The translations under genes and the position numbers were made by a program. Source: Nitrosomonas sp. (GTDB lineage Bacteria; Pseudomonadota; Gammaproteobacteria; Burkholderiales; Nitrosomonadaceae). From it: DNA of 64,000 nucleotides. How positions within the stretch are numbered: position 1 is the stretch's first letter; every line of letters begins with the position of its first letter. This document shows, piece by piece, positions 1 through 64,000 of this stretch. The stretch is from contig NZ_JAMWZS010000006.1 of assembly GCF_024282095.1 (NCBI RefSeq), positions 1 to 64,000 on the forward strand. Reading direction: 5' to 3'. The notes beneath the pieces were generated by a model. That model had not been told where the DNA came from, ran no database searches, and was given only the letters and a program-made list of their open reading frames with translations.

Positions 1-290
1 ATAATGCAACCCCTTATGAAATACTCAACGCTTATTTTAATCAACCTCTCTGTAAACAACCCTGAGATTTCTTACAAATCAAAGCGTAAATTAGTGCCAA
101 ATAGCGCGCTTTTTGTTACAGGGACAGTGAGAAAGACTAATAGAAATTTTATGTGCTTAAAAACTGCATCATAAAAATTAGTGGAATCAGTCAAAAGATT
201 AAGTGTGTTATTTAACTATTAAATAAATTTATTTAGATATTAAATTATATTTTACAATATATTAGTACCTAAGCTGCAGGAGATTGAATC
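1..290. other. AT-rich leader region without a gene
   Basis: No open frame of note was seen here. The stretch from about 200 to 275 is very AT-rich and probably carries the promoter of the cupin gene that starts at 291. A purine-rich ribosome binding site (caggaga) sits at about 277-283, just before that start. No hairpin or known motif was recognised. Confidence 0.4.
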
Positions 291-803
291 ATGCTATCAG
301 AAGATGCGATCAGAGATCATCAAACGGTGACTTCGGAAGGTCAACCGACAGAAGCTTTGATGGTTGGTGTAAAGAAAAAAGAAGTGCCCAATATTATTAC
401 AGGAAACGGTATCACTACCGAATTGTGGCGACCGGACTGGGATGTGGGACCCGATCAAATACGGCATATGATTCACGTTATATTGCGAGGTAAATCTATC
501 AGCGCTTGGCATATGCATGATTTTCAAGTTGACACTTTCTTTGTGACCAATGGATCAATTAAATTGGCTCTATTTGATGATCGCGCTGATTCAGCGACAA
601 GAGGTCAAATCAATGTCTTTCATCTCAGCCGTATGCGTCCCACATTAATCACTATTCCTCCCGGTATCTGGCATGGTTTGCAAAACTTAGATCATACCGA
701 AAGTAGTTTTATTAATTATTTTAACAATCCTTATATTCACGCTGAACCGGATGAATGGCGATTACCCTTTGACACCGACAAAATCCCCTATCAGTTTAAG
801 TAA
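291..803 (+). CDS. RmlC-like cupin, dTDP-sugar epimerase-related protein
   Basis: A 170-residue cytoplasmic protein with the cupin fold of the dTDP-4-dehydrorhamnose 3,5-epimerase (RmlC/WxcM) group. Seen directly: a His-rich first cupin strand (SAWHMHDFQVDTFFV, about residues 73-87), a variable middle with a short acidic loop, and a second cupin motif (IPPGIWHGLQN, about 122-132). The ATG at 291 follows caggaga by a normal spacing. Length is close to the 180 residues usual for RmlC. In this family the protein epimerises a nucleotide-linked keto sugar. The nearby aldolase-like and glycosyltransferase-like genes support a role in surface polysaccharide. Whether it is a true 3,5-epimerase or a non-catalytic cupin relative cannot be told from sequence alone. 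Confidence 0.7.
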   Translation: MLSEDAIRDHQTVTSEGQPTEALMVGVKKKEVPNIITGNGITTELWRPDWDVGPDQIRHMIHVILRGKSISAWHMHDFQVDTFFVTNGSIKLALFDDRADSATRGQINVFHLSRMRPTLITIPPGIWHGLQNLDHTESSFINYFNNPYIHAEPDEWRLPFDTDKIPYQFK

Positions 804-1059
804 ATTATTAAAAACCGCATAATCCTTCAAATAGACTGTTCAACCATCACTACGTGAGTCGTCATGCGACTGTTCGCTCCACCGCGATTCTCCCAACGGC
901 AAGAGGTTGAATTTCGTGCCAAAAATATCTATTCTTTCCACCGCCGTTTGAATCACCAAGTCATGTCATAGCTGGAGATGATCATGCAGATCTTCATGGG
1001 CAGGTGTCAGCGCATAAATCTGTCGGCGCAAAATACTTGGCCCATCATATCTATCAAAG

Positions 1060-1350
1060 CGGCCGCATCGATCAAGGTAATCAAGCCGCATAGTCTGGAT
1101 ATGGTCATCGTGGACAGAGCACACCGTGCAGGAGAAAGTTATTGCCTATCCGACTGACAGCAAACTGCTGAATAGAGGGCGGCAACAACTGGTGCAACTG
1201 GTAGCAGAAACTGGTTGCAAGGCACAGCACAGGCGATGCCTTTCATGCCATGCTCTGTGGCTGCGGACACAACCTGCGGATGATGCTGAGGAAGCCGCGA
1301 CTTCTTCTCGCCCTAATTCTCAGTGCGACTGCATCGGCTACCAGTGAATG
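1060..1350 (+). pseudogene. Remnant of an IS5-type transposase, frameshifted
   Basis: Two frames carry pieces that read as one transposase. The segment KPHSLDMVIVD (about 1083-1115) continues after a frame change into TVQEKVIAYPTDSKLLNR from about 1123. In intact IS5-type DDE transposases these form one block, with the DDE aspartate in 'VIVDTTVQEK' followed by 'YPTDxxLLNRGR'. A third piece near 1258-1346 reads CGHNLRMMLRK in another frame and resembles the usual C-terminus. So at least two frame disruptions and a large internal deletion have occurred. No terminal inverted repeats were recognised. The element is dead and sits inside the surface-carbohydrate block. Confidence 0.65.
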
Positions 1351-1573
1351 AATATGGAACCACTCAGTGACTTAGGCTTGCCTTTCCATGAAAATCGAAT
1401 TGTTCAGGGTAGACTAAGTAGATCGTCTTTTTGTATCTGGAAAATTAAATGATATGTGGGTACACTTTGTCACCGGCGGTACCTTTTTATGTGACCTAGA
1501 TAACTGAATTATGGAAGATTACAAGGGAATTGCCTCTTTCTTGCATGCATACTAGAGCTGAGGCACTCATTTC

Positions 1574-2386
1574 ATGAGCTATGGCAGCGACTTTGTTCTC
1601 ACGTTATTTACCAATAATCCAGAGCTGGCTCGGGCCGGCAATGCGGCTGGCATTAATCGCATTGGCCTTGATCTGGAACGAATGGGTAAAGAATATCGTC
1701 AGGAGGCCAAGAAAGCATGGATTTCAGATCACCAGATATTCGAACTTGAAGCTGTTCGCGATCAATTGACGCAATCAGCACTATTTGCCCGTACTAATCC
1801 CATTTATGCCGGTTCACGCGATGAAATCAATTATTTGATTGACCAAGGGGTAACCGTGTTGATGTTGCCGATGTTTCGCACGGTTAAAGAAGCAGCCACT
1901 TTCATTGAATTTGTTGATGGTCGTGCATTTGTTTCTTTATTGGTTGAAACGGCGGCAGCTGCCATACGCCTGCATGAGATTATCAAACTGCCAGGCATTG
2001 GTGAAATCCATTTCGGCTTGAACGATATGTATCTGGATATGAAGCTAGCCAATCATTTCGAGGTATTAACCTCGGGTTTTCTGGATAGACTGACCGATAT
2101 CGCATCGACGGCTGGCGTGCCTTATGGTTTTGCCGGCATTGGCCGACCTAACGACAGCCGTTTGCCGATACCCAGCGATTTAATCTATGCCCAATATCCA
2201 CGGCTTGGCGCAACACGCGCACTGGTTGCGCGCGTATTCTACACTCCTGATTTTCACGCACTGAATCTCGCACATGAAGTGAATGCCGCACGTGATATGC
2301 TGGATCATTGGCATCAAGCCGGAACGGATCAGCAAGCTGCCGCTTTGGAGCTATTACGTACTAAAGTAGCTGAATGGGTTGCTTGA
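1574..2386 (+). CDS. HpcH/HpaI aldolase / citrate lyase-like protein
   Basis: A 270-residue TIM-barrel protein of the HpcH/HpaI aldolase/citrate lyase beta family, which uses pyruvate or phosphoenolpyruvate-type substrates with a divalent metal. Seen: an early LDLERMGK strand (about residues 32-39), an R-rich middle, the metal-ligand segment LLVETAAAA (about 120-128), and GEIHFGLNDMYLDM (about 142-155), which carries the conserved Asp. The ATG at 1574 is preceded by a weak gaggca. It lies 33 bp before a glycosyltransferase-like gene and is probably cotranscribed with it. In polysaccharide clusters such enzymes are sometimes used to make or break acidic sugars; that role here is inference and the substrate is unknown. 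Confidence 0.7.
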   Translation: MSYGSDFVLTLFTNNPELARAGNAAGINRIGLDLERMGKEYRQEAKKAWISDHQIFELEAVRDQLTQSALFARTNPIYAGSRDEINYLIDQGVTVLMLPMFRTVKEAATFIEFVDGRAFVSLLVETAAAAIRLHEIIKLPGIGEIHFGLNDMYLDMKLANHFEVLTSGFLDRLTDIASTAGVPYGFAGIGRPNDSRLPIPSDLIYAQYPRLGATRALVARVFYTPDFHALNLAHEVNAARDMLDHWHQAGTDQQAAALELLRTKVAEWVA

Positions 2387-2419
2387 GTCCCCTATATTGT
2401 ATCTAGCAAACCATCCGTA

Positions 2420-3568
2420 ATGACCGGTGCGCAACTTACTTTCTACGACACCTCGCGTGCCTATTATGCAGGATATTATCTGCAGGGCTTCGATGAGTTA
2501 GCAAAAAACGGGAAACTGCAAATCAGAGTTGCCCACGCGCTTCCGGCACGTCTGAAATCAGCCATTCAGGACGCTGATTGGCAGCATTTATTGTTTGCAA
2601 TGGCGCTTTTTAGATTTCAGCAAGGCGGTTACGAATGGTATTTTTGCATAGATACGCATGATTCCAACTCGGTCGATGTTACCCATCATACCGGTGGGTA
2701 TCATTTGCCACTGCTGCATAGCGTTGATGTCTACTTTAAGGTTAACTATAACCCGGATCAAATCGAATCCACACCAGTACTTAAAGATTCTAGTGAGAAA
2801 ATTTTCAGCATCTCACAGTTTTTCCCAATACGACCGAGCGCGTTTCTGTCACTTAGCCGCAGAATGTTGTTGACTCCGAGACTGTTTGGATTTAAACCGG
2901 GCATCAATTATAACGCGCCTTATAAGAATCATTTTACAGATGCCAAATTTCGCTTGCGTGATCTGAAAAATTATCAGCCACTTGAGCAAATCCTGGCTTA
3001 TCGAGCGACTCCAAAGGATATCGACATTTTCTTTGTAACCAGTTTTCGTCATAATTCTCGTCATGTAGAGGTTATGGAGCATCGTGACCAAGTTATCAAG
3101 AAGCTTTCTAGTATAGCTTCACTTAAAACAGCTACAGGTTTCTCAAGCGAAAAAGCGTTACCGGAGAAATATGCCAAGGTGATTTATCCACGCCTGAACC
3201 AAGTTGACTATCTTGAAACTCTGGCGCGTGCTAAGGTCGTTATTTATACACAAGGTATTGCCGGTTGCTTATCTTCCAAATTCGGCTTAGCTATGGCGCT
3301 CGGGGTCGCTGTTATCGGTGAACCCTTAGGAAATAACCCGGACCTGTTAATCGCAAATCCACATTTAAAAGAGCAGTTCTCCTACTCAGACCCGGATGAA
3401 ATTGTTGGGCGCGCAGTCGATCTGGTAACAAACCCGGAACAAGCTCGCAGACTGGGTGCCCTGAATGCACACATGTTCGACAATCAATTGGCTCCCTGCC
3501 CCACTGCGGAATACATACTCCAAGTACTACAAAAATTCCAATTTTCCGATTCTCAATATTCATGTTAG
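2420..3568 (+). CDS. Glycosyltransferase-like protein of a surface-carbohydrate cluster
   Basis: A 382-residue soluble protein without signal peptide. The N-terminal half looks unfamiliar (YDTSRAYYAGYYLQGFDEL near residue 9). The C-terminal half resembles the nucleotide-sugar-binding side of a GT-B fold: a strand IDIFFVTSF (about 196-204), then VDYLETLARAKVVIYTQG (about 256-273), a Gly-rich turn, an acidic-proline EPLGNNPDLL (about 300), and 'DPDEIVGRAVDLVTNPEQARRLG' style helices typical of glycosyltransferase family 1. It follows the aldolase-like gene closely. Glycosyl transfer onto a surface polymer is inferred from fold and context; the exact family was not recognised. Confidence 0.5.
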   Translation: MTGAQLTFYDTSRAYYAGYYLQGFDELAKNGKLQIRVAHALPARLKSAIQDADWQHLLFAMALFRFQQGGYEWYFCIDTHDSNSVDVTHHTGGYHLPLLHSVDVYFKVNYNPDQIESTPVLKDSSEKIFSISQFFPIRPSAFLSLSRRMLLTPRLFGFKPGINYNAPYKNHFTDAKFRLRDLKNYQPLEQILAYRATPKDIDIFFVTSFRHNSRHVEVMEHRDQVIKKLSSIASLKTATGFSSEKALPEKYAKVIYPRLNQVDYLETLARAKVVIYTQGIAGCLSSKFGLAMALGVAVIGEPLGNNPDLLIANPHLKEQFSYSDPDEIVGRAVDLVTNPEQARRLGALNAHMFDNQLAPCPTAEYILQVLQKFQFSDSQYSC

Positions 3569-3804
3569 TGAAAATTAGAATAGTTGAGATGAACTGGCGA
3601 CAATGGCGCACTTGAAAGCTATTGTGTAATAACTAACCGCCCAAAATAGAAAATGACACTGAAAATCGACATTCTGACTTCCCATTATTTCCAAACGATT
3701 TTGATTGATTATTTGCTTGAGAAGCTCAGTTCCATGATGTGGCATAGGAATATTGTAGTACTATTTCCATTTGGATATTTATTGCCTATAACAAGGAACA
3801 TGCC

Positions 3805-4161
3805 GTGAGAATTACTGCGCTACTTTTAATTATTTTTGGTTTACTGGGTTTACTGACTTCATGCGCTCATACGAATCCTCCTCCGATGGATATGCAGGAA
3901 GCTATTCAAAGAGCGACAACGCGTTGTGATCATGAAGCGCTGGCTAAACATTATGAAGAAACTGCCAGAGAATTGCAGTCAAAGGTAAAAAAACATAAGA
4001 AAATGCTTGAATCCTATGGATCAGTTACTTTTAACTATGGGAAAGAGGGACTAGCATTGCAGTCCCAGTCTAAAAACTTAATTAACTTATATGAACAAGC
4101 TGTAAAAGCTAATATGGATATGGCGAATTCTCATCAAACCATGGCCGCAGAGATTAAATAA
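3805..4161 (+). CDS. Small outer-membrane lipoprotein, coiled-coil
   Basis: A 118-residue lipoprotein of unknown function. The start is the GTG at 3805, preceded by aaggaa. An N-terminal signal (RITALLLIIFGLLGLL) ends in a clear lipobox LTSC, with Cys at residue 20. The mature part is charged and helical (EALAKHYEETARELQSKVKKHKKM), with no known domain. It stands alone, with about 240 bp of non-coding DNA before it. Attachment to the outer membrane is inferred from the lack of an Asp directly after the Cys. Confidence 0.7.
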   Translation: MRITALLLIIFGLLGLLTSCAHTNPPPMDMQEAIQRATTRCDHEALAKHYEETARELQSKVKKHKKMLESYGSVTFNYGKEGLALQSQSKNLINLYEQAVKANMDMANSHQTMAAEIK

Positions 4162-4166
4162 TCAGC

Positions 4167-4349
4167 TCAGTTCAGTTTTTCTGTAGATTCCTCTTGTTGC
4201 TTCTTCCACTTGTCATAGCATTCAAGACCGCAGTAATACATGATGTAATCAGTAGCCTTCACGCTCGAAGCTTCAGATATCGGTATTTCTTTAAGGCATA
4301 CCTCACAAGTAACCTTTTCGGGTTCAATGAGCTTATTTTGTTCAATCAT
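4167..4349 (-). CDS. DUF3330-type small zinc-binding protein
   Basis: A 60-residue protein. Two Cys pairs, CEVCLKEIP near residues 15-23 and YYCGLECYDKW near 39-49, form a likely treble-clef zinc site, as in the DUF3330 family, which is often found near mercury and other heavy-metal genes. A longer in-frame start exists at 4406. The ATG at 4349 is preferred because it is preceded by a strong aaggaggtg at 8 bases, whereas the upstream start has no such site. It runs convergent with the lipoprotein gene ending at 4161. Function is unknown. Confidence 0.7.
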   Translation of the reverse strand: MIEQNKLIEPEKVTCEVCLKEIPISEASSVKATDYIMYYCGLECYDKWKKQQEESTEKLN

Positions 4350-4601
4350 TTCAGCACCTCCTTGAGAGTTGAGATCAAGTGTGTTGAATGGGATTATAAG
4401 TGACACTCCAGTAAATACAAGTGCTTAAACTGCCAAACGACTGCCCCAGTCCGTGAAGTGAAATATCTGTCCCAATGAGTGTTCGTTGCTTCTAGTCAAC
4501 GATCTTTGGTCGCTCATCAATGCTGATCCGGTTGCGAATGGCGTTGCGCTATTCTTGTCAATTTCCATAATTAAATCATAAATATCTCATCAATTCTTTT
4601 G

Positions 4602-4615
4602 TTGATGTACATCAA
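4602..4615. promoter_or_regulatory. Perfect FNR/ANR-type box upstream of the LamG-RTX gene
   Basis: The 14-mer TTGATGTACATCAA is a perfect palindrome and an exact match to the FNR-family consensus TTGATnnnnATCAA. It lies 102 bp before the ATG at 4717, in an otherwise empty AT-rich stretch (4350-4716). This suggests that expression of the secreted RTX protein responds to oxygen or another signal read by an FNR-type activator. The regulator itself is not identified here; the Crp/Fnr-type gene at the right end of the window is one candidate class. Confidence 0.6.
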
Positions 4616-4716
4616 GCGACATCGCAGCAAATTATTTTAGAATTAAGAAAATAACAGATTAATTAAATCGATAATGACACTCAGAATTTTAATCATAAAT
4701 TAAATGGGCATTCGAC

Positions 4717-6459
4717 ATGAAAAACAACGCTGATTTATCCAGTTCTGCAGCAATCCAAGGTGCAGCGCCTTCCGGTTTAGTCTTTTGGAATCGATTTGAA
4801 GCTGAAGGTGATGTCCTTCCGAGCGAGGTCGGTCCGGATGTGCAACTTGCAGATCGTTTTATTAATAGCTGGGACTATGCAGAAATCGTTCCCGGCAAGT
4901 TTGGCAATGGCCTGTGGGTTGATCGGGATGCCAATGATTATGACAGTATGGTTGGCGGCAATTTTTTTGGAACCAGTCTGCAAGACATGGCTTTAACGCC
5001 GCAGCGAGGCGCCATTGAGTTTTGGTTTACGTTTAAGTATGACGCCAGCACGGAGGATGCCGCTTTTTTCTTTATGAATGCCAATCAATTGGCTGGCGAC
5101 TTTGGCGGCTCGGATATCAACACGAACGTTGTGATTAATGCAGGCTGGAGTGGATGGTCAAGTAATGGCAAATCATTTTACATCTATATGGATAATGTAT
5201 CTGACAGCCAGCCACTAGCACTAATACAGACACCGGATTTCTCAGCGGCACCGGGAGGCAGTTTGGATTTTGTGGACGGCACAACCTATCACATGGCCTA
5301 TGTGTGGGATAGCAATGGCATAGATTCCACTTCGGATACCATGAGAATGTATGTCGACGGCGTCAAGGTCGCTTCTGGCAATCCGGTTTTACCGACAGGG
5401 AGCTTCGATCCTTATTTATACGTGGGCACTGTTCCAAATCCATTTCCGGATCGAACGGGCTTTTATGATTCGGTGGTTGGCGTTACCGACAATCTCAAGA
5501 TCTGGAATTATGGCAAATCCGATTTCTCCGATAGATTTGTGGAAGGCGTTGGTCCTCAGGAAGATATTGTTGGCACTGCTGGGGATGATGATCTTACCGG
5601 TACAAGCGGACCGGATATTATCAAAGGCTTGGCGGGCTCAGATACGGTTCAAGGACTCGCCGGGGCAGACACTATTTCCGCCGGACTTGGCAATGATCTT
5701 GTCAGTGCGGATGATGGTGATGACGAGGTCACAGGGGATAGTGGAGACGACAGCCTCCTGGGCGGCGCGGGCAATGACACGCTTAACGGTGGCATAGGCC
5801 AGGATCGCTTGCTTGGACAGGCAGGCAACGACAATCTGTTGGGCGGGAATGGCGCCGACCGGCTCAATGGTGGCGATGGTGATGATTCACTCAAAGGCGG
5901 AGTCGGCAATGATATATTGTTCGGCGAAGCGGGCGACGACACGATCAGCGGGGGAGGCGGCAACGATGTCGCTAATGGCGGTACGGGCAATGATAGCCTA
6001 TCGGGCTATTTGGGGTCCGATACCCTAATTGGCAGCGTTGGCAATGACGTGCTTGCCGGTGGCGCAGGTAACGACACGTTGACCGGTGTTGAGCCATCGG
6101 CTGCCGGAAGTGGTGTTGGTTTTGGCGCAGGTGAAGTGGATACCTTGCGCGGTGGTTTGGGTAGCGACACATTTGTGCTTGGCAGCACCAGCCGAGTCTA
6201 CTACAGCGATGGTGATCCTCTGACCAGCGGTGATTCAGATTATGCGCGGATTAAAGACTTCAACGCCAGCGAAGATGTGATCCGATTGCACGGCTCACAA
6301 GCGTTATACAGCCTGGATATCTACACTGTCAGTGCGGGCGCCTTCGAAGCTGCCTTGATTTATGATCCTGGTATTGCGGAGCGAGCCGAAATCATTGGTA
6401 TCTTGCAGCATGTTCCTTCCGATCTCAGCCTGACCAGCGCTGCTTTCAGCTATGTTTAA
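4717..6459 (+). CDS. LamG-like / RTX calcium-binding secreted protein
   Basis: A 580-residue acidic protein without a Sec signal peptide. Residues about 15-275 look like a concanavalin/LamG-type jelly roll (GAIEFWFTFKYDAS, TYHMAYVWDSNG, MRMYVDGVKVASG, DNLKIWNYGKSDF). Residues about 284-450 hold some 15 RTX nonapeptides of the GGxGxDxLx type, which wind into a calcium-filled beta roll. The last 110 residues form the C-terminal region expected to carry the type I secretion signal. No type I ABC transporter or membrane-fusion gene is in this window, so export must rely on genes elsewhere. An FNR-type box lies 102 bp upstream. Its stop codon overlaps the start of an orphan PEP-CTERM tail. A role in adhesion or matrix formation is inference. 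Confidence 0.85.
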   Translation: MKNNADLSSSAAIQGAAPSGLVFWNRFEAEGDVLPSEVGPDVQLADRFINSWDYAEIVPGKFGNGLWVDRDANDYDSMVGGNFFGTSLQDMALTPQRGAIEFWFTFKYDASTEDAAFFFMNANQLAGDFGGSDINTNVVINAGWSGWSSNGKSFYIYMDNVSDSQPLALIQTPDFSAAPGGSLDFVDGTTYHMAYVWDSNGIDSTSDTMRMYVDGVKVASGNPVLPTGSFDPYLYVGTVPNPFPDRTGFYDSVVGVTDNLKIWNYGKSDFSDRFVEGVGPQEDIVGTAGDDDLTGTSGPDIIKGLAGSDTVQGLAGADTISAGLGNDLVSADDGDDEVTGDSGDDSLLGGAGNDTLNGGIGQDRLLGQAGNDNLLGGNGADRLNGGDGDDSLKGGVGNDILFGEAGDDTISGGGGNDVANGGTGNDSLSGYLGSDTLIGSVGNDVLAGGAGNDTLTGVEPSAAGSGVGFGAGEVDTLRGGLGSDTFVLGSTSRVYYSDGDPLTSGDSDYARIKDFNASEDVIRLHGSQALYSLDIYTVSAGAFEAALIYDPGIAERAEIIGILQHVPSDLSLTSAAFSYV

Positions 6460-6658
6460 CAAAGTGTGGGTTGGAGGGCGGTTTATGCGAAGGAACGAAT
6501 ATGTTTCTTGCATTAATCCAAACAACGCCAGCATGCAAACCAGCATTGGCAGCACTTCCCCAATTCCAAAACTCGAGACCTACGCGATGCTGCTCGCAGG
6601 GCTTGGTTTGTTGGGTTTTGTAGCGCGTCGTAGAAAAGGCACCGCTGTCGCTGTGTAA
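6452..6658 (+). pseudogene. Orphan PEP-CTERM sorting tail, probably a gene fragment
   Basis: A 68-codon frame whose C-terminal half is a PEP-CTERM membrane anchor (YAMLLAGLGLLGFVARRRK). The signature PEP motif itself is altered to PKLET. There is no signal peptide before the anchor, so the product could not be sorted by exosortase as it stands. The frame starts with an ATG that overlaps the stop of the RTX gene (ATGTTTAA). The DNA closely resembles the tail of the next gene, so it is probably the leftover end of a duplicated and deleted PEP-CTERM gene. Translational coupling to the RTX gene as a tiny membrane protein is possible but less likely. Confidence 0.5.
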
Positions 6659-6704
6659 ATCAGATTTACATTTTTAGCGATAAATTTTTTTGGAGGAAAT
6701 AAAC

Positions 6705-7760
6705 ATGATAGAAAATCTTTCTTTTGGTATGAAACTAAAATTGTTGGTACCTACTTGCATGAGGGCATGGGGTCTCGTTCATACAAGTCACATTGTGCGG
6801 CTGTCGATCTTTGGGCTCGCTATGTTGTTGCTGGGTTTTCCGGTGTATGCAACCAATGAGTATTTATTGGCCAGCGATCGCGAGGGTCGTAATATTTTGC
6901 GTTATGACGCAGAAACAGGTGCTTTTGTCGATGTTCTGGTAAGTGCCGGATCTGGAAATATGAATGTTCCCTTTGGTATGGCCATTGGTCCAGACGGGGA
7001 TTTGTATGTTAGCTCTGGTTTCACTGAGATTTTCCCCACACATGATGCGCGTGTGTTGAAGTTTGACAGTGAGACAGGAAAATTTCTCGGGACATTTGGA
7101 ACTGCCTCGGCAACCTCCTCACTAGGTTTTATGGCCTTCGGACCTGATGGGAACCTCTATGTGGGTGATGTTAGTAACGCCACGGTACTTCGCTTTGATG
7201 GAAAGACTGGAGAGTCGATGGGAGTTTTTGCCACCGGTCTTCCAGGAGAAGGTTACTTTGGGCTAGATTGGGGGCCTGACGGCAACCTATACGTGGGATC
7301 GTTTCAGGATCACATTGATCGTTTTGATGGTGTGACCGGTGCGTCGTTAGGCATTCTATCAACGCCAGAGGCAAGTTCAGCAGGCTCTGTTACCTTTGGG
7401 CCTGATGGTATGTTGTATGTCAGCGACTATTTCGGTAGTCAAGTACTTGTTTATGATATCGTTACTGGGGAATTGGTTAAATCACTTCATCAGGGATTGA
7501 GCGGTCCCAATAGTGTGGTATTTACCGAAGATGGCGATCTTTTAGTAGCTAGCTATTTTAATAATCGGATTGTCAAATTTGAGGCTGAATCCAGCACTGG
7601 AACAATATTTGCTGGTGGCCATCCTCTTCATGGACCAAGAGGGTTGCTGCTAGTGCCGGCAATACCGGTACCTGAACCTTCAACCTACGCGATGTTACTC
7701 GCAGGTCTTGGTTTGCTGGGTTTTGTAGTACGCCGTAGAAAAGAAGAAATGGCCACTTGA
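6705..7760 (+). CDS. PEP-CTERM protein with NHL/SMP-30-like beta-propeller
   Basis: A 351-residue exported protein. The start is the ATG at 6705, preceded by ggagga; an upstream TTG at 6690 would place the ribosome site inside the gene. A long N-region leads into a hydrophobic signal (LSIFGLAMLLLGFPVYA, about residues 30-46). The mature part has about five propeller repeats with the core FGPDGNLYVG (for example FMAFGPDGNLYVGD and DWGPDGNLYVGSF), as in NHL/SMP-30 folds. The C-terminus is a textbook PEP-CTERM signal: VPEPSTYAMLLAGLGLLGF followed by VRRRK. Exosortase is expected to cleave and anchor it at the cell surface or in exopolymer; no exosortase gene is in this window. A strong terminator follows. 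Confidence 0.88.
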   Translation: MIENLSFGMKLKLLVPTCMRAWGLVHTSHIVRLSIFGLAMLLLGFPVYATNEYLLASDREGRNILRYDAETGAFVDVLVSAGSGNMNVPFGMAIGPDGDLYVSSGFTEIFPTHDARVLKFDSETGKFLGTFGTASATSSLGFMAFGPDGNLYVGDVSNATVLRFDGKTGESMGVFATGLPGEGYFGLDWGPDGNLYVGSFQDHIDRFDGVTGASLGILSTPEASSAGSVTFGPDGMLYVSDYFGSQVLVYDIVTGELVKSLHQGLSGPNSVVFTEDGDLLVASYFNNRIVKFEAESSTGTIFAGGHPLHGPRGLLLVPAIPVPEPSTYAMLLAGLGLLGFVVRRRKEEMAT

Positions 7761-7784
7761 TTCAAATGTGCATGCCATCAATTG

Positions 7785-7809
7785 CGGGAGCCGAGGCTCC
7801 CGTTTTTGT
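7785..7809 (+). terminator. Rho-independent terminator after the propeller PEP-CTERM gene
   Basis: A near-perfect stem cgggagcc / ggctcccg (7785-7792 with 7795-7802) is followed at once by tttttgtt. It starts 25 bp after the stop codon at 7760, so it should end that transcript. Confidence 0.85.
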
Positions 7810-7936
7810 TGCGCGGAAAGAATCCGGGCAACTGCTGCGAACTTAACATCACCTGTGTGATGTAGTATAGAATTAAAACACAACTTTATTTTATAGAGCG
7901 ATGTTGCTGTCAAAAATCAAATTAGAAGGAACCGGC

Positions 7937-8260
7937 ATGTCTCGAGCACTTTTTGTTTTTATATTTTTTGTGATTACGCTTCAAGGTTGTGCCACCTCCA
8001 GAGAGGTGTTTCTTGCCGATGGGACTAAAGGGCATAACGTCAATTGTAGCGGCTCCGGATTGAACTATAGCAATTGCCTTGAGAAAGCGGGCGAGATCTG
8101 TGGTGCGCGCGGGTATCACATACTCAATCAGCAAGGTGATGCGGTTCCTTTGTCCGCAGCAATCCGTGAGTTTAGCGCAAGCGCGCGGACAGCGTCAGTC
8201 GGATATTTGGCGCAGTCGGGTTCGATCGTCACGCGTAATCTGTTTATCAAATGCAAGTAG
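7937..8260 (+). CDS. Small cysteine-containing lipoprotein
   Basis: A 107-residue protein of unknown function. The ATG at 7937 is chosen over an upstream in-frame start at 7901 because it follows agaagg closely and begins directly with a lipoprotein signal (SRALFVFIFFVITLQGC, Cys at about residue 17). The mature part has four more Cys (NCSG, NCLEKAGEICG, FIKCK), which could form two disulfides. The core NYSNCLEKAGEICGARGY recurs in small beta- and gammaproteobacterial lipoproteins without known function. It is a single-gene unit between a terminator and the phosphatase gene. Confidence 0.7.
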   Translation: MSRALFVFIFFVITLQGCATSREVFLADGTKGHNVNCSGSGLNYSNCLEKAGEICGARGYHILNQQGDAVPLSAAIREFSASARTASVGYLAQSGSIVTRNLFIKCK

Positions 8261-8338
8261 CCGGGTAACGTGAATCTGAGTTAGTACAATCATGGGCATT
8301 TTCCCGATTAAGCTTGCATCCGCAAGGAATCCAATGGG

Positions 8339-9823
8339 GTGGCTGCAATGATTCTTTCTGCTTACGTGCAAGCTGCGAAACCTGATGTCATTCAGGTGTG
8401 GGTTGGCTTGTTCGGCACTGTTGATCCGCCGCCTGTGAATTTTCGCATGAATGGCATGCAGGCGATTCCACTCGAAGTACCTGTCATTGCAGCGATTCAT
8501 GATCAAGAAACCGATGCCGCAGGCAAACCGCTCAATCATCGCGGGATTTTCCGGTTTGCGGTGCCGCAAGCGGATACGTTATATCGGATCGACATTGAAG
8601 CCGGCAGTGAGCGGTATGAGTTGTTAACGAGAAGCTTGCCGGATGCGATACCGCCAAAATTGGATGGTAGTTTCAACCTGTTGCTGTGTTCATGCTATTA
8701 CCAGCCTGAAGATAAGGATGGTTTGCTGGGAACGATCGTTGCGCAGATTAAAATCCAGCCGCATTTGATTGTCATGGCGGGAGATCAAGTGTATCTGGAT
8801 CTTCCGTCATTTGAGGATTTGCCTGAAACCGATCCGGAAATATCCCAGCGCTTGGGTAAAAAGTACCGGCGCAATTGGTTGTCTACGACACTGAATATTC
8901 CCGGCCTTGAACCAGTGCTCGCACGTGCGCCGGTGGTTTGCATTCCGGATGACCATGAATTCTGGAACAATTACCCTTTTTCACAAAGGCAGCTTCCGAA
9001 TACCTGGAGTGCGGAGGGACGGGATCTGTGGGCCGCTGCTGCAAAGGCACTGTATGAAGACTATCAAGGTTGCCTGGATGCGGCGGGTGTGCTGCGCATC
9101 GACATCCAGCCGCTGAAAATGCTGTTTGTTGATATGCGCTGTGGTCGTGACCGTAATCGTGACCGTGATGAATCATTTCATTACTTGGCGCGCAGCGATG
9201 ACACGCTGGCTGCGATCACCCGCTGGGTGGATGATCTGACTGCCGCCAAAGCGGATCATCAGCCGGCAATCGGCGTATTGTCGTCAGGGCAAGCGCTGTT
9301 CGTTGATCAGCCAAATGAATCGGATGGACGCAACATTGATGCCGAGATGAGCAATTACGCCGAGATGGATAAAGTGCACGAGCAGCTCGATCGCCTCGCC
9401 GATGCGGGCATTCCGGTACTGTATTTGACCGGTGACGTGCACTGGGGGCGTGTTGCCACGGCGCGAGACCTGCAGAGTGATCGCACGCTGATGTATGAAA
9501 TCATTTCTTCCCCTGCACGATTGTTTCGCACGCCATTGCTGGATTCAGCGCATGAAGCATTGAATAGCCTTAAAAGTATGTTTGGCAACAGCGATACCTG
9601 GCCGCGTCATAGCAAACCGCTGAAAACACCCGATCGTTTCGGCAGAAATCGCCGTTTTGCCTTGAAAAGCGAGTTTGAACAGGCTGGCGATCATGTGGCG
9701 GTGGTATCGTTTACGCAAGCCGGAGCTGGTGTGGAGTTTCAAGTCAGCTACTATGCCATTCACAAGGACAAATCAATCGCGCAATCCAGAACGACCGGAA
9801 ATTACCGGCTGCTATCCATTTAA
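8339..9823 (+). CDS. PhoD-like metallophosphatase
   Basis: A 494-residue metallophosphoesterase of the PhoD-like group. Metal-binding blocks are visible in order: LLCSCYYQPEDKDG (about residues 113-126), MAGDQVYLD (about 145-153), IPDDHEFWNNYP (about 202-213) and LTGDVHWGR (about 363-371). In PhoD enzymes, which hydrolyse phosphate diesters and monoesters, these blocks hold Fe and Ca ions. Here there is no Tat twin-Arg leader, so the enzyme is probably cytoplasmic, unlike secreted PhoD. The GTG at 8339 lies about 10 bases after aaggaat; an ATG three codons later is an alternative. It is followed after 13 bp by an unknown gene, so the two likely form an operon. The substrate is unknown. Confidence 0.75.
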   Translation: MAAMILSAYVQAAKPDVIQVWVGLFGTVDPPPVNFRMNGMQAIPLEVPVIAAIHDQETDAAGKPLNHRGIFRFAVPQADTLYRIDIEAGSERYELLTRSLPDAIPPKLDGSFNLLLCSCYYQPEDKDGLLGTIVAQIKIQPHLIVMAGDQVYLDLPSFEDLPETDPEISQRLGKKYRRNWLSTTLNIPGLEPVLARAPVVCIPDDHEFWNNYPFSQRQLPNTWSAEGRDLWAAAAKALYEDYQGCLDAAGVLRIDIQPLKMLFVDMRCGRDRNRDRDESFHYLARSDDTLAAITRWVDDLTAAKADHQPAIGVLSSGQALFVDQPNESDGRNIDAEMSNYAEMDKVHEQLDRLADAGIPVLYLTGDVHWGRVATARDLQSDRTLMYEIISSPARLFRTPLLDSAHEALNSLKSMFGNSDTWPRHSKPLKTPDRFGRNRRFALKSEFEQAGDHVAVVSFTQAGAGVEFQVSYYAIHKDKSIAQSRTTGNYRLLSI

Positions 9824-9836
9824 ATAGGAGCATTCC

Positions 9837-10619
9837 ATGCTGAGGCAAATCCGATCCAAAGATAAATCACCCAATTCAAATGTTACCAAGCTCAAACGCT
9901 CAAAAAATGAAGGGAATGTTGCGTGGTGTGAACGGGCGATGCAAGCAATACGTGCTGCTGACAAAAAGAATACTTATATCCTGTTACTCGGCGGATCCGA
10001 TACCATGGCTTTCCGGCTTCGTGCCGCTCAGTCGCATTTGCGTGAAGATATGCTGCCTTCGTTCTGGTCGGAGGCGATGTTGCTTGCGCTGAAGGATGAC
10101 AATCCGCTTGAATCCGCAGACGCCATTTATGTGCCGCTGATTCAACCCGAGGGGCCGGCTTTTTCTCCGCGGAACAACGGCGTCGTGGCGCGGCCATTGC
10201 GAGACTTTGACAATCCTGATCGTTATCCCAATATTGCGTTGATCGCACTGCCGGTAGCACAATCCATCGTCTTGGATTACGTCGAAAAATTCCGCAAATC
10301 ACGCTCGACGCTGGATGCACTGGAGCATGTCGTGCGCTGGTTGGCGTATGCCTGGGGAGCCGGGAACACTGCAAATCCGTTGTATGAAAATTACGGATTG
10401 CCTTCGGCCTGCATGCTGGAAACTGTATTTGCGGCAGTAAACCTGGATATTACGCCAGGCCTCGAGTCGCGCGTTTCCTGTCCGGAAGCCATTTGGGTGG
10501 CGGCACGTTTCTGGCAGAGCTACTTCAAGGAATTTAAAAGCGGCAATGAGCTTGCAGGGCGTTATTGGACGCCCCATGAGTATTTGATTGATGAACCGAA
10601 GAAAAATATGCAGGGTTGA
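9837..10619 (+). CDS. Unknown protein paired with the PhoD-like phosphatase
   Basis: A 260-residue soluble protein not recognised as any named family. It has a basic N-terminus (RSKDKSPNSNVTKLKRSKNEG), then a strand-turn TYILLLGGSDTMAFRLRAAQ (about residues 46-65), a polar middle and a helical C-terminal half rich in Trp (VVRWLAYAWGAGNTANPLYENYGLPS). No signal peptide or membrane segment was seen. It begins 13 bp after the phosphatase gene with taggagc as ribosome site, so cotranscription is likely. A link to phosphoester turnover or lipase-like chemistry is a guess from context only. Confidence 0.6.
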   Translation: MLRQIRSKDKSPNSNVTKLKRSKNEGNVAWCERAMQAIRAADKKNTYILLLGGSDTMAFRLRAAQSHLREDMLPSFWSEAMLLALKDDNPLESADAIYVPLIQPEGPAFSPRNNGVVARPLRDFDNPDRYPNIALIALPVAQSIVLDYVEKFRKSRSTLDALEHVVRWLAYAWGAGNTANPLYENYGLPSACMLETVFAAVNLDITPGLESRVSCPEAIWVAARFWQSYFKEFKSGNELAGRYWTPHEYLIDEPKKNMQG

Positions 10620-10689
10620 TTGCCGGCGGAAGGCTCTTTGGATTATTCATCGCAAGGAATTCGCTCATCTGAAACTACAAAGAACTTGC

Positions 10690-11076
10690 TCAATCGATAC
10701 AAACAATCTTTGCAATATGCCGGAAAATCGAATGGGGCGAAAAACCGAACCAGTCTTGAGATTCTTCATGGTGCGCGCCAACGACGGCACCGGAAGCTTT
10801 TTTATCGGGGTACAGCAGCAGGGTGATCGATCGCGCTTTTTCATGAGCGCAATCAAATTCATACAACGATTTAGCTGCATGATATCCACCTTTTTGCCTG
10901 TTGTCGTAGCTGGATAATATCCAGATTTTTCTGAATTGCGCGTTTTTTTGCAAAGTCTGCGGATCAAAATAATGAGTCTCACCTGGTTTCGCCGCAGCAT
11001 CCACCGCAACCCACTCAGCTTGTGCAGCTGTGGCAGCTATTAGCAAAAGAAATACCGATAAATATTTTTGCATCAT
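10690..11076 (-). CDS. Secreted Adhesin_E-like protein (paralogue 1)
   Basis: A 128-residue exported protein with a Sec signal (MMQKYLSVFLLLIAATAAQA, cleavage after AQA). The mature part matches the short Adhesin_E (surface-adhesin E) pattern: EWVAVD at the start, TLQKN, an IWILSSYDNRQ strand, and a Cys pair (FDCAHEK and KIVCID) that would form a disulfide. A second copy of the same fold lies at 19683-20075. The start could be either of two adjacent ATG codons (11076 or 11073). It is divergent from the exbB operon across a 377-bp gap. Surface location is inferred from the family; the function is unproven. Confidence 0.65.
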   Translation of the reverse strand: MMQKYLSVFLLLIAATAAQAEWVAVDAAAKPGETHYFDPQTLQKNAQFRKIWILSSYDNRQKGGYHAAKSLYEFDCAHEKARSITLLLYPDKKASGAVVGAHHEESQDWFGFSPHSIFRHIAKIVCID

Positions 11077-11453
11077 TCGTCACTATAATAATTGGCTCGG
11101 TTAATCTGTTTTTCTTTTCCCGGAATTTCCAAGCGGTTGATAATTGGCATCGGTTTGCTATTTTCCTGCAGAGTGTTACAAAAGTGCATCATTTTGCTAT
11201 GAAATAGTTCCAACTGCTGGTGTTTTCAACTATTCTTAGCAACCATTCGGTCTAGTGTACGGTTCGCTTTTGAGCGTTCAATGGAACTACACGACGACAT
11301 GCCTGTTATACATTTATTATATGGGATAGCAGTATATTTTTTACATGCATTTCTTACAATTGTTGATCGCGAGGATTGCCTGTGTTGAAGAAATTTCCAA
11401 TGGATAGTGGCAGCAATCGATAGCGTTATGAATATCCTTATCTGGAGTTAATT
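11077..11453. other. Divergent intergenic region before the exbB operon
   Basis: A 377-bp gap between divergent genes that must hold two promoters. It is AT-rich, especially 11310-11360. A left half-site TGTACGGT at about 11256-11263 resembles the palindrome found repeatedly in the right-hand part of the window, but the right half is missing. The ribosome site ctggag lies just before the start at 11454. No other structure was seen. Confidence 0.35.
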
Positions 11454-12101
11454 ATGGAAGAACTGAATCAAGCCTGGGTCATGTTAAAGCTTGGCGGAGT
11501 TATTATCGTGCCGCTGTCTTTGCTGGCAGTGGTCGCTTTGGCAATTATGCTTGAAAAAGCATTTATCTATTGGCGTTACGCGCGTCTTTCCAGCGATTTG
11601 TTAAATCTGGTGGAAACCTATGGTTTCAAATGGAATGATCTGGAAAAAATACTTTCCGGGCTGGACAAGCGCCATTATTACAAGCGTTTCTTTGAAGTGG
11701 TGATTTCCAACCGGCATAAACCGGCATGGTGGACGGAATCCCGCGCTGCCGATGAAGCGCAGATCATTGAAGAATCCCTGTCGCGCCGACTCTGGGCTTT
11801 GGAAACCATCGTCACGGCTGCGCCGCTGCTTGGATTGGTGGGAACCGTGGTCGGTATGATGCGCGCTTTCCAGGTGATTGGCAGCGAAGGTGTTGTTAAC
11901 CCCACGGCGGTCACAGGCGGTGTTGCAGAGGCATTGATTGCAACCGTGGTAGGCTTGGCGATTGCCCTGGTGGCATTGTTTGGATTCAATTATTTTTCCC
12001 GTTTGCAATCGTTGACATTGGATGAAATGGAACGCCTGGGTACGCGGCTGATCGATAACATCCGCCTGGATCAACAGGATAATACCCATGAAGCTCCGTA
12101 A
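11454..12101 (+). CDS. exbB: MotA/TolQ/ExbB-family proton channel subunit
   Basis: A 215-residue inner-membrane protein of the TolQ/ExbB family. The first membrane segment is IIVPLSLLAVVALAIML (about residues 18-34). The signature block LWALETIVTAAPLLGLVGTV (about 113-132) leads into segment 2, and VAEALIATVVGLAIALVAL (about 162-180) is segment 3. Together with ExbD it forms the proton-driven motor that energises a TonB-type protein. The next gene overlaps its end by 14 bp and a TonB-like gene follows, so this is an energy-transduction operon. It could serve outer-membrane iron or metal uptake; no TonB-dependent receptor is in the window. Confidence 0.88.
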   Translation: MEELNQAWVMLKLGGVIIVPLSLLAVVALAIMLEKAFIYWRYARLSSDLLNLVETYGFKWNDLEKILSGLDKRHYYKRFFEVVISNRHKPAWWTESRAADEAQIIEESLSRRLWALETIVTAAPLLGLVGTVVGMMRAFQVIGSEGVVNPTAVTGGVAEALIATVVGLAIALVALFGFNYFSRLQSLTLDEMERLGTRLIDNIRLDQQDNTHEAP

Positions 12102-12489
12102 ATCGCGCACAATCCACAAAGGCAAAATTGAGATCATCCCGATGATCGACGTGATGTTTTTCTTGTTGGCAACATTTATGCTGGCTTCTTTATCGATGCA
12201 AAATCTGGATTCATTGCAGGTCAATCTGCCCGAAGGTGAGGCCGAGAAGCTCAGCGCTGAAAAGCCTGTGACACTGACGCTGACCAAGGACAGTAAAATC
12301 TATATCAATCAGACGGCTGTCACGCTGGATACGCTGGCGAATACTCTCAAACCGTTACTCGCCGATTCCAAACAGAAATTGATTGTGTCCGCTGATAGCG
12401 AAGCACCGCAGGGCGTTGTCGTGCAAGCCATGTTGCGTGCCCGATCTGCTGGTGCGCAGCATTTTCTGATTGCAGTGAAACATAAATAG
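12088..12489 (+). CDS. exbD: ExbD/TolR-family biopolymer transport protein
   Basis: A 133-residue single-pass protein. The N-terminal segment IEIIPMIDVMFFLLATFMLA (about residues 11-30) carries the conserved membrane Asp that conducts protons with ExbB. The periplasmic part (TLTLTKDSKIYINQ, then LIVSADSEAPQGVVVQAML) matches the ExbD/TolR domain. It overlaps exbB by 14 bp, indicating translational coupling, and is followed 10 bp later by the TonB-like gene. Confidence 0.88.
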   Translation: MKLRKSRTIHKGKIEIIPMIDVMFFLLATFMLASLSMQNLDSLQVNLPEGEAEKLSAEKPVTLTLTKDSKIYINQTAVTLDTLANTLKPLLADSKQKLIVSADSEAPQGVVVQAMLRARSAGAQHFLIAVKHK

Positions 12490-12499
12490 CGCAGCAAAC

Positions 12500-13381
12500 A
12501 TGGCGAGCTCCAGATCGACAGAAATTCGCCTATGGTGGCCGTTGCCACTGGCTGCGCTCGTCTGGTTGCTGATTATCTGGGGAGTGGGTTTTTTGTTGTC
12601 ATCACCGGAAGTAGAGCCACTCACGCCGCCGCCTCCAATTGCCGCCAGCTTCATCGATTTAAACGAGACAGAAAATGCAAAAAACTCACTGCCTGCTGCT
12701 TCGCAAAGTGCTCCAACGCCACCTCAGGAGCAACCTAAAGCTGTAGAAGAAGTAAAGCCGGCACCCAAATTACCGCCGCTTCCTGCACAGAGTCCGCCTT
12801 CGCGCACGCAACCCAAACCCAAGGCCGTTGAGAAACCGAGTAAACCTACGCCAACCCAGCCCGCCAAAGAAAAAATAGTCACCAAAGTGCCGCCTAAGGC
12901 TGCTCCGGATGCGCCGACGGATTTGTCCGAATATATTAATCAGGCCAAGGCGCGCCGTCGCGCGGAAGGTCTTTTTGATAACGAGGACAGCGCCGCCGCA
13001 AGCGCCGCTGCGCCACAACCCTCTGCCGATGAGATTCGTATGGCGAATGTCAGAAGGAATCTGCAGACTCCTGGTACCAGCGGTATTTTCCAAATTCTCC
13101 GTATCGGCCCGCGCACCGCGGAATTCTCATTCCGCGCCTGGACAACGGGCCAAAGCAACCCCCGATTACAAACGATTCAAGTCGATGCCGGGCCGGATGG
13201 CGATGTTGAGCGTGCTATCATTCGCCGCATGATCGAGTTGATTCGTCAATATTACAAAGAGGATTTCAACTGGGAATCCCATCGCCTTCACCGCGTCGTC
13301 GTGTTGTCTGCGCGCGAAAAAGACTCTGCGGGACTGGAAGATTTCTTGATGCGTGAGTTTTTTGTTAACCCTGTACGTTAG
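12500..13381 (+). CDS. TonB-like energy transducer with unusual C-terminus
   Basis: A 293-residue protein with TonB architecture: one membrane anchor (PLPLAALVWLLIIWGVGFLL, about residues 14-33), a long Pro/Lys/Glu-rich spacer (about 43-150) that can span the periplasm, an Arg-rich linker, and a folded C-terminal domain (about 185-293). The C-terminal domain (RIGPRTAEFSFRAW, VERAIIRRMIELIRQYY) does not show the usual TonB YP motif. So its partner could be something other than a classic TonB-dependent receptor. It sits 10 bp after exbD in one operon. It is probably the transducer for this motor. Confidence 0.7.
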   Translation: MASSRSTEIRLWWPLPLAALVWLLIIWGVGFLLSSPEVEPLTPPPPIAASFIDLNETENAKNSLPAASQSAPTPPQEQPKAVEEVKPAPKLPPLPAQSPPSRTQPKPKAVEKPSKPTPTQPAKEKIVTKVPPKAAPDAPTDLSEYINQAKARRRAEGLFDNEDSAAASAAAPQPSADEIRMANVRRNLQTPGTSGIFQILRIGPRTAEFSFRAWTTGQSNPRLQTIQVDAGPDGDVERAIIRRMIELIRQYYKEDFNWESHRLHRVVVLSAREKDSAGLEDFLMREFFVNPVR

Positions 13382-13516
13382 CAAAACTCCATTCAAGAAA
13401 TTCTTTCAAAAAGTCGTTAGCGCTATTAGTAGGATAATTCCTGTGACATCTTTTTGCTACACTGTAAGTTATCTGATAAATAATAAATTTCTCAATTTCT
13501 CAGTTGATATTTTTTC

Positions 13517-14800
13517 ATGACGGCAAGCAATACAACCATCGAAGTTATTGTAGACGACTTACAATTGGGCATGTATGTCAGCGATCTTGATCGGCCCTGG
13601 CTTGGAACACCTTATCTTATTCAGGGTATCCTCATCCAATCCCAGAATGATATTGATGTACTTAAGCGCTATTGCACGCGCGTTTATGTGGACATTGCCA
13701 GAAGTGAATCATGTGTTGCTCAGCAATATACCCCGCATGCATCATTGGGTGTTTCACAGGATATTGCGAATCAGCATAAGCCACAGCGATCCAATGAAGC
13801 CGAATCTCTTGGCGCACTGCTGCATCGAGTAACAACTTATGCGGATACTTGTACAGCGGAACAAGAGATTCCTGCAGCTACGAAAGCATATAACATTGCA
13901 TCCACTTTGTTCAGTGACATCAATATCAACATCGAACGCAATACCAAGTTTGATATTCGCGCGGCGCAGGAAGTGGTCGATACATTATGCGAAAGTATTA
14001 TACGCAACCCTGATGCGGCGCTTTTGCTGGCACAGCTCAAAACCACCGGAAAGGAGCTCTACGACAGTGCCATTAAAAACTCGGTTCACTTGCTGGCTTT
14101 CGGTCGTCATCTCGGCCTTCCACATAAGGAATTGTCGCTGCTTGGTCTGGGTGGGCTGTTGATGGATATCGGAAAACAACGTTTGCCGAAAGAAATACAA
14201 ACAAAGCCAAGCTTATTTCTCAAACCAAATGAACGCAAGCTAATGAAGCAGCATATTTTTTATGGAGAAGAGATTGTCACGCAATTAAGTGATGCACCGG
14301 AGGAAGTAGTCAAAATTGTTTTGCAGCATCACGAACGTGAAAATGGCAGCGGGTACCCACATGGACTGCACGCCAATCAGCTACACCCCTATGGACGCAT
14401 GGCGGCTATTGTTGATTGTTACGAGGAACTGATCTGGGGGCAATCGGGCATGCCGGGTATGAGGCCATTCCATGCATTCAAGGAGCTTCGGGATAATGCG
14501 CAGAACGGCCTCAGTTACGCATTGGTAGAGCAGTTCGCGCATTGTATCGGTATGTTCCCGGTAGGCAGTCTGGTGGAACTCAACACAGGCGAAATTGCAA
14601 TTGTATTGGCACATAACCGTACGCAACGATTTCTCCCGCGCATCATGATCATCTGCGACGCAAAGAAAAAACCGTATGATGCTCCCCTGACATTAGATTT
14701 GAGATTAGCTGGCACCAACCCGGCCGGCGTCCAATATGCGATTGTCAATGATCTGCCCCAAGGTGCTTACGGGATTGATGCCAAAAAGTATTATTTATAA
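13517..14800 (+). CDS. DUF3391/HD-GYP protein with altered HD motif
   Basis: A 427-residue cytoplasmic protein. Residues about 5-65 match DUF3391 (IEVIVDDLQLGMYVSDLDRP), which precedes many HD-GYP domains. The HD-GYP domain spans about 170-320: HLLAFGRHLGLP, then LLMDIGKQRLP where the family has LLHDIGK, then HIFYGEEIV, and an intact HHERENGSGYP. HD-GYP domains degrade cyclic di-GMP. The His of the HD pair is replaced by Met, so metal binding and activity may be weakened. It is followed after 14 bp by an EAL-domain gene, so the pair probably acts in one c-di-GMP circuit. Confidence 0.8.
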   Translation: MTASNTTIEVIVDDLQLGMYVSDLDRPWLGTPYLIQGILIQSQNDIDVLKRYCTRVYVDIARSESCVAQQYTPHASLGVSQDIANQHKPQRSNEAESLGALLHRVTTYADTCTAEQEIPAATKAYNIASTLFSDININIERNTKFDIRAAQEVVDTLCESIIRNPDAALLLAQLKTTGKELYDSAIKNSVHLLAFGRHLGLPHKELSLLGLGGLLMDIGKQRLPKEIQTKPSLFLKPNERKLMKQHIFYGEEIVTQLSDAPEEVVKIVLQHHERENGSGYPHGLHANQLHPYGRMAAIVDCYEELIWGQSGMPGMRPFHAFKELRDNAQNGLSYALVEQFAHCIGMFPVGSLVELNTGEIAIVLAHNRTQRFLPRIMIICDAKKKPYDAPLTLDLRLAGTNPAGVQYAIVNDLPQGAYGIDAKKYYL

Positions 14801-14814
14801 ATTACCCAGACCGG

Positions 14815-16128
14815 TTGCTTACCCCTATGACTGTGCTTGCTTATCAGGATTTCTTGCAAACAGCATCACAAAAATTGTGTGATTCGCACAACAACAGTCG
14901 GCGCAATGCCTTACTGATAGTGAATTTTGAACGATTAGCAGAGCTTGATGGTGTGCTTGGGTTTGCTATGGTCGACGATATCATTCGGAAAATATCCTGG
15001 CAGCTCAAAGATGAACTGAATTCGGAAGACTTGGTTGGGGTAACCGGGCGCTATCAAATCAGCTGTTTGTTAATCGACCTACTCACAGATGCGCACGCAA
15101 TGCTGGCCGCGCATAAGATTTTGAGAATGCTGGCGCGCCCGTTTGTATTGGGCAGGCGAAGTATAATCCTGGCAGCGCGCATTGGGGTGGCGGTCAGTAA
15201 TCGAAATGATCACACGCTCAATCAACTGATGAGTAATGCGAGCTTGGCGATACGCCAGGCAAGACTGCAACAAGAGCCTGTCAGGCTTTTCGTTGCAGAA
15301 AAGGAAGATCCGCTACTGTTGCAGATAGATCTCTGGTCAGATTTGGGAAATGCGATCGAAACGCGGGAATTATATCTGGGCTATCAACCACAGATTAATA
15401 CTGTTAGCGGAAAGATTGAATCCACTGAAGCGTTACTACGCTGGAACCATCCAACCCGCGGGCCTATCCGAACCGACAAATTGATCCAGGTTGCTGAAGG
15501 CACAGAACTGATGTCTAAACTCACCTTATGGGTTTTTCATACGGCGTTGAGAGAATGCTCCGAATACCGCAAAGCCGGATTGGATGCGGGCGTTTCGATC
15601 AATTTCTCTGCGGATGATCTGCGTGATCCGGAGCTGCTCGAACTTGTTTTGCAGGGATTAAGCCTCTGGAGCGTACCGCCCGGCCATGTGACCATTGAAT
15701 TGACCGAAACGGCCGTCATGGAAGATCATTCAGGTACGCTGGATACCTTGCACAAGCTGAAGGATGCGGGTTTAAGGCTTGCAATGGACGATTTCGGCAC
15801 AGGCTATTCCTCAATGGCACGAATGCTGGATCTTCCCCTGGATGAAGTCAAAATCGACATGGTATTTGTCAAACACATGACAACCCGGCATACGCATGAT
15901 CGCATTGTTGACTCCATGATCAATCTTGCGCATCGGCTTAATTTATCGGTAATAGCGGAAGGTGTAGAGGATTTCGCCACTTACGAACGTTTGCGTGCGC
16001 TGGGCTGCGACATGATTCAAGGTTACTTTATCGGCAAAGCCATGCCGTTGCCGGAGCTGATTGACGCTGTAGTCAATCAATCTCCCAAATTCTTGAAAAT
16101 GACACTGCAGGACCCTGCTGATAATTAA
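14815..16128 (+). CDS. Degenerate GGDEF plus intact EAL phosphodiesterase
   Basis: A 437-residue protein. Residues about 15-165 are a GGDEF fold in which the signature loop reads GRYQIS, so cyclase activity is lost and the domain is probably regulatory. Residues about 180-425 form an EAL domain with every key element visible: TEALLRW, NFSADDL, ELTETAV, MDDFGTGYSS, EVKIDMVF, VIAEGVED and MIQGYF. It should therefore hydrolyse cyclic di-GMP. The start is uncertain: TTG at 14815 or ATG at 14827, neither with a good ribosome site, which fits coupling to the HD-GYP gene 14 bp upstream. No membrane segment is present. Confidence 0.85.
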   Translation: MLTPMTVLAYQDFLQTASQKLCDSHNNSRRNALLIVNFERLAELDGVLGFAMVDDIIRKISWQLKDELNSEDLVGVTGRYQISCLLIDLLTDAHAMLAAHKILRMLARPFVLGRRSIILAARIGVAVSNRNDHTLNQLMSNASLAIRQARLQQEPVRLFVAEKEDPLLLQIDLWSDLGNAIETRELYLGYQPQINTVSGKIESTEALLRWNHPTRGPIRTDKLIQVAEGTELMSKLTLWVFHTALRECSEYRKAGLDAGVSINFSADDLRDPELLELVLQGLSLWSVPPGHVTIELTETAVMEDHSGTLDTLHKLKDAGLRLAMDDFGTGYSSMARMLDLPLDEVKIDMVFVKHMTTRHTHDRIVDSMINLAHRLNLSVIAEGVEDFATYERLRALGCDMIQGYFIGKAMPLPELIDAVVNQSPKFLKMTLQDPADN

Positions 16129-16282
16129 TGCCATTTATCACTGCCACGTCTTGTGTTGCACGCTGAAAACCACACACTCTGCCTCGTCTAATTGAAGCTT
16201 CCAAGTTAAATGATCTGCCAAAGTGCGTTTGCTGTATCCGCTTCCGCACTATAATAATGGTTTTTTAAAGCCGCAGACTTTT

Positions 16283-18079
16283 ATGACCGCGATTAAACCG
16301 CTTCCCGAGTTATTGATCAACCAGATCGCCGCTGGCGAGGTGGTCGAACGTCCTGCCTCGGCATTGAAGGAAATTCTGGAAAATAGCGTGGATGCGGGCG
16401 CAAGGAAAATTACCGTGCAACTTCAACAAGGTGGCGTCAAACAGATTCGTGTTGCCGATGATGGAACAGGCATTGCCAAAGATGAGTTGCTGTTGGCGCT
16501 GACACGTCACAGCACCAGTAAAATCAGCACATTGGAAGATTTGCACAGCATTACCAGCCTGGGTTTCCGGGGCGAAGCATTGGCCAGTATCGCCGCAGTG
16601 TCAAAGCTCACATTAACCAGTTGTCAGACCGGGCAAAGCCACGCGTGGCAGATACAAGTGGATGGCAAAGCTGTTTCGCAACCGATGCCTTCGTCACTGA
16701 CGCTGGGGACGATTCTGGATGTCGATGACTTGTATTTCAACATTCCCGCCAGGCGTAAATTTCTAAAATCGGAAACCACCGAGTTCGCGCACTGTGACGA
16801 AGCATTCAAGCGTATTGCGTTATCCCAGCCCGGCGTTGAATTTGTTTTGCAGCATAACGGAAAAGTGCGCCGCCAGTTACGTGCGGGCAACGCAGCACAG
16901 CGAATCGCGGCAGTGCTGGGTGAAGAATTCAGCCAAACGGCAGTATCGCTTGACGAGCAGTCGGCAGACATGCGCCTGCATGGCATGGTGGCACTGCCGG
17001 CATATGCCCGTTCATCGCGGGATGCACAGTATTTCTTCGTCAATAACCGTTTTGTCAATGACAGGCTGATTGCGCATGCATTGCGTGAAGCCTATCGTGA
17101 TGTACTGCATTTGGATCGGCATCCGGCGTTTGTGTTATTTCTGGAAATCGATCCGGAAAATGTCGATGTGAATGTGCACCCGACCAAAACGGAAGTCCGT
17201 TTCCGTGAATCCCGTGCATTGCATCAATTCATTTTTCATGCGATCAATAAAGCGTTAGCCTTGCCTAATCAGGAAGTAAAAACTGATGAATCGGTGCAAA
17301 CAACCCGATCATTCCCCGCTTACCCGAGAAGCAATCAAGCAAGACCGGATATTGCGTCGCAACCGGCCAGTTTTTATCGCACCTTGTTTGGTACGCAAGC
17401 CAATGCATACCCGGTAGAGCCCGCGAACACAGCGCCTGTGACACAGGTGGCGGTGAAATTTGATCAACCTGTTGCGGTGGAGCAAGAGCAGGATGTTCAC
17501 CCACTCGGTTTTGCGTTGGGGCAACTGCATGGTGTTTATATTCTGGCGCAAAATGCTCGCGGTTTGGTGGTTGTGGATATGCATGCCGCGCATGAGCGGA
17601 TTATGTACGAAAAACTCAAGCAGGCGCTTGATCGCCATGAAATACCGATGCAATCGCTATTAATTCCGGTTATTTTTCATGCCGACAGCTTGGAAGTCGC
17701 GGTGGTGGAAGAAAATCAGGCAACGTTGGCGCAACTGGGCTTTGAGATTGCCGTACTTTCGCCCGCTGCACTGGCAGTGCGCGCACTGCCGACCGCCCTC
17801 CAGGATGCCGATATTGTGCAGCTGGCTCACGATATTCTGCGTGAGATCCGTGAGTATGGTGCGAGTCAGGTGTTAACCGCCAAGCGCAATGAAATACTGG
17901 CTACTATGGCTTGTCATGGCGCAATCCGCGCCAATCGCAAACTCACCCTCGAAGAGATGAATGCGCTGCTGCGCGACATGGAAATCACCGAACGGGCGGA
18001 TCAATGCAACCACGGCAGACCCACTTGGTTTGAAACCAGCCTGGCCGATCTGGACAAATTGTTTATGCGCGGCAAGTAA
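16283..18079 (+). CDS. mutL: DNA mismatch repair protein MutL
   Basis: A 598-residue MutL, the ATPase that links mismatch recognition by MutS to strand removal. GHKL motifs are in place: INQIAAGEVVERPASALKE (residues about 12-30), DDGTGI (about 59-64), TSKISTLEDL and SLGFRGEALASI (about 93-104). A variable linker spans about 335-410, and the dimerisation domain follows (VVVDMHAAHERIMYEKL). It ends with the conserved HGRPTW. The ATG at 16283 is chosen because it starts at the usual MutL N-terminus; an upstream in-frame start at 16223 would add 20 unrelated residues. Confidence 0.95.
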   Translation: MTAIKPLPELLINQIAAGEVVERPASALKEILENSVDAGARKITVQLQQGGVKQIRVADDGTGIAKDELLLALTRHSTSKISTLEDLHSITSLGFRGEALASIAAVSKLTLTSCQTGQSHAWQIQVDGKAVSQPMPSSLTLGTILDVDDLYFNIPARRKFLKSETTEFAHCDEAFKRIALSQPGVEFVLQHNGKVRRQLRAGNAAQRIAAVLGEEFSQTAVSLDEQSADMRLHGMVALPAYARSSRDAQYFFVNNRFVNDRLIAHALREAYRDVLHLDRHPAFVLFLEIDPENVDVNVHPTKTEVRFRESRALHQFIFHAINKALALPNQEVKTDESVQTTRSFPAYPRSNQARPDIASQPASFYRTLFGTQANAYPVEPANTAPVTQVAVKFDQPVAVEQEQDVHPLGFALGQLHGVYILAQNARGLVVVDMHAAHERIMYEKLKQALDRHEIPMQSLLIPVIFHADSLEVAVVEENQATLAQLGFEIAVLSPAALAVRALPTALQDADIVQLAHDILREIREYGASQVLTAKRNEILATMACHGAIRANRKLTLEEMNALLRDMEITERADQCNHGRPTWFETSLADLDKLFMRGK

Positions 18080-18289
18080 ATTCTGGCCGGAGCATCAGTC
18101 TCAAAATGCTATAGTCCCGGGATTTCTTTATTCCTCCGCGCTTATTAGCAAGGTAATTCCAGTCAGCCAAGTTTTTTTGTGGTCTAGCACAATTAACGTT
18201 AAGCTATGACAAATGAAATGCGGGAATACCTGAATTCAGTAACAACTTAAATATTTTTTACGCAATTAAAGTAAGAAAGGGTTAATGCG

Positions 18290-19618
18290 ATGAATATGGA
18301 TAAAGTACCGGGCGATCCTCAGAATGCGGCGAATCAAACTGATCCGTTTCGTGAGGTGGATGCGCATGGTGGGGATGTAAAGTCTGTATCTGATGATCCC
18401 GGCTTGCTTGACCGATTGATAGCATTTATTCCCAAGCAGATAAAAACCAACTGGTTCTGGATCGTTGCTTATGGCTTTAATCTTGTGTATTTCATATTTT
18501 CCCTGGTCAGAGCCAATCAAGGGGATGATGCCGCATTCACCATTCCCATACTGCCGGGAGTCATTTTTACGTGCATCATTTTCATACAGATCTACGCTGA
18601 TCCGATCGACCCTATTCCAACGGATGGATTGGATCTGGATAGCAGAAAGAAGGTAGAAGAGAAGAGATCGCAGCAAAGATATAAATGGATGCTATTTGCT
18701 TACAGCTTTATGCTGTTGTCACTGATGTTAACTTTTTATCCATTTATTAAACCTTTTCACGACAAATCAACCGAAACGCTCCGTGATCGACCGATTGCTG
18801 TATTTATTGGCTGTTCCTTGGATAGTACAAACAAAAACTTAAGTTGTGTGAAATCAAAAACTGATAGCGAAGGGAAAAAACAAGAGAATGAACAAGTCGC
18901 TGGAACGTGGGCTATCAATATCGGTGGTTATGTCAACAAATGCGAAGAGGATAAAAATGGCAAGGTAATTGCCTGCCAAGTCAGTGATGGTCTGCTTGTT
19001 CCACTTTATTTCATTATTCTTGCGCTGATGGGCGGTAGTATCAGCCTGACCAGGCGGCTACCGGAATTGCAGAAGCAGGTGAGTGCGGAACATATCGCGA
19101 CAGAACGGCAGCCTAAATTGACGCAGTACGAGTATCGTGAATATCTGATCTTCCAGATCGTACAATTTATTTCAGCGCCTTTCTTAGCCATTCTTGCGTA
19201 TTATCTGATTGAGCCCAGTAATACGACCAATTCAGTGGCGTTGGCTTTTACAGCCGGATTTGCATCTGAAACGATTTTGTTGATGATTCGATCCATTGCA
19301 AACAAGATTACTCCGGAAAACAGTGCCTTGCTGCAATATGGTGCGGTTGTCGGTGTCATTACCCTGAGTGATAAAAGCACAGGTATTGGGAAGCCCGCTG
19401 AGAAAGTCGAAGTATCATTATCTGAATCGCCGCAAATTCATTCAATCACGGATGAGCGAGGATTTTATATGCTCGGTAATGTACCGGTTGGCGAGCACAG
19501 CATCAGTATTAAATTCACAACCACAGTAAACGAAAAAGAGGAAGAAAGATTGAAAAAAGATACGATAAAAATTGAACGCGCTCAGGCTATTGTCAAAAAA
19601 AATGTAACAATCGAATGA
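18290..19618 (+). CDS. Multi-pass membrane protein with C-terminal beta-sandwich
   Basis: A 442-residue inner-membrane protein of unknown function. About six membrane segments are visible: FWIVAYGFNLVYFIFSLV, IPILPGVIFTCIIFIQI, WMLFAYSFMLLSLMLTFY, VPLYFIILALMGGSISL, YLIFQIVQFISAPFLAILAY and a weaker one near SETILLMIRSI. A periplasmic or cytoplasmic loop with three Cys lies between segments 3 and 4. The last 90 residues (VEVSLSESPQIHSITDERGF, MLGNVPVGEHSISIKF) look like a carboxypeptidase-regulatory/CNA-B type beta-sandwich. aagaaaggg precedes the ATG. No operon partner; a short Adhesin_E-like gene follows after 64 bp. Confidence 0.6.
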   Translation: MNMDKVPGDPQNAANQTDPFREVDAHGGDVKSVSDDPGLLDRLIAFIPKQIKTNWFWIVAYGFNLVYFIFSLVRANQGDDAAFTIPILPGVIFTCIIFIQIYADPIDPIPTDGLDLDSRKKVEEKRSQQRYKWMLFAYSFMLLSLMLTFYPFIKPFHDKSTETLRDRPIAVFIGCSLDSTNKNLSCVKSKTDSEGKKQENEQVAGTWAINIGGYVNKCEEDKNGKVIACQVSDGLLVPLYFIILALMGGSISLTRRLPELQKQVSAEHIATERQPKLTQYEYREYLIFQIVQFISAPFLAILAYYLIEPSNTTNSVALAFTAGFASETILLMIRSIANKITPENSALLQYGAVVGVITLSDKSTGIGKPAEKVEVSLSESPQIHSITDERGFYMLGNVPVGEHSISIKFTTTVNEKEEERLKKDTIKIERAQAIVKKNVTIE

Positions 19619-19682
19619 CCAACGCACAGCCTGTTAACCGAGTCTCAGACAACCGTCTTGCTGACAAGATCGAACATATATC

Positions 19683-20075
19683 ATGAAAAAACTACTGTTT
19701 ACTTTAACGCTGACCCTTATCAGTACTGGCGCGATGGCGGAATGGACCAAAGTGGGCGAAAGTGATAGTAAGGGTGGCTACACTGCGTATGCGGATCTGG
19801 CTTCGATTCGCAAGACAGGCAGTAGAGCTAAGATGTGGGCTTTATTTGACTATCGGACCGTACAGAAAGCTGCAGGCGTTGAATTTTTATCCGAAAAAAT
19901 CCGGCGCGAATACGAGTGCAAAGAAAAACAGATGCGAAAACTGGCTTTTTCGTTATTCAGTTGGAATATGGAGGATGGTGACCTTATTCGCTCGTACAGC
20001 CAACCGCAGAAATGGGAATCCATACAACCAGGCAGCGTGGATGAAGCAGAATGGAAAGTAGCCTGTAATGAATAA
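19683..20075 (+). CDS. Secreted Adhesin_E-like protein (paralogue 2)
   Basis: A 130-residue exported protein with signal MKKLLFTLTLTLISTGAMA, cleaved before EWTKVG. The mature domain shares with the gene at 10690-11076 the EW start, a TAYADLASIRK/KMWALFDYRT strand pair and one Cys in the middle plus one at the end (YECKEKQ, VACNE), matching the Adhesin_E pattern. A strong terminator follows. Surface exposure and adhesion are family-based inference; such short proteins are common in beta-proteobacteria and mostly untested. Confidence 0.65.
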   Translation: MKKLLFTLTLTLISTGAMAEWTKVGESDSKGGYTAYADLASIRKTGSRAKMWALFDYRTVQKAAGVEFLSEKIRREYECKEKQMRKLAFSLFSWNMEDGDLIRSYSQPQKWESIQPGSVDEAEWKVACNE

Positions 20076-20131
20076 TTAATCCTTGCAATACTCAAACCTA
20101 TTTTATTGACGCATGATCGCGGTATTATCAG

Positions 20132-20173
20132 GCAGGACCAACATGAGTGGAGTCTCATGTTGATCCTGCTTTT
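20132..20173 (+). terminator. Strong hairpin terminator after paralogue 2
   Basis: gcaggaccaacatgag (20132-20147) pairs with ctcatgttgatcctgc (20154-20169) with a single mismatch around a six-base loop, followed by ttttc. It begins about 55 bp after the stop at 20075. Confidence 0.8.
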
Positions 20174-20309
20174 CACCGCACAAACATCTCGTTTTGTAGG
20201 AAAATAGAAATCAAATTGTATAGCTTGATGTTGTTTGGAACAGCCGCTATATGCGGCCCTCATTGTTTTTATTTGCCGCTGATGGGTTATGGGCTTGTGG
20301 CAAATTACT

Positions 20310-20622
20310 TCTTAATCAATTCAGATCAGCGATTGAGTAATTCTGCCTTTTTATATGACTTACCCAGAAACACATGAACGCCTAATTCCTTGGCGATTTT
20401 CTGATGTTTTTCAGCAGTTCATGATGAGATGATGATCGGGGTTTTGGTTGTTCACGGGTTGGCGCGCACCTGTTTGATGAGTTCAGAGCCGTTCATTAAA
20501 TCGACCAATATCACATCCGGCATGATTCCCTGGCGTATTGGGATGGCTGCGGCACCGTTCTTCGCAATCTGCCAATCAGCACATTGCAGCCTTTGTGTTC
20601 CAACAAGCACCGCATTTTCTCC
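20310..20622 (-). pseudogene. Decayed duplicate of the ChpA-like receiver domain
   Basis: The DNA is clearly homologous to the 3' end of the large kinase gene at about 23010-23310, in the same orientation. Shared runs include cttacccagaaacaca, cttggcgattttctgatg versus its counterpart, ttgatgagttca and gccgttcatt. It encodes the C-terminal half of a CheY-like receiver, from the phospho-Asp region to the last residues, but carries several small deletions and stops and has no start. It is a non-functional 0.3-kb copy left about 2.7 kb downstream of the parent gene. Confidence 0.8.
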
Positions 20623-20634
20623 CGAGAATCGCGA

Positions 20635-22041
20635 TTAACTGAGAGCGATTGCTCCCCACGGCGGTGAGCCAGCGGGCGCAACGTTAATCAACTTCTCATT
20701 GACGAATTCACCGAAGCCCAACTCCGATAATTCGCGACCGAAGCCTGAATTTTTGACACCGCCGAACGGAAGCTCGGCGGATGTCCATACCGGCTGATTG
20801 ATGAAGGCCATTCCGCTGTCGATCTTTGCTGCGATCCTGCGACCACGCTCAACATCGGCGCTAAATACCGAGGCACCAAGACCGAATGGCGTTGCGTTCG
20901 CCAGGCGAATAGCTTCCTCTTCGTTTTCGACAGCATAGAAAGCGGCAACTGGGCCAAACAGTTCCTGTGTGTAGATTGCATTGCTCTTATTGATGCCGGT
21001 GAGTATGGTCGGCTCCAAGTAGAAGCCGGGACGATCAATTCTTCTGCCGCCGAGCACAATCTTTCCTCCGTCCCTTTTGGCCAGTGCAATTTGATTAAGC
21101 AGAATATTCAACGTCTTCTCGGAGGACAGAGGACCTAAGGTAGTTCCTGGGTCTTGGGGATCGCCAACTTTCAGAGAGGTCATGCGCTGCACGAAGCCAT
21201 CAAGGAATATCTTGCCGCGTTTCTTGCCAATGACAATGATGCGCTTCGATCCGACGCAGCATTGGCCAGTGGTGAACATTCGTCCGAATAAGGCGCTATC
21301 GAGTGTGGATTCCATCGGCGCGTCCTCGAGTACAATCAGTGGATCACTGCCGCCCATTTCCAGCACCGATTTTTTGAGGTTACGGCCAGCACGTTCTGCA
21401 ACTGCCGCACCTGCGCGCTCGCTGCCGGTTATGGTGACGCCACGGACGCGCGGATCTTCAATTATTCTCTCAATCTGCTGGATGCTGGCAAAGATGTTGG
21501 TGTAAACACCTGTTGGTGCACCGGCTTCTTCAAAAAGGCGGGCAAACGCCAGCGCCGATTGGGGTACGTTCTCTGCATGCTTCAGCAGCAGTACGTTGCC
21601 GACCATTAACTGCGGTCCCGCTACCCTTGCAATCTGGTAGTAGGGAAAATTCCACGGTTCGATGCCGAGCAGGACACCGATCGGTTCGATATGCAGTTCC
21701 GCGCCGCAAGATTCGGTAAGTATTTTTGGTTTAAGATAGTTCTCAGCTTTTTGGGCATAGTAGTCCAGAATATTGGCGCAGAGATTAACCTCTGCGCGCG
21801 CTTCGTTGATGAGTTTGCCCATCTCCAATGTCAGGTAATGAGCGTACTCTTCGCTTTTCTTGCGAAGGATGGCGGCTGCAGTTGAAACGATTCTGGCGCG
21901 TTCAGTGATTAGACAATGGCGCCAATCGGTCTTGAAAGCCTTATGTGCATTTGCAAGTGCGCTCTCCAGATCTTGGTCGGATATGTCTGCATAGGTCTTG
22001 ATCAGCTTACCTGTTGTTGGGTTGATCGTTTGATAAGTCAT
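20635..22041 (-). CDS. Succinate-semialdehyde dehydrogenase-like NAD(P)+ aldehyde dehydrogenase
   Basis: A 468-residue aldehyde dehydrogenase of the GabD/YneI (Sad) type, which oxidises succinate semialdehyde or a similar short aldehyde to the acid. Visible: IEPWNFPYYQIARVAGPQL (about residues 123-141), the cofactor turn ITGSERAGAAV (about 199-209), LEMGGSDPLIV with the catalytic Glu (about 223-233), FTTGQCCVGSKR with the nucleophile Cys (about 255-266), and ELFGPVAAFY. The ATG at 22041 follows ggagaac closely; the in-frame TTG at 22053 overlaps that site. The tautomerase gene lies 63 bp upstream on the same strand, so the two probably form an operon. Confidence 0.88.
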   Translation of the reverse strand: MTYQTINPTTGKLIKTYADISDQDLESALANAHKAFKTDWRHCLITERARIVSTAAAILRKKSEEYAHYLTLEMGKLINEARAEVNLCANILDYYAQKAENYLKPKILTESCGAELHIEPIGVLLGIEPWNFPYYQIARVAGPQLMVGNVLLLKHAENVPQSALAFARLFEEAGAPTGVYTNIFASIQQIERIIEDPRVRGVTITGSERAGAAVAERAGRNLKKSVLEMGGSDPLIVLEDAPMESTLDSALFGRMFTTGQCCVGSKRIIVIGKKRGKIFLDGFVQRMTSLKVGDPQDPGTTLGPLSSEKTLNILLNQIALAKRDGGKIVLGGRRIDRPGFYLEPTILTGINKSNAIYTQELFGPVAAFYAVENEEEAIRLANATPFGLGASVFSADVERGRRIAAKIDSGMAFINQPVWTSAELPFGGVKNSGFGRELSELGFGEFVNEKLINVAPAGSPPWGAIALS

Positions 22042-22104
22042 ACTGTTCTCCAAAGTCTGAAAATGAAATTGGCTGGCTCCGACTGGAGTCAGCCAAGCCG
22101 TAAT

Positions 22105-22584
22105 CTAACGGTCTGATAATCCCGGCGTGAGCATGAGACTGACAGGAAGTTTTTCCGCCAAGGTATAGGAGCTTGCCTTGTTTTCCTTAACCCATCTCTT
22201 CTCAGCTACGGACTCAAAAGGCGGTGGAATTTCCCCTTGAAGCGACCAAAGATCGAAAGGTGTTTCGTCAATAGAAACTTCCCAGTCATATCCTCTATCC
22301 TTTACGTAAGGGGCAATGATTTCATCAATTTTTCTCATCCACCATTCTCTGATGACCGGCCCTGGTAATGTCCTGGCAATCTGGTCGATCTTGAAACGAA
22401 TAAACTTGTTGTGCGGCTCACCACCTACAAAGCAGGAGTCCTTGGCTACTTCTTCAAAAATGGTTACCACATAGAACCTTGGGATGGGGATGCCCGCATA
22501 CAAACCCGTAATTCGTTCGGATAGAATTTTTTTGTCTTCTGCAGTAAATGATCCAGCAGGATGATAAATTTTCCATAAAGGCAT
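22105..22584 (-). CDS. Tautomerase_3-type oxalocrotonate tautomerase-like protein
   Basis: A 159-residue protein that starts MPLWKIYHP, so after Met removal it exposes the catalytic Pro-1 of the tautomerase superfamily. Length and pattern (AGSFTAEDKKILSERIT, FYVVTIFEEV, FIRFKIDQIAR, WEVSIDETPFDLWSLQG) fit the long 'putative oxalocrotonate tautomerase' family, related in topology to cis-3-chloroacrylate dehalogenase. It probably isomerises or hydrates a small enol/keto acid. aggaga precedes the ATG. The aldehyde dehydrogenase follows 63 bp later, so the pair may process a small carbonyl acid in sequence; that is inference. Confidence 0.75.
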   Translation of the reverse strand: MPLWKIYHPAGSFTAEDKKILSERITGLYAGIPIPRFYVVTIFEEVAKDSCFVGGEPHNKFIRFKIDQIARTLPGPVIREWWMRKIDEIIAPYVKDRGYDWEVSIDETPFDLWSLQGEIPPPFESVAEKRWVKENKASSYTLAEKLPVSLMLTPGLSDR

Positions 22585-23001
22585 GGTGCTTCTCCTATAA
22601 AAACAAACTATTCAAATATATGTACTGAACTGACTTGCAATAAGCAAGTAACATAAGTGTAATCAAGTCAATTGTAAAATGCAAGTAACTATTTTTTGCA
22701 TCCAAATCCTATTTGGAAAGCGCCGCAAGAATTGCCCAGGAGAGGAAATGACGGTGCTGTACAAAATTCCAAGCTGCTAGGCTGGTGCCTGAACGAGCAG
22801 CACATTGGGTTGAAGTCCTGATCGTTATTCATTTCGATTATGCAAAACGTGTCGCGAAATAAGCTCGCGCATGTGGTGCAGTGGTTTAGCAGAACGCTAG
22901 GATTTGCAGGTGGTGCAGAAGGAGAAAATGCAATCAATCATTTGTTGATACTTCATGGAGTGGCGGGTTAGTTGAGGAACAGCGCCATCAATTAATTTAA
23001 G
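22585..23001. other. Intergenic region with a palindrome upstream of the tautomerase operon
   Basis: A 417-bp gap. An inverted repeat ACTTGC-aataa-GCAAGT at 22633-22649 lies about 50-65 bp before the tautomerase start and may be an operator. A further half copy (gcaagt) lies near 22682. The rest, 22690-23000, has no frame worth calling; a fragment near 22870-22970 reads as short peptide pieces with no recognised homology. Confidence 0.35.
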
Positions 23002-26000
23002 CTATCGTTTAATCAATCCCGACAAATGCTTTAACAATTCATCCTCTTTATAAGGCTTACCCAGAAACACATTAACGCCTAAATCCTTGGCGATTTTTTG
23101 ATGTTTTTCTGCGGTTCGTGATGAGATGACGATGATCGGAGTTTTGGCCGTTTGCGCATTGGCGCGCACATTTTTGATGAGTTCAAAGCCGTTCATTTTA
23201 GGCATTTCCAAATCGACCAGCATGACGTCCGGAATGGTTTCCTGAAGTATTTCCATCGCTTCCGCACCATTCTTGGCGATCAGCACGTCACAGCCTTCAC
23301 GTTCCAACAGGCGGCAGGTGACTTTGCGTACCGTCAATGAATCGTCCACCACCATGATGGTGGGTGTTTGCGTCGATCTCTTTTGAGTGGTGGTTGTTAA
23401 TTGGGCAACAGGTGTGCTGAAAACCTTTTGTACGTCGTTGCGTTGCAGCAGTTTGACCGGATTCAGGATCAGAATGATTTCGCCGTCGCCGGTGATGGTG
23501 GCGCCTTCGACACCGGGTGCCTGTGCGAGCTGCGCACCGGTATTTTTGATCACTACTTCGACGTTGCTGATCAATGCATCCACATGGATGGCAAGATATT
23601 GGGTGCCGCTATGCAGGAACAGCACTTGGCTGTGTTTGGTGATTTCCGGAATATGATCAGATTCGCCTAGCAGATGGGATAGATGGGAGAATGGATAGGT
23701 TTTTCCATTAAATGCAATGCGATGATCTTGATAGGCTTTCTTTAGCGTGCTCGGATCCAGCTCGGAGTGATGCTCGACAATGAAAGCAGGGATTGCATAG
23801 ACTTGTTTTGCAGCGCGTACCATCAGTGTTTGCGCCACAGACAGCATGAGTGGCAGACAGATCGTAAAGGTTGTGCCTTGGTTGGCAACGGAATTGACAC
23901 TGATGCGGCCACCCAGCATGGCAATTTCATTCTTGACGATATCCAGACCAATGCCGCGGCCGGCAATTCCCGTGATGGAATCCATCGTTGATAGACCTGG
24001 CATGAAGATGCATGACATGACTTTGTCGTCATCAAGCGCTGCATTGTCCTGAATCAAACCGAGCCGTTGCGCTTCTTCGCGGATGCGCGGCAGATTCAGG
24101 CCGCCGCCGTCGTCACTGAGGGTGATGATCACTTCATTGTTTTCCTGGCGCAACTGGATGGTTACTTGTCCGGTTTCAGGTTTTCCTGTCTGTTGCCTTT
24201 GTGCCGGTTCCTCGATGCCATGAGCGATGGCATTACGTAACAGATGCTCCAACGGCGGATTAATTTTTTCCAACACATTGCGGTCGATTTCAAGGTCCGC
24301 GCCTTGGATTTCCAGATTGGCTTTTTTACCCATATCTTCCGCCACTTGCCGGGCGATACGGTAATAGCGTTCGGCATAATTGCTAAAGGGTATGGTGCGG
24401 ATCTGCAACAGGGATTGCTGGAGCTGGCGATTGATCACGGATTGTTGTGCAGCGGCTTCTTCGGCGGCATGATGCGTGGTACGCAGGTTTTTTTGCACCG
24501 TGATGATGTCGTCAACACTTTCAGCCATCAATCGCGTCAATTCCTGGAAGCGCGTGAAACGATCAAACTCAAGCGGATCCAGTGAATGTTCGTCATGCTG
24601 TTGCGCGAGATGCGATTGCATGTGTGTTTCCGCCTGAATTTCAACTTCGCGCAACTGGTCGTGCAGGCGGTGGGTGCTTTCAGCAAGATCCTGCAATGAT
24701 TGCTTGAAATTGTTGAGCTGCGCTTCAATTTTTGAACGCAGGATACTGGCTTCGCCGGAATCGTTGACCAGACGATCAATCAATTCGGCATTAATGCGTA
24801 CAATGGTTTTGGCCTGCAGCGACTCTGGTTTGTCAGATGTTGGTGCGACTGTATCAACCGCCGTATCCATTGCAGTCTGTTCGGTTGTCGCTGGAAGTGT
24901 TGTATTGTCTTGTAGTTGCTCAATCTTGCCACTGATGATGTCAAACTCGGTTTCCAGTTGATCCAGTGCGGAATCGGAAATATCGTGTTCGCGGAAAGCC
25001 GATTCGACATGACTTTCCATGCCATGAATCAATTCACCCAATTGCAAGGCGCCTACCATGTGGGCGCTGCCTTTCAACGTATGCAGCAGCCGCAGTAACG
25101 CGTGATGGATATCCTCATCGTGTGGCAACATGCGCCAGCCACGCAATTTGCCGCCGATTTGTGGAATGATGTCTTGTGTTTCTTCAAGAAATACCGGGAG
25201 TAATTCTTGATTGATCGCATCTTGCGCACCCACGACAGGTTGTACAAGCGGTATGGATTCTGCGGTGACTACAGTTGGCGGTGATTCTGTCGCCGCTGCC
25301 GGTTGTTCAGGCAGGGCATCAAATGATGCTGCAATGGCAGTTTCTTGGGCGATCTCTGCTTGCGGTTGCGTGACTGCATGTACAGTTTCTTTCTCAAGAA
25401 TCAGTTGTCGTGCCAATTGCAACAATTCATCGGCATCAATCTGCGCGGTGCCATGTTCACGCAGGTTTTTGCACCACTGTTCATAGGCCCGGTGTGCATG
25501 GGCGATTAGCGCGATGAGTTGTGTGGAAACAGGCCTGTTTTCAGTGAGCCAGTGATCAAGAACCTGCTCCACGCGCCAGGCCACTTCGCTCATGTCATCC
25601 AGTCTGACCATGCGGCCACTGCCTTTGAGCGTGTGAAAGGCGCGCCGCAAGTCAGCAAGCGCGTGTGGATCTGCAGGATTGGCTTGATAGCTGTGTAGAT
25701 TACTGTCGATGTTTGCCAGCACTTCGTCAGCTTCTTCCAGGAAAATATCGAGCAGTTCCGGATCGATTGCCGTATCTGCCACTTCGATGGGTTGTGCAGC
25801 GGTTTTTACCGTTTCGGCAGGCTCAGCATAGATTGCTGGTGTCGGTAGCGGCGCGCTTCCGGGGATCATTGCGATTTGGAATAGCGTGATGGCTTCTTCG
25901 ATAATCTGGTAGCTGTCCGGTTGTCCGCTTCTAAGCGCTTCGATGAAGAAAGCCAGGCTGCTTAACCCATCCACCAGCAGGATTTGTTCGGTTTCGGCAA

Positions 26001-27567
26001 TTTCATAGTCGGGTTCCAGCAGTTTCTCCAACAGACTCCAACAGAGATCCAATAACGTATTGGCGCGTTCCAGATCCAGCATGACCAGTGCGCCGGAAAC
26101 TTGCTTGTGTAAAGCTGAAAGCGCAGATAGCTCGGAACGTTGGGAAGGCTCAAAAAAGAATTTGTCGAGGATATGTTCAATTTGCTTCAAGTTGGTCAGA
26201 ATTTCTTGCGCAACTTGTGCCAATAATTCTTTTTCCTGTGTCCTGCTGTCGATTGCGTTGAACGCCGGCGTACTCGATAGCTCACTGCCTTGATGCTCTA
26301 CCGTGATTTGATGCAGACGGGAAGCGAGCGTGTCGATCTGCTGTGGTAAATCCGACGGTAAATTGTGAAAGTCATCGATGATACTTTCAATCAGCAATAA
26401 CGCCGTGGCCATTTCCATTGCCAGCTCTTCGCTCGTATCCTGGGGGTGATCATGTAAATAAGCAACGGTATTGCCGATGACATCGATCAATCGTCCTAAC
26501 GGCGCACATTCGGTTTGCTGCGCCAGATGCCCGAGCCAGTCGGTGTATTCCAGCAATGAAACCAGGCTTTCCTGATGCCCCGCACAAAACTCACGCCAGA
26601 TATCGTTGGTTTGCATCAGCGTGCTACGCAACCTGTCCAGGACGGGCTGCAAGGTTTCCGCTTGTTCCAGCGTCAGCGTGTCTGTATCTGTTGCCTGCCC
26701 CGGCCACACATAGCTATGCTTGATGTCGGTGATGCGTTGGCTGGCTGATTCGCTATGGGCGATGTGGTAGAGCAATTCGCGCATGAGCGTTGCGGTATTG
26801 CCAGGCGTTCCGGCGGCAAGATGGCGGATGGTTTGTTCAATTTTTCCGCATAGGCGACGGATGGAAAGATCAATTTGATCGCTTTCCTGTTGCAGCAGAT
26901 CTTCCAGAAAACCGGCGGCTACCCACCAGAACGCGCGTTCTTCGGTGGCTCCGGGAAATTCTTCAATGCGATTGACCGCATCAGCCATTTGTTGCAGGCC
27001 ATCTTTATTCGATGGATCACGCAGCCACTTGAGCAAGCCGGCCTGAAATGCAGCACCCATCTGCTTGGCCACAATTTTCGCCGCGACAGCATCGATATGC
27101 GTTGCTTCAGCCTTTAATGCCGGGCTGACGGTTAACCGGGGGAAGAATAGATCGCTTTCGGGCGCATTCTCGAATCCATAGACTTGCATCAAGCCGCGAT
27201 AAGCCGGAAACAGGCGCAGCGGATTTTCTTCTTTACCGTCGATAAGCTCATTCAGATAGTAGAGTAATGCTTTATTGGATTGCTTCAGTGCATCGCAAAT
27301 CTGCGGATTGGGTGCTATTTTTTTGACAAGAAGCGCATCGACCAATTGCTCCATTTTGTCGCTAACGACGGTAATGCTGTTCAAACCCAGCATTTCAAAC
27401 AAGCCGTCCATCTGATGAATGTAGTTTTTGCAGTCTTTGACCGGATTCAATTGATCCGGATGCTGGCTATAAGCGTCTAAATTTTGATCAATCAAAGAGA
27501 AGACTTGATAAATCCCTTCCTTGATGCCGATAATCGAAGAAATGTTAAGTTTTGGTTGAGCGCTCAT
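23002..27567 (-). CDS. ChpA/PilL-like hybrid chemotaxis histidine kinase
   Basis: A 1521-residue CheA-type hybrid kinase of the type IV pilus chemosensory kind. The first 600 residues are helical and poorly conserved, as in ChpA. Two phosphotransfer domains carry HTLKGSGRMVRL (about residue 645) and HTLKGSAHMVGA (about 832), each with a phosphorylatable His. A dimerisation/ATPase block follows: NAIAHGIEEP (about 1112), LSDDGGGLNL (about 1155) and GRGIGLDIVK (about 1210). Then come a CheW-like domain (about 1240-1380) and a receiver with VVDDS, acceptor Asp in LVDLEMP (about 1451) and LGKPYK (about 1502). It lies 40 bp after the PilJ-like gene. It probably controls pilus-driven movement; pilG, H and I are not here. 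Its receiver tail is duplicated at 20310-20622. Confidence 0.88.
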   Translation of the reverse strand: MSAQPKLNISSIIGIKEGIYQVFSLIDQNLDAYSQHPDQLNPVKDCKNYIHQMDGLFEMLGLNSITVVSDKMEQLVDALLVKKIAPNPQICDALKQSNKALLYYLNELIDGKEENPLRLFPAYRGLMQVYGFENAPESDLFFPRLTVSPALKAEATHIDAVAAKIVAKQMGAAFQAGLLKWLRDPSNKDGLQQMADAVNRIEEFPGATEERAFWWVAAGFLEDLLQQESDQIDLSIRRLCGKIEQTIRHLAAGTPGNTATLMRELLYHIAHSESASQRITDIKHSYVWPGQATDTDTLTLEQAETLQPVLDRLRSTLMQTNDIWREFCAGHQESLVSLLEYTDWLGHLAQQTECAPLGRLIDVIGNTVAYLHDHPQDTSEELAMEMATALLLIESIIDDFHNLPSDLPQQIDTLASRLHQITVEHQGSELSSTPAFNAIDSRTQEKELLAQVAQEILTNLKQIEHILDKFFFEPSQRSELSALSALHKQVSGALVMLDLERANTLLDLCWSLLEKLLEPDYEIAETEQILLVDGLSSLAFFIEALRSGQPDSYQIIEEAITLFQIAMIPGSAPLPTPAIYAEPAETVKTAAQPIEVADTAIDPELLDIFLEEADEVLANIDSNLHSYQANPADPHALADLRRAFHTLKGSGRMVRLDDMSEVAWRVEQVLDHWLTENRPVSTQLIALIAHAHRAYEQWCKNLREHGTAQIDADELLQLARQLILEKETVHAVTQPQAEIAQETAIAASFDALPEQPAAATESPPTVVTAESIPLVQPVVGAQDAINQELLPVFLEETQDIIPQIGGKLRGWRMLPHDEDIHHALLRLLHTLKGSAHMVGALQLGELIHGMESHVESAFREHDISDSALDQLETEFDIISGKIEQLQDNTTLPATTEQTAMDTAVDTVAPTSDKPESLQAKTIVRINAELIDRLVNDSGEASILRSKIEAQLNNFKQSLQDLAESTHRLHDQLREVEIQAETHMQSHLAQQHDEHSLDPLEFDRFTRFQELTRLMAESVDDIITVQKNLRTTHHAAEEAAAQQSVINRQLQQSLLQIRTIPFSNYAERYYRIARQVAEDMGKKANLEIQGADLEIDRNVLEKINPPLEHLLRNAIAHGIEEPAQRQQTGKPETGQVTIQLRQENNEVIITLSDDGGGLNLPRIREEAQRLGLIQDNAALDDDKVMSCIFMPGLSTMDSITGIAGRGIGLDIVKNEIAMLGGRISVNSVANQGTTFTICLPLMLSVAQTLMVRAAKQVYAIPAFIVEHHSELDPSTLKKAYQDHRIAFNGKTYPFSHLSHLLGESDHIPEITKHSQVLFLHSGTQYLAIHVDALISNVEVVIKNTGAQLAQAPGVEGATITGDGEIILILNPVKLLQRNDVQKVFSTPVAQLTTTTQKRSTQTPTIMVVDDSLTVRKVTCRLLEREGCDVLIAKNGAEAMEILQETIPDVMLVDLEMPKMNGFELIKNVRANAQTAKTPIIVISSRTAEKHQKIAKDLGVNVFLGKPYKEDELLKHLSGLIKR

Positions 27568-27607
27568 TGTTGAATACTATCAATCAATAGTCAGATTGAA
27601 AATAGCA

Positions 27608-29716
27608 TCAGACTTTAAAATTAGCTACCGAAGCTTTTAACTCGGATGCGAAGCCTGTGATTTGTTTGACGGATGTTGTGGTTTGCCGGGTTCCTTCGGT
27701 GTTTTGCCGGGTAATATGAAGAATTTCTTCCATGTTGGCGACAACCTGATGTGCTGAACGCGTTTGGACGTTAGTGGCATCGAAAATATTGGTAACCAAT
27801 TGCGCCAGTTGTTTTGACACTCCCTCGATTTCTTCCAAAGCCCGCCCGGCTGCATCGGAGCGTTTGGCGCCCTGCGTCACACCCAGCGTACTTCTTTCCA
27901 TCGCGGCAATGGCATCTTGTGTATCACCCTGGATGGTAATGATTAGCTCACTGATTTGTTTGCTCGCTTCCGCAGATTTCTCGGCCAGACGCTGCACCTC
28001 CTGCGCAATGACAGTAAAGCCGCGTCCTGCTTCACCGGCGGCGGTGGCCTGGAGCGCTGCATTTAACGCCAGTACATTGGTTTGCTCGGTGATATCGGTG
28101 ATCAACGCAACGATCTCGCCGATTTCCTGTGAGCTTTCGCCCAGGCGTTTGATGCGCTTGGAAGTATCCTGTATGAAGGTGCGGATTTCATTCATGCCGG
28201 CGATCGATTCGCGTACGGCAAGCGTGCCTTTTTCCGCGGTCGCCAGCGATTGTTTGGCGACTTTGGCGGATTCTGTCGCCATATCCGATACTTCGGTGAT
28301 GGATTCGGTCATGCCCAATACGGCGATGGTGGTTTCCTCAATTTTTGCGGATTGTTGTTGTGCGGCGGTTAATAAGCCGGATGACACATGTTGCGCTTGG
28401 TTGGATGCGCTGACAACCAGTGCGCTTGCCTGATTCACCTGTTCTACCAGGGTATGTAATTCTTCGATGGTGCAATTGATGGCATCGGCAATAGCGCCGG
28501 TCATATGATGGGTGATGTCGGTGCGCACGGTCAGATCGCCATCGGCGATTCTCTTCATGTCATTGAGCAGCGTTTGAATGGCCTTGCGCGCTGCTTCAAT
28601 TTCATTTCGACTCACTAATTCTTGTTTGCGCACGTTCTGGCGTAATGATCTGGCGAAAAAGATGGCGGCAATGATCAATCCTGCGCTCAAGGTATAAATC
28701 AGGCTATTGAGCAAAGATACCGTGTGCGATGCCTGCGCTTGGATTGCATGGTCAAATTCTTTGATCATATCCAGCGTCGCGTCATTGTTGTCTATGATCT
28801 GATGAACAGCCGATTGAGCCGCCATGGCCGGCGCAATTTCTTTTTCAATGATATTCAGATGATCATCGAATTTTCTCATCAACGCGTACACGTGCGATAG
28901 TAGATCCTGGATGGCCTCATCTTTGTCCGAGGCTGATCCCAGTCCATTACTACCTTGGCTGAGGATTTGCATAATGGTTGAGATTTGTGCGTGATCCTGC
29001 GCGAGTTTCGCAGAGATTTCGGCCGGTAATAGTTCGTTAGGAAAAATGGCATGAATATTTCTTGACACGCTGCGTGCATGCATTCTGATGCTTTCCAGCG
29101 TTTTTATCTCATGCGACAGATTCCCGATTTCTATCATGCGGTTGATTAATTGTTCGATGCGCCTAGTTAACTGGCTATGAGTAGTACTGATTACTCGCGC
29201 ACTGTTGGTCAGCTTGATCAGAGATTCTTGATGGCTCAGAATCAAATCGATTTTTTTGGCCGCAAGCTGCCAGTTGTTATGATAGACCTCCAGGTTTGAA
29301 GGCAGCGGAAGATCGGATAGCGGTGAAATTTTTTCATGACGATAGATGCCGCCCTGAAATAGCAACGTGAGGTATTGATTCAGCTGGGATTGATTGTCGT
29401 GTAATTGTGTAAACGCAATGGTATTGCCGCTGAGCGCCTGTTGCGCGGTTTTCGGCAGCTGCAAATGCTGTATCTGTAATTGTGAAATCAGCGCGGATTG
29501 CGCGGCGCTTTGCCTGGTTTCTTGTTCACTGATACTGACCGCGATCAACAGAAACAGCATGAGAAGCATCAGCACGGCGCCTGATATCCAATTATTATCT
29601 AGCAGAATGGCGTGTTTTGAGACATTCTTCTTCACCGGTAGCGTCATAACCGGCAAGTTTGTTTTGATTGCGGCGATACCCGTCGTTAGTCTAAATTTAG
29701 AAAAATGCTCTTCCAT
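27608..29716 (-). CDS. PilJ-like methyl-accepting chemotaxis transducer
   Basis: A 702-residue transducer. Segment 1 (WISGAVLMLLMLFLLIAVSI, about residues 43-62) and segment 2 (SLIYTLSAGLIIAAIFFARS, about 335-354) bracket a helical periplasmic sensor that resembles the type IV pili transducer N-domain. A HAMP-like linker and an MCP signalling hairpin follow, with the tip GEAGRGFTVIAQEVQRLAEK. The ATG at 29716 follows ggag at eight bases; an upstream in-frame TTG-region start at 29734 is less likely. The ChpA-like kinase is 40 bp downstream, so the two form a sensor-kinase pair. Confidence 0.88.
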   Translation of the reverse strand: MEEHFSKFRLTTGIAAIKTNLPVMTLPVKKNVSKHAILLDNNWISGAVLMLLMLFLLIAVSISEQETRQSAAQSALISQLQIQHLQLPKTAQQALSGNTIAFTQLHDNQSQLNQYLTLLFQGGIYRHEKISPLSDLPLPSNLEVYHNNWQLAAKKIDLILSHQESLIKLTNSARVISTTHSQLTRRIEQLINRMIEIGNLSHEIKTLESIRMHARSVSRNIHAIFPNELLPAEISAKLAQDHAQISTIMQILSQGSNGLGSASDKDEAIQDLLSHVYALMRKFDDHLNIIEKEIAPAMAAQSAVHQIIDNNDATLDMIKEFDHAIQAQASHTVSLLNSLIYTLSAGLIIAAIFFARSLRQNVRKQELVSRNEIEAARKAIQTLLNDMKRIADGDLTVRTDITHHMTGAIADAINCTIEELHTLVEQVNQASALVVSASNQAQHVSSGLLTAAQQQSAKIEETTIAVLGMTESITEVSDMATESAKVAKQSLATAEKGTLAVRESIAGMNEIRTFIQDTSKRIKRLGESSQEIGEIVALITDITEQTNVLALNAALQATAAGEAGRGFTVIAQEVQRLAEKSAEASKQISELIITIQGDTQDAIAAMERSTLGVTQGAKRSDAAGRALEEIEGVSKQLAQLVTNIFDATNVQTRSAHQVVANMEEILHITRQNTEGTRQTTTSVKQITGFASELKASVANFKV

Positions 29717-29885
29717 CGGTTTCTCCAGGCACAATAGCGGCTTATCTGAACTTCGAATGCTTTTGACACAATAACTTGAGTGTCGTCAGACCGTAGCATA
29801 GCCGCTATGGCTGGTAGTCAAAAACAGAATAAGACCTGGAAACAGATGTCTTTTAGGTGTTGATATTTCTAGCGGACCGCTGAAT

Positions 29886-31397
29886 TTATGCGAGGAATAA
29901 TTGATACGCGGGATTCTTGGTTTCGTCCCAGTAACGGTAACCCAATTGGTTCAGGAATGCTTTGAAAGCGGATTTTTCCTCGGGAGGAACCTGGATGCCG
30001 ATCAGCACGCGGCCATAGTCAGCACCGTGATTACGATAATGAAACAGGCTGATATTCCAGTTGTGGCTCATGTTGTTGAGGAAATTCATCAGTGCGCCGG
30101 GGCGATCCGGGAATTCAAAGCGATACAGAATTTCATTGTTGACTTCATGGGCGCGTCCGCCGACTAAATGACGGACATGCAGTTTGGCCATTTCATTGTT
30201 GCTCAGGTCTTCGGTCGCCAAACCGCTTTGTCTGAGTTCGCTGATCATTTGCTGAGTTTCCTCCTGATTGCGAACCGACACGCCGACAAAAACATGCGCC
30301 ACTTTCGGATCCGCATAGCGGTAGTTAAACTCAGTGATGCTTTTTGTGCCGAGCAAATTACAGAATTTCTTGAAACTGCCCGGTGCTTCCGGGATCGTCA
30401 CCGACATCACCGCCTCGCGTTGCTCACCGATTTCCGCGCGCTCGGAAATATGGCGCAAGCGATCAAAATTCATATTCGCGCCGGATGCAATCGCAACCAA
30501 TGTTTTATGCAGGATTCTTTCGCGTGTCACATAGGCTTTGATGCCGGCGACCGCAAGTGCTCCCGAAGGCTCCAGAATCGTGCGGGTATCCTCAAATACA
30601 TCCTTGATCGCGGCGCAAATGGCATCGGTATCGACCAGAATCACTTCGTCGACCAGTTCGCGGCAGAGCCGGAAGGTTTCCTTGCCGACATACCGCACCG
30701 CCACGCCATCAGCAAATAAGCCGACTTGCGTCAATTTGACACGGCGGCCGCTTTGCAATGAACGGTACATGGCATCCGAATCGACCGGCTCGACACCGAT
30801 GATCTTGATCTTTGGGTACAACCGTTTCACATAAGCCGCTATGCCGGCGATCAACCCGCCACCGCCAATCGGTACAAAGATGGCGTGAATCTGCCCCGTA
30901 TGCTGGCGCAAAATTTCCATGCCGACGGTGCCTTGCCCGGCGATCACATCCGGATCATCGTAAGGATGAACAAACGTGACTTGCTCTTCTTTGGCCAGTG
31001 TGATCGCGTGCTCGTAAGCATCGTTATACGAATCGCCATGCAATGCGACTGTGGCGCCCAGCGCCATGACCGCGTTCACCTTGATTTGCGGCGTGGTGAC
31101 CGGCATCACGATGGTGGCGCTACAGTTTAATTTCTTGGCGGACAGCGCAACGCCCTGTGCGTGGTTACCGGCAGAAGCGGCGATGACACCGCGGTTACGC
31201 ACCGCGGGCGTCAGCTTGATCATCTTGTTATACGCACCGCGCAACTTGAATGAAAAGACCTGCTGCAAATCTTCCCGCTTCAATAACACCTGATTATGGA
31301 TGCGCTCGGACAAATTGACGACATGATCCAACGGACTCTCGATCGCGACATCATAAACTTGTGCGGTCAGTATTCTTTCAAGGTAATTGTTTTTCAT
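29886..31397 (-). CDS. ilvA: Biosynthetic threonine ammonia-lyase
   Basis: A 503-residue PLP enzyme that turns threonine into 2-oxobutanoate, the first step of isoleucine synthesis. The catalytic domain shows VFSFKLRGAYNK with the PLP Lys (about residues 47-58), ASAGNHAQGVA (about 75-85), the phosphate-binding PIGGGGLIAG (about 176-185) and LEPSGALAVAG. Two ACT-like regulatory domains follow (about 325-503; GSFKKFCNLLG and RPGALMNFLNN), as in feedback-controlled biosynthetic IlvA. The region around its start codon is partly repeated 960 bp upstream, beyond an MNT/HEPN module. Confidence 0.95.
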   Translation of the reverse strand: MKNNYLERILTAQVYDVAIESPLDHVVNLSERIHNQVLLKREDLQQVFSFKLRGAYNKMIKLTPAVRNRGVIAASAGNHAQGVALSAKKLNCSATIVMPVTTPQIKVNAVMALGATVALHGDSYNDAYEHAITLAKEEQVTFVHPYDDPDVIAGQGTVGMEILRQHTGQIHAIFVPIGGGGLIAGIAAYVKRLYPKIKIIGVEPVDSDAMYRSLQSGRRVKLTQVGLFADGVAVRYVGKETFRLCRELVDEVILVDTDAICAAIKDVFEDTRTILEPSGALAVAGIKAYVTRERILHKTLVAIASGANMNFDRLRHISERAEIGEQREAVMSVTIPEAPGSFKKFCNLLGTKSITEFNYRYADPKVAHVFVGVSVRNQEETQQMISELRQSGLATEDLSNNEMAKLHVRHLVGGRAHEVNNEILYRFEFPDRPGALMNFLNNMSHNWNISLFHYRNHGADYGRVLIGIQVPPEEKSAFKAFLNQLGYRYWDETKNPAYQLFLA

Positions 31398-31486
31398 AAC
31401 GGGAAGTAGGTAAATCCAGGCAATGGTCTCATCCGGAACTGGAAAATGGATTTTATCACGATCAGGGATGATATGAGTTTTGTTGC
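31381..31486. repeat. Direct repeat copy A: ilvA start and leader
   Basis: A 106-bp stretch covering the first codons and leader of ilvA. It matches 32341-32446 at about 85 of 106 positions when lined up by eye without gaps, and the best-kept block is atccggaactggaaa. The two copies have the same orientation and are exactly 960 bp apart. Confidence 0.8.
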
Positions 31487-31537
31487 CAGGAAGTGAGTAT
31501 TGCTGTTTCGTAGATCTAGCGTAACCGGGAGCTTCAA

Positions 31538-31870
31538 TTAGTTGTTCTCTTTCACCGGAAATAATTGTTTACCGGAACACTGTGCGTTTTGTTTGAGCTT
31601 GGCATTGCTCAATCTGTCCCAATGCAGCAGATCCACCTTGAAAACCAGCGGCAAGGCATCGATTTCATTCCATAACCGGGTGAAGGTATTGTCGTTCATG
31701 CCGGGGGCGATGACCGCGAGATCGATATCCGATCCATCCTTGTAATTCCCTTTGGCGCGAGAGCCAAAAATCAGTACTTGATGAATATCCGGGTAACGTG
31801 CAAAAACCTGCCGGAGATCTTCGATAATCGCGGGTGACAAACCGTAGATCAATGGATTTCCTTGCGCCAT
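31538..31870 (-). CDS. MNT-type minimal nucleotidyltransferase (antitoxin-like)
   Basis: A 110-residue protein of the MNT nucleotidyltransferase family. The active-site motif is intact: LIFGSRAKGNYKDGSDIDLAV (about residues 33-53), with GSxxxG and the DxD metal pair. A third acidic residue is expected in KVDLLHWD. In HEPN/MNT toxin-antitoxin modules this protein AMPylates or otherwise modifies and silences its HEPN partner. It overlaps the end of the upstream helical-partner gene by 22 bp, so the two are translated together. The module lies between two repeats of the ilvA 5' end. Confidence 0.85.
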   Translation of the reverse strand: MAQGNPLIYGLSPAIIEDLRQVFARYPDIHQVLIFGSRAKGNYKDGSDIDLAVIAPGMNDNTFTRLWNEIDALPLVFKVDLLHWDRLSNAKLKQNAQCSGKQLFPVKENN

Positions 31871-32250
31871 GTCGCTACGTCCTGCGCCAGTTCCTTGAAA
31901 AGTAATTGTCCTTGGTTAACCAAGAAGTTATACACGGTATCGGCCAATTTCTCGTCGTAGGTGTGGCTGGTGAGGTTACGCATCTTCTGTGCTTCACTCC
32001 AGGCATTGCCATCCCTAATCAGACCCTTGCTGAGCGATTCCTGAAACACGTCGCGTGGTGTTAATACCTCAATTCCCACCATTTCCAGGCGAAGCTTGAG
32101 GATTTTCCATGCCAGTTCCCAGCAAAACTCGAATCGCTGAATGACAGAATCTCGAATAAATGAGTTAAACGGTTGTTCACAAGCTTCTGTCAAGCGCGCA
32201 GCAGCACGCACGAAAGTATCCGCGCGTTCGGTAAACCGTTGGATATCCAT
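31849..32250 (-). CDS. HI0074-type nucleotidyltransferase substrate-binding / HEPN-like protein
   Basis: A 133-residue all-helical protein of the HI0074 family, a structural relative of HEPN domains. Visible: RFEFCWELAWKILKLRLE (about residues 39-56), TPRDVFQES and the polar helix MRNLTSHTYDE (about 90-100). The RNLTSHxYD pattern resembles the RxxxxH RNase motif of HEPN toxins, though spacing makes catalysis uncertain. An aggagac site precedes the ATG at 32250. It is the first gene of the two-gene module; the MNT gene overlaps its 3' end by 22 bp. Confidence 0.85.
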   Translation of the reverse strand: MDIQRFTERADTFVRAAARLTEACEQPFNSFIRDSVIQRFEFCWELAWKILKLRLEMVGIEVLTPRDVFQESLSKGLIRDGNAWSEAQKMRNLTSHTYDEKLADTVYNFLVNQGQLLFKELAQDVATWRKEIH

Positions 32251-32340
32251 AGGGTGTCTCCTGTGTCAATCGGGAACAGTGCAATCGTTGGTTGCAATCA
32301 ATAGAAGCCTGCGTCAATACGAGTTGCTCCGGATTTCCTC

Positions 32341-32446
32341 AAGATATTGTTTTCCATAGCGGGAAGTGGGTAAGTCCAAGTCACATTTTAATCCGGAACT
32401 GGAAAGGGGATTTTATCATGATCAGGGATGGCACGAGTTTTGTTGC
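32341..32446. repeat. Direct repeat copy B: truncated ilvA start and leader
   Basis: This is the upstream copy of the ilvA leader repeat (about 80 percent identical to 31381-31486). On the minus strand it includes an ATG followed by codons for ENNIL, close to KNNYL of ilvA, and then runs into a stop after about 20 codons. So it is a fossil of the ilvA start with no gene behind it. Confidence 0.75.
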
Positions 32447-32486
32447 GGCTATGGGTAATGTTTCAATTTGAATTTTTCTTTGTATA

Positions 32487-32584
32487 CTTTACGTTTCTCT
32501 CGTCTAATATTTACGTTTATTTGTCATTATCTTTACATTTAAGTGCTGTAAGCTTTACAATTAACAGAAATAACCTTTACGTTT
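32487..32584 (+). promoter_or_regulatory. Five CTTTACGTTT-type motifs at exact 22-bp spacing
   Basis: The ten-base motif YTTTACRWTT occurs at 32487, 32509, 32531, 32553 and 32575. The forms are CTTTACGTTT, ATTTACGTTT, CTTTACATTT, CTTTACAATT and CTTTACGTTT. Successive starts are all 22 bp apart, about two turns of the helix, so five protein molecules could line up on one face of the DNA. The last copy ends 10 bp before the ATG at 32595. The next gene encodes an HTH-ATPase protein, so this is most simply its own operator array. The array also overlaps any promoter here, which suggests repression. Confidence 0.8.
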
Positions 32585-32594
32585 AATATGCCAA

Positions 32595-33602
32595 ATGTTG
32601 ATTGATGAACCCACTCGCGGCCTCCTGAAGCTTGTTTCCGATAGCGGAGGAAATGTTGCCGCCAGACTGGCCAGTAGTTTAGGTATATCGCGTCAAGCCG
32701 CCAGCGCAAGATTGCGAACCGCAATATCAAAAGGATTGATTGCGAAGCATGGTGTTGGGCGAGGTGTTGAGTATGTGCTCACTGAGACGGCTCGTGTTCA
32801 TAAGGAATACGACAGGGCAGGTTTATCCGAAGATAGGGTTTGGTCTTCTCTATTTGCGCCGGTAGTAAAAGACTTGCCAGAGAATGTCCGCGATGTTTGG
32901 CGCTATGGCTTTACCGAAATGATCAACAATGCGATTGATCATTCCGGCTCAGATAAAATTACCGTTTGGGTAATGCGAAATGCCTTATATACGCAAGCTT
33001 GGGTTGCTGATGATGGGGAAGGTATCTTCAACAAAATTCAGAAAGCCCTTGACCTTTACGATCCGCGCGAAGCAATTCTGGAACTGGCAAAAGGGAAATT
33101 CACAACAGACCCGGTAAACCATTCGGGTGAAGGGATTTTCTTTTCCAGCAAAGTATTCGATCTTTTTGATATTCGATCGGGAAGTCTTCATTTTATGCAT
33201 GAGGACGGATTGGATGATATGTTGATAGAGCGTCCAAAAAATGCGCCAGGAACATTGGTAGTCATGCGTCTGATGAACGACAGTACCCGCACAACAAAAG
33301 AAATTTTCGACAAATTCGCGGTACCTGAGGAGTATACGTTCGCTAAAACAATTGTTCCTGTCCGATTGGGTCAATACGAAGGTGAAAAATTGGTATCCAG
33401 ATCACAGGCGAAAAGACTGATATTTCGTTTTGAGAAATTCAAAACAGTCATTCTTGATTTTACCGGGATTGAAGAAATTGGACAGGCTTTCTCTGATGAA
33501 GTATTCCGAGTATTCCAGAATGTCCATAAAGATACCAAGCTTGTGCCGGTAAATATGACGCCCGCGGTAAGGAATATGGTGTCACGAGCGAAAGCAGGAT
33601 AA
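32595..33602 (+). CDS. HTH-HATPase-DUF4325 regulator
   Basis: A 335-residue cytoplasmic protein with three parts. A winged helix-turn-helix spans about residues 6-65 (LASSLGISRQAASARLRTAI is the reader helix pair). A GHKL-type ATPase spans about 90-225 (EMINNAIDHSG as N box, VADDGEGIFNK as G1, HSGEGIFFSS as G2), as in anti-sigma kinases such as SpoIIAB. A STAS-like DUF4325 domain spans about 250-330 (VILDFTGIEEIGQAFSDEVFRVF). The same polypeptide thus holds DNA reader, kinase and antagonist-like domain. Five motifs spaced 22 bp stand right before it. There is no Shine-Dalgarno site. The biological cue is unknown; the gene sits next to the MNT/HEPN pair in an accessory island. Confidence 0.8.
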   Translation: MLIDEPTRGLLKLVSDSGGNVAARLASSLGISRQAASARLRTAISKGLIAKHGVGRGVEYVLTETARVHKEYDRAGLSEDRVWSSLFAPVVKDLPENVRDVWRYGFTEMINNAIDHSGSDKITVWVMRNALYTQAWVADDGEGIFNKIQKALDLYDPREAILELAKGKFTTDPVNHSGEGIFFSSKVFDLFDIRSGSLHFMHEDGLDDMLIERPKNAPGTLVVMRLMNDSTRTTKEIFDKFAVPEEYTFAKTIVPVRLGQYEGEKLVSRSQAKRLIFRFEKFKTVILDFTGIEEIGQAFSDEVFRVFQNVHKDTKLVPVNMTPAVRNMVSRAKAG

Positions 33603-33703
33603 TGGTTTGCATGTGCCGCAAATGCACCATGCGATGAACCATGGTTTCCGGATTGTCATGCTTTTATGAGACGTGAGTTTCCATACTGGATGAGATTCTT
33701 ATT

Positions 33704-35131
33704 TCAGTCTAAAACACCCAACCAAGTTTCCAGTGCATTCAGTATCTGCTGAGCATTCTCATCGGCTTTATGTGCCTCGCGCAATGATGCAATTTGTGCC
33801 GAAAATTCGATCAAAGTAGTGCTCCTGCCGCCAATGCCTTGCGTCAAACGTTGCAAGCGCATCTGTTCCCAATGTTCCATTTCTGCTGACGTCAAGGTTT
33901 CCGGCCAATTACGGGCACGGTAGCGGAATAGCAGCTCAGGCAGCCGCTTATCATGAAAATCAATTTGCATCTTCGCCAGTTGTTGCGGTGAAGCGCGTCG
34001 TATCTGCGCCAACGACGCGGCATCCGCATTATCCAGAAAGCCGTCATACAAGGCGGCATCCACATCGCCGGACGATTCAAACATCCGACTGGTGTACGCG
34101 GTTGCTACGCGCTGAAAAAAATCCGGATGCGCACACAGTGTTTGCCAATGCCGATAACACGCGTCCATATCGAGCGCGATGCGTTCCGCGGCTTCGGCGT
34201 CCAGGGTTTTGCGCGGTGCCAGTGCCGGGCATTTGTTGATCTTCACGGATTTTACCGGCAGGCGTTGCATGCCTTCGGGCAACTCGTCGTTGCGAGTAAA
34301 CAAATATTGACTCAGATCGTCCACACTGAGCGGCAGAAACATCTCTGGATCATGCCGCAGATCGTACACCAGCACGCTGTTGTTGTTTCCCGGTTCGGCG
34401 ATCAATGGCATGACCAGAGAGGTGCAACCGGTTTTTGCCGGATACATGCGTGTCGTGTGCAGCACCGGATTGTGGCTGGTCAGATCAAGCTGGGCTGCCG
34501 CCTTGCGCTTGTCGCGCAGTTGCAGCAGCCAGTCGTACAGGCGTGGTTGTTGTGTGCGCAGCAACCGCGCCAACGCAATAGTGGCGCGCACGTCGGATAA
34601 CGCATCATGTGCGGATTCATGCAGAATACCGTTGGCGGCGACCAGATCTTCCAGGCGGAAACTGGGCTGGCCTTCTTCATGTTGCGGCCAAACAATACCG
34701 GCGGGACGCAGGGCATACGTCATGCGCACCAGATCAATGATGTCCCAACGCGAATTGCCTTGTTGCCATTCGCGTGCATACGGATCATAAAAATTACGGT
34801 ACAGCGTAAAACGCGTGACTTCATCGTCAAAACGCAGCGAATTGTAGCCGACACCGCAGGTATTCGGCTGCGCAAATTCGGCATGAATACGCGCAATAAA
34901 TTCCGGTTCGGGTAACCCTTTTTCATCAGCGAGTTGCGGTGTGATGCCGGTGAGTAAGCAGGCTTCCGGGTGCGGCAGGAAATCGCGCGCTGGTTTGCAG
35001 TAAATAACCAGCGGTTCGCCGATTTCGTTCAGCGCTTCATCGGTGCGCACGCCCGCAAACTGGGCGGGACGGTCGCGTCTCGGGTCGGCGCCAAAAGTTT
35101 CGTAATCATGCCAGTAAAAGGTAATAGGCAT
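33704..35131 (-). CDS. sbcB: Exodeoxyribonuclease I
   Basis: A 475-residue 3'-5' single-strand DNA exonuclease. The DEDD exonuclease motifs are seen as FYWHDYETFG (about residues 5-14, Asp and Glu), GYNSLRFDDEV (about 95-105) and HDALSDVRATIALARLL (about 180-196). The C-terminal SH3-like and helical regions with the typical RYRARNWPETL (about 405-415) are present, so it is full length. It removes single-stranded 3' ends during recombination repair. It stands alone, about 100 bp from the HTH-HATPase gene and divergent from the RidA gene. Confidence 0.93.
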   Translation of the reverse strand: MPITFYWHDYETFGADPRRDRPAQFAGVRTDEALNEIGEPLVIYCKPARDFLPHPEACLLTGITPQLADEKGLPEPEFIARIHAEFAQPNTCGVGYNSLRFDDEVTRFTLYRNFYDPYAREWQQGNSRWDIIDLVRMTYALRPAGIVWPQHEEGQPSFRLEDLVAANGILHESAHDALSDVRATIALARLLRTQQPRLYDWLLQLRDKRKAAAQLDLTSHNPVLHTTRMYPAKTGCTSLVMPLIAEPGNNNSVLVYDLRHDPEMFLPLSVDDLSQYLFTRNDELPEGMQRLPVKSVKINKCPALAPRKTLDAEAAERIALDMDACYRHWQTLCAHPDFFQRVATAYTSRMFESSGDVDAALYDGFLDNADAASLAQIRRASPQQLAKMQIDFHDKRLPELLFRYRARNWPETLTSAEMEHWEQMRLQRLTQGIGGRSTTLIEFSAQIASLREAHKADENAQQILNALETWLGVLD

Positions 35132-35251
35132 CGTGTGTATGGATTTGAGAAATTAAGGAACTGCTGAATACTTGCTCGGCAACTGGCTCATTGCACAATT
35201 ATAGTGGTATCTTACGCAAAAATTCTTAAACCCATGTAAGGAAAAAACACT

Positions 35252-35632
35252 ATGGCACGTAAACTCATCAGCTCAGGTTCCACTTTTGAACACGAAATCG
35301 GCTACTCGCGCGCAGTGGTCGAAGGCAACTGGATTCTGGTTTCCGGCACGACCGGTTTTGATTACAGCAAAATGACCATTTCCGATGATTTATTGGAGCA
35401 GACGGAACAATGCTTCAAAAACATCGACGCGGCACTCAATCAAGCCGGATCAAGCATGAAGGATGTGGTGCGCGTCACGTATGTGTTCCCCAAAGCAGAG
35501 GATTTTGAAAAATGCTGGCCGATCATGCGCAAATATCTGGGCGATGTCAGACCGTCTGCGATGATGCTTGCGGCGGGTTTGTCCGATCCACGCATGAAGA
35601 TTGAAATTCAGGTGACGGCTTATCGTGACTGA
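35252..35632 (+). CDS. RidA-family (YjgF/YER057c) protein
   Basis: A 126-residue trimer-forming protein of the Rid family. Members such as RidA hydrolyse reactive enamine/imine intermediates released by PLP enzymes like IlvA. The family end RPSAMMLAAGLSDPRMKIEIQ is clear, and VSGTTGFDY replaces the usual strand before it. The catalytic Arg of true RidA (in the RPARxxV block) is not in its standard setting, so this is probably a Rid subfamily other than RidA itself. aaggaaaaaac precedes the ATG. Confidence 0.85.
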   Translation: MARKLISSGSTFEHEIGYSRAVVEGNWILVSGTTGFDYSKMTISDDLLEQTEQCFKNIDAALNQAGSSMKDVVRVTYVFPKAEDFEKCWPIMRKYLGDVRPSAMMLAAGLSDPRMKIEIQVTAYRD

Positions 35633-35671
35633 GACCTGGTGACAAGAAGAATGGGGGGTTCTGCGTTATGG

Positions 35672-36703
35672 CTAAGTAGAAGGGGTTTTAACATTATTCC
35701 AGTGCTGAGTAAAAAGCCTGATTAACAGGATGCCAACCATGCCACCGGCCGAATCGATGAAAAAATCGGTCACCAGGGGAGTTCGGCCATCGATATAGAG
35801 TTGTACAATTTCGGTACCGCCGGCCATCATCAGAATGACGACCGTGATCTGAACCACAGGCTGCTTTTTCAGCATTAAACCAAGAATCAACCCCAGCAAG
35901 AAAAAGAAGCACACGTGCCAGACCTTGGATAAATCCCATGGAATGATTGTTTTAAACGCAGGACTTTCTGCGTCAATTTGCGTTTCGACTTGATGCGATA
36001 CCGAATCTTTCATATAACCCGGCAGGCTCGTTCCAATGACGATGGAAATAAAGGCGGAAGCCAGTAATATACGGGCGAGCGTGGATCTTTTATCTGCAAA
36101 AAGGCATGAGCCGACCAATAACAGAAAAAAAGCGCCCCATGAAATAAGAATGATGTTTCTGATCCATAGATAGGCTTGGGTTTCGCTCACAGGATAAAGC
36201 TGCATATTTCTTACCTGGAGTGAACCTGTGGATTGATTGAGTTCGGCGATCACGCGGACGCTTTGGGTTTCAGGCGTCATGTAAAAAAAATTATGGTAAC
36301 TTTTCCAATCATGAGTGCCAGTCAGCGAGGTGACAATGAGTGGCAGATCCCAACGGTCCTCTTCCCCATCATTCTGCACCAATATCAGTCTTGCCAGGCT
36401 CCATGGCTTCTTGCCTGGTACCACATTGTCGCATTTGACCTCAGCGGAAAACATCAGCACGGCACCCTGTTCGATCGGTGGAAGATACTGGTGAACGCTG
36501 GCGCCGGTTCGTGGATCACTGGAAAAAAGCGTCAATTCATTGTCCACGACATCAATCCGGTCGTCTCCGGATACCTTGGCGCTCCAGTTGCCGGTCAAAA
36601 GCTCGGGTCCAACCTGTTGATAGCGATCAACCCATATTTGACAGGCAAAGGTTGCAACTACCAGGAGAATAAAGAGAAAACTATTTGTTTTGAGCAAAGG
36701 CAT
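35672..36703 (-). CDS. VanZ-like membrane protein with N-terminal beta domain
   Basis: A 343-residue membrane protein. Segment 1 is at residues about 8-24. Residues about 30-175 form a beta-rich extracytoplasmic domain like a carbohydrate-binding module (SAEVKCDNVVPGKKPWSLA, LTGTHDWKSYHNFFYMTP). Four membrane segments follow (IRNIILISWGAFFLLLVGS, ILLASAFISIVIGTSLPGY, WHVCFFFLLGLILGLML, ITVVILMMAGGTEIVQLYI). The last one with EIVQLYIDGRTPLVTDFFID is the VanZ signature. VanZ-like proteins affect cell-envelope traits, but a molecular function is not established. Confidence 0.75.
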   Translation of the reverse strand: MPLLKTNSFLFILLVVATFACQIWVDRYQQVGPELLTGNWSAKVSGDDRIDVVDNELTLFSSDPRTGASVHQYLPPIEQGAVLMFSAEVKCDNVVPGKKPWSLARLILVQNDGEEDRWDLPLIVTSLTGTHDWKSYHNFFYMTPETQSVRVIAELNQSTGSLQVRNMQLYPVSETQAYLWIRNIILISWGAFFLLLVGSCLFADKRSTLARILLASAFISIVIGTSLPGYMKDSVSHQVETQIDAESPAFKTIIPWDLSKVWHVCFFFLLGLILGLMLKKQPVVQITVVILMMAGGTEIVQLYIDGRTPLVTDFFIDSAGGMVGILLIRLFTQHWNNVKTPST

Positions 36704-36838
36704 ACAGTAGGTATTGGAATGTTTTCATGTCAGGGTTGCTATTGAGTTTGGGGGATCAGGAAATGCCGTCATCTCCCCAATGGACCCTGGTTTATCCATG
36801 TATGCCGACAGGCAAGGCGGTTCGCAACGCTCTTTAAT

Positions 36839-36913
36839 CTAGAAATACTGAACCATTAAGGCGATATATCCAACAACAAAAATAGCCATGACAATAATGA
36901 CAAGCTTTTTCAT
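36839..36913 (-). CDS. 24-residue single-pass membrane microprotein
   Basis: A short frame of 24 codons plus stop, MKKLVIIVMAIFVVGYIALM and four more residues (VQYF). It is one continuous membrane helix with a positive N-end. A strong ggaaaggag stands 8 bases before the ATG, which is better than most sites in this window and is the main reason to call it a gene. It is too short to give a family. It lies between the VanZ-like and DUF2726 genes. Confidence 0.55.
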   Translation of the reverse strand: MKKLVIIVMAIFVVGYIALMVQYF

Positions 36914-37268
36914 CGAATTAACTCCTTTCCGTTAAGTGCTGATTAATCATTGTTGTGTAATAGCGCATAAGTAAAGCGCATCCTGTGCTTTGCCGTCAAG
37001 TGCTATTGTTTGTCTTTGTTTGTTTGCTTGTATCATTCGGGCTCAAGTCACTGCCGCATGAGGTGAATGCGTAGTGACACAGATAGCCGACAACTCATCA
37101 ATTAAATTGTATTTCTTCAGAAGTGAGGATAAAGACATATCGCATTAGAGATCTGGCAGCATGCCTTCAGAGGGGGCATATCCTGCGCGCCAGTCGGCGG
37201 CGGCGACCCTTATCTCGCAATAACCTGACAGGTAATGCTTACAAGGGTTTGAGAATATAAATTTTAAG
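36914..37268. other. Intergenic region without recognised content
   Basis: A 355-bp gap. A block at about 37140-37240 is GC-rich compared with its surroundings and contains short inverted pieces (gcatgcc, ggcggcggcg), but no gene, tRNA or clear hairpin was recognised. Confidence 0.3.
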
Positions 37269-37745
37269 TCAGGCAGATGGATTCAAGGAATTTATTATTA
37301 CATCTCGCACCACTTGAGCGCGATAACTTGATCTGGATGGAAAGCGTAACAGTTTAAAACCAGCAGTCATGCATGCTTTTTCCACGAAATTGCTTTTAGC
37401 ACGCGCTTCGCGCCGAATATTGTTTGTATCATCCAACTCTAAAACAGCAACGATCGTGAGCGTTCGTTTTTCACAAAGTATGTAATCAAAATGCTGAGGC
37501 GGAATTCTATAGATTGCGGCGCTACAACTTCGTACATTAAAAATCTCATCCGGTGTAAGCACGTCAGTAATACGCACTTTTGCAAATATCTCATAATCAT
37601 TTGATAAAGATTCTTTTAGCGCGAGAAAAAAAGAATGCTCGGTGCTGGAAAGTATTCCTTCCTGAGATTCATATTTAAAATGAGAAGATTTTTTACGAAA
37701 TTTCAACAACGTAAATGTCTTGCTGAAAATTGCAATTATATTCAT
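37269..37745 (-). CDS. DUF2726 domain protein
   Basis: A 158-residue protein. Residues about 30-155 match DUF2726: LSSTEHSFFLALKESLSN, YEIFAKVRITDVLTPDE, HFDYILCEKRTLTIVAVLEL, then a DD pair and KACMTAGFKLLRFPS. The pattern with a conserved Asp, then ELDD, then a Lys-like position resembles the restriction-endonuclease-like fold, so a nucleic-acid role is often assumed. N-terminal residues are basic. AT content is higher than in the neighbours. Confidence 0.75.
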   Translation of the reverse strand: MNIIAIFSKTFTLLKFRKKSSHFKYESQEGILSSTEHSFFLALKESLSNDYEIFAKVRITDVLTPDEIFNVRSCSAAIYRIPPQHFDYILCEKRTLTIVAVLELDDTNNIRREARAKSNFVEKACMTAGFKLLRFPSRSSYRAQVVRDVIINSLNPSA

Positions 37746-37950
37746 GATGAAATACTAACCGATCAAAGAATAAGGTTATCGGCAATAAAGAAGGAGCTTA
37801 AAGGCGTTCGGAAAAATAGTGTGACCGGAATAAAGAAAGTCTGCGTTAGTTAAGCGTTAAAAACTGTTTTATAAAAAGCACATTAGATGGCTATTGAATA
37901 TATAATCAATAACTCACCGATCAATTTGATAGTTTATCGATAATTACAAA

Positions 37951-38259
37951 ATGAAAGAAGAAATTAAACAAAGATTGGAAAAGCATGAAACCTGGCAGCG
38001 TGTACTCTATATGTTATTTTTCATTTTCATCTATACGATTTCAAAATTTCTAATTATTGGTGTCATGTTATTTCAGTTCATTACTATTATTTTGACCGGT
38101 AACATTAATGAGCAATTGCTGAAATTTGGCCAGAATCTTAGTACGTATCTTTATCAAATTACAATATTTTTAACTTATAACAGTGAACAACGTCCATTCC
38201 CGTTTAGCGCATGGCCAGATGGCGCACCTAATCAGAAAGCTTATTATCTTGACGAATGA
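37951..38259 (+). CDS. DUF4389 small membrane protein
   Basis: A 102-residue protein of the DUF4389 family. One long or two short membrane segments are visible: RVLYMLFFIFIYTISKFLII and MLFQFITIILTG (about residues 17-50). They are followed by the family block NEQLLKFGQNLSTYLYQI and FLTYNSEQRPFPFSAWPD. Function is not known. The gene stands alone. Confidence 0.8.
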   Translation: MKEEIKQRLEKHETWQRVLYMLFFIFIYTISKFLIIGVMLFQFITIILTGNINEQLLKFGQNLSTYLYQITIFLTYNSEQRPFPFSAWPDGAPNQKAYYLDE

Positions 38260-38415
38260 ATGCAGTCAAGATTTAACTTAAAATAGGGTTTTTTTACTGT
38301 CTTTAAAGTCTTTAAAAATGGGGTACTTTGCTGGAATGTGGGTAACTTTTACTTCACACAAAGTTAGCTATTAGTCGTGTATAAAAGATTGCATGGCTTA
38401 ATATGAATCCCATCC

Positions 38416-38466
38416 GCAAGTAGGTACGAGCATAACGCTGTGTGCTTGCTTGCTGTACCTACTTGC
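38416..38466. repeat. 12-bp perfect inverted repeat near the secreted-protein 3' end
   Basis: gcaagtaggtac (38416-38427) and gtacctacttgc (38455-38466) are perfect complements around a 27-base loop. A second short hairpin ctgc-aaaaa-gcag (38471-38483) and a run of eight T follow on the plus strand. It may end the DUF4389 transcript, although the T run begins eight bases after that hairpin. Confidence 0.5.
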
Positions 38467-38497
38467 CTACCTGCAAAAAGCAGTATATCCGTTTTTT

Positions 38498-39181
38498 TTA
38501 CTGGATCGTCAAGTGATAAGTAACATTCTGGGATTGCCCCGCCCGGAAATGCAGAACATGCGTTCCCCGAGGAAGTGGTGGCAACATTACCCAGAAGCCG
38601 TCAGAAACAATCGGATATCCCGTGAGAAGATTGGGATCCAATCCAAAGATATTATCCGCTGGGAATTTAACTGAGAAAACCGGGGATTGACTCCGTATGA
38701 TCGGAGTTTTCGGATTAAAAATAATCGGACTTCCATCCAGAGTGGCTTCAAGATCGCCCCCAATGGATGGCGGAAGAAAGTCATTAGCGAATTGACGGTA
38801 ATCAGCTTCCGTATTGTTTGGATCGTCCAATGCAGAGTTAATCCAGAAGGCGTTGGCTATTGGAAACAATATGTGCTTTCCGTGTGGGATAGTGCAATTG
38901 CGTTCAGTTGTGCCACCCGAAAAAATACCTGCTAGAAACCAAACCGCTCCTGTTTGTTTGACATCACAAAAAGCGCCACTATTATCCAACATGGGATTTG
39001 TTGCGGCGGGAATTGCAAGAGCCCACTGCCACCACTTCATTGACCACTCACCCATAGTTTTGCCAAGTACAGCGGGTGTCGCATCGGCATGGGCATGCGA
39101 AGGGGAAGTCATGGCGAATGAGATCAGTATAGCGCAGACTGTGTGCGATAGTATTCGTGAATATTTGTTAAACATAAGCAT
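38498..39181 (-). CDS. Secreted protein of unknown function
   Basis: A 227-residue exported protein. The ATG at 39181 follows aacaggag; earlier in-frame starts lack one. The signal is SRILSHTVCAILISFAMTSP with cleavage after SHAHA. The mature part (TMGEWSMKWWQWALAIP, VWFLAGIFSGGT, CTIPHGKHILFPIANAFWI) belongs to a family of secreted proteins with a conserved WSxKWWQW start, seen in nitrifiers and others. Two Cys may form a disulfide. No enzymatic motif was recognised. Confidence 0.65.
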   Translation of the reverse strand: MLMFNKYSRILSHTVCAILISFAMTSPSHAHADATPAVLGKTMGEWSMKWWQWALAIPAATNPMLDNSGAFCDVKQTGAVWFLAGIFSGGTTERNCTIPHGKHILFPIANAFWINSALDDPNNTEADYRQFANDFLPPSIGGDLEATLDGSPIIFNPKTPIIRSQSPVFSVKFPADNIFGLDPNLLTGYPIVSDGFWVMLPPLPRGTHVLHFRAGQSQNVTYHLTIQ

Positions 39182-39309
39182 GTTAATCTCCTGTTCTTTA
39201 AGAAAAAACTTACTCATCAATTAAATATATTTTTTCAGAACAAAATGCTAAGAATTGGCAATGTCCGGTAAGATATTAACAGAACGTTGTGTGGTGATGA
39301 TAATGTGTA

Positions 39310-42300
39310 CTACTTCAAATCCACCTCGACGTGATGCTCCTGGTGATCGTCTACCAGGGGAATCATGCCTTGTGGTCGCCCTGATTCATCGACACCCACG
39401 CTATCAACCACGGTACCATCCACTGTTACATGGATTTCATGGTTGGGTTTCTCACCGTTGCATTTGATGGTGATGTGATAGAAAGTTTCGCGAAAGCGGT
39501 AGTGAATACTGTACGATTTCCAGTGCGCCGGAATACACGGGGTCATGCGCAGATGGTCTACTTCCAGTTGCAGACCGAGCAGCGTTTCCACGGTCAATCG
39601 GTACATCCAGCCTGCCGCCCCAGTGTACCAAGTCCAGCCACCCCGGCCCAGATGTGGTGCTGCACCATAAATATCCGCGCACATAACGTACGGCTCAACT
39701 TTATAACGTTCGATTTCCGCAGGTGTACGGCCGTGATTGACGGGATTGAGCATGGCGAACAATTCCCATGCACGTTCCCGGTCACCCAGCATGGCAAACG
39801 CCATCGTGGACCAAATTGCGGCATGAGTATATTGGCCGCCGTTTTCACGGATGCCGGGCACGTAGCCTTTGATATATCCGGGTTCAAGTTCGGATTTGTC
39901 GAAGGGTGGATCGAATAACTGGATCAACTGTGTATCGCGTCGTATCAGACGTTTATCCACCGCGGCCATTGCTTGGCGTGCACGCGCGGAATCACCGCCG
40001 GAAATAACCGCCCAGCTCTGACTGATCGAATCAATCTGACACTCATCATTGCTGGACGAGCCCAGAGGTGTGCCGTCATCGAAATAGGCCCTCCGATACC
40101 AGTCGCCGTCCCAGGCATTGGCCTCGATATGGTCACGCAACAACGAAGCCTGTCCGGCGCAAATATCAACAAAAATTGCATCCCCCCGACTCCGCGCCAA
40201 ATCGGTAAATACCTGAAGGTTGGCGTACAAGAACCATGCTAGCCAAACGCTCTCGCCCTTGCCGTCACGACCGACGAGATTCATGCCATCGTTCCAATCG
40301 CCGCAGCCCATCAGCGGTAATTGATGCTCGCCAAAGCGCAAACCATGCTTGATGGCGCGTACGCAATGTTCATAAAGGCTTGCCGCTTCCGTCGAACGTT
40401 GTGGCTGGTCGTAATAAGCCTCCTCTTCTGGATATAACTCGCGGCCTTCCAAGAAGTGGATCGATTCGTCCAGTATGCCGGTATCGCCGGTCGCCAACAC
40501 ATAGCGGCAGGTTGCATACGGCAACCACAGATAATCATCGGAAAAATGGGTGCGCACGCCCTGCCCATTGGGCGGATGCCACCAGTGTTGCACGTCACCC
40601 TGAAGGAATTGCCGCTCGGCGCAACGGATTAATTGTTCGCGGGCAAGCCACGGTGTCGCATGGATCAGCGCCATGGTGTCTTGTAACTGATCGCGAAAGC
40701 CGTAGGCGCCGCCCGACTGATAATATCCGCTACGGCCCCATAATCGGCAGGATAGTGTTTGGTAAATCAGCCAGCCGTTAGTCAGAACATCCAAACCAGG
40801 ATCTGGCGTCTCCACATGTACTGCGCCCAAGGCGTGGTTCCAGTATCCCCATACCCCCTCTAATGCTTGCCGTGCACCTGCGAGTCCTCCATATTGCTGG
40901 ATCAGTTGTTGCGCTTCTTCAGTATCGTGGGCTGCGCCGAATATAAATACGATTTCCTGCGCTTGTCCTTCAGCCAGTTCGATTTGGGTCTGGATTGCGG
41001 CACATGGGTCCAGGCCCGCACCGGTCTTGCCCGACAAGCGTTTGCGGCGCATCGCTGCCGGGCTGGCCAGCGAGCCGTTACGACCAATGAACTCGGTACG
41101 ATTTCCGGTCACCGAACGTGCCTGTTCGCTGACCTTCGCAAAAACGATCCGTTTGGCATATTCACGACCATATGCATTACGGGCATACAGCGCTCCACTA
41201 TGCGCATCTATTTCAGTCACAATGTGCATCAGATTGGTGTGCCGCCATTCACCGAGTACCAGCTCCCAGTAGCCGGTGAGCGACAATCGCCGCGGGCGTT
41301 TCGAATGATTGTGCAGCTTGATCACCACGAATTTCACTGGCGCATCCATGGCAACGTAGATTTTCAGCTCCGAAGAAATATCAGTTTGATCATGCTCGAA
41401 CACGCTGTATCCAAATCCATGCCGGCAAACATATCCGGACTGACCTCCGGACGGTAATGGCGTCGGTGACCAGAATTCGCCGGTTTCTTCATCGCGAATG
41501 TAGAACGTCTCACCACTGCTGTCGCTAAGCGGATCATTGTGCCAAGGGGTCAATCGGAATTCGTGTGCGTTCTCCACCCAGGTATATGCACTTCCGCACT
41601 CACTGACAACGGTGCCGATGTGCGGGCTGGCGATTACATTGACCCACGGTGCGGGCGTGCTTTTACCGGGTTCGAGGGTGATGACGTACTCGCGCCCATC
41701 GGGCGTAAAACCTCCCAAACCGTTGTAGAAAATCAGTTCGCGCGTTAACAGCGGGCTGGTTGATTTAGCGACCGGCAGCAGCCGGGGTTCCAGAAGATCC
41801 GAAATACGTTCAGCCGATACGCGGCGTTCCAATGGTTCGATTAACGTTTCGGCGGTATCGCTGAATACGATGCGCGCGACAGTCTGCAGCAAGACTCGCT
41901 CATCTTCGGTCAGCTCTTCGGTACGTCGCACGAAGACACCACCGGGTTTGTCGATGATTTGCGCTTCAGGTCCCGCGTTGATCAGTCCCATGATCTGATC
42001 GTGCAGAACCGCCCGATAGCCCGAAAAATCCTCGTTCACGATTACCAGATCAGCTGCCAATCCCTTCATCCGCCAATAGGCATGCGCTTGCAGCGCTTGT
42101 TTGATCAGGTCGATACGGTTGAGACTGCCGATTCTAATCAGTACGATCGGCAGGTCACCCGAAATGGCAAAGCGCCACAGCCCGGATTGCCCCAATTGGT
42201 TGCGTGCAATCATGCTAGGGGCAGCGCGCCGCAATGCATTGCTGTATATGACGGAACTCGCAAGGCGACCGTATACTTGGGCATCAGCTTCGGTGGCGTT

Positions 42301-45300
42301 GAGGTTGCGCAGTACTTCCTGACTCTGGAACCATGCCATTTCAAAAGCCCGTTCCACGAAATGCCGGTCGCAATAATTATCCAACAACCCCAAGGCCGCC
42401 TCGCGCGTACTCGCAACACCGGAGATGATCTGTAGCGTGGCCGATTCGTCCGGTAACAAGGTGATGGTGCGGCGGATCGCCACGATCGGATCGAGCACCG
42501 AACCATCTGTGTTCGACAAGTTTGACGCGCGATTACTCGCATCCAGTACCACTGGATTGGCCGCTGTTCGTCCCCGTCCGATGAATTGGGTGCGATCCGT
42601 CTCATAGGACGGCTCATCAATCACCGTACCCGGAGCCGCCAGTAAATGGAACATCCAGGGTATCTGTTCTCGCGGCGTGCGGCGCCGCCGCGTACAAAGG
42701 ATCGCCTGTCGATCGCGGACAATTTCGGTTTGCACGAACAGATTGCTGAAAGCACGATGAGCTAAATCGGAATTCAGCGGCGCCAGCACCACCTCCGCAT
42801 AGCTGGTTACTTCAATATGACGCGTACGGGACGATTGGTTGGTCAGTGTGACGCGGCGAATTTCCACGTTGTCTTCGGGTGAAACGCTGATTTCAGTGTG
42901 CGTTTCGATCGCATGATCACGGCGACGATATTCCGCACGTCCTTGCACGAAGATCGCCTCGTAGTGATCGGCTTTGCGCAGAGTGGGTTGATAAGCAGTG
43001 GACCAATACCGCCCGGAATCACGGTCGCGCAAGTAAATGAAAGTACCCCAGCCATCGGAGGTCGCATCCTCGCGCCAGCGGGTGACGGCCAGATCGCGCC
43101 AGCGGCTGTAACCGCCACCGGCATGTGTCGCCATGACGTGATACTGGCCATTGGATAACAAGTGTACTTCCGGTATCGGTGTGTTCGGGTCGGTAAACAC
43201 GCGCATAATCGTGCCAGATTCCGGGACTGCCGGGCGCGCAGCGGCACTGACTTCCGCGGCATGGGGGTGTAATGTTGCCCCTTTTTTCGGTATACGCTCC
43301 TGCAACAACAATTTTGTCGCCTGGACCAACGGATCCGACATAAAACGGCGCTGCATCGGACAGTTAAGCAATACCTGTTCAAAAGCTAATAGGCTCATGC
43401 CTTGGTGATGCGCCATAAAGGTGCGCACAATGGCGCTGGTTTTGCCGCGCGGCACACGGGATGGCGTAAAATCGACCGCTTCGTAGAATCCATAGGCGCC
43501 GAGCAAACCGCTGGCTGCCAGCGTCTGCAAATTGCGGCACGCTTCGCGCGGCATCATCGTCAGTGCCAGTGCGCTGGCGTAAGGCGCAATGACCAGGTCA
43601 TCTCCCAGCCCTCGCTTGAAACCCAATCCTGGCACACCGAATGCCCGATATTGATAGACTTGGTTGATATCGGTGGCGTTATAGCAGGACTCGGAAATGC
43701 CCCAGGGCACATCGCGTTGCCGACCGTATTCGACCTGGCGCGACACCGCAGCTTGGCAGGTTTGCTCCAACAACGTGTTGTCGTAGCCCGGCATGATCAG
43801 ACGCGGCATGAGGTATTCGAACATCGAACCACTCCAGGAAATCAGGCTGACATCTCCGCCATGGCTGGTCAACAGTCGGCCTAGCGCAAACCAATGTTTT
43901 TGCGGTATTTGCCCCTGTGCGATGAGTAGAAAACTGGCTAGGCGCGCTTCGGATGCCAGCAGATCATAGCAGGATTGATCGCGGCGACGTTCGCCGACAT
44001 CGTAGCCGATAGCCAGCAAATCCCGCGATGTATCGTAGAGAAATTCAAAATCCATGACGGCAAGTTTGCGGCAACGATCCGCCAGGGCATTGATGACCCT
44101 AATCCGCTCCAATGCACCTTTGGCAGCTCCAGCGGATAGCCGCGTTTGCATATCTGCGGCGTTGCTTCCGGCCAATTCCGCCAGTGTCGGGATGTGGTTG
44201 AATGGCTGAGGTTCGGGAACTAGGTATCGCAGATCATCTTGCAGTGATCGAATCTGCTGATCAAATGCCTGCGCCCAGTAATACAGCTCGCCATCGATAT
44301 CGATATCCGCGGGCAGACAAGCGATCATCTCCTCGCTGATATGATGCATCTCATCCAGCAAGCTATCGATGGTCGCCAATGTGTGCGTCGGTCCGTTCAC
44401 TGTGAGTGTGCGCAGATGGGCCTCAAGCGCCTCGATTTTCTTCGCAAGATCGGAGATGGGTGATACGGGTACGTGTTCGACAAGCACTCGCAAGGTATCC
44501 TGCAACCCATGAAATGCATTGGCTGACAGAATCGGCTGGTGCTTCAACTCGATCAATCCCGCTTGCAAGGTGAGCAAGCTACCGGCGAGGTTTCCGCTGT
44601 CCACAGAAGAAACATATTGCGGATGTAACGGTTTCAGTGTGCGCGTGTCGTACCAGTTGTAAAAATGACCAAGGTAGCGTTCCAGTTTTTCCATCGTCTC
44701 CAGCGTATTTTGAACCAATCGCAGGAATTCGCCGGCGGCGATGTAACCAAAATCATAGGCGGCCAGATCCGCCAGCAATGACATGCCGATATTCGTGGGT
44801 GATGTACGCGTGGCAATGGCGGGTGCCGGATATTCCTGAAAATTGTCGGGTGGCAGCCAGTTGTCCTGTGCACTGACAAATTGTGCGAAGAAGCGCCATG
44901 TACGGCGCGCTGATGCGCGCAGGAATATGCGTTGATCGCTCGTCAGCTGAGGTGCCGTGGATAAAAGCGGTTTGCTGATCCACCAGGCGACAACAGGTGA
45001 TAACAACCAAGCTAACAAAACAGGTGCACAGAACAACAGTTCCGTTGGACGACTGCTTGCCAATGCCAAGCCCAGCGCTATTGCCACAGTAGGCGCAATC
45101 CACATTTCTTTCACAAAATCGACCAACGTACGGCACGCATTGCGGCGCGTATAGGATGGTAAATGCCACAGCATCAAGCCGTGTCGCGTGAACAGCATGC
45201 GCAGTCCCGAACGTAAGATGGCGCTCAGGCTGATCAGCGTGTCATAGGGCAACAGAATCAACGTCAACAAAGCGAGTGCGATGGGGTGCCCCGCTGACTT

Positions 45301-48012
45301 GCTGGTCAGGCTCACGTGCACTAGCCAGTCACGTTCTTCCGGTTTACGGATGAATTCGATGAGGCTTCTCAGCAGGATAGGCAAGAACACCACGCCTGCG
45401 ACCAGCACAATCCACAACCATGCTGGCTCCGGGCCGAATAACCAGCCCCCGATTAGCAAGGCCAGTAATGAAGGTGACACAAGGCTGCGTCGCAGATTGT
45501 CGAATATTTTCCACATCGACAGCGCAGTCAATGGATTCGGTTGCCATTTTGCTTTCGATTCATTGGAGCCGGGTGGTCCGGGCACGCGTGGAAGCAACCA
45601 GCCGGCAAGCTGCCAATCGCCGCGTATCCACCGGTGCCGTCGGCTAGCCTCCATGGCGTAACTGGCCGGATGCTCTTCAATGAGATCGACATCGGTTACC
45701 AGTGCCGAACGCGCGTACCCGCTTTCCAGCAAGTCGTGACTGAGAATGAGATTTTCGGGGAAACGTCCATCAACGGCCTGACGAAAAGCGTCCACATCGT
45801 AAATGCCTTTTCCGACAAATGATCCTTCGCCGAAAATATCCTGGTAGACATCGGAGACTTCGCGTGAGTAGGGATCAATGCCTGACTCACCCGCGAACAA
45901 TTTTGTGAACTGCGACTGGCCTGCACTGGTCAGGCTGATCGAAGCGCGCGGTTGCAGGATTGCGTAGCCTTCGACGATGCGTCCGCAATCAGCGTCGTAT
46001 ACCGGCCGATTGAGCGGATGGGCCATGTTACCGATCAGGGTGCGTGCCGCATCGCGGGGAAGCTGCGTGTCGGTATCCAAGGTGATGACATACTGAATCG
46101 ATTCGAGTATGGATGTTTCTCCGACGATATCCGAGAACGCCGTTTTTGCGCCACCGCGCAGCAAGGCATTGAACTGCTCCAATTTGCCGCGTTTGCGCTC
46201 ATACCCCATCCACACCTGTTCGTGTGGATTCCATACCCGTGGCCGGTGAAACAAATAGAAAATACACGGCCGGTCGTCAAGATAGGTGGCATTGAGCGCC
46301 TGAACGGCAGCGCGCGCATAGGCGAGTAATGCGTCGTCCTCCGGTTGCGTGCGCTGCCGCGCATCACGGAAATCCGTCAGCAAGGCAAAGAATAGATTGG
46401 GATCACGATTACCGAGATAGCGGATTTCCAGTGCTTCAAGAAGATCATCAACTTCTTGTGGTTTACTTAGCAAAGTGGGAACCACGACCATGGTGCGGTG
46501 CGCCGCCGGAATACCGTGAGAGAAATCCAGTCGCGGCAACGTACGCGGCGACAGAATGAGCGTGACCAGCATATTTACCAGCGAGACTGCCAGTGCTGAA
46601 GCACCGATGACGCCGGTAATTGCAAAAAACCAGAAGCGCCAATCTCCCGGCCCGAGACCATCGAATGAGAAAAACACGGTCGATGCCGCCAATGCGCTGA
46701 GCAACAGGATCGGACCAAGATAAAGCAACAGGTTGAAATGCCGGCTCGCACGACTGATCCGTAATTTCCACGGCAATCGGAAACCGACTGCATGTTCCAG
46801 TATTGGTCGGCCGTGATCAATCAGGTAGTATCCAACATGCGCGGTACGGTCGTCGACACCCAGCCGTTCTGCCGCAGCTTGCGCCAGCGCAATGACTTTG
46901 CGGGTTACCGCCAATTCACTGTGCAAACTGCCTCTCGCGACATCCTCGATAACATGCCGGTAGCGGTCGCGGGTGGAAAAATCCTGGTGCGTGTGCATTT
47001 TCGCTGGATCTTCACGCAATGTCTGTTCGACAGCACTGAGCAATTCAACATAGTCCCGCCAATTCATGGTATCGATAAAACGCAGGCTACCGATGCTGTT
47101 GGCGATGGAAATCTGATTGGCCGCGGCGGTTCGACCTGCCGATTCTGACAGCTGTGTTGCAGTCACTCCCTGTTCTAACAGTTTTTGTTCGACCCAGGTT
47201 TGAACGAACGCCATGGCGGACCCTTGGGCCTGCAGTCGGGCATAAAATTCCTCCACAAACGGCGCGGTCAGCGGTACATCCGCATTGGCAAACTCGGCCA
47301 GCAACTGAATCAGCTGTTTGGGCTCCTTTTCAGCCGCGGCAAGCATGCGATCCGCCCAACTGATGGCGGCGTTGAGCTCCTCGCGCCGGCGGGCGATACG
47401 CAGTGCAACACGGCGAAGATTTTCCAGTAACGCCAACTGCAGCATGATCGGAAATGCCCATAATTCGCCCAGCTTTAACGGCTCGACAGTCTGGTAGGCG
47501 GCGATGAATTGAGTGACGTTTTCCTTGTCGACACGACCATCCATGTGGGAAATCAGTTGTAAAGCCAAATCATAGATGCGGGGGAAACCGGCTGACGGGC
47601 CATCCGCTAATCGCGGCAACTGGCGGCTGTAACCGCGCGGCAAATGCCGGCGCGCCTGATTGATCTGTTGTTCGATGAGATAAAAATTATCCAGTAGCCA
47701 CGCTTCAGCCGAAATAATGCGTTGTCCCGGCGCCGTTGCAACGGTCACGACGTCATATGCGGCGAGCAGAATACGTTCATTGTCCGCTAGCCGTGGCAAC
47801 AACCGATCTGGCCCCGGATGTGGGTCGATCTTGTACTGCCCGGCCAACATGGCCCCTTGACGCTTCAATTGCTCGATACTGAACAACTCGGAACGCAGTA
47901 ACTCGGTATCGCGAGCGTTACGAAGCACATTCCGGGTGTGTGCCGAAAATCCGAACTCTTTAATATTGATAATATTCTCCTTGTTCGAATTCATGGTGAT
48001 CAGCGTAGTCAC
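39310..48012 (-). CDS. ndvB: Cyclic beta-1,2-glucan synthase-like giant enzyme (GT84/GH94)
   Basis: A 2900-residue inner-membrane enzyme with the order of NdvB/Cgs. Membrane pairs lie near residues 431-484. A GT84 glycosyltransferase follows, with the DxD in ITLDTDTQLPRDA (about 643-655) and SRRHRWIRGDWQLAGW. Further membrane segments lie near 860, 915 and 990. A glycoamylase-like domain spans about 1320-1550 (GGDVSLISWSGSMFEYLMP and FMAHHQGMSL). Two GH94 sugar-binding sandwiches are near 1600-1700 and 2090-2200. A GH94 phosphorylase barrel follows, with YGFRDQLQD (about 2430) and general-acid Asp in GCGDWNDGMN (about 2570). In rhizobia the protein makes, cyclises and trims beta-1,2-glucan from UDP-glucose for the periplasm. 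The start may be an ATG six codons later. Confidence 0.88.
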   Translation of the reverse strand: MTTLITMNSNKENIINIKEFGFSAHTRNVLRNARDTELLRSELFSIEQLKRQGAMLAGQYKIDPHPGPDRLLPRLADNERILLAAYDVVTVATAPGQRIISAEAWLLDNFYLIEQQINQARRHLPRGYSRQLPRLADGPSAGFPRIYDLALQLISHMDGRVDKENVTQFIAAYQTVEPLKLGELWAFPIMLQLALLENLRRVALRIARRREELNAAISWADRMLAAAEKEPKQLIQLLAEFANADVPLTAPFVEEFYARLQAQGSAMAFVQTWVEQKLLEQGVTATQLSESAGRTAAANQISIANSIGSLRFIDTMNWRDYVELLSAVEQTLREDPAKMHTHQDFSTRDRYRHVIEDVARGSLHSELAVTRKVIALAQAAAERLGVDDRTAHVGYYLIDHGRPILEHAVGFRLPWKLRISRASRHFNLLLYLGPILLLSALAASTVFFSFDGLGPGDWRFWFFAITGVIGASALAVSLVNMLVTLILSPRTLPRLDFSHGIPAAHRTMVVVPTLLSKPQEVDDLLEALEIRYLGNRDPNLFFALLTDFRDARQRTQPEDDALLAYARAAVQALNATYLDDRPCIFYLFHRPRVWNPHEQVWMGYERKRGKLEQFNALLRGGAKTAFSDIVGETSILESIQYVITLDTDTQLPRDAARTLIGNMAHPLNRPVYDADCGRIVEGYAILQPRASISLTSAGQSQFTKLFAGESGIDPYSREVSDVYQDIFGEGSFVGKGIYDVDAFRQAVDGRFPENLILSHDLLESGYARSALVTDVDLIEEHPASYAMEASRRHRWIRGDWQLAGWLLPRVPGPPGSNESKAKWQPNPLTALSMWKIFDNLRRSLVSPSLLALLIGGWLFGPEPAWLWIVLVAGVVFLPILLRSLIEFIRKPEERDWLVHVSLTSKSAGHPIALALLTLILLPYDTLISLSAILRSGLRMLFTRHGLMLWHLPSYTRRNACRTLVDFVKEMWIAPTVAIALGLALASSRPTELLFCAPVLLAWLLSPVVAWWISKPLLSTAPQLTSDQRIFLRASARRTWRFFAQFVSAQDNWLPPDNFQEYPAPAIATRTSPTNIGMSLLADLAAYDFGYIAAGEFLRLVQNTLETMEKLERYLGHFYNWYDTRTLKPLHPQYVSSVDSGNLAGSLLTLQAGLIELKHQPILSANAFHGLQDTLRVLVEHVPVSPISDLAKKIEALEAHLRTLTVNGPTHTLATIDSLLDEMHHISEEMIACLPADIDIDGELYYWAQAFDQQIRSLQDDLRYLVPEPQPFNHIPTLAELAGSNAADMQTRLSAGAAKGALERIRVINALADRCRKLAVMDFEFLYDTSRDLLAIGYDVGERRRDQSCYDLLASEARLASFLLIAQGQIPQKHWFALGRLLTSHGGDVSLISWSGSMFEYLMPRLIMPGYDNTLLEQTCQAAVSRQVEYGRQRDVPWGISESCYNATDINQVYQYRAFGVPGLGFKRGLGDDLVIAPYASALALTMMPREACRNLQTLAASGLLGAYGFYEAVDFTPSRVPRGKTSAIVRTFMAHHQGMSLLAFEQVLLNCPMQRRFMSDPLVQATKLLLQERIPKKGATLHPHAAEVSAAARPAVPESGTIMRVFTDPNTPIPEVHLLSNGQYHVMATHAGGGYSRWRDLAVTRWREDATSDGWGTFIYLRDRDSGRYWSTAYQPTLRKADHYEAIFVQGRAEYRRRDHAIETHTEISVSPEDNVEIRRVTLTNQSSRTRHIEVTSYAEVVLAPLNSDLAHRAFSNLFVQTEIVRDRQAILCTRRRRTPREQIPWMFHLLAAPGTVIDEPSYETDRTQFIGRGRTAANPVVLDASNRASNLSNTDGSVLDPIVAIRRTITLLPDESATLQIISGVASTREAALGLLDNYCDRHFVERAFEMAWFQSQEVLRNLNATEADAQVYGRLASSVIYSNALRRAAPSMIARNQLGQSGLWRFAISGDLPIVLIRIGSLNRIDLIKQALQAHAYWRMKGLAADLVIVNEDFSGYRAVLHDQIMGLINAGPEAQIIDKPGGVFVRRTEELTEDERVLLQTVARIVFSDTAETLIEPLERRVSAERISDLLEPRLLPVAKSTSPLLTRELIFYNGLGGFTPDGREYVITLEPGKSTPAPWVNVIASPHIGTVVSECGSAYTWVENAHEFRLTPWHNDPLSDSSGETFYIRDEETGEFWSPTPLPSGGQSGYVCRHGFGYSVFEHDQTDISSELKIYVAMDAPVKFVVIKLHNHSKRPRRLSLTGYWELVLGEWRHTNLMHIVTEIDAHSGALYARNAYGREYAKRIVFAKVSEQARSVTGNRTEFIGRNGSLASPAAMRRKRLSGKTGAGLDPCAAIQTQIELAEGQAQEIVFIFGAAHDTEEAQQLIQQYGGLAGARQALEGVWGYWNHALGAVHVETPDPGLDVLTNGWLIYQTLSCRLWGRSGYYQSGGAYGFRDQLQDTMALIHATPWLAREQLIRCAERQFLQGDVQHWWHPPNGQGVRTHFSDDYLWLPYATCRYVLATGDTGILDESIHFLEGRELYPEEEAYYDQPQRSTEAASLYEHCVRAIKHGLRFGEHQLPLMGCGDWNDGMNLVGRDGKGESVWLAWFLYANLQVFTDLARSRGDAIFVDICAGQASLLRDHIEANAWDGDWYRRAYFDDGTPLGSSSNDECQIDSISQSWAVISGGDSARARQAMAAVDKRLIRRDTQLIQLFDPPFDKSELEPGYIKGYVPGIRENGGQYTHAAIWSTMAFAMLGDRERAWELFAMLNPVNHGRTPAEIERYKVEPYVMCADIYGAAPHLGRGGWTWYTGAAGWMYRLTVETLLGLQLEVDHLRMTPCIPAHWKSYSIHYRFRETFYHITIKCNGEKPNHEIHVTVDGTVVDSVGVDESGRPQGMIPLVDDHQEHHVEVDLK

Positions 48013-48064
48013 CGTTTTATGACTGGTGCTTGCGAGAAACTAATGCTGCGTGCTTACAGACTAT

Positions 48065-48210
48065 CAGCAGGCCATTGAAAAACTATCTGCGTTGCCGCTA
48101 CGGTGTTAAAAACAGGCTCAAAATGCTCATTTATCACATATAAACTGCGCTTTTTCGCCTGTTTTTGCCTCGTATCGACTGTCTCGAAAACGTTTCTCAA
48201 CGGTCTGTCA
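48065..48210 (+). repeat. MITE-like repeat, copy 1
   Basis: A roughly 146-bp element whose sequence, read on the minus strand, recurs at 62729-62877. Shared cores include ttgaaaaactatctgc versus ctgaaaaactatctgc, tacggtgttaaaaacag and aaaatgctcatttat. Its ends are imperfect inverted repeats of each other (caggccattgaaaaac / gtttctcaacggtctg). Confidence 0.75.
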
Positions 48211-48408
48211 GTCATCTATTGATCGCAATTTTTGTTATTTTTTTGGGAAAGGAATAGGGGTTATCAGCAAAAAATGGACAATATGCTGTATGGCTGCACT
48301 TACGTTACTCCATTTTAAGTTTTGTGATGCTTTATATCTCCTTGGCATTTCCTTGACCGGTTTTATCATGACGCTGCTTAAATCTTAGTGACAGTATTCG
48401 GCAGTGTC

Positions 48409-48424
48409 TGTTCGGTATCGTACA
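48409..48424. promoter_or_regulatory. Operator-like palindrome, site A
   Basis: TGTTCGGTATCGTACA fits the near-palindrome TGTNCGNTAYCGNACA seen at five other places in the right-hand part of the window. No gene starts within 300 bp on either strand, so it may be an orphan copy. Confidence 0.5.
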
Positions 48425-48703
48425 CAATGAGAAAAGTAACTCAGTGCCAATGGACTTGGGATTCGATCAGAAATTTATGAATGGCGGGGAGGTAATAACC
48501 TTGGTAGGCAAGTTGTATGTTGTCAAAACAATTTGAACAGACGATCGCCTAATTGGAGTGCATTAACTTAGAACGAAATTAGTACACAGTGGAAGCAATC
48601 AGCCGATTTCCCAAGATTTTGTCTGAGACTCGGCTGCATTCGTTGTTTGGATTCCGGCAAGTGTTGCTTCCGTAGCAGCTACGTCATCAATCAAACGCGC
48701 AGA

Positions 48704-49117
48704 TCATCCATTTATTGTTGAGTAGTTCCAGTAAGAATGCATTTTTTTATTCCAGGATTTGTCTGCCATATCCGGCCAGTGCTTCTTGTCAAATCCCGGT
48801 GCATTTTTGAGACGACTTTTATCTACGTTGAGCACAAAGTGTTTTTTTTCTGTATGGAACTTCAATCTGTACCAGGGTACTGCAAAGAATTTACTTCCTA
48901 TTCCAAGGACGCCGCCAAAGGACAGTACTGCATAACACACGCTGCCGGTCGCTATATCCAGCATGATTTCTTTAATGTTACCCAGGTCGTCACCGTTTTG
49001 GTTGCAGACATTCCTTCCAATCAGCGTATCAATACCCATCGGACGAACTCCAGATGCTTTGTTGTCACCTTTGTCTTGGTGATAAATAGCATAAGTATCG
49101 AAAACTTCGTAATTCAT
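48704..49117 (-). CDS. PRC-barrel domain protein
   Basis: A 137-residue protein. The ATG at 49117 follows aacaggag at a normal distance; an upstream in-frame start at 49168 lacks one. The PRC-barrel core is clear: IGRNVCNQNGDDLGNIKEIM (about residues 34-53), VCYAVLSFGGVLGIGSKFFAVPW (split around 60-82) and FVLNVDKSRLKNAPGF (about 94-109). Such small soluble PRC-barrel proteins are common among stress-induced genes of beta-proteobacteria. A molecular role is not established. Confidence 0.8.
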   Translation of the reverse strand: MNYEVFDTYAIYHQDKGDNKASGVRPMGIDTLIGRNVCNQNGDDLGNIKEIMLDIATGSVCYAVLSFGGVLGIGSKFFAVPWYRLKFHTEKKHFVLNVDKSRLKNAPGFDKKHWPDMADKSWNKKMHSYWNYSTING

Positions 49118-49315
49118 GCAAAACTCCTGTTTAAAATGATATTGGTAAAGGATCCTAATGATATTCATTAGATCCTGACGTTACATCGTAATCGGGTCTA
49201 CTGTTTAGATTAGAAATTAGACTCGCTAAGCTGACTCAGCATTTCTTATATTCAGTCTTTGAAATCAACAAAAACATACTTAATTTTTGCTTCAATCCTG
49301 GTGAATAATTCCGAT

Positions 49316-50140
49316 CTAGCGTGCGCCAATGTTGCCGTTGTCATCGGAAAAGATGATTTCCACGCGCCGATTCAATTGGCGGCCCGCTTCAGTGCCGTTG
49401 CTGGCAACCGGGAAATCTTCACCATAACCTCGCGAATCAATCCGATTACTGCTGATACCACCATCTATCAAGGCCATTCGCACAGAATTGGCGCGTCGAT
49501 CAGAAAGCTCCTGGTTATAACTGTGAGTGCCTGTGCTGTCGGTGTGGCCTTCAATTAACACCCTGCGCTGGGAGTATTGTCTGAGAAAATCGGCTACCTT
49601 TTGCACGGTGCGCATTCCACCTGATTCCAATTGCGCCATATTGGTACGAAACAACACATCATCCAGGGTAATCACCATGCCTCGTTCCGTTTTCTTAGCA
49701 TTGAGTTCCTCCAGCTCCTTTTGTTGTTGAGCAATCAGTGCTTGATCAAATGCCACCTGCCGTTTGGATTCATCAGCCTCAGCCGTTCTCGCTTCCAGGA
49801 GGATTTGATCGCGTTTTCCGCCAGCATTGGTGACTGCTAGCTCAGCTGTTTTTGCTTTGGCAGTTTCTTGTGCAATTGCCACTTGTTGATTAGCCATATA
49901 GGCTAAGTGATTGACTGTGTTATCACTCTCTCTGTTGTTTAAAGCACGGTCTGCTTTTTCCAGAAAGTTGCCCGCTTCTTGCAATTCAAGTGCCGCCATA
50001 TTGGTGACTTGGGAATTTGCTCGTGCGCTGTTGTAATTGCCATGCGCTTCCATCAACGATGAATTTTGCGGTATCGAACTGCAGCCAGAAACAATAGCCG
50101 CGGTAATCAGACTCATAAAAAAGTACCAGTTTTTTTGCAT
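49316..50140 (-). CDS. DUF4398-OmpA lipoprotein
   Basis: A 274-residue lipoprotein. The ATG at 50140 follows ggag; a GTG four codons earlier is less likely. The lipobox VSGC puts Cys near residue 20. A helical DUF4398 domain (about 25-150, rich in ALELQEAGNFLEKADRAL) is followed by an OmpA C-terminal peptidoglycan-binding domain (about 155-270) with VLIEGHTDSTG and LSDRRANSVRMAL. It should link the outer membrane to the cell wall. It is the second gene of an operon 18 bp behind a DUF4398 lipoprotein gene. Confidence 0.85.
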   Translation of the reverse strand: MQKNWYFFMSLITAAIVSGCSSIPQNSSLMEAHGNYNSARANSQVTNMAALELQEAGNFLEKADRALNNRESDNTVNHLAYMANQQVAIAQETAKAKTAELAVTNAGGKRDQILLEARTAEADESKRQVAFDQALIAQQQKELEELNAKKTERGMVITLDDVLFRTNMAQLESGGMRTVQKVADFLRQYSQRRVLIEGHTDSTGTHSYNQELSDRRANSVRMALIDGGISSNRIDSRGYGEDFPVASNGTEAGRQLNRRVEIIFSDDNGNIGAR

Positions 50141-50158
50141 GATAAACTCCACTGAAAA

Positions 50159-50566
50159 TTATTGGGTTTGACGATCTATTTCTTGGCGTAGCACGCGACT
50201 ATCTTCCTGCAATGCGTCTGCTGCTTTCTGTGCCTTGGTTGAGCGTGCCAGTGTTCCAGCCAGCTTGGCATCAATCTGTGCCTGCTCTGCCAGTTCCCGG
50301 GCAAGTACATAATTTTTATCCACCATGGCACGCTCAGCAGCATCCATCTTTTCCATCGCGGACTTGAGCTGTAGCGGTGCAAATTCATTGTCACCAGCGC
50401 TGAGAGCATTATTTACTGCAGTTCTCGAAACAGCTATCTGTTCAGTAGGGGCCGGAACGCTTGCGCAGCCAGCCATAAAAATTACAGAGATGACGGTTAC
50501 GCTAAGCGCTAGCGTCATTTGACGCGATTTTATGTGGTAAAAATTCTTGATCATTTTTTTATCCAT
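50159..50566 (-). CDS. DUF4398 lipoprotein
   Basis: A 135-residue lipoprotein. The ATG at 50566 follows ggagt; an earlier GTG at 50587 is less likely. The signal LALSVTVISVIFMAGC has the lipobox MAGC. The mature helical domain (APLQLKSAMEKMDAAERAMV, LARELAEQAQIDAKLA) is DUF4398, the same helical hairpin as in the N-part of the next gene. The pair is probably one operon that arose by partial duplication. Confidence 0.85.
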   Translation of the reverse strand: MDKKMIKNFYHIKSRQMTLALSVTVISVIFMAGCASVPAPTEQIAVSRTAVNNALSAGDNEFAPLQLKSAMEKMDAAERAMVDKNYVLARELAEQAQIDAKLAGTLARSTKAQKAADALQEDSRVLRQEIDRQTQ

Positions 50567-50992
50567 TGAATTAGACTCCGAACACAATTGTTGTAATGAA
50601 CATTGATTGTTCTTGTAACAATTGACTCTTTATAAGAAATTCAGAAGATGAGCCCATTTTGTCAATCAAGCGATGCTAAGGTCATCTCATGTTGATAATT
50701 AGATACCCTTCCTCAGTGGAAAACAGTTCGCTAGCGCACATAAAAATATAGGAAGGAATGGGATGGCGGTGCCAAAGCAATCAATTGGTTTTTATGGTAA
50801 TCGCATGGATGCTTGCTACTCAAGGCAAATGCCGGACACTTAGCACTTCAATCAACAACAAAGATCCTGAGTATTTCCACTAGATCAGATTCATTGCATT
50901 GCGCATTGTCCAGAGGACAGATTGGAAGTGATCTGATTGTTTCAAAAATTTTTGTGGGTTTCCGGCAATCTTGGCATCGGTGACAGGTTATC
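50567..50992. other. Intergenic region without a supported gene
   Basis: A 26-codon frame at about 50763-50843 has a purine-rich stretch before it but no other support. The stretch holds the promoter of the DUF4398 operon on the minus strand. No repeat or palindrome was recognised. Confidence 0.3.
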
Positions 50993-51025
50993 CAAAATAA
51001 AAAATCCCGCCTTTTAAGCAGGATT
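50993..51025 (-). terminator. Terminator of the short PEP-CTERM gene
   Basis: On the minus strand aatcctgc pairs with gcgggatt (one G-U pair) around a seven-base loop, followed by ttttatttt. It lies about 85 bp after the stop codon at 51109. Confidence 0.75.
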
Positions 51026-51108
51026 CTACTGAAATACCACATACAGATTCTGTGAAAAGGATGTGCAATAAAACTCACAAGCACATAAACAGGGTTGTCT
51101 CAGAAACT

Positions 51109-51564
51109 TTAGAATTCTTCCGCATTCCTGGAGAAAATCCTTTGCTTGTGCAGAAGATGCATCTGAGGCACTGCCATTTTTCTGTGGTGCAGCGTAAAAC
51201 CCAACAATCCGATAACAATCAACAACATCGCGTATTTTTCTGGTTCGGGAGCTGGGAATGCACTTATATTTCCGGAATAAGAACCCTCGCGGCCTAGGCT
51301 GGTAAGTTGGCTATGCACTACACGTGCAGGGCCATCCGCGGAGTCCGACCCCAAATAAATGAGTTCTGAATCATCACTAGCAACAGGATTATCAAGATGC
51401 AATAATGAGGAACTATCGAAAACAATGCTGTTGTTGATGGCGTCCAAACTACTGGGAGAAAGGGGAGAAGGAACCGTTTGCATCAGCGCAGCACTCGTTG
51501 CTCCCGTACCCAGACCAAGCCATAGTACTACTGAAATAGCCATTATTTGTGAATTTTTATTCAT
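51109..51564 (-). CDS. Short PEP-CTERM protein
   Basis: A 151-residue exported protein. The ATG at 51564 follows ggtggg; an in-frame GTG nine bases earlier is the alternative. Signal: NSQIMAISVVLWLGLGTGAT, cleaved after SAA. The mature core is short and Ser/Asp-rich with no known fold. The sorting tail is APEPEKYAMLLIVIGLLGF followed by HHRK rather than RRRK, and then 22 extra residues run past the basic stretch, which is longer than usual and may affect sorting. Confidence 0.75.
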   Translation of the reverse strand: MNKNSQIMAISVVLWLGLGTGATSAALMQTVPSPLSPSSLDAINNSIVFDSSSLLHLDNPVASDDSELIYLGSDSADGPARVVHSQLTSLGREGSYSGNISAFPAPEPEKYAMLLIVIGLLGFTLHHRKMAVPQMHLLHKQRIFSRNAEEF

Positions 51565-51698
51565 ATTTCCCACCGTTAAAGTTAGTATATTTTTTAAAAA
51601 TTTTAAAAAATAGTAGTCATAGATTGGATAAAGAAATATAAATTTCGGTTGATTGCTTTAACTAAGGTTTTCTATTCATACGCTTCTTTAAATACAAT

Positions 51699-51772
51699 TA
51701 ATTAGAGCTTACTCAGAATTCTTACTTGACAGCGCATAACGGATCGCTGAATTTCTGAGTAAGCTCTAATTA
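51699..51772. repeat. 20-bp perfect inverted repeat between genes
   Basis: taattagagcttactcagaa (51699-51718) and ttctgagtaagctctaatta (51753-51772) are exact reverse complements around a 34-base centre that itself has agcg/cgct ends. No T run follows on either side. It lies after the RTX gene stop at 51807 on the minus strand, so it may act as a terminator or be a small mobile repeat. Confidence 0.7.
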
Positions 51773-51806
51773 TGTCTCTCTCATTGCAGGTAAGTCCAAC
51801 ACACAC

Positions 51807-53849
51807 CTAGATAACCACAATATCTGCACTGGTCAAGCTTAACCCAATACCAACTGTAGCAATTTGGATTGCGGCAGCAGCACCATTACCATCTGCATCG
51901 TACAGCAACATGCCTGTCAATTTGTTGTAGATGATGAAATCATTAGTATCCAGCGCCTTTGTGCCCATTCTGAATTGGTTGGCAGCTAAAGTACCAGTCG
52001 TCGTTAGTGCCTTGAATACCACATTTTCCAACTGGATTGTGTCGTTCACTACACTATAGTCAGTAATCTTGTCAGTATGACCTTTTGTAGTGAATTTGAA
52101 GATATCACTACCTGGCCCGCCGGTTAGCACATTATTACCCGCTCCCCCATCAAGTGTATCGTTACCTGCTCTTGCAATGAGTGTATCTTTACCGGCTTCT
52201 CCATTTAGCTGATTATCAGCTGCATTTCCAGTGAGGACGTTAGCCTGGATGTTGCCTGTACCATTGACCGCCAATACGCCAGTCAGAGTCAGATTTTCAA
52301 TACCTTCTATGAGTGAATAAGTCACTTTGCTACTTACATTATCAGTGCCATTATTAAGACTCTCAATGATGACATCGCTCACATTCTCAACAAAATAACT
52401 GTCATTACCCAATCCACCGATCAGAGTATCTGCTCCCGACCCTCCTATGAGCACGTCGTCACCAGTCTCTCCAACCAATACGTTATCCTTTGCATTGCCT
52501 GTCAATATATCATTGTAGGCACTACCAATCAGATTCTCGATGTTAATCAGAGTATCTAATCCGGCACCACCAGTATTTTGCTGGCTGCTGATAGCCAGTG
52601 AGACGGTTACAGGAGCAGTAGCGTAAGTATAGGTTACTGTATCATCACCAGACAATGTGCCGGTCAGAACATCGTTTCCTGTTGTGCTAATCAGCAATGG
52701 GGTAGCATAAAACACATTACCATTGGCATCATAGCGTTGACCGTAGACACCAAAGTCAGATCCATCCTGATTCTGAGATTCCCATGTCACCACGAAACCG
52801 CCATCAGTGAGCGCGGCTACCGAAGGATTGAGTTGATCATACGCTGTATAGGTATTGACGCGAAATTCTGCCCCTTGTGCAGCGCCACTAGTATCATAAC
52901 GTTGGCCGTAGATACCATAGTCCGAGGGATAGCCGTCCTGAGACCCGGATGTCCAGGTTACCAAGAAACCACCACCCGTTAAACCAGTTACCGAAGTCAG
53001 TAAATGACCGCCTGTTGTATCCGTATTAACGAGGAATTCTGCGCCTTGCGCAATGCCATTCGCATCATAGCGTTGACCGTGGATACCATCAATGGCAAAC
53101 TCAGCTGACCATATCACCACGAAACCACCATCTGTTAAAGCCGCTACCGATGGCGATTGAGCTCCCACTTTGTTTTGGATATTGGAGTGGAATTCCGCGC
53201 CCTGCGCAACACCATTGGCATCATAACGCTGACCGTGAATACCACGATAGTCAGTTATCCATGTTACCACGAACCCACCATCAGCTAATGCGGCGGCTGG
53301 GCCCCATAGTTGACTGCCGGCTGTGTCATTGATATTGGCACGGAATTCTACGCCCTGCTTAACACCGTTGGCACCATAACGCTGGCCATAAATACCTTCT
53401 TCAGAACCATCTTGACCAAAAGACATCCAGGTCACGACGAAACCACCATCGGTCAGAGCAGTGATTGAAGGGGCGGATTGATCATCAGCAGTATAAGTAT
53501 TGACTCGAAACTCATTGTCCTGAGCTACACCATTGGCATTATATCGTTGGGCATAAATACCACTGCCATTGCCATCTTGCGGCCAAGAGGACCAAGTCAC
53601 TATATAACCGCCATTAGTTAACGCCGCTACTGAAGGAGTGCTTTGACTACTTCCGGTATCGGTATTGACGCGGAATTCTGCACCTTGCGCGACGCTGTTG
53701 GCATTATAACGTTGCCCGTAGATACCGACAGATCCGTCCTGACCAAAAAACGTCCAAGTTACCACGTAACCGCCCGTAGTTAACGCCGCTACCGAACTAT
53801 CGAATTGATTACCCACTGTATTAGTATTAATGCGTGCTTCTACAATCAT
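51807..53849 (-). CDS. Large RTX protein with seven tandem 54-residue repeats
   Basis: A 680-residue protein with no Sec signal. Residues about 7-385 are seven tandem repeats of about 54 residues. Each has the core PSVAALTDGGFVVTW followed by a QDGS..GIYGQRYDANG block. Such repeats are found in type I secreted surface proteins and are thought to form a propeller or stacked fold. From about residue 395 there are RTX units (GETGDDVLIGGSGADTLIGG, RAGNDTLDGGAGNNVLTGG) and a typical C-terminal domain (FKFTTKGHTDKITDYS). aggag precedes the ATG. No export genes are nearby. Repeat 5 lacks part of its second half. Confidence 0.85.
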   Translation of the reverse strand: MIVEARINTNTVGNQFDSSVAALTTGGYVVTWTFFGQDGSVGIYGQRYNANSVAQGAEFRVNTDTGSSQSTPSVAALTNGGYIVTWSSWPQDGNGSGIYAQRYNANGVAQDNEFRVNTYTADDQSAPSITALTDGGFVVTWMSFGQDGSEEGIYGQRYGANGVKQGVEFRANINDTAGSQLWGPAAALADGGFVVTWITDYRGIHGQRYDANGVAQGAEFHSNIQNKVGAQSPSVAALTDGGFVVIWSAEFAIDGIHGQRYDANGIAQGAEFLVNTDTTGGHLLTSVTGLTGGGFLVTWTSGSQDGYPSDYGIYGQRYDTSGAAQGAEFRVNTYTAYDQLNPSVAALTDGGFVVTWESQNQDGSDFGVYGQRYDANGNVFYATPLLISTTGNDVLTGTLSGDDTVTYTYATAPVTVSLAISSQQNTGGAGLDTLINIENLIGSAYNDILTGNAKDNVLVGETGDDVLIGGSGADTLIGGLGNDSYFVENVSDVIIESLNNGTDNVSSKVTYSLIEGIENLTLTGVLAVNGTGNIQANVLTGNAADNQLNGEAGKDTLIARAGNDTLDGGAGNNVLTGGPGSDIFKFTTKGHTDKITDYSVVNDTIQLENVVFKALTTTGTLAANQFRMGTKALDTNDFIIYNKLTGMLLYDADGNGAAAAIQIATVGIGLSLTSADIVVI

Positions 53850-54102
53850 TTGATACTCCTAATATTTTCCTATGGGTACACAAAACTAATCCACTTTGGT
53901 TAGTTCAACGCGCATAACCTATTTATCACCAAATTAGCAATTTCTTGATGGATTCCTACCACATTATTGAAGTTAAGATACTGTTTAGAGTTAATATCCC
54001 AATGCCAAGCAGCGGGGTATTAACTATGCTCTCCAATCTGCTGGTTTTCAGTCAGCTTTGACCTACAGAGCCTTCCCACGGGTGAATTGAACCCGCTAGC
54101 GA

Positions 54103-54690
54103 TCAGATTCCAGAAGAAAATCCAACCATATCCGCAGATAAATCACCTGACTGTAGTCCAACCAAAGTGATAGAGGCGATATCATCAACAAAATGAACGA
54201 CTACACCTTCATTGGTATCTTCGAAGCTGCTAATCATCAGTACTAATTCCTCAAGGCTATCAATACCGGTCGATTTTGATTCAAAAATCAATAAATCTGC
54301 TTGAGCATCGAAATCTTGCACGGTGAAGTGACCAGCAGCATAAAAACTGAATTGATCGTTATCTGCCCCACCAGTTAAGTCATCGTTGCCTTTTCCAGCA
54401 TGGAGAACGTCATCACCTAGCTCCCCTATTAAAACATCATCTCCAGCGCCACCGTCGAGATGATCATCCCCATCACCGCCGTTGAGATTATCATTGCCAT
54501 CTCCGCCAATGAGAACGTCATCACCTAAATCACCTGTCAAAACGTCATTGCCAGCACCGCCATCCAATCCGTCATCGCCGCCACCGCCGTTGAGATTGTT
54601 ATTGCCGTCGCCGGCGTGGAAATGGTCATTATTATCGTCTCCGAGGAAGTCATCTTGACCGATTGATCCATCATCTATACTTATACTCAT
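54103..54690 (-). CDS. Small RTX calcium-binding protein
   Basis: A 195-residue very acidic protein. Residues about 15-110 are RTX nonapeptides (GGGGDDGLDGGAGNDVLTGD, GGDGNDNLNGGDGDDHLDGG). The last 85 residues (FSFYAAGHFTVQDFDAQADL, then SLEELVLMISSFEDT) resemble the C-terminal export and capping region of type I substrates. No signal peptide. taggag precedes the ATG. It is separated from the larger RTX gene by about 250 bp. Calcium-dependent folding outside the cell is expected; a target is unknown. Confidence 0.8.
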   Translation of the reverse strand: MSISIDDGSIGQDDFLGDDNNDHFHAGDGNNNLNGGGGDDGLDGGAGNDVLTGDLGDDVLIGGDGNDNLNGGDGDDHLDGGAGDDVLIGELGDDVLHAGKGNDDLTGGADNDQFSFYAAGHFTVQDFDAQADLLIFESKSTGIDSLEELVLMISSFEDTNEGVVVHFVDDIASITLVGLQSGDLSADMVGFSSGI

Positions 54691-55000
54691 ATCAATTTCT
54701 CCTAATAGGTTAGACTAGTAAATCCGATTCTGCAGTTGCAGAAAAAGATCTATCGCTATTAATCGTTGTAATGAAAATATTCTGTTAGCTAAAGCTATTC
54801 GTTCAATTTTTATTGGGATCAACAAAATTAATTCTGATCACGATCAGCAGAATTGACAGCACGATAGGGCGGATGAATGAAGTATCATTTTCATCAACGG
54901 CAACGTACGATAACTAAAGAAGAGTTCGTACACTGCGATTACCTTGCTTTACGAAAACAAGCGTTGCCTAACGCACATCCACTCTTATACCAAGCATTTC
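54691..55000. other. Intergenic region before the small RTX gene
   Basis: About 310 bp with no supported gene. An inverted repeat attctgatc-ac-gatcag (about 54831-54848), extended by cagaat, lies about 140 bp before the RTX start and could be an operator. No other structure was seen. Confidence 0.3.
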
Positions 55001-55417
55001 TTAGTAGCCTTTCTTATTCTCATGCGGCGAACCTCTCTTATCATTCTCGTCCCCATGCCGCATCTCTTTCCTGCCTTTTTCATCTTTCATTTTTTCTATT
55101 TCACTTTTTTCGATAACACCATCTTTATTAACGTCCATTTTTTCAAACATGACATCGTGGTGCTTGGTCCATTCTTCCTTAGTAACTTTGCCATCTTTAT
55201 TACTATCTGCCATGAAAGCACCACACTTACTTTCACCACATTTACCTTCACCCGATTTCTTTTCACCGTGCGCGGAAGCATCGGCTACCATATAGCCTTT
55301 TTCCAGCACTTGCGCCATGAATGGATTCTCAGCCGCTGAAACTGTCGGCACTGCACTGAGAGAAACAGCGAAAGCAGAACTAATTGCGATAGAGACCACC
55401 GTTTTTTTTGATTTCAT
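55001..55417 (-). CDS. EF-hand protein with an EGKCG copper-RiPP-like motif
   Basis: A 138-residue exported protein. Signal: VVSIAISSAFAVSLSAVPTV, cleaved after SAA. It continues with NPFMAQVLEKGYMVAD and GEGKCGESKCG (about residues 56-66). The 'LxxGYMxA... EGKCG' pattern is that of HvfA/bufferin-type peptides, whose Cys in EGKCG is modified by MNIO enzymes to bind copper. Two calcium EF-hand loops follow: DSNKDGKVTKEE (about 71-82) and DVNKDGVIEKSE (about 94-105). The C-terminus is Lys/Glu/His-rich. gaggag precedes the ATG and palindrome site F lies 112 bp upstream. No MNIO gene is in the window. Confidence 0.75.
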   Translation of the reverse strand: MKSKKTVVSIAISSAFAVSLSAVPTVSAAENPFMAQVLEKGYMVADASAHGEKKSGEGKCGESKCGAFMADSNKDGKVTKEEWTKHHDVMFEKMDVNKDGVIEKSEIEKMKDEKGRKEMRHGDENDKRGSPHENKKGY

Positions 55418-55528
55418 AATTTTTTACTCCTCAATATTCATATGATTACTACAATGCAGATCACCAGAAAAAAATCCAAATCAAATTTGGCGCTTGCATA
55501 CGCACTAACGCATTCTTCTAGGTAGATA

Positions 55529-55544
55529 TGTACGAAGTCGCACA
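55529..55544. promoter_or_regulatory. Operator-like palindrome, site F
   Basis: TGTACGAAGTCGCACA matches both arms of the TGTNCG...CGNACA palindrome but has a different centre. It lies 112 bp upstream of the EF-hand gene start at 55417, the same range as the other sites. Confidence 0.45.
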
Positions 55545-55777
55545 TAAAACATAAATAACTGATGAATTGTTTCTTGTCGCTAATCTGAGCAATTGCCAAT
55601 TCAGTTCTTAAAATGGATTGGATATAACATCGACCGGCTTGAAAGACAGCGAAGATTAACTAGCATCTCAGTTAATCTATAGAAGGATTCGGATCTTTAC
55701 TCGTTCAGCAAATAACAGGACTGTGCAAATTATGTTTAACAAGACAGGTAGCCAAGTTTATTTGGCAAGTACGGGGC

Positions 55778-55816
55778 GGGAATCGTAATTTCATACTTTC
55801 AAAGCTTACGATTCCC
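55778..55816. repeat. 11-bp inverted repeat next to the coiled-coil gene
   Basis: gggaatcgtaa (55778-55788) and ttacgattccc (55806-55816) are perfect complements around 17 bases. They begin 10 bp after the stop of the gene ending at 55826 on the minus strand. There is no T run, so it may be a Rho-type end or an mRNA-stabilising hairpin. Confidence 0.55.
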
Positions 55817-55825
55817 CTGGAACCT

Positions 55826-56122
55826 TTAAAGCTTATCTTTTATTTTGGCGGCACTATCTTGAACAGCTCTACTTAATTTGTTCCAGGCACTCTCCACACC
55901 ATCTTTAAGATGTTCCCAGGCATCCTCGCCGGCGTCGCTGAGTTCCTTCAGCTTGGTCTTTGTGGTGTGAATTTTCTGTTCAAGCTCTTCAATCTGATTT
56001 TCATATTCGATACGAGCGTCAGCTGCAGAATTTTTTGCTGCAGCCTTTAATTCAGCCAATCTTGCTTGCGCCAGCTCTACTTCGGCTTCTATCTTTAGTT
56101 TGTATGCTTCTTTCGTACTCAT
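55826..56122 (-). CDS. sll1863-type coiled-coil stress protein
   Basis: A 98-residue helical protein with no signal peptide. The first 65 residues form one long coiled coil (LKIEAEVELAQARLAELKAA, IEELEQKIHTTKTKLKELSD). A short amphipathic end follows (HLKDGVESAWNKLSRAVQDS). This is the pattern of the sll1863 stress-response family. aaaggag precedes the ATG. A hairpin follows the stop codon. Confidence 0.65.
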   Translation of the reverse strand: MSTKEAYKLKIEAEVELAQARLAELKAAAKNSAADARIEYENQIEELEQKIHTTKTKLKELSDAGEDAWEHLKDGVESAWNKLSRAVQDSAAKIKDKL

Positions 56123-56203
56123 AATATATCTCCTTTGTTAATAGACTCGGGGTCGATTCTTAGACTTCCTGCATCAGGAAAATAAGACCGTGTAGTGCAA
56201 AGA

Positions 56204-56422
56204 CTAATTAGTAGCGTCCTTAACTGTTTCTTTTATTTCTTTGCCGGCACCTTTGAGTTCGTCGCCGACATCTTCGGCAGCATCACGTACTTTCTCTCCG
56301 GGGCGTCGATCAAGAATATCATTGGCGTTATCCATTACTTTCTCGCTACCTGTTTGATTCTGGTCGCAGGCCGATAACGCCAGAATTGCTACGATAAGGA
56401 TGAGGGCATAGTATTGTTTCAT
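56204..56422 (-). CDS. Small lipoprotein with amphipathic helix
   Basis: A 72-residue lipoprotein. Signal ALILIVAILALSAC has Cys at about residue 19. The mature part (VMDNANDILDRRPGEKVRDA and then EDVGDELKGAGKEIKETVKD) is highly charged and helical, as in small stress lipoproteins of beta-proteobacteria. ggag precedes the ATG. Function is unknown. Confidence 0.7.
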   Translation of the reverse strand: MKQYYALILIVAILALSACDQNQTGSEKVMDNANDILDRRPGEKVRDAAEDVGDELKGAGKEIKETVKDATN

Positions 56423-56546
56423 TTGTATTTCTCCATATTAAACCTGAGTTACTTTTTACAGCTATTCGACATTTGCCATCATCTATTTCCAATATCTGAA
56501 TCATTGAAACTAAAAACCGCAGTTAATCGCTCGAATAGCGCCTCAC

Positions 56547-56747
56547 TCAGTATTGTCTTGCGGGTACAACGATAACCTTCTCGTCGGTTTTCTCTGGAAC
56601 CACGATAACTTTCTCACTGGTTCCGGTTGGTCCTTGGGCACCTTGCGGTCCTGGTGGGCCGGGTGTGCTTCCGGAGCCAAACGATAAGCATCCGCTCATT
56701 CCTGTGACACTGATTACTATCACTGTAAATAACTTTAAGATTTTCAT
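56547..56747 (-). CDS. Small lipoprotein with collagen-like repeat
   Basis: A 66-residue lipoprotein. Signal FTVIVISVTGMSGC has lipobox MSGC. The mature part holds a short collagen-type run, GPPGPQGAQGPTG (four Gly-X-Y units), followed by two copies of EKVIVVP. aaaggag precedes the ATG, and palindrome site B lies about 70 bp upstream. Four Gly-X-Y units are too few for a stable triple helix alone. Function is unknown. Confidence 0.7.
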   Translation of the reverse strand: MKILKLFTVIVISVTGMSGCLSFGSGSTPGPPGPQGAQGPTGTSEKVIVVPEKTDEKVIVVPARQY

Positions 56748-56813
56748 GAGATTCTCCTTTTCAATATAGATCTATGATCTGTAAAAAGCATAGTTTATTG
56801 GCGGAATCGTGTC

Positions 56814-56829
56814 TGTCTGTTACCGAACA
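56814..56829. promoter_or_regulatory. Operator-like palindrome, site B
   Basis: TGTCTGTTACCGAACA fits the shared palindrome in its right arm and most of the left. It lies 67-82 bp upstream of the collagen-like lipoprotein start at 56747. Confidence 0.55.
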
Positions 56830-56940
56830 TAACTTATTAAGATTCGATTGGGATGTACAGTTTCTCCGTCAGGCAGTCCATATCCGCAAAAATGATAGCT
56901 TCTTGTTAGTCGTAGTTCTCTAGCATTTAAACTTGCGATT

Positions 56941-56961
56941 CCCCGTGGTCTCGCCACGGGG
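56941..56961. terminator. Hairpin downstream of the PAS-GGDEF-EAL gene
   Basis: ccccgtgg-tctcg-ccacgggg is a perfect eight-base stem. On the plus strand it is followed by ttgttt. It lies about 60 bp beyond the stop codon at 57020 of the minus-strand gene, so it could end that transcript from either direction. The flanking sequence looks like the edge of some repeat, but no partner copy was seen. Confidence 0.5.
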
Positions 56962-57019
56962 TTGTTTATTCCCACGAATATTTGGTGAGTGGTCGCATCC
57001 CTAAGCATGTTGGATATTT

Positions 57020-58807
57020 CTAGGCCAGTATCCTGGCATCTTGCACAATTTTCTCGAAACCATCGATGGGCAGGGGCTGGCTGAAAAAGTAGCCCTGATA
57101 AGCATGACAACCCGAACTGGCCAGAAAATTCCGTTGTGCCTCTGTTTCGACACCTTCTGCAATTATCGCCAATCCAAGGCTCTGGCTCAGTGTCACGATA
57201 GTCCTGGCAATTGCAGCATCGTTGGGGTCAGTGAGTATGTCACGCACAAAAGACCGATCAATCTTCAACTGATCCAGCGGCAATCGTTTCAGGTATGACA
57301 AGGATGAGTAGCCTGTTCCGAAGTCATCCAGCGAGAAGCGTATTCCCTGAGCCTTGAGTGCAAGCATTTTTTCGATTGTCTCCTCGACGTCATGTATCAG
57401 CAGGCTCTCCGTCAACTCAAGCTTTAATCGATGGGGACTGGCGCCCGTGCTTTTGAGTATATTTAGCACCTGGCCGACGAAATCAGGCTGGCGTACTTGT
57501 TTGGCGCTGACATTCACTGCAATTGTGAGATTTGCCATCTCAAGTTGGCCAGCCCAAACAACTAAGCGAGTGCAGGCAGCCTCCAGAACCCACTTTCCCA
57601 AAAGCAGGATCAGTCCGGTTTCTTCGGCTAACGTAATAAACTCGGCAGGCGGTACCTGGCCGCGCTGAGGATGCTGCCAGCGCAACAGAACTTCGGCACC
57701 CATAATGCGATTCTTGCCTTCTATCTGGGCCTGGTAGAAAAGTACGAACTGTTTCTCGTCGATAGCTCGTCGTAGATCGTTCTCTATCGCAGCACGCTTC
57801 ATTACGGCCAACTCCATATCTGGATCAAAGAAGCGCAGTGTATTGCGTCCGGTTTCCTTGGACTGGTACATGGCAAGATCAGCCTGCTTCATCAGACCAT
57901 CAATACTAATGTGGTTGCCCTTGAAAAGGGTTACACCCACGCTTGCCGTGCAGTTGTGCGACACATTGCCAAGATGGTAAGGCTGGTTAAGTGCAGCCAT
58001 TATTTTTTTGACGACGGCTTTGGTTCTCTTGGCAGCTTCCGCTTTATCCGTATTCAATCCGGCAAGCACTAGCACGAACTCATCACCGCCTAATCGTGCA
58101 ACGGTATCCCCTTCACGCACACACAAGGTCAGACGCTGCCCGATCTGTTTGAGCAGCACATCGCCCATATCATGACCCAGGGTGTCGTTGAGATTCTTGA
58201 AATTATCCATATCCATGAACAACAGCGCACAAAATATACCACTACGCGAGCTGGCGATCATAGCCTGCTTCAGACGATCCAGCAGGAGTAGCCGGTTGGG
58301 TAAGCCAGTGAGTTGATCAAAGAACGCCAATTCCTTGATCCTCTCATCTGTCTTCTTTCTCTCAGTGATGTTGCGGATGTTGCACTGAATGACGATCGTA
58401 CCTTCACAGTCGTAACTATTACTGACGAATTCAACCGCGATTATTGCGCCAGCCTTTGTTCTTAGCGGAAGATCATCGTAACGAACATAACCTTCCGTTT
58501 GTATTTTCAAAAACATATTCTTGCTTTCGGCAATGTCGGGAAACGTGCCGACTTCCCACAGTTTTTTCCCTAAGAATTCTGCATGCGAATAGCCCAATAT
58601 CTGGATCAAATAGGGGTTGACGTCTTCAATCTGTGCAGTATCCGCATTGAGGAGCAAAATCCCATCGCGGGCGGATTCAAACAGTCGACGGTATCGACTT
58701 TCCGATACCCGTAACGCTTTCAGAGCAAGATCGCTCATCGCATTGAAGGTAGGCTTCTGTGTTGGCGACGAAGGAGAAGTTTTTAAGATATTTCTTGTAT
58801 TACGCAT
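57020..58807 (-). CDS. PAS-GGDEF-EAL c-di-GMP enzyme
   Basis: A 595-residue protein without membrane segments. A PAS domain (about residues 35-150; YRRLFESARDGILLLNADT) is followed by a GGDEF domain (about 165-325) with an intact RLGGDEFVLVLAG and DNFKNLNDTLGHDMGD. An EAL domain (about 340-590) has GAEVLLRWQHP, NVSAKQV, ELTESLL, LDDFGTGYSSLSYL, QLKIDRSF and IIAEGVET. The EAL signature reads EVL, which is a known active variant. It can in principle make and break cyclic di-GMP; the PAS input is unknown. The ATG at 58807 is preferred over a TTG at 58861. Confidence 0.88.
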   Translation of the reverse strand: MRNTRNILKTSPSSPTQKPTFNAMSDLALKALRVSESRYRRLFESARDGILLLNADTAQIEDVNPYLIQILGYSHAEFLGKKLWEVGTFPDIAESKNMFLKIQTEGYVRYDDLPLRTKAGAIIAVEFVSNSYDCEGTIVIQCNIRNITERKKTDERIKELAFFDQLTGLPNRLLLLDRLKQAMIASSRSGIFCALLFMDMDNFKNLNDTLGHDMGDVLLKQIGQRLTLCVREGDTVARLGGDEFVLVLAGLNTDKAEAAKRTKAVVKKIMAALNQPYHLGNVSHNCTASVGVTLFKGNHISIDGLMKQADLAMYQSKETGRNTLRFFDPDMELAVMKRAAIENDLRRAIDEKQFVLFYQAQIEGKNRIMGAEVLLRWQHPQRGQVPPAEFITLAEETGLILLLGKWVLEAACTRLVVWAGQLEMANLTIAVNVSAKQVRQPDFVGQVLNILKSTGASPHRLKLELTESLLIHDVEETIEKMLALKAQGIRFSLDDFGTGYSSLSYLKRLPLDQLKIDRSFVRDILTDPNDAAIARTIVTLSQSLGLAIIAEGVETEAQRNFLASSGCHAYQGYFFSQPLPIDGFEKIVQDARILA

Positions 58808-59234
58808 AGTATATTTATGTGAGAAGTGTTGCACGAAACCAAGTCTCGTACACTTGTGCAACTACAGCGGAACCATGCAACCCCTCCTGTTCAGGACATA
58901 TCACGATTCCACGCAATAGTCATTTTCTATATAGGTACGTCGGTAACATATAACCAAAAGATGGATTCCTGCATTGATAACCTAGTCATGCAGTTTTTAG
59001 TGATACAAAGCTCCATCATTATTGAATCAGTGTCAACATCTACTGCATTTTAATCTCTACGGGTTCAATTTCCTGCTGCTTGCGGCGGGGCGCTTTATTA
59101 CCCCTGATGCCCCACAAGCAGATGTTGCAATCCGTTCAATCTAATAAATTGTCAGCCAAAAACCTCGCCAGCCTGATACTACAATGGTCCTCACCTTTGA
59201 ATGACACGCAGTATGATGACTATTAGCGCAATGA
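58808..59234. other. Intergenic region upstream of the PAS-GGDEF-EAL gene
   Basis: A 427-bp gap. A weak relative of the shared palindrome (TATATGTTACCGACGT read on the minus strand, about 58936-58951) lies about 130 bp before the start at 58807 and shows only one good arm. The remainder (59050-59230) has no supported frame. Confidence 0.3.
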
Positions 59235-59604
59235 CTAGAAGTAGTAGTGGACTCCCAAGCCGATATATTTCACTTTATTCTTAAAAAATTGCCCGCTGGA
59301 AGGATGTCCGTCAAAATATTCCACAATGGCGGTAAGCAGACGAAAAATGAGCCCAGTGAGGATTCGCCAGTAACGGTTTGAATAGATGACCTGTTGGCAG
59401 CAATCCTGTCGGTAACAGCGTGGGATTAGTTGTTACTACCGTTGTATCGGAGAATTGTTTGATAGGCTGCTTTAACACACCGGTCGCATAACCGGCAATG
59501 TAAGAATCATCGGGAGTTGCGGTATTAGCTACCGAGATGGTTAACAGCAAAATTCCCAATGCAGTGATAATACTAGAAAAACAATTATTCTTCGTTCTGC
59601 ACAT
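59235..59604 (-). pseudogene. Fused remnants of an exported BON-like protein and an outer-membrane protein
   Basis: The open frame from 59604 (overlapping the BON gene stop by 20 bp) begins with a signal-like FSSIITALGILLLTISVANT, then DDSYIAGYATGVLKQ, a pattern seen at the start of exported BON proteins. It then loses sense and stops at 59311. In another frame, from about 59375 to 59235, the sequence reads TAIVEYFDGHPSSGQFFKNK and ends in HYYF, like the last strand of a DUF1207-type outer-membrane barrel ending in Phe. This suggests that a deletion joined two neighbouring genes and broke both. Confidence 0.45.
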
Positions 59605-60064
59605 CTGCTTTGATAACCAGATCATTTTGTAAAGATTTCACATCCTTTTGGTTCCCAACTACCTCCACCGCTCTGTCGATACTTTCTTTGGAATCAAGCG
59701 TACCGCTCAGTTGCACGATGCCATTCACCGTAGTTACTTTAATTTGAAATACTTTAAGCAAGGGGTCATTGAGAATAGCCCTCTTAATATTCATAGTAAT
59801 TACCGAATCATCGATATACTGCTCGCTTGTTTCAGTTTTCTCAGTGATCGATTTTTTTGCGTCATCCAGTTTTCTTTCTGTTTGCTCTGTCGTCTGCTCA
59901 ATCTTTTGTTCAGTCTTTTCAATCGAACGATCCAACTTTTGCCCTACCTTTTCAGCGGGCCCTTCCTGTTGACAACTAGCCAGCCCAAGCACAACGGATA
60001 AGCCAGTAATCATCAGGACTTTTTTTGCTGAAACATTGTGCTGATATTTATTTGTCATTTTCAT
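59585..60064 (-). CDS. BON-domain lipoprotein with coiled-coil linker
   Basis: A 159-residue lipoprotein. aaggaag precedes the ATG at 60064. The signal LMITGLSVVLGLASC has lipobox LASC (Cys about residue 31). A charged coiled coil (LDRSIEKTEQKIEQTTEQTE, about 43-62) leads to one BON domain (about 80-155): YIDDSVITMNIKRAILND and VNGIVQLSGTLDS. BON domains of the OsmY type bind phospholipid and help the envelope under stress. Palindrome site C lies about 155-170 bp upstream. Confidence 0.85.
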   Translation of the reverse strand: MKMTNKYQHNVSAKKVLMITGLSVVLGLASCQQEGPAEKVGQKLDRSIEKTEQKIEQTTEQTERKLDDAKKSITEKTETSEQYIDDSVITMNIKRAILNDPLLKVFQIKVTTVNGIVQLSGTLDSKESIDRAVEVVGNQKDVKSLQNDLVIKADVQNEE

Positions 60065-60216
60065 GGTTCTTCCTTAAATCATTATTTAAATCAGTGGCAC
60101 ATGACATTTTCATTTGAAAAAATGCCAGAGATAAGAGAGCTGATCTATTCAGATCAAGTGCGATGCACCCAGAACTCACATACTTTTAAAGTCTATTGGG
60201 AAGATTGCAGGTGGTC

Positions 60217-60232
60217 TGTTCGGTATCGAACG
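60217..60232. promoter_or_regulatory. Operator-like palindrome, site C
   Basis: TGTTCGGTATCGAACG matches the shared palindrome in all but the last base. It lies 153-168 bp before the minus-strand BON lipoprotein start at 60064. It differs from site A at three positions in the right arm. Confidence 0.6.
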
Positions 60233-60333
60233 CAGTGTTTTGTAATGCTCGGTAACCAAGACCAAGTCTTTTTTTCATCCATCTCTGCGCCATAATCCTT
60301 GATTTGATATTGGATTGATTCACTTTGCTTCTA

Positions 60334-60349
60334 TGTATGCTACCGAACA
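60334..60349. promoter_or_regulatory. Operator-like palindrome, site D
   Basis: TGTATGCTACCGAACA fits the shared palindrome with one change in the left arm. It lies 141-156 bp before the plus-strand BON lipoprotein start at 60490, so the two BON genes, which are divergent, each have their own site. Confidence 0.6.
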
Positions 60350-60489
60350 GATTGCAATTACTTTCGCAGTTAGAATCCTTCAGGTGCGAGTGAGTGTGAC
60401 CTTAGTTGATCGTCCATACTGAAATATCCATGCATTTCTCAGCATACTCACATCGATACTGCGATAAACAATTAACAGGAGATTCAATC

Positions 60490-60804
60490 ATGAAACACGT
60501 TATTCAATTATTCTTTACATCTTTGTTGGCTTTGACATTGCTGACAGCGATGGGGTGTGGATCAACTCAAAAGCAGGAAGGAACCGGCGAGTATCTTGAC
60601 GATACCGTTATTACCACGAAGGTAAAAGCAGCCATATTGAATGAGCCGACGTTGAAGTCTGCTGAAATCAATGTTGAAACCTTCAAGGGCGTCGTGCAAT
60701 TAAGTGGTTTTGTCAGTTCCTCTGCCGGTATTAGCAAGGCAATCGAGGTAACACAGGGTGTTGCTGGCGTAAAGTCGGTCAAAAACAGCATGCAACTCAA
60801 ATAA
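60490..60804 (+). CDS. Short BON-domain lipoprotein
   Basis: A 104-residue lipoprotein. The ATG at 60490 follows aacaggag at eight bases; an upstream in-frame start at 60406 would add 28 residues without a signal. The signal FFTSLLALTLLTAMGC has lipobox AMGC. The BON domain (about residues 33-103) reads YLDDTVITTKVKAAILNE and FKGVVQLSGFVSSSAGISKA. It is a divergent paralogue of the gene at 59585-60064, and both carry a palindrome site about 150 bp upstream. Envelope stress protection is the family role. Confidence 0.88.
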   Translation: MKHVIQLFFTSLLALTLLTAMGCGSTQKQEGTGEYLDDTVITTKVKAAILNEPTLKSAEINVETFKGVVQLSGFVSSSAGISKAIEVTQGVAGVKSVKNSMQLK

Positions 60805-60893
60805 AGCAGAAAACCACACCATAGCAAGCCATTCCGGGTGAAGAAAATTCATTGATAGGATGGTTGCTATGGATATTCCGGAGGTACAGTGAA

Positions 60894-61940
60894 ATGGTAA
60901 ATAAAGGATTTCTTCTGAGTCTGGTTCTGGTAGCTTTGTTTCCGACTTATACCTTTAGTAACGAGTTAGTCCCTGCGAATGAGGCTGTGGCGATTCAACA
61001 GATCGCGCAGCTCGTTGAAGAAAATATTCGCACCGAAGCCAAAAATGGTTCCGCTCACCGGGATGCTCACTTCAAGGCTCACGGTTGTGTGAAAGCGCAG
61101 TTTCGCGTTCTCCAGCTACCCAATGAAGTCAGCATCGGAATCTTTGCAGAAGCACGTGAATATCCTGCCTGGATTCGTTACTCCAATGGATCCGGGAAAG
61201 TGCAGAATGACTCGGTCGGCGATGGCCGTGGCATGGCCATTAAGCTCATGGGTGTTGAACGTAGCCAGTCCGGTACACAAGATTTTGTGATGGTCAATCA
61301 TCCGGTATTTTTCGTGAAAAATGCGGCGGATTATGTTGAATTCCAGAAGGCGCTTGTGGAAGACAGTCCTATCAAATTCTTTTTGCCGGGCGCCAATCCG
61401 CTGAATTTCCGTTTGCATGAGCTTGCAATTGCCACCGCGATTCGGAGCAGGAAAGTTGACAGTCCGTTGGATGCTCAATATTGGAGCGCGACGCCTTATC
61501 GCTTCGGCGATACCGCCATGAAGTTCTCCGCTCGCGCTTGCGATAAACCAGTTAAGTCTCCATCTGCTGAGACTACTTCTCCCAATTTTCTGCGTGAAAA
61601 TATGCAGAAGCATCTCGACCATGGTGATGCGTGCTTTGATTTCATGGTTCAGCTGCGCAAACATGCTGTAGAAATGCCCATCGAAGATCCCACCGTTGAA
61701 TGGAACGAGAAAGATTCGCCTTTTATTCCCGTAGCGAAAATCACCATTTCATCACAACAATTCAATACACCCGAGCAACTGAAGTTCTGTGAAGATCTCT
61801 CTTTCACGCCCTGGCACGCTGTACCTGATCATCAGCCACTGGGAGGGATCAATCGTGTGCGTAAGGCGGTTTACGAAACATCTTCTCGTATTCGCCATGA
61901 ACTCAATGGCGCTGAACGCCGTGAACCGACTGGCTTTTGA
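60894..61940 (+). CDS. Exported catalase-family protein
   Basis: A 348-residue heme protein of the catalase-related family. The ATG at 60894 follows ggagg; a start at 60852 adds 14 residues without purpose. A signal (GFLLSLVLVALFPTYTFS) sends it to the periplasm. The heme-side residues are visible as HRDAHFKAHGCVKAQF (about 56-71), with the distal His in KAHGCV, and SNGSGKVQNDSVGDGRGMAI (about 98-117). The far end LGGINRVRKAVYETSSRIRH (about 317-336) carries the proximal Tyr of catalases. Lacking the C-terminal catalase extensions, it probably acts as a peroxidase or lipid-peroxide enzyme. Confidence 0.82.
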   Translation: MVNKGFLLSLVLVALFPTYTFSNELVPANEAVAIQQIAQLVEENIRTEAKNGSAHRDAHFKAHGCVKAQFRVLQLPNEVSIGIFAEAREYPAWIRYSNGSGKVQNDSVGDGRGMAIKLMGVERSQSGTQDFVMVNHPVFFVKNAADYVEFQKALVEDSPIKFFLPGANPLNFRLHELAIATAIRSRKVDSPLDAQYWSATPYRFGDTAMKFSARACDKPVKSPSAETTSPNFLRENMQKHLDHGDACFDFMVQLRKHAVEMPIEDPTVEWNEKDSPFIPVAKITISSQQFNTPEQLKFCEDLSFTPWHAVPDHQPLGGINRVRKAVYETSSRIRHELNGAERREPTGF

Positions 61941-61962
61941 CCGTTAACGCGATACAGGCCTG

Positions 61963-62710
61963 CTAATGGGTAGATTGGATGGGTATTTGTGTCTTGGCGA
62001 GGTACATGGCAACATCAGCCTGTTTGATCAATTCGCTGCAATTTTTTCCATCCGCAGGATAAATGCTCGTGCCAATACTTGCGGATATTACAATGGCAGT
62101 GCCGTCCACCACATAAGGCCTAGACAACTGGGTGCGAAGCTTTTCTGTGACTACGGCTGTACCTTCCGGACTATCAATTTCCGGTAGCATGATCACAAAC
62201 TCATCACCGCCATATCGACAGGCTGTATCGCCATAGCGGATACAGGTGATTAAACGCTCTGCAAACTGCAGCAGAAGTTTATCTCCTGCCGCATGCCCAA
62301 GTTCTGTCATTGATACCTTTAAACTTGTCCACATCGATAAACAGCAGCGCAATTTGCTTACGCTGTCGATCGGATTGAGCCATCGCCTGCTTAAACCGAT
62401 CTAGCAATAATCTGCGATTAGGCAGTCCGGTAAGCTCATCGTAATGTCCAAGATAATGTGCCTGCGCCAACTTTCTTGCAAATCGTATCAATCGCTGCCT
62501 CTGGCAACTATTGGTTTTATTCAGTATTTCAATTTGCTGTTGGCATGTTGTGAGTTCTTGCTTGAGTTCCGACAGCTCCTTGAGGGAGTGCTGCAATTGC
62601 GCATAGTTTGAGTTTGCAGTGCGACCTTGCTCAGCGGAGGGCAATAGTCGAGTGTCGATGCACTTTGTCATTATGATGCCGAGGATGCTGCATGCTTTGA
62701 TTTTCTTCAT
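61963..62710 (-). pseudogene. Frameshifted GGDEF-domain gene
   Basis: Two overlapping frames form one diguanylate cyclase. The first (62710-62279) has a Lys-rich coiled coil (LSELKQELTTCQQQIEILNK) and the first part of a GGDEF domain (YDELTGLPNRRLLLDRF, FIDVDKFKGIND). The second (from about 62305) continues with LGHAAGDKLLLQ, RYGGDEFVIMLPE and ADVAMYLAK. The usual IND-TLGH join needs one fewer base than is present at about 62303-62311, so there is a one-base insertion. The C-terminus also stops just after MYLAK. A sequencing error cannot be excluded, but the early stop suggests decay. Confidence 0.75.
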
Positions 62711-62728
62711 TATTGTATTACCTAAAGC

Positions 62729-62877
62729 GCTAGCAGGCCTTTGAAAAACGTTTTTGAGGTAGCCGATACCAGGTAAAAGCTGGTAAAAAGCGCAGTTTAT
62801 GCGTAATAAATGAGCATTTTGATACTGTTTTTAACACCGTAGTGGCAATGCAGATAGTTTTTCAGCGGCTTGCTAGC
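62729..62877 (-). repeat. MITE-like repeat, copy 2
   Basis: A 149-bp copy of the element at 48065-48210 in opposite orientation. Its ends read gctagcaggcctttgaaaaacg and, reversed, gctagcaagccgctgaaaaac, that is, about 20-bp terminal inverted repeats bounded by gctagc on both sides. It has no open frame and sits between two unrelated genes. Confidence 0.75.
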
Positions 62878-62951
62878 TTGATCTATCGGGTCAGCGCTCA
62901 GTTATTACGGATTGCATCACTCAATATCCGCCCACATTTTGTTTTATGGGA

Positions 62952-63485
62952 TTAATCGGTGGAATCTTTTTTATTTGTGAGCTTTCTCTCAATCTTAACC
63001 TGCGCAGTACCATCCTTAGCCATATCAAGCTTTTTAGCAGCTGCACGGGAAACATCAATGACACGATCCTTGGCATAGGGGCCGCGATCATTGATTCTGA
63101 CCTTCACTGTTTCATTGTTGTCGAGATTGGTCACTTTCACCTCTGTGCCCATCGGCAGGCTCGGGTGAGCGGCCGTCATCTTTGTTTGATCAAAGATCTC
63201 GCCATTAGCGGTTTTTTTACCTTGAAATCCCGGCCCATACCAAGACGCCTCGCCGACCTCTGTACGTGTCGAATAGGTCGGAGTACTCTTTTTTTCTTGT
63301 TGCGTTAGCTTGTGCTGCTCCGGGGTACAACCTGAAATAACGATCAGCGAACAGATCCAAGCTACGGATAAGATTCTTAAAAACCATTCACGGCAGCCTT
63401 TCCAGGAAGTTGGTATTGGAAACCACGCATTTGCCGGACTTCCACTAAGATCAATAGGTCTGTATAAAATATGATGTTGTTTCAT
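62952..63485 (-). CDS. rlpA: RlpA-like septal lytic transglycosylase lipoprotein
   Basis: A 177-residue lipoprotein. The ATG at 63485 follows taggagg; an earlier in-frame start at 63521 lacks one. An unusually long N-region precedes the signal ILSVAWICSLIVISGC (Cys about residue 53). The double-psi beta-barrel follows: EVGEASWYGPGFQGKKTANG (about 76-95), AAHPSLPMGTEVKVTNLDN and VRINDRGPYAKDRVIDVSRA (about 130-149). RlpA cleaves bare glycan strands at the septum. No SPOR domain is present. Palindrome site E lies 130-145 bp upstream. Confidence 0.88.
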   Translation of the reverse strand: MKQHHILYRPIDLSGSPANAWFPIPTSWKGCREWFLRILSVAWICSLIVISGCTPEQHKLTQQEKKSTPTYSTRTEVGEASWYGPGFQGKKTANGEIFDQTKMTAAHPSLPMGTEVKVTNLDNNETVKVRINDRGPYAKDRVIDVSRAAAKKLDMAKDGTAQVKIERKLTNKKDSTD

Positions 63486-63614
63486 CAATCCTCCTACGGT
63501 GTTGAGCATAGGTGCTATCAAAGAAATGCAATAGACAGAACAATCGGATGTCTATCCGGTGCTTCCTATCAGCACCGATTTTATGTCATTTTTCTCCTAA
63601 TTCTGATGCAGATC

Positions 63615-63630
63615 TGTACGTTACCGTACA
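63615..63630. promoter_or_regulatory. Operator-like palindrome, site E
   Basis: TGTACGTTACCGTACA is the most symmetric copy of the shared motif (outer arms TGTACG / CGTACA). It lies 130-145 bp before the rlpA start at 63485, and about 150 bp from the end of the Crp/Fnr-type regulator gene. Confidence 0.65.
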
Positions 63631-63782
63631 TAGGATTGCAAGCTGGCGGATATCAACAGCAGGCTTGATGAGTGATAGATTGTTTTGTAGGAGGGTATGT
63701 GCTTGAGCAGTGGCAATAAGGAAATGAATGATGAATTCACTGAATTGATGCTCTGTATCCGGCTTGTTGTTGGCTTCTATTC

Positions 63783-64000
63783 CTAGCCTAAAATCTTTTC
63801 GTAAATCTCTTTCTCTGTTTGGTAGCATCCGCAAGAGGCAGCTTCCAGCCCGACGCGATCGAGAATCTTGATATCCCCGCGTCTGTAGCTGATTAACTCT
63901 TTTTTTTGTAACGAATTTGCTGCTTTGGTGATGCCGACGCGCCGTACACCCAGCATATAGGCCAGAAGTACATGAGTGACATGGAATTGATCTGACTGCG
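63783..64000 (-). CDS. Crp/Fnr-type transcription regulator, 3' end only
   Basis: The frame runs off the right edge, so only the last 72 residues are seen. They read as the winged HTH of Crp/Fnr regulators of the beta-proteobacterial kind: [20 protein letters not shown] (the reader helix is in [11 protein letters not shown]), [19 protein letters not shown] and [11 protein letters not shown]. The N-terminal cyclic-nucleotide-like sensor domain is outside the window. It is the nearest regulator to the set of TGTNCGNTAYCGNACA palindromes and is a candidate for their reader. Confidence 0.85.

What the first reader, a model, noticed from the sequence alone, without database searches (positions are those of the whole stretch)
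32487..33602. HTH-HATPase-DUF4325 gene behind a five-fold, exactly 22-bp-phased operator array
Seen: YTTTACRWTT at 32487, 32509, 32531, 32553 and 32575, each start exactly 22 bp from the last, ending 10 bp before the start codon. The gene fuses a winged HTH, a GHKL ATPase and a STAS-like DUF4325 domain. Family knowledge: such ATPase and STAS parts work in partner-switching control of sigma factors, usually as separate proteins. Inference: this is a one-protein switch that polymerises on its own promoter and is released by ATP-dependent change. It sits beside a HEPN/MNT-type pair in an accessory island, so a link to phage or stress defence is possible.
Basis: partly seen in the sequence, partly recalled or inferred. 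Interest (0 to 1): 0.75.

Follow-up and report, generated by a model that had tools for sequence, protein, structure and literature searches.

The report
Self-controlling kinase-like switch with phased operator
A bacterial gene for a one-piece DNA-binding, kinase-like protein sits behind evenly spaced copies of what looks like its own binding site; the same arrangement, with site and protein changing together, recurs in distant bacteria and in prophages, so it seems to be a self-regulating accessory gene of still unknown purpose.

Summary
In detail: five TTTACRWTT elements, starts exactly 22 bp apart, end 10 bp before a 335-aa gene (copy 2 begins with A, not Y). The array scores 46/50; 100 shuffles of the window reach at most 39.

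It is a family trait. A 22-bp array stands before 58 of 92 homologues against 2 of 417 control genes. The motif differs between clades, and operator differences follow the protein's winged-helix part (residues 1-72; partial r 0.33, 0 of 500 permutations) but not the rest (0.00). In 11 genomes searched with their own motif, close array matches lie only before this gene; one stray array is known elsewhere (G022). Likeliest reading: an autoregulatory operator read by the protein itself, in this clade merged with the promoter.

The parts
32487..32496 (+). operator copy 1 (CTTTACGTTT)
32531..32540 (+). operator copy 3 (CTTTACATTT); holds the -35-like TTTACA at 32532-32537
32553..32562 (+). operator copy 4 (CTTTACAATT); holds the -10-like TACAAT at 32556-32561, 18 bp after the -35-like hexamer; the AAT form sits in this second-to-last copy in 20 of 23 TTTAC-type arrays
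   Evidence: that it is the promoter is inference
32575..32584 (+). operator copy 5 (CTTTACGTTT), ends 10 bp before the start codon
32595..33602 (+). gene: 335-aa wHTH - GHKL ATPase - DUF4325 protein
32595..32783 (+). winged helix-turn-helix (residues 1-63), ArsR/MarR-like fold
32784..33284 (+). GHKL ATPase/kinase domain (residues 64-230), SpoIIAB/RsbW-like fold; E108, N112, D139, G141, G143, G178 invariant in 67 homologues
33318..33599 (+). STAS-like DUF4325 domain (residues 242-335); Ala/Gly at the column matched to SpoIIAA Ser58; S268-R269-S270 nearly invariant

Best explanation
This is a self-contained, autoregulated accessory gene. Shown by sequence comparison: a phased direct-repeat array goes with the gene across its family, was found nowhere else in the genomes searched with their own motif apart from one stray copy (in G022), and covaries with the protein's winged-helix part. 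Inferred: the protein binds its own array side by side, with sites on one face of the DNA because 22 bp is close to two helical turns, and represses itself. In the window's clade the array also seems to be the promoter: the third-last copy supplies the -35 and the second-last the -10 with an 18-bp spacer, so occupancy shuts RNA polymerase out directly. Inferred and weaker: the SpoIIAB-like ATPase domain and the STAS-like domain form the sensing half, and a nucleotide- or ligand-dependent change between them loosens the array and lets the protein be made in bulk on demand, as CapK/CapS does with two proteins. Because the only target found is itself, the accumulated protein would be the output, for example by sequestering or modifying a host or phage transcription factor. 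Carriage as a lone gene in prophages suggests a stress- or phage-related benefit; this last step is conjecture.
Against: No binding or expression data. 34 of 92 homologues fall below the array threshold, and only 6 of 18 and 3 of 14 independent homologues reach z>=2 at lag 22 on their own. Lag 21 is also raised in control upstreams (combined 6.2 over 150, with other multiples of three), so the held-out lead of lag 21 is partly unspecific. In the covariation test the recognition-helix segment alone (37-54) is clear with 64 operators (0.13, 1 of 500) but not with the 35 clearer ones (0.06, 123 of 500), where a stretch of the ATPase (181-198; 0.17, 3 of 500) also rises. The promoter-like pair judged alone is at chance level (2 found, 2.8 expected) and in the TGTTGTCGA and TTTAAGAAA clades it is not formed by the repeat copies. 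G022 has a second array before a GNAT-like gene. No effector, trigger or partner is identified.
Confidence: 0.72

Rival explanations
1. The protein is a one-chain version of the CapK/CapS DNA-damage switch: its GHKL domain phosphorylates its own or a neighbour's STAS-like domain when ssDNA appears, breaking the DNA-bound assembly.
For: Same three domain kinds (wHTH, anti-sigma-type GHKL, STAS) and autoregulation in CapK/CapS; SpoIIAB-like fold with E108/N112 invariant; prophage carriage.
Against: The column matched by eye to SpoIIAA Ser58 is A50 G14 S2 P1 of 67, although two residues on (300) there is Ser in 11 of 67, the window included; different domain order (CapK is HTH-STAS-GHKL); direct repeats instead of palindromes; no downstream immune operon. 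The near-invariant S268/S270 could be another acceptor, untested.
Confidence: 0.25
2. It is a conventional regulator with further distant targets that carry single or degenerate sites; the array is only the autoregulatory site.
For: Eight further single CTTTACRWTTA sites exist in the genome (11 in all, 3 in the array); a second array before a GNAT-like gene in G022.
Against: Single sites are about as frequent as the reversed control (11 vs 8); no second close array in 11 genomes searched with their own motif.
Confidence: 0.2
3. The array is only a stack of promoters (-35/-10 duplications) and the protein does not bind it.
For: TTTACA resembles -35 and TACAAT resembles -10; adjacent copies have an 18-bp spacer.
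Against: Copies 1, 4 and 5 from the start codon carry the AAT form in 2 of 23, 1 of 13 and 0 of 2 arrays; other clades keep the phase with motifs unlike -35/-10; operator distance follows residues 1-72.
Confidence: 0.08
4. Another DNA-binding protein reads the array and the gene is merely its target.
For: No direct binding data here.
Against: Array found only before this gene in 11 genomes searched with their own motif; motif varies with this protein's own winged-helix part; arrays also precede prophage-borne relatives (11 of 24 IMG/VR upstreams).
Confidence: 0.07

Closest known systems
CapK/CapS (and VapKSC), PMC13373217, EMBO J 2026 (abstract, sections 7, 9, 11, 14 and passages read)
   Same: wHTH, STAS and anti-sigma-kinase GHKL parts; autoregulation; a link to phage or stress biology
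   Different: two (or three) proteins; CapK order HTH-STAS-GHKL; conserved phospho-Ser in CapS; palindromic TTAA half-sites; known or predicted immune operon downstream in 348 of 443 cases. Here one chain, wHTH-GHKL-STAS, Ala/Gly at the matched Ser column, 22-bp direct repeats, no such operon. DUF4325, 'repeat' and 'fusion' have no occurrence in the paper's main text
SpoIIAB/SpoIIAA, RsbW/RsbV partner switches
   Different: separate proteins acting on a sigma factor, without a DNA-binding domain and with a phospho-Ser (recalled, and PMC13373217 section 11)
Phased-repeat autoregulators of partition loci (ParR/parC, TubR/tubC; recalled, from no call)
   Same: DNA-binding protein on evenly spaced direct repeats over its own promoter
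   Different: those are plasmid or phage partition systems with a filament-forming partner; no recurrent partner gene here and no match among 72,556 plasmid records at E 1e-5
DUF4325 (PF14213), STAS-like domain of unknown function
   Same: the C-terminal domain is a member (E 4e-14, above cut-off)
   Different: the family name carries no function; two papers hold the name

Membership tests
DUF4325 (PF14213) | Pfam gathering score | tested here: met
   52.5 bits against a cut-off of 23
SpoIIAB/RsbW-type GHKL | fold of anti-sigma kinases rather than of gyrase/Hsp90 | tested here: met
SpoIIAB/RsbW-type GHKL | N-box Glu/Asn and G boxes (box roles recalled) | tested here: met
   E108, N112, D139, G141, G143, G178 in 67 of 67; G180 in 66 of 67
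SpoIIAB/RsbW-type GHKL | kinase activity and sigma-factor binding | not testable with these tools
   needs biochemistry
STAS anti-sigma antagonist (SpoIIAA type) | STAS fold | tested here: met
STAS anti-sigma antagonist (SpoIIAA type) | phosphorylatable Ser/Thr at the start of helix 2 | tested here: inconclusive
   column 298: A50 G14 S2 P1 of 67, which argues against it, but the column was matched by eye and column 300 holds Ser in 11 of 67
CapK/CapS | kinase and STAS-wHTH repressor as two adjacent genes | tested here: not met
   one chain holds the three domains; no neighbour family in more than 3 of 40 loci
CapK/CapS | located upstream of an immune operon | tested here: not met
   the next gene in the window is an exonuclease I-type gene on the other strand; no shared downstream family
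CapK/CapS | sequence homology to CapK | not tested
   no CapK sequence was at hand
HEPN/MNT (type VII) toxin-antitoxin | gene belongs to the pair | tested here: not met
   the same locus in N. oligotropha lacks the pair

The most novel reading that the evidence does not exclude
A widespread, undescribed class of single-gene switches in which DNA reader, anti-sigma-type kinase and STAS-like antagonist are one polypeptide, whose only operator is a phased array fused with its own promoter, and which prophages and chromosomes carry as a stand-alone module, so that the protein released in bulk is itself the effector, for instance against phage or host transcription.
Probability: 0.35. Interest if true: 0.82.

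Novelty: new variant of a known kind. Interest (0 to 1): 0.62.

Why it matters
It links a domain of unknown function to a testable circuit. Partner switching is normally split over several proteins; here the parts are packed into one chain with its own operator, in 22 of 300 sampled genomes of the order and 32 of 369 of the class, and in prophages. Because operator and winged helix vary together in dozens of relatives, the family is also a ready-made set for studying how protein-DNA recognition evolves on phased arrays. If the output is phage- or stress-related, it would be a single-gene counterpart of the CapK/CapS circuit.

Tried and rejected
HEPN/MNT association: judged incidental. A strict MNT motif was found in 1 of 40 loci, the window, but it missed two MNT-like ORFs in L023 that I saw by eye, so the count is 2 of 40 loci.

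Wider regulon: single motif copies in the genome are not enriched (11 vs 8 in the reversed control). In one search (81 genomes) pairs with one mismatch were also common with the reversed control and were not used; of 11 places with exact pairs, 9 stand before a homologue, 1 before a GNAT-like gene (G022:C5) and 1 inside an ORF (G092).

Plasmids and phages: no match at 1e-5 by tblastn; at E up to 5 the full protein against plasmids gave only HTH- or ATPase-sized pieces (15 records) and the C-terminal domain against phages one weak piece. IMG/VR gave 31 loci.

Known defence family: best PADLOC match of the gene has E 0.0057; the relative in L127 has one weak PHROG match, phrog_3364, 8.5e-6.

First covariation test: it controlled with residues 80-330 only, which contain most of the comparison segments, and operator distance also correlated with the rest of the protein given the helix (0.149, against 0.152 for residues 31-47 given the rest; 1 of 2000 permutations for the latter). 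I repeated it with each segment against all other residues and quote that one.

Literature: nine searches showed no description of this architecture; the library lacks most subscription papers and holds no bioRxiv preprints. PMC13373217: abstract, sections 7, 9, 11, 14 and passages. PMC7924643: one passage. PMC9341999 and PMC5982333: search listing only.

Rows dropped: one search dropped three loci without a usable start (L025, L028, L102), merged duplicates and kept 41 proteins; L008 and the window's cluster were left out of the lag test; one search used 150 of 283 controls; one search dropped 4 fragments of 31; one search dropped 2 of 29, then kept 14 of 27 as independent; one search left out 3 of 27 viral loci (short or repeated upstreams); searches used 82 of 92 operators (lenient threshold), 64 after removing relatives over 85% identity. 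PHROGs was run on neighbours of 6 of the 31 IMG/VR loci; L133 gave no recognisable structural gene. Alignment A3 held one misread row (L103) and was replaced by A4.

Full report
What is there. The array at 32487-32584 is as described apart from one base: the second copy starts with A. As five phased copies it scores 46 of 50, the best place in the window; shuffles reach at most 39. TRF reports its first part as a 22-bp repeat. In the 2.8-Mb genome assembly, pairs with one mismatch or less occur only here. The gene encodes 335 aa with DUF4325 at the C-terminus.

Who reads it? The element changes between clades: TTTACRWTTA, GGTTGACAATA, TGTTGTCGA, TTTACAATAA, CTTTAAGAAA. In 64 non-redundant homologues operator distance correlates with residues 1-72 given all other residues (0.33; 0 of 500 permutations) and not with residues 73-333 given 1-72 (-0.00; 251 of 500). 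With 35 clearer operators the values are 0.30 (0 of 500) and 0.06 (137 of 500). Within residues 1-72 the signal is strongest at 1-18 and 55-72, less at the recognition helix. In whole-genome searches the array predicts the gene: 11 of 11 matches in six genomes of other clades lie before the homologue (with gene places); TTTAAGAAA pairs were found in four of nine genomes, exactly those with the matching helix type, once each and before the gene, and in none of the five whose helix goes with TGTTGTCGA-like repeats. One exception is known: an extra exact pair before a GNAT-like gene in G022.

Operator and promoter. In 23 TTTAC-type arrays (close relatives included) the second copy from the start codon is TTTACAAT in 20 and TTTACAAA in 3, while the first copy is mostly TTTACRTT (15 of 23), the third mixed, and the fourth TTTACRTT in 12 of 13 (one mismatch allowed in TTTAC). 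TTTACAAT holds a -10-like TACAAT; the copy upstream gives a -35-like TTTACA or TTTACG 18 bp away. By itself that promoter match is at chance level (2 found, 2.8 expected), so the case rests on the position-specific conservation. Predicted start near 32568, 27 nt before the ATG (inference).

Context. No neighbour family occurs in more than 3 of 40 loci (some loci are the same place fetched twice). In N. oligotropha the gene lies between the same two genes (a threonine dehydratase-like gene, named by eye, and the exonuclease) without the HEPN/MNT pair. In IMG/VR contigs PHROGs on neighbours of six loci shows structural genes in five: the gene lies between a tail protein and the baseplate hub (L152), just before the terminase small subunit (L146, L147), in a region with tail sheath and virion genes (L127), and 3-4 kb from tail fibre and baseplate genes (L141); L133 was unclear.

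Known relatives. The closest described circuit is CapK/CapS (PMC13373217): the same kinds of domain, but two proteins, a conserved phospho-serine, palindromic sites and mostly a downstream immune operon. Our protein fails the two-gene and operon features but may work alike.

Verdict. The autoregulatory phased operator is well supported by sequence comparison; direct binding, trigger and output are open.

Noticed in passing
31538-32250 (-): HI0074-family nucleotidyltransferase substrate-binding protein and MNT-type nucleotidyltransferase pair between the upstream gene and this one; absent from the same place in N. oligotropha (L012).
   Followed up: partly
54403-54613: 27- and 108-bp tandem repeats; by eye the unit looks like the reverse strand of RTX-type nonapeptide repeats.
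   Followed up: no
L075:3683-3713 (G022:C5): A second two-copy TTTACATTT array with 22-bp phase, before a GNAT-like gene (named by eye), in a genome that also has the regulator elsewhere; the upstream flank resembles the regulator's own by eye.
   Followed up: partly
L074:4368-4685 (G096:C132) and L017: About 300 bp between the array and the gene, with MITE-like terminal inverted repeats TATTATCCTAAAAACC / GGTTTTTAGGATTA (seen by eye).
   Followed up: no
L028, L009, L025: Gene fragments or a broken copy in some genomes, pointing to gain and decay.
   Followed up: no
23002-29734 (-): A CheA-type hybrid kinase gene and a methyl-accepting chemotaxis protein gene (named by eye) upstream of the locus.
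   Followed up: no
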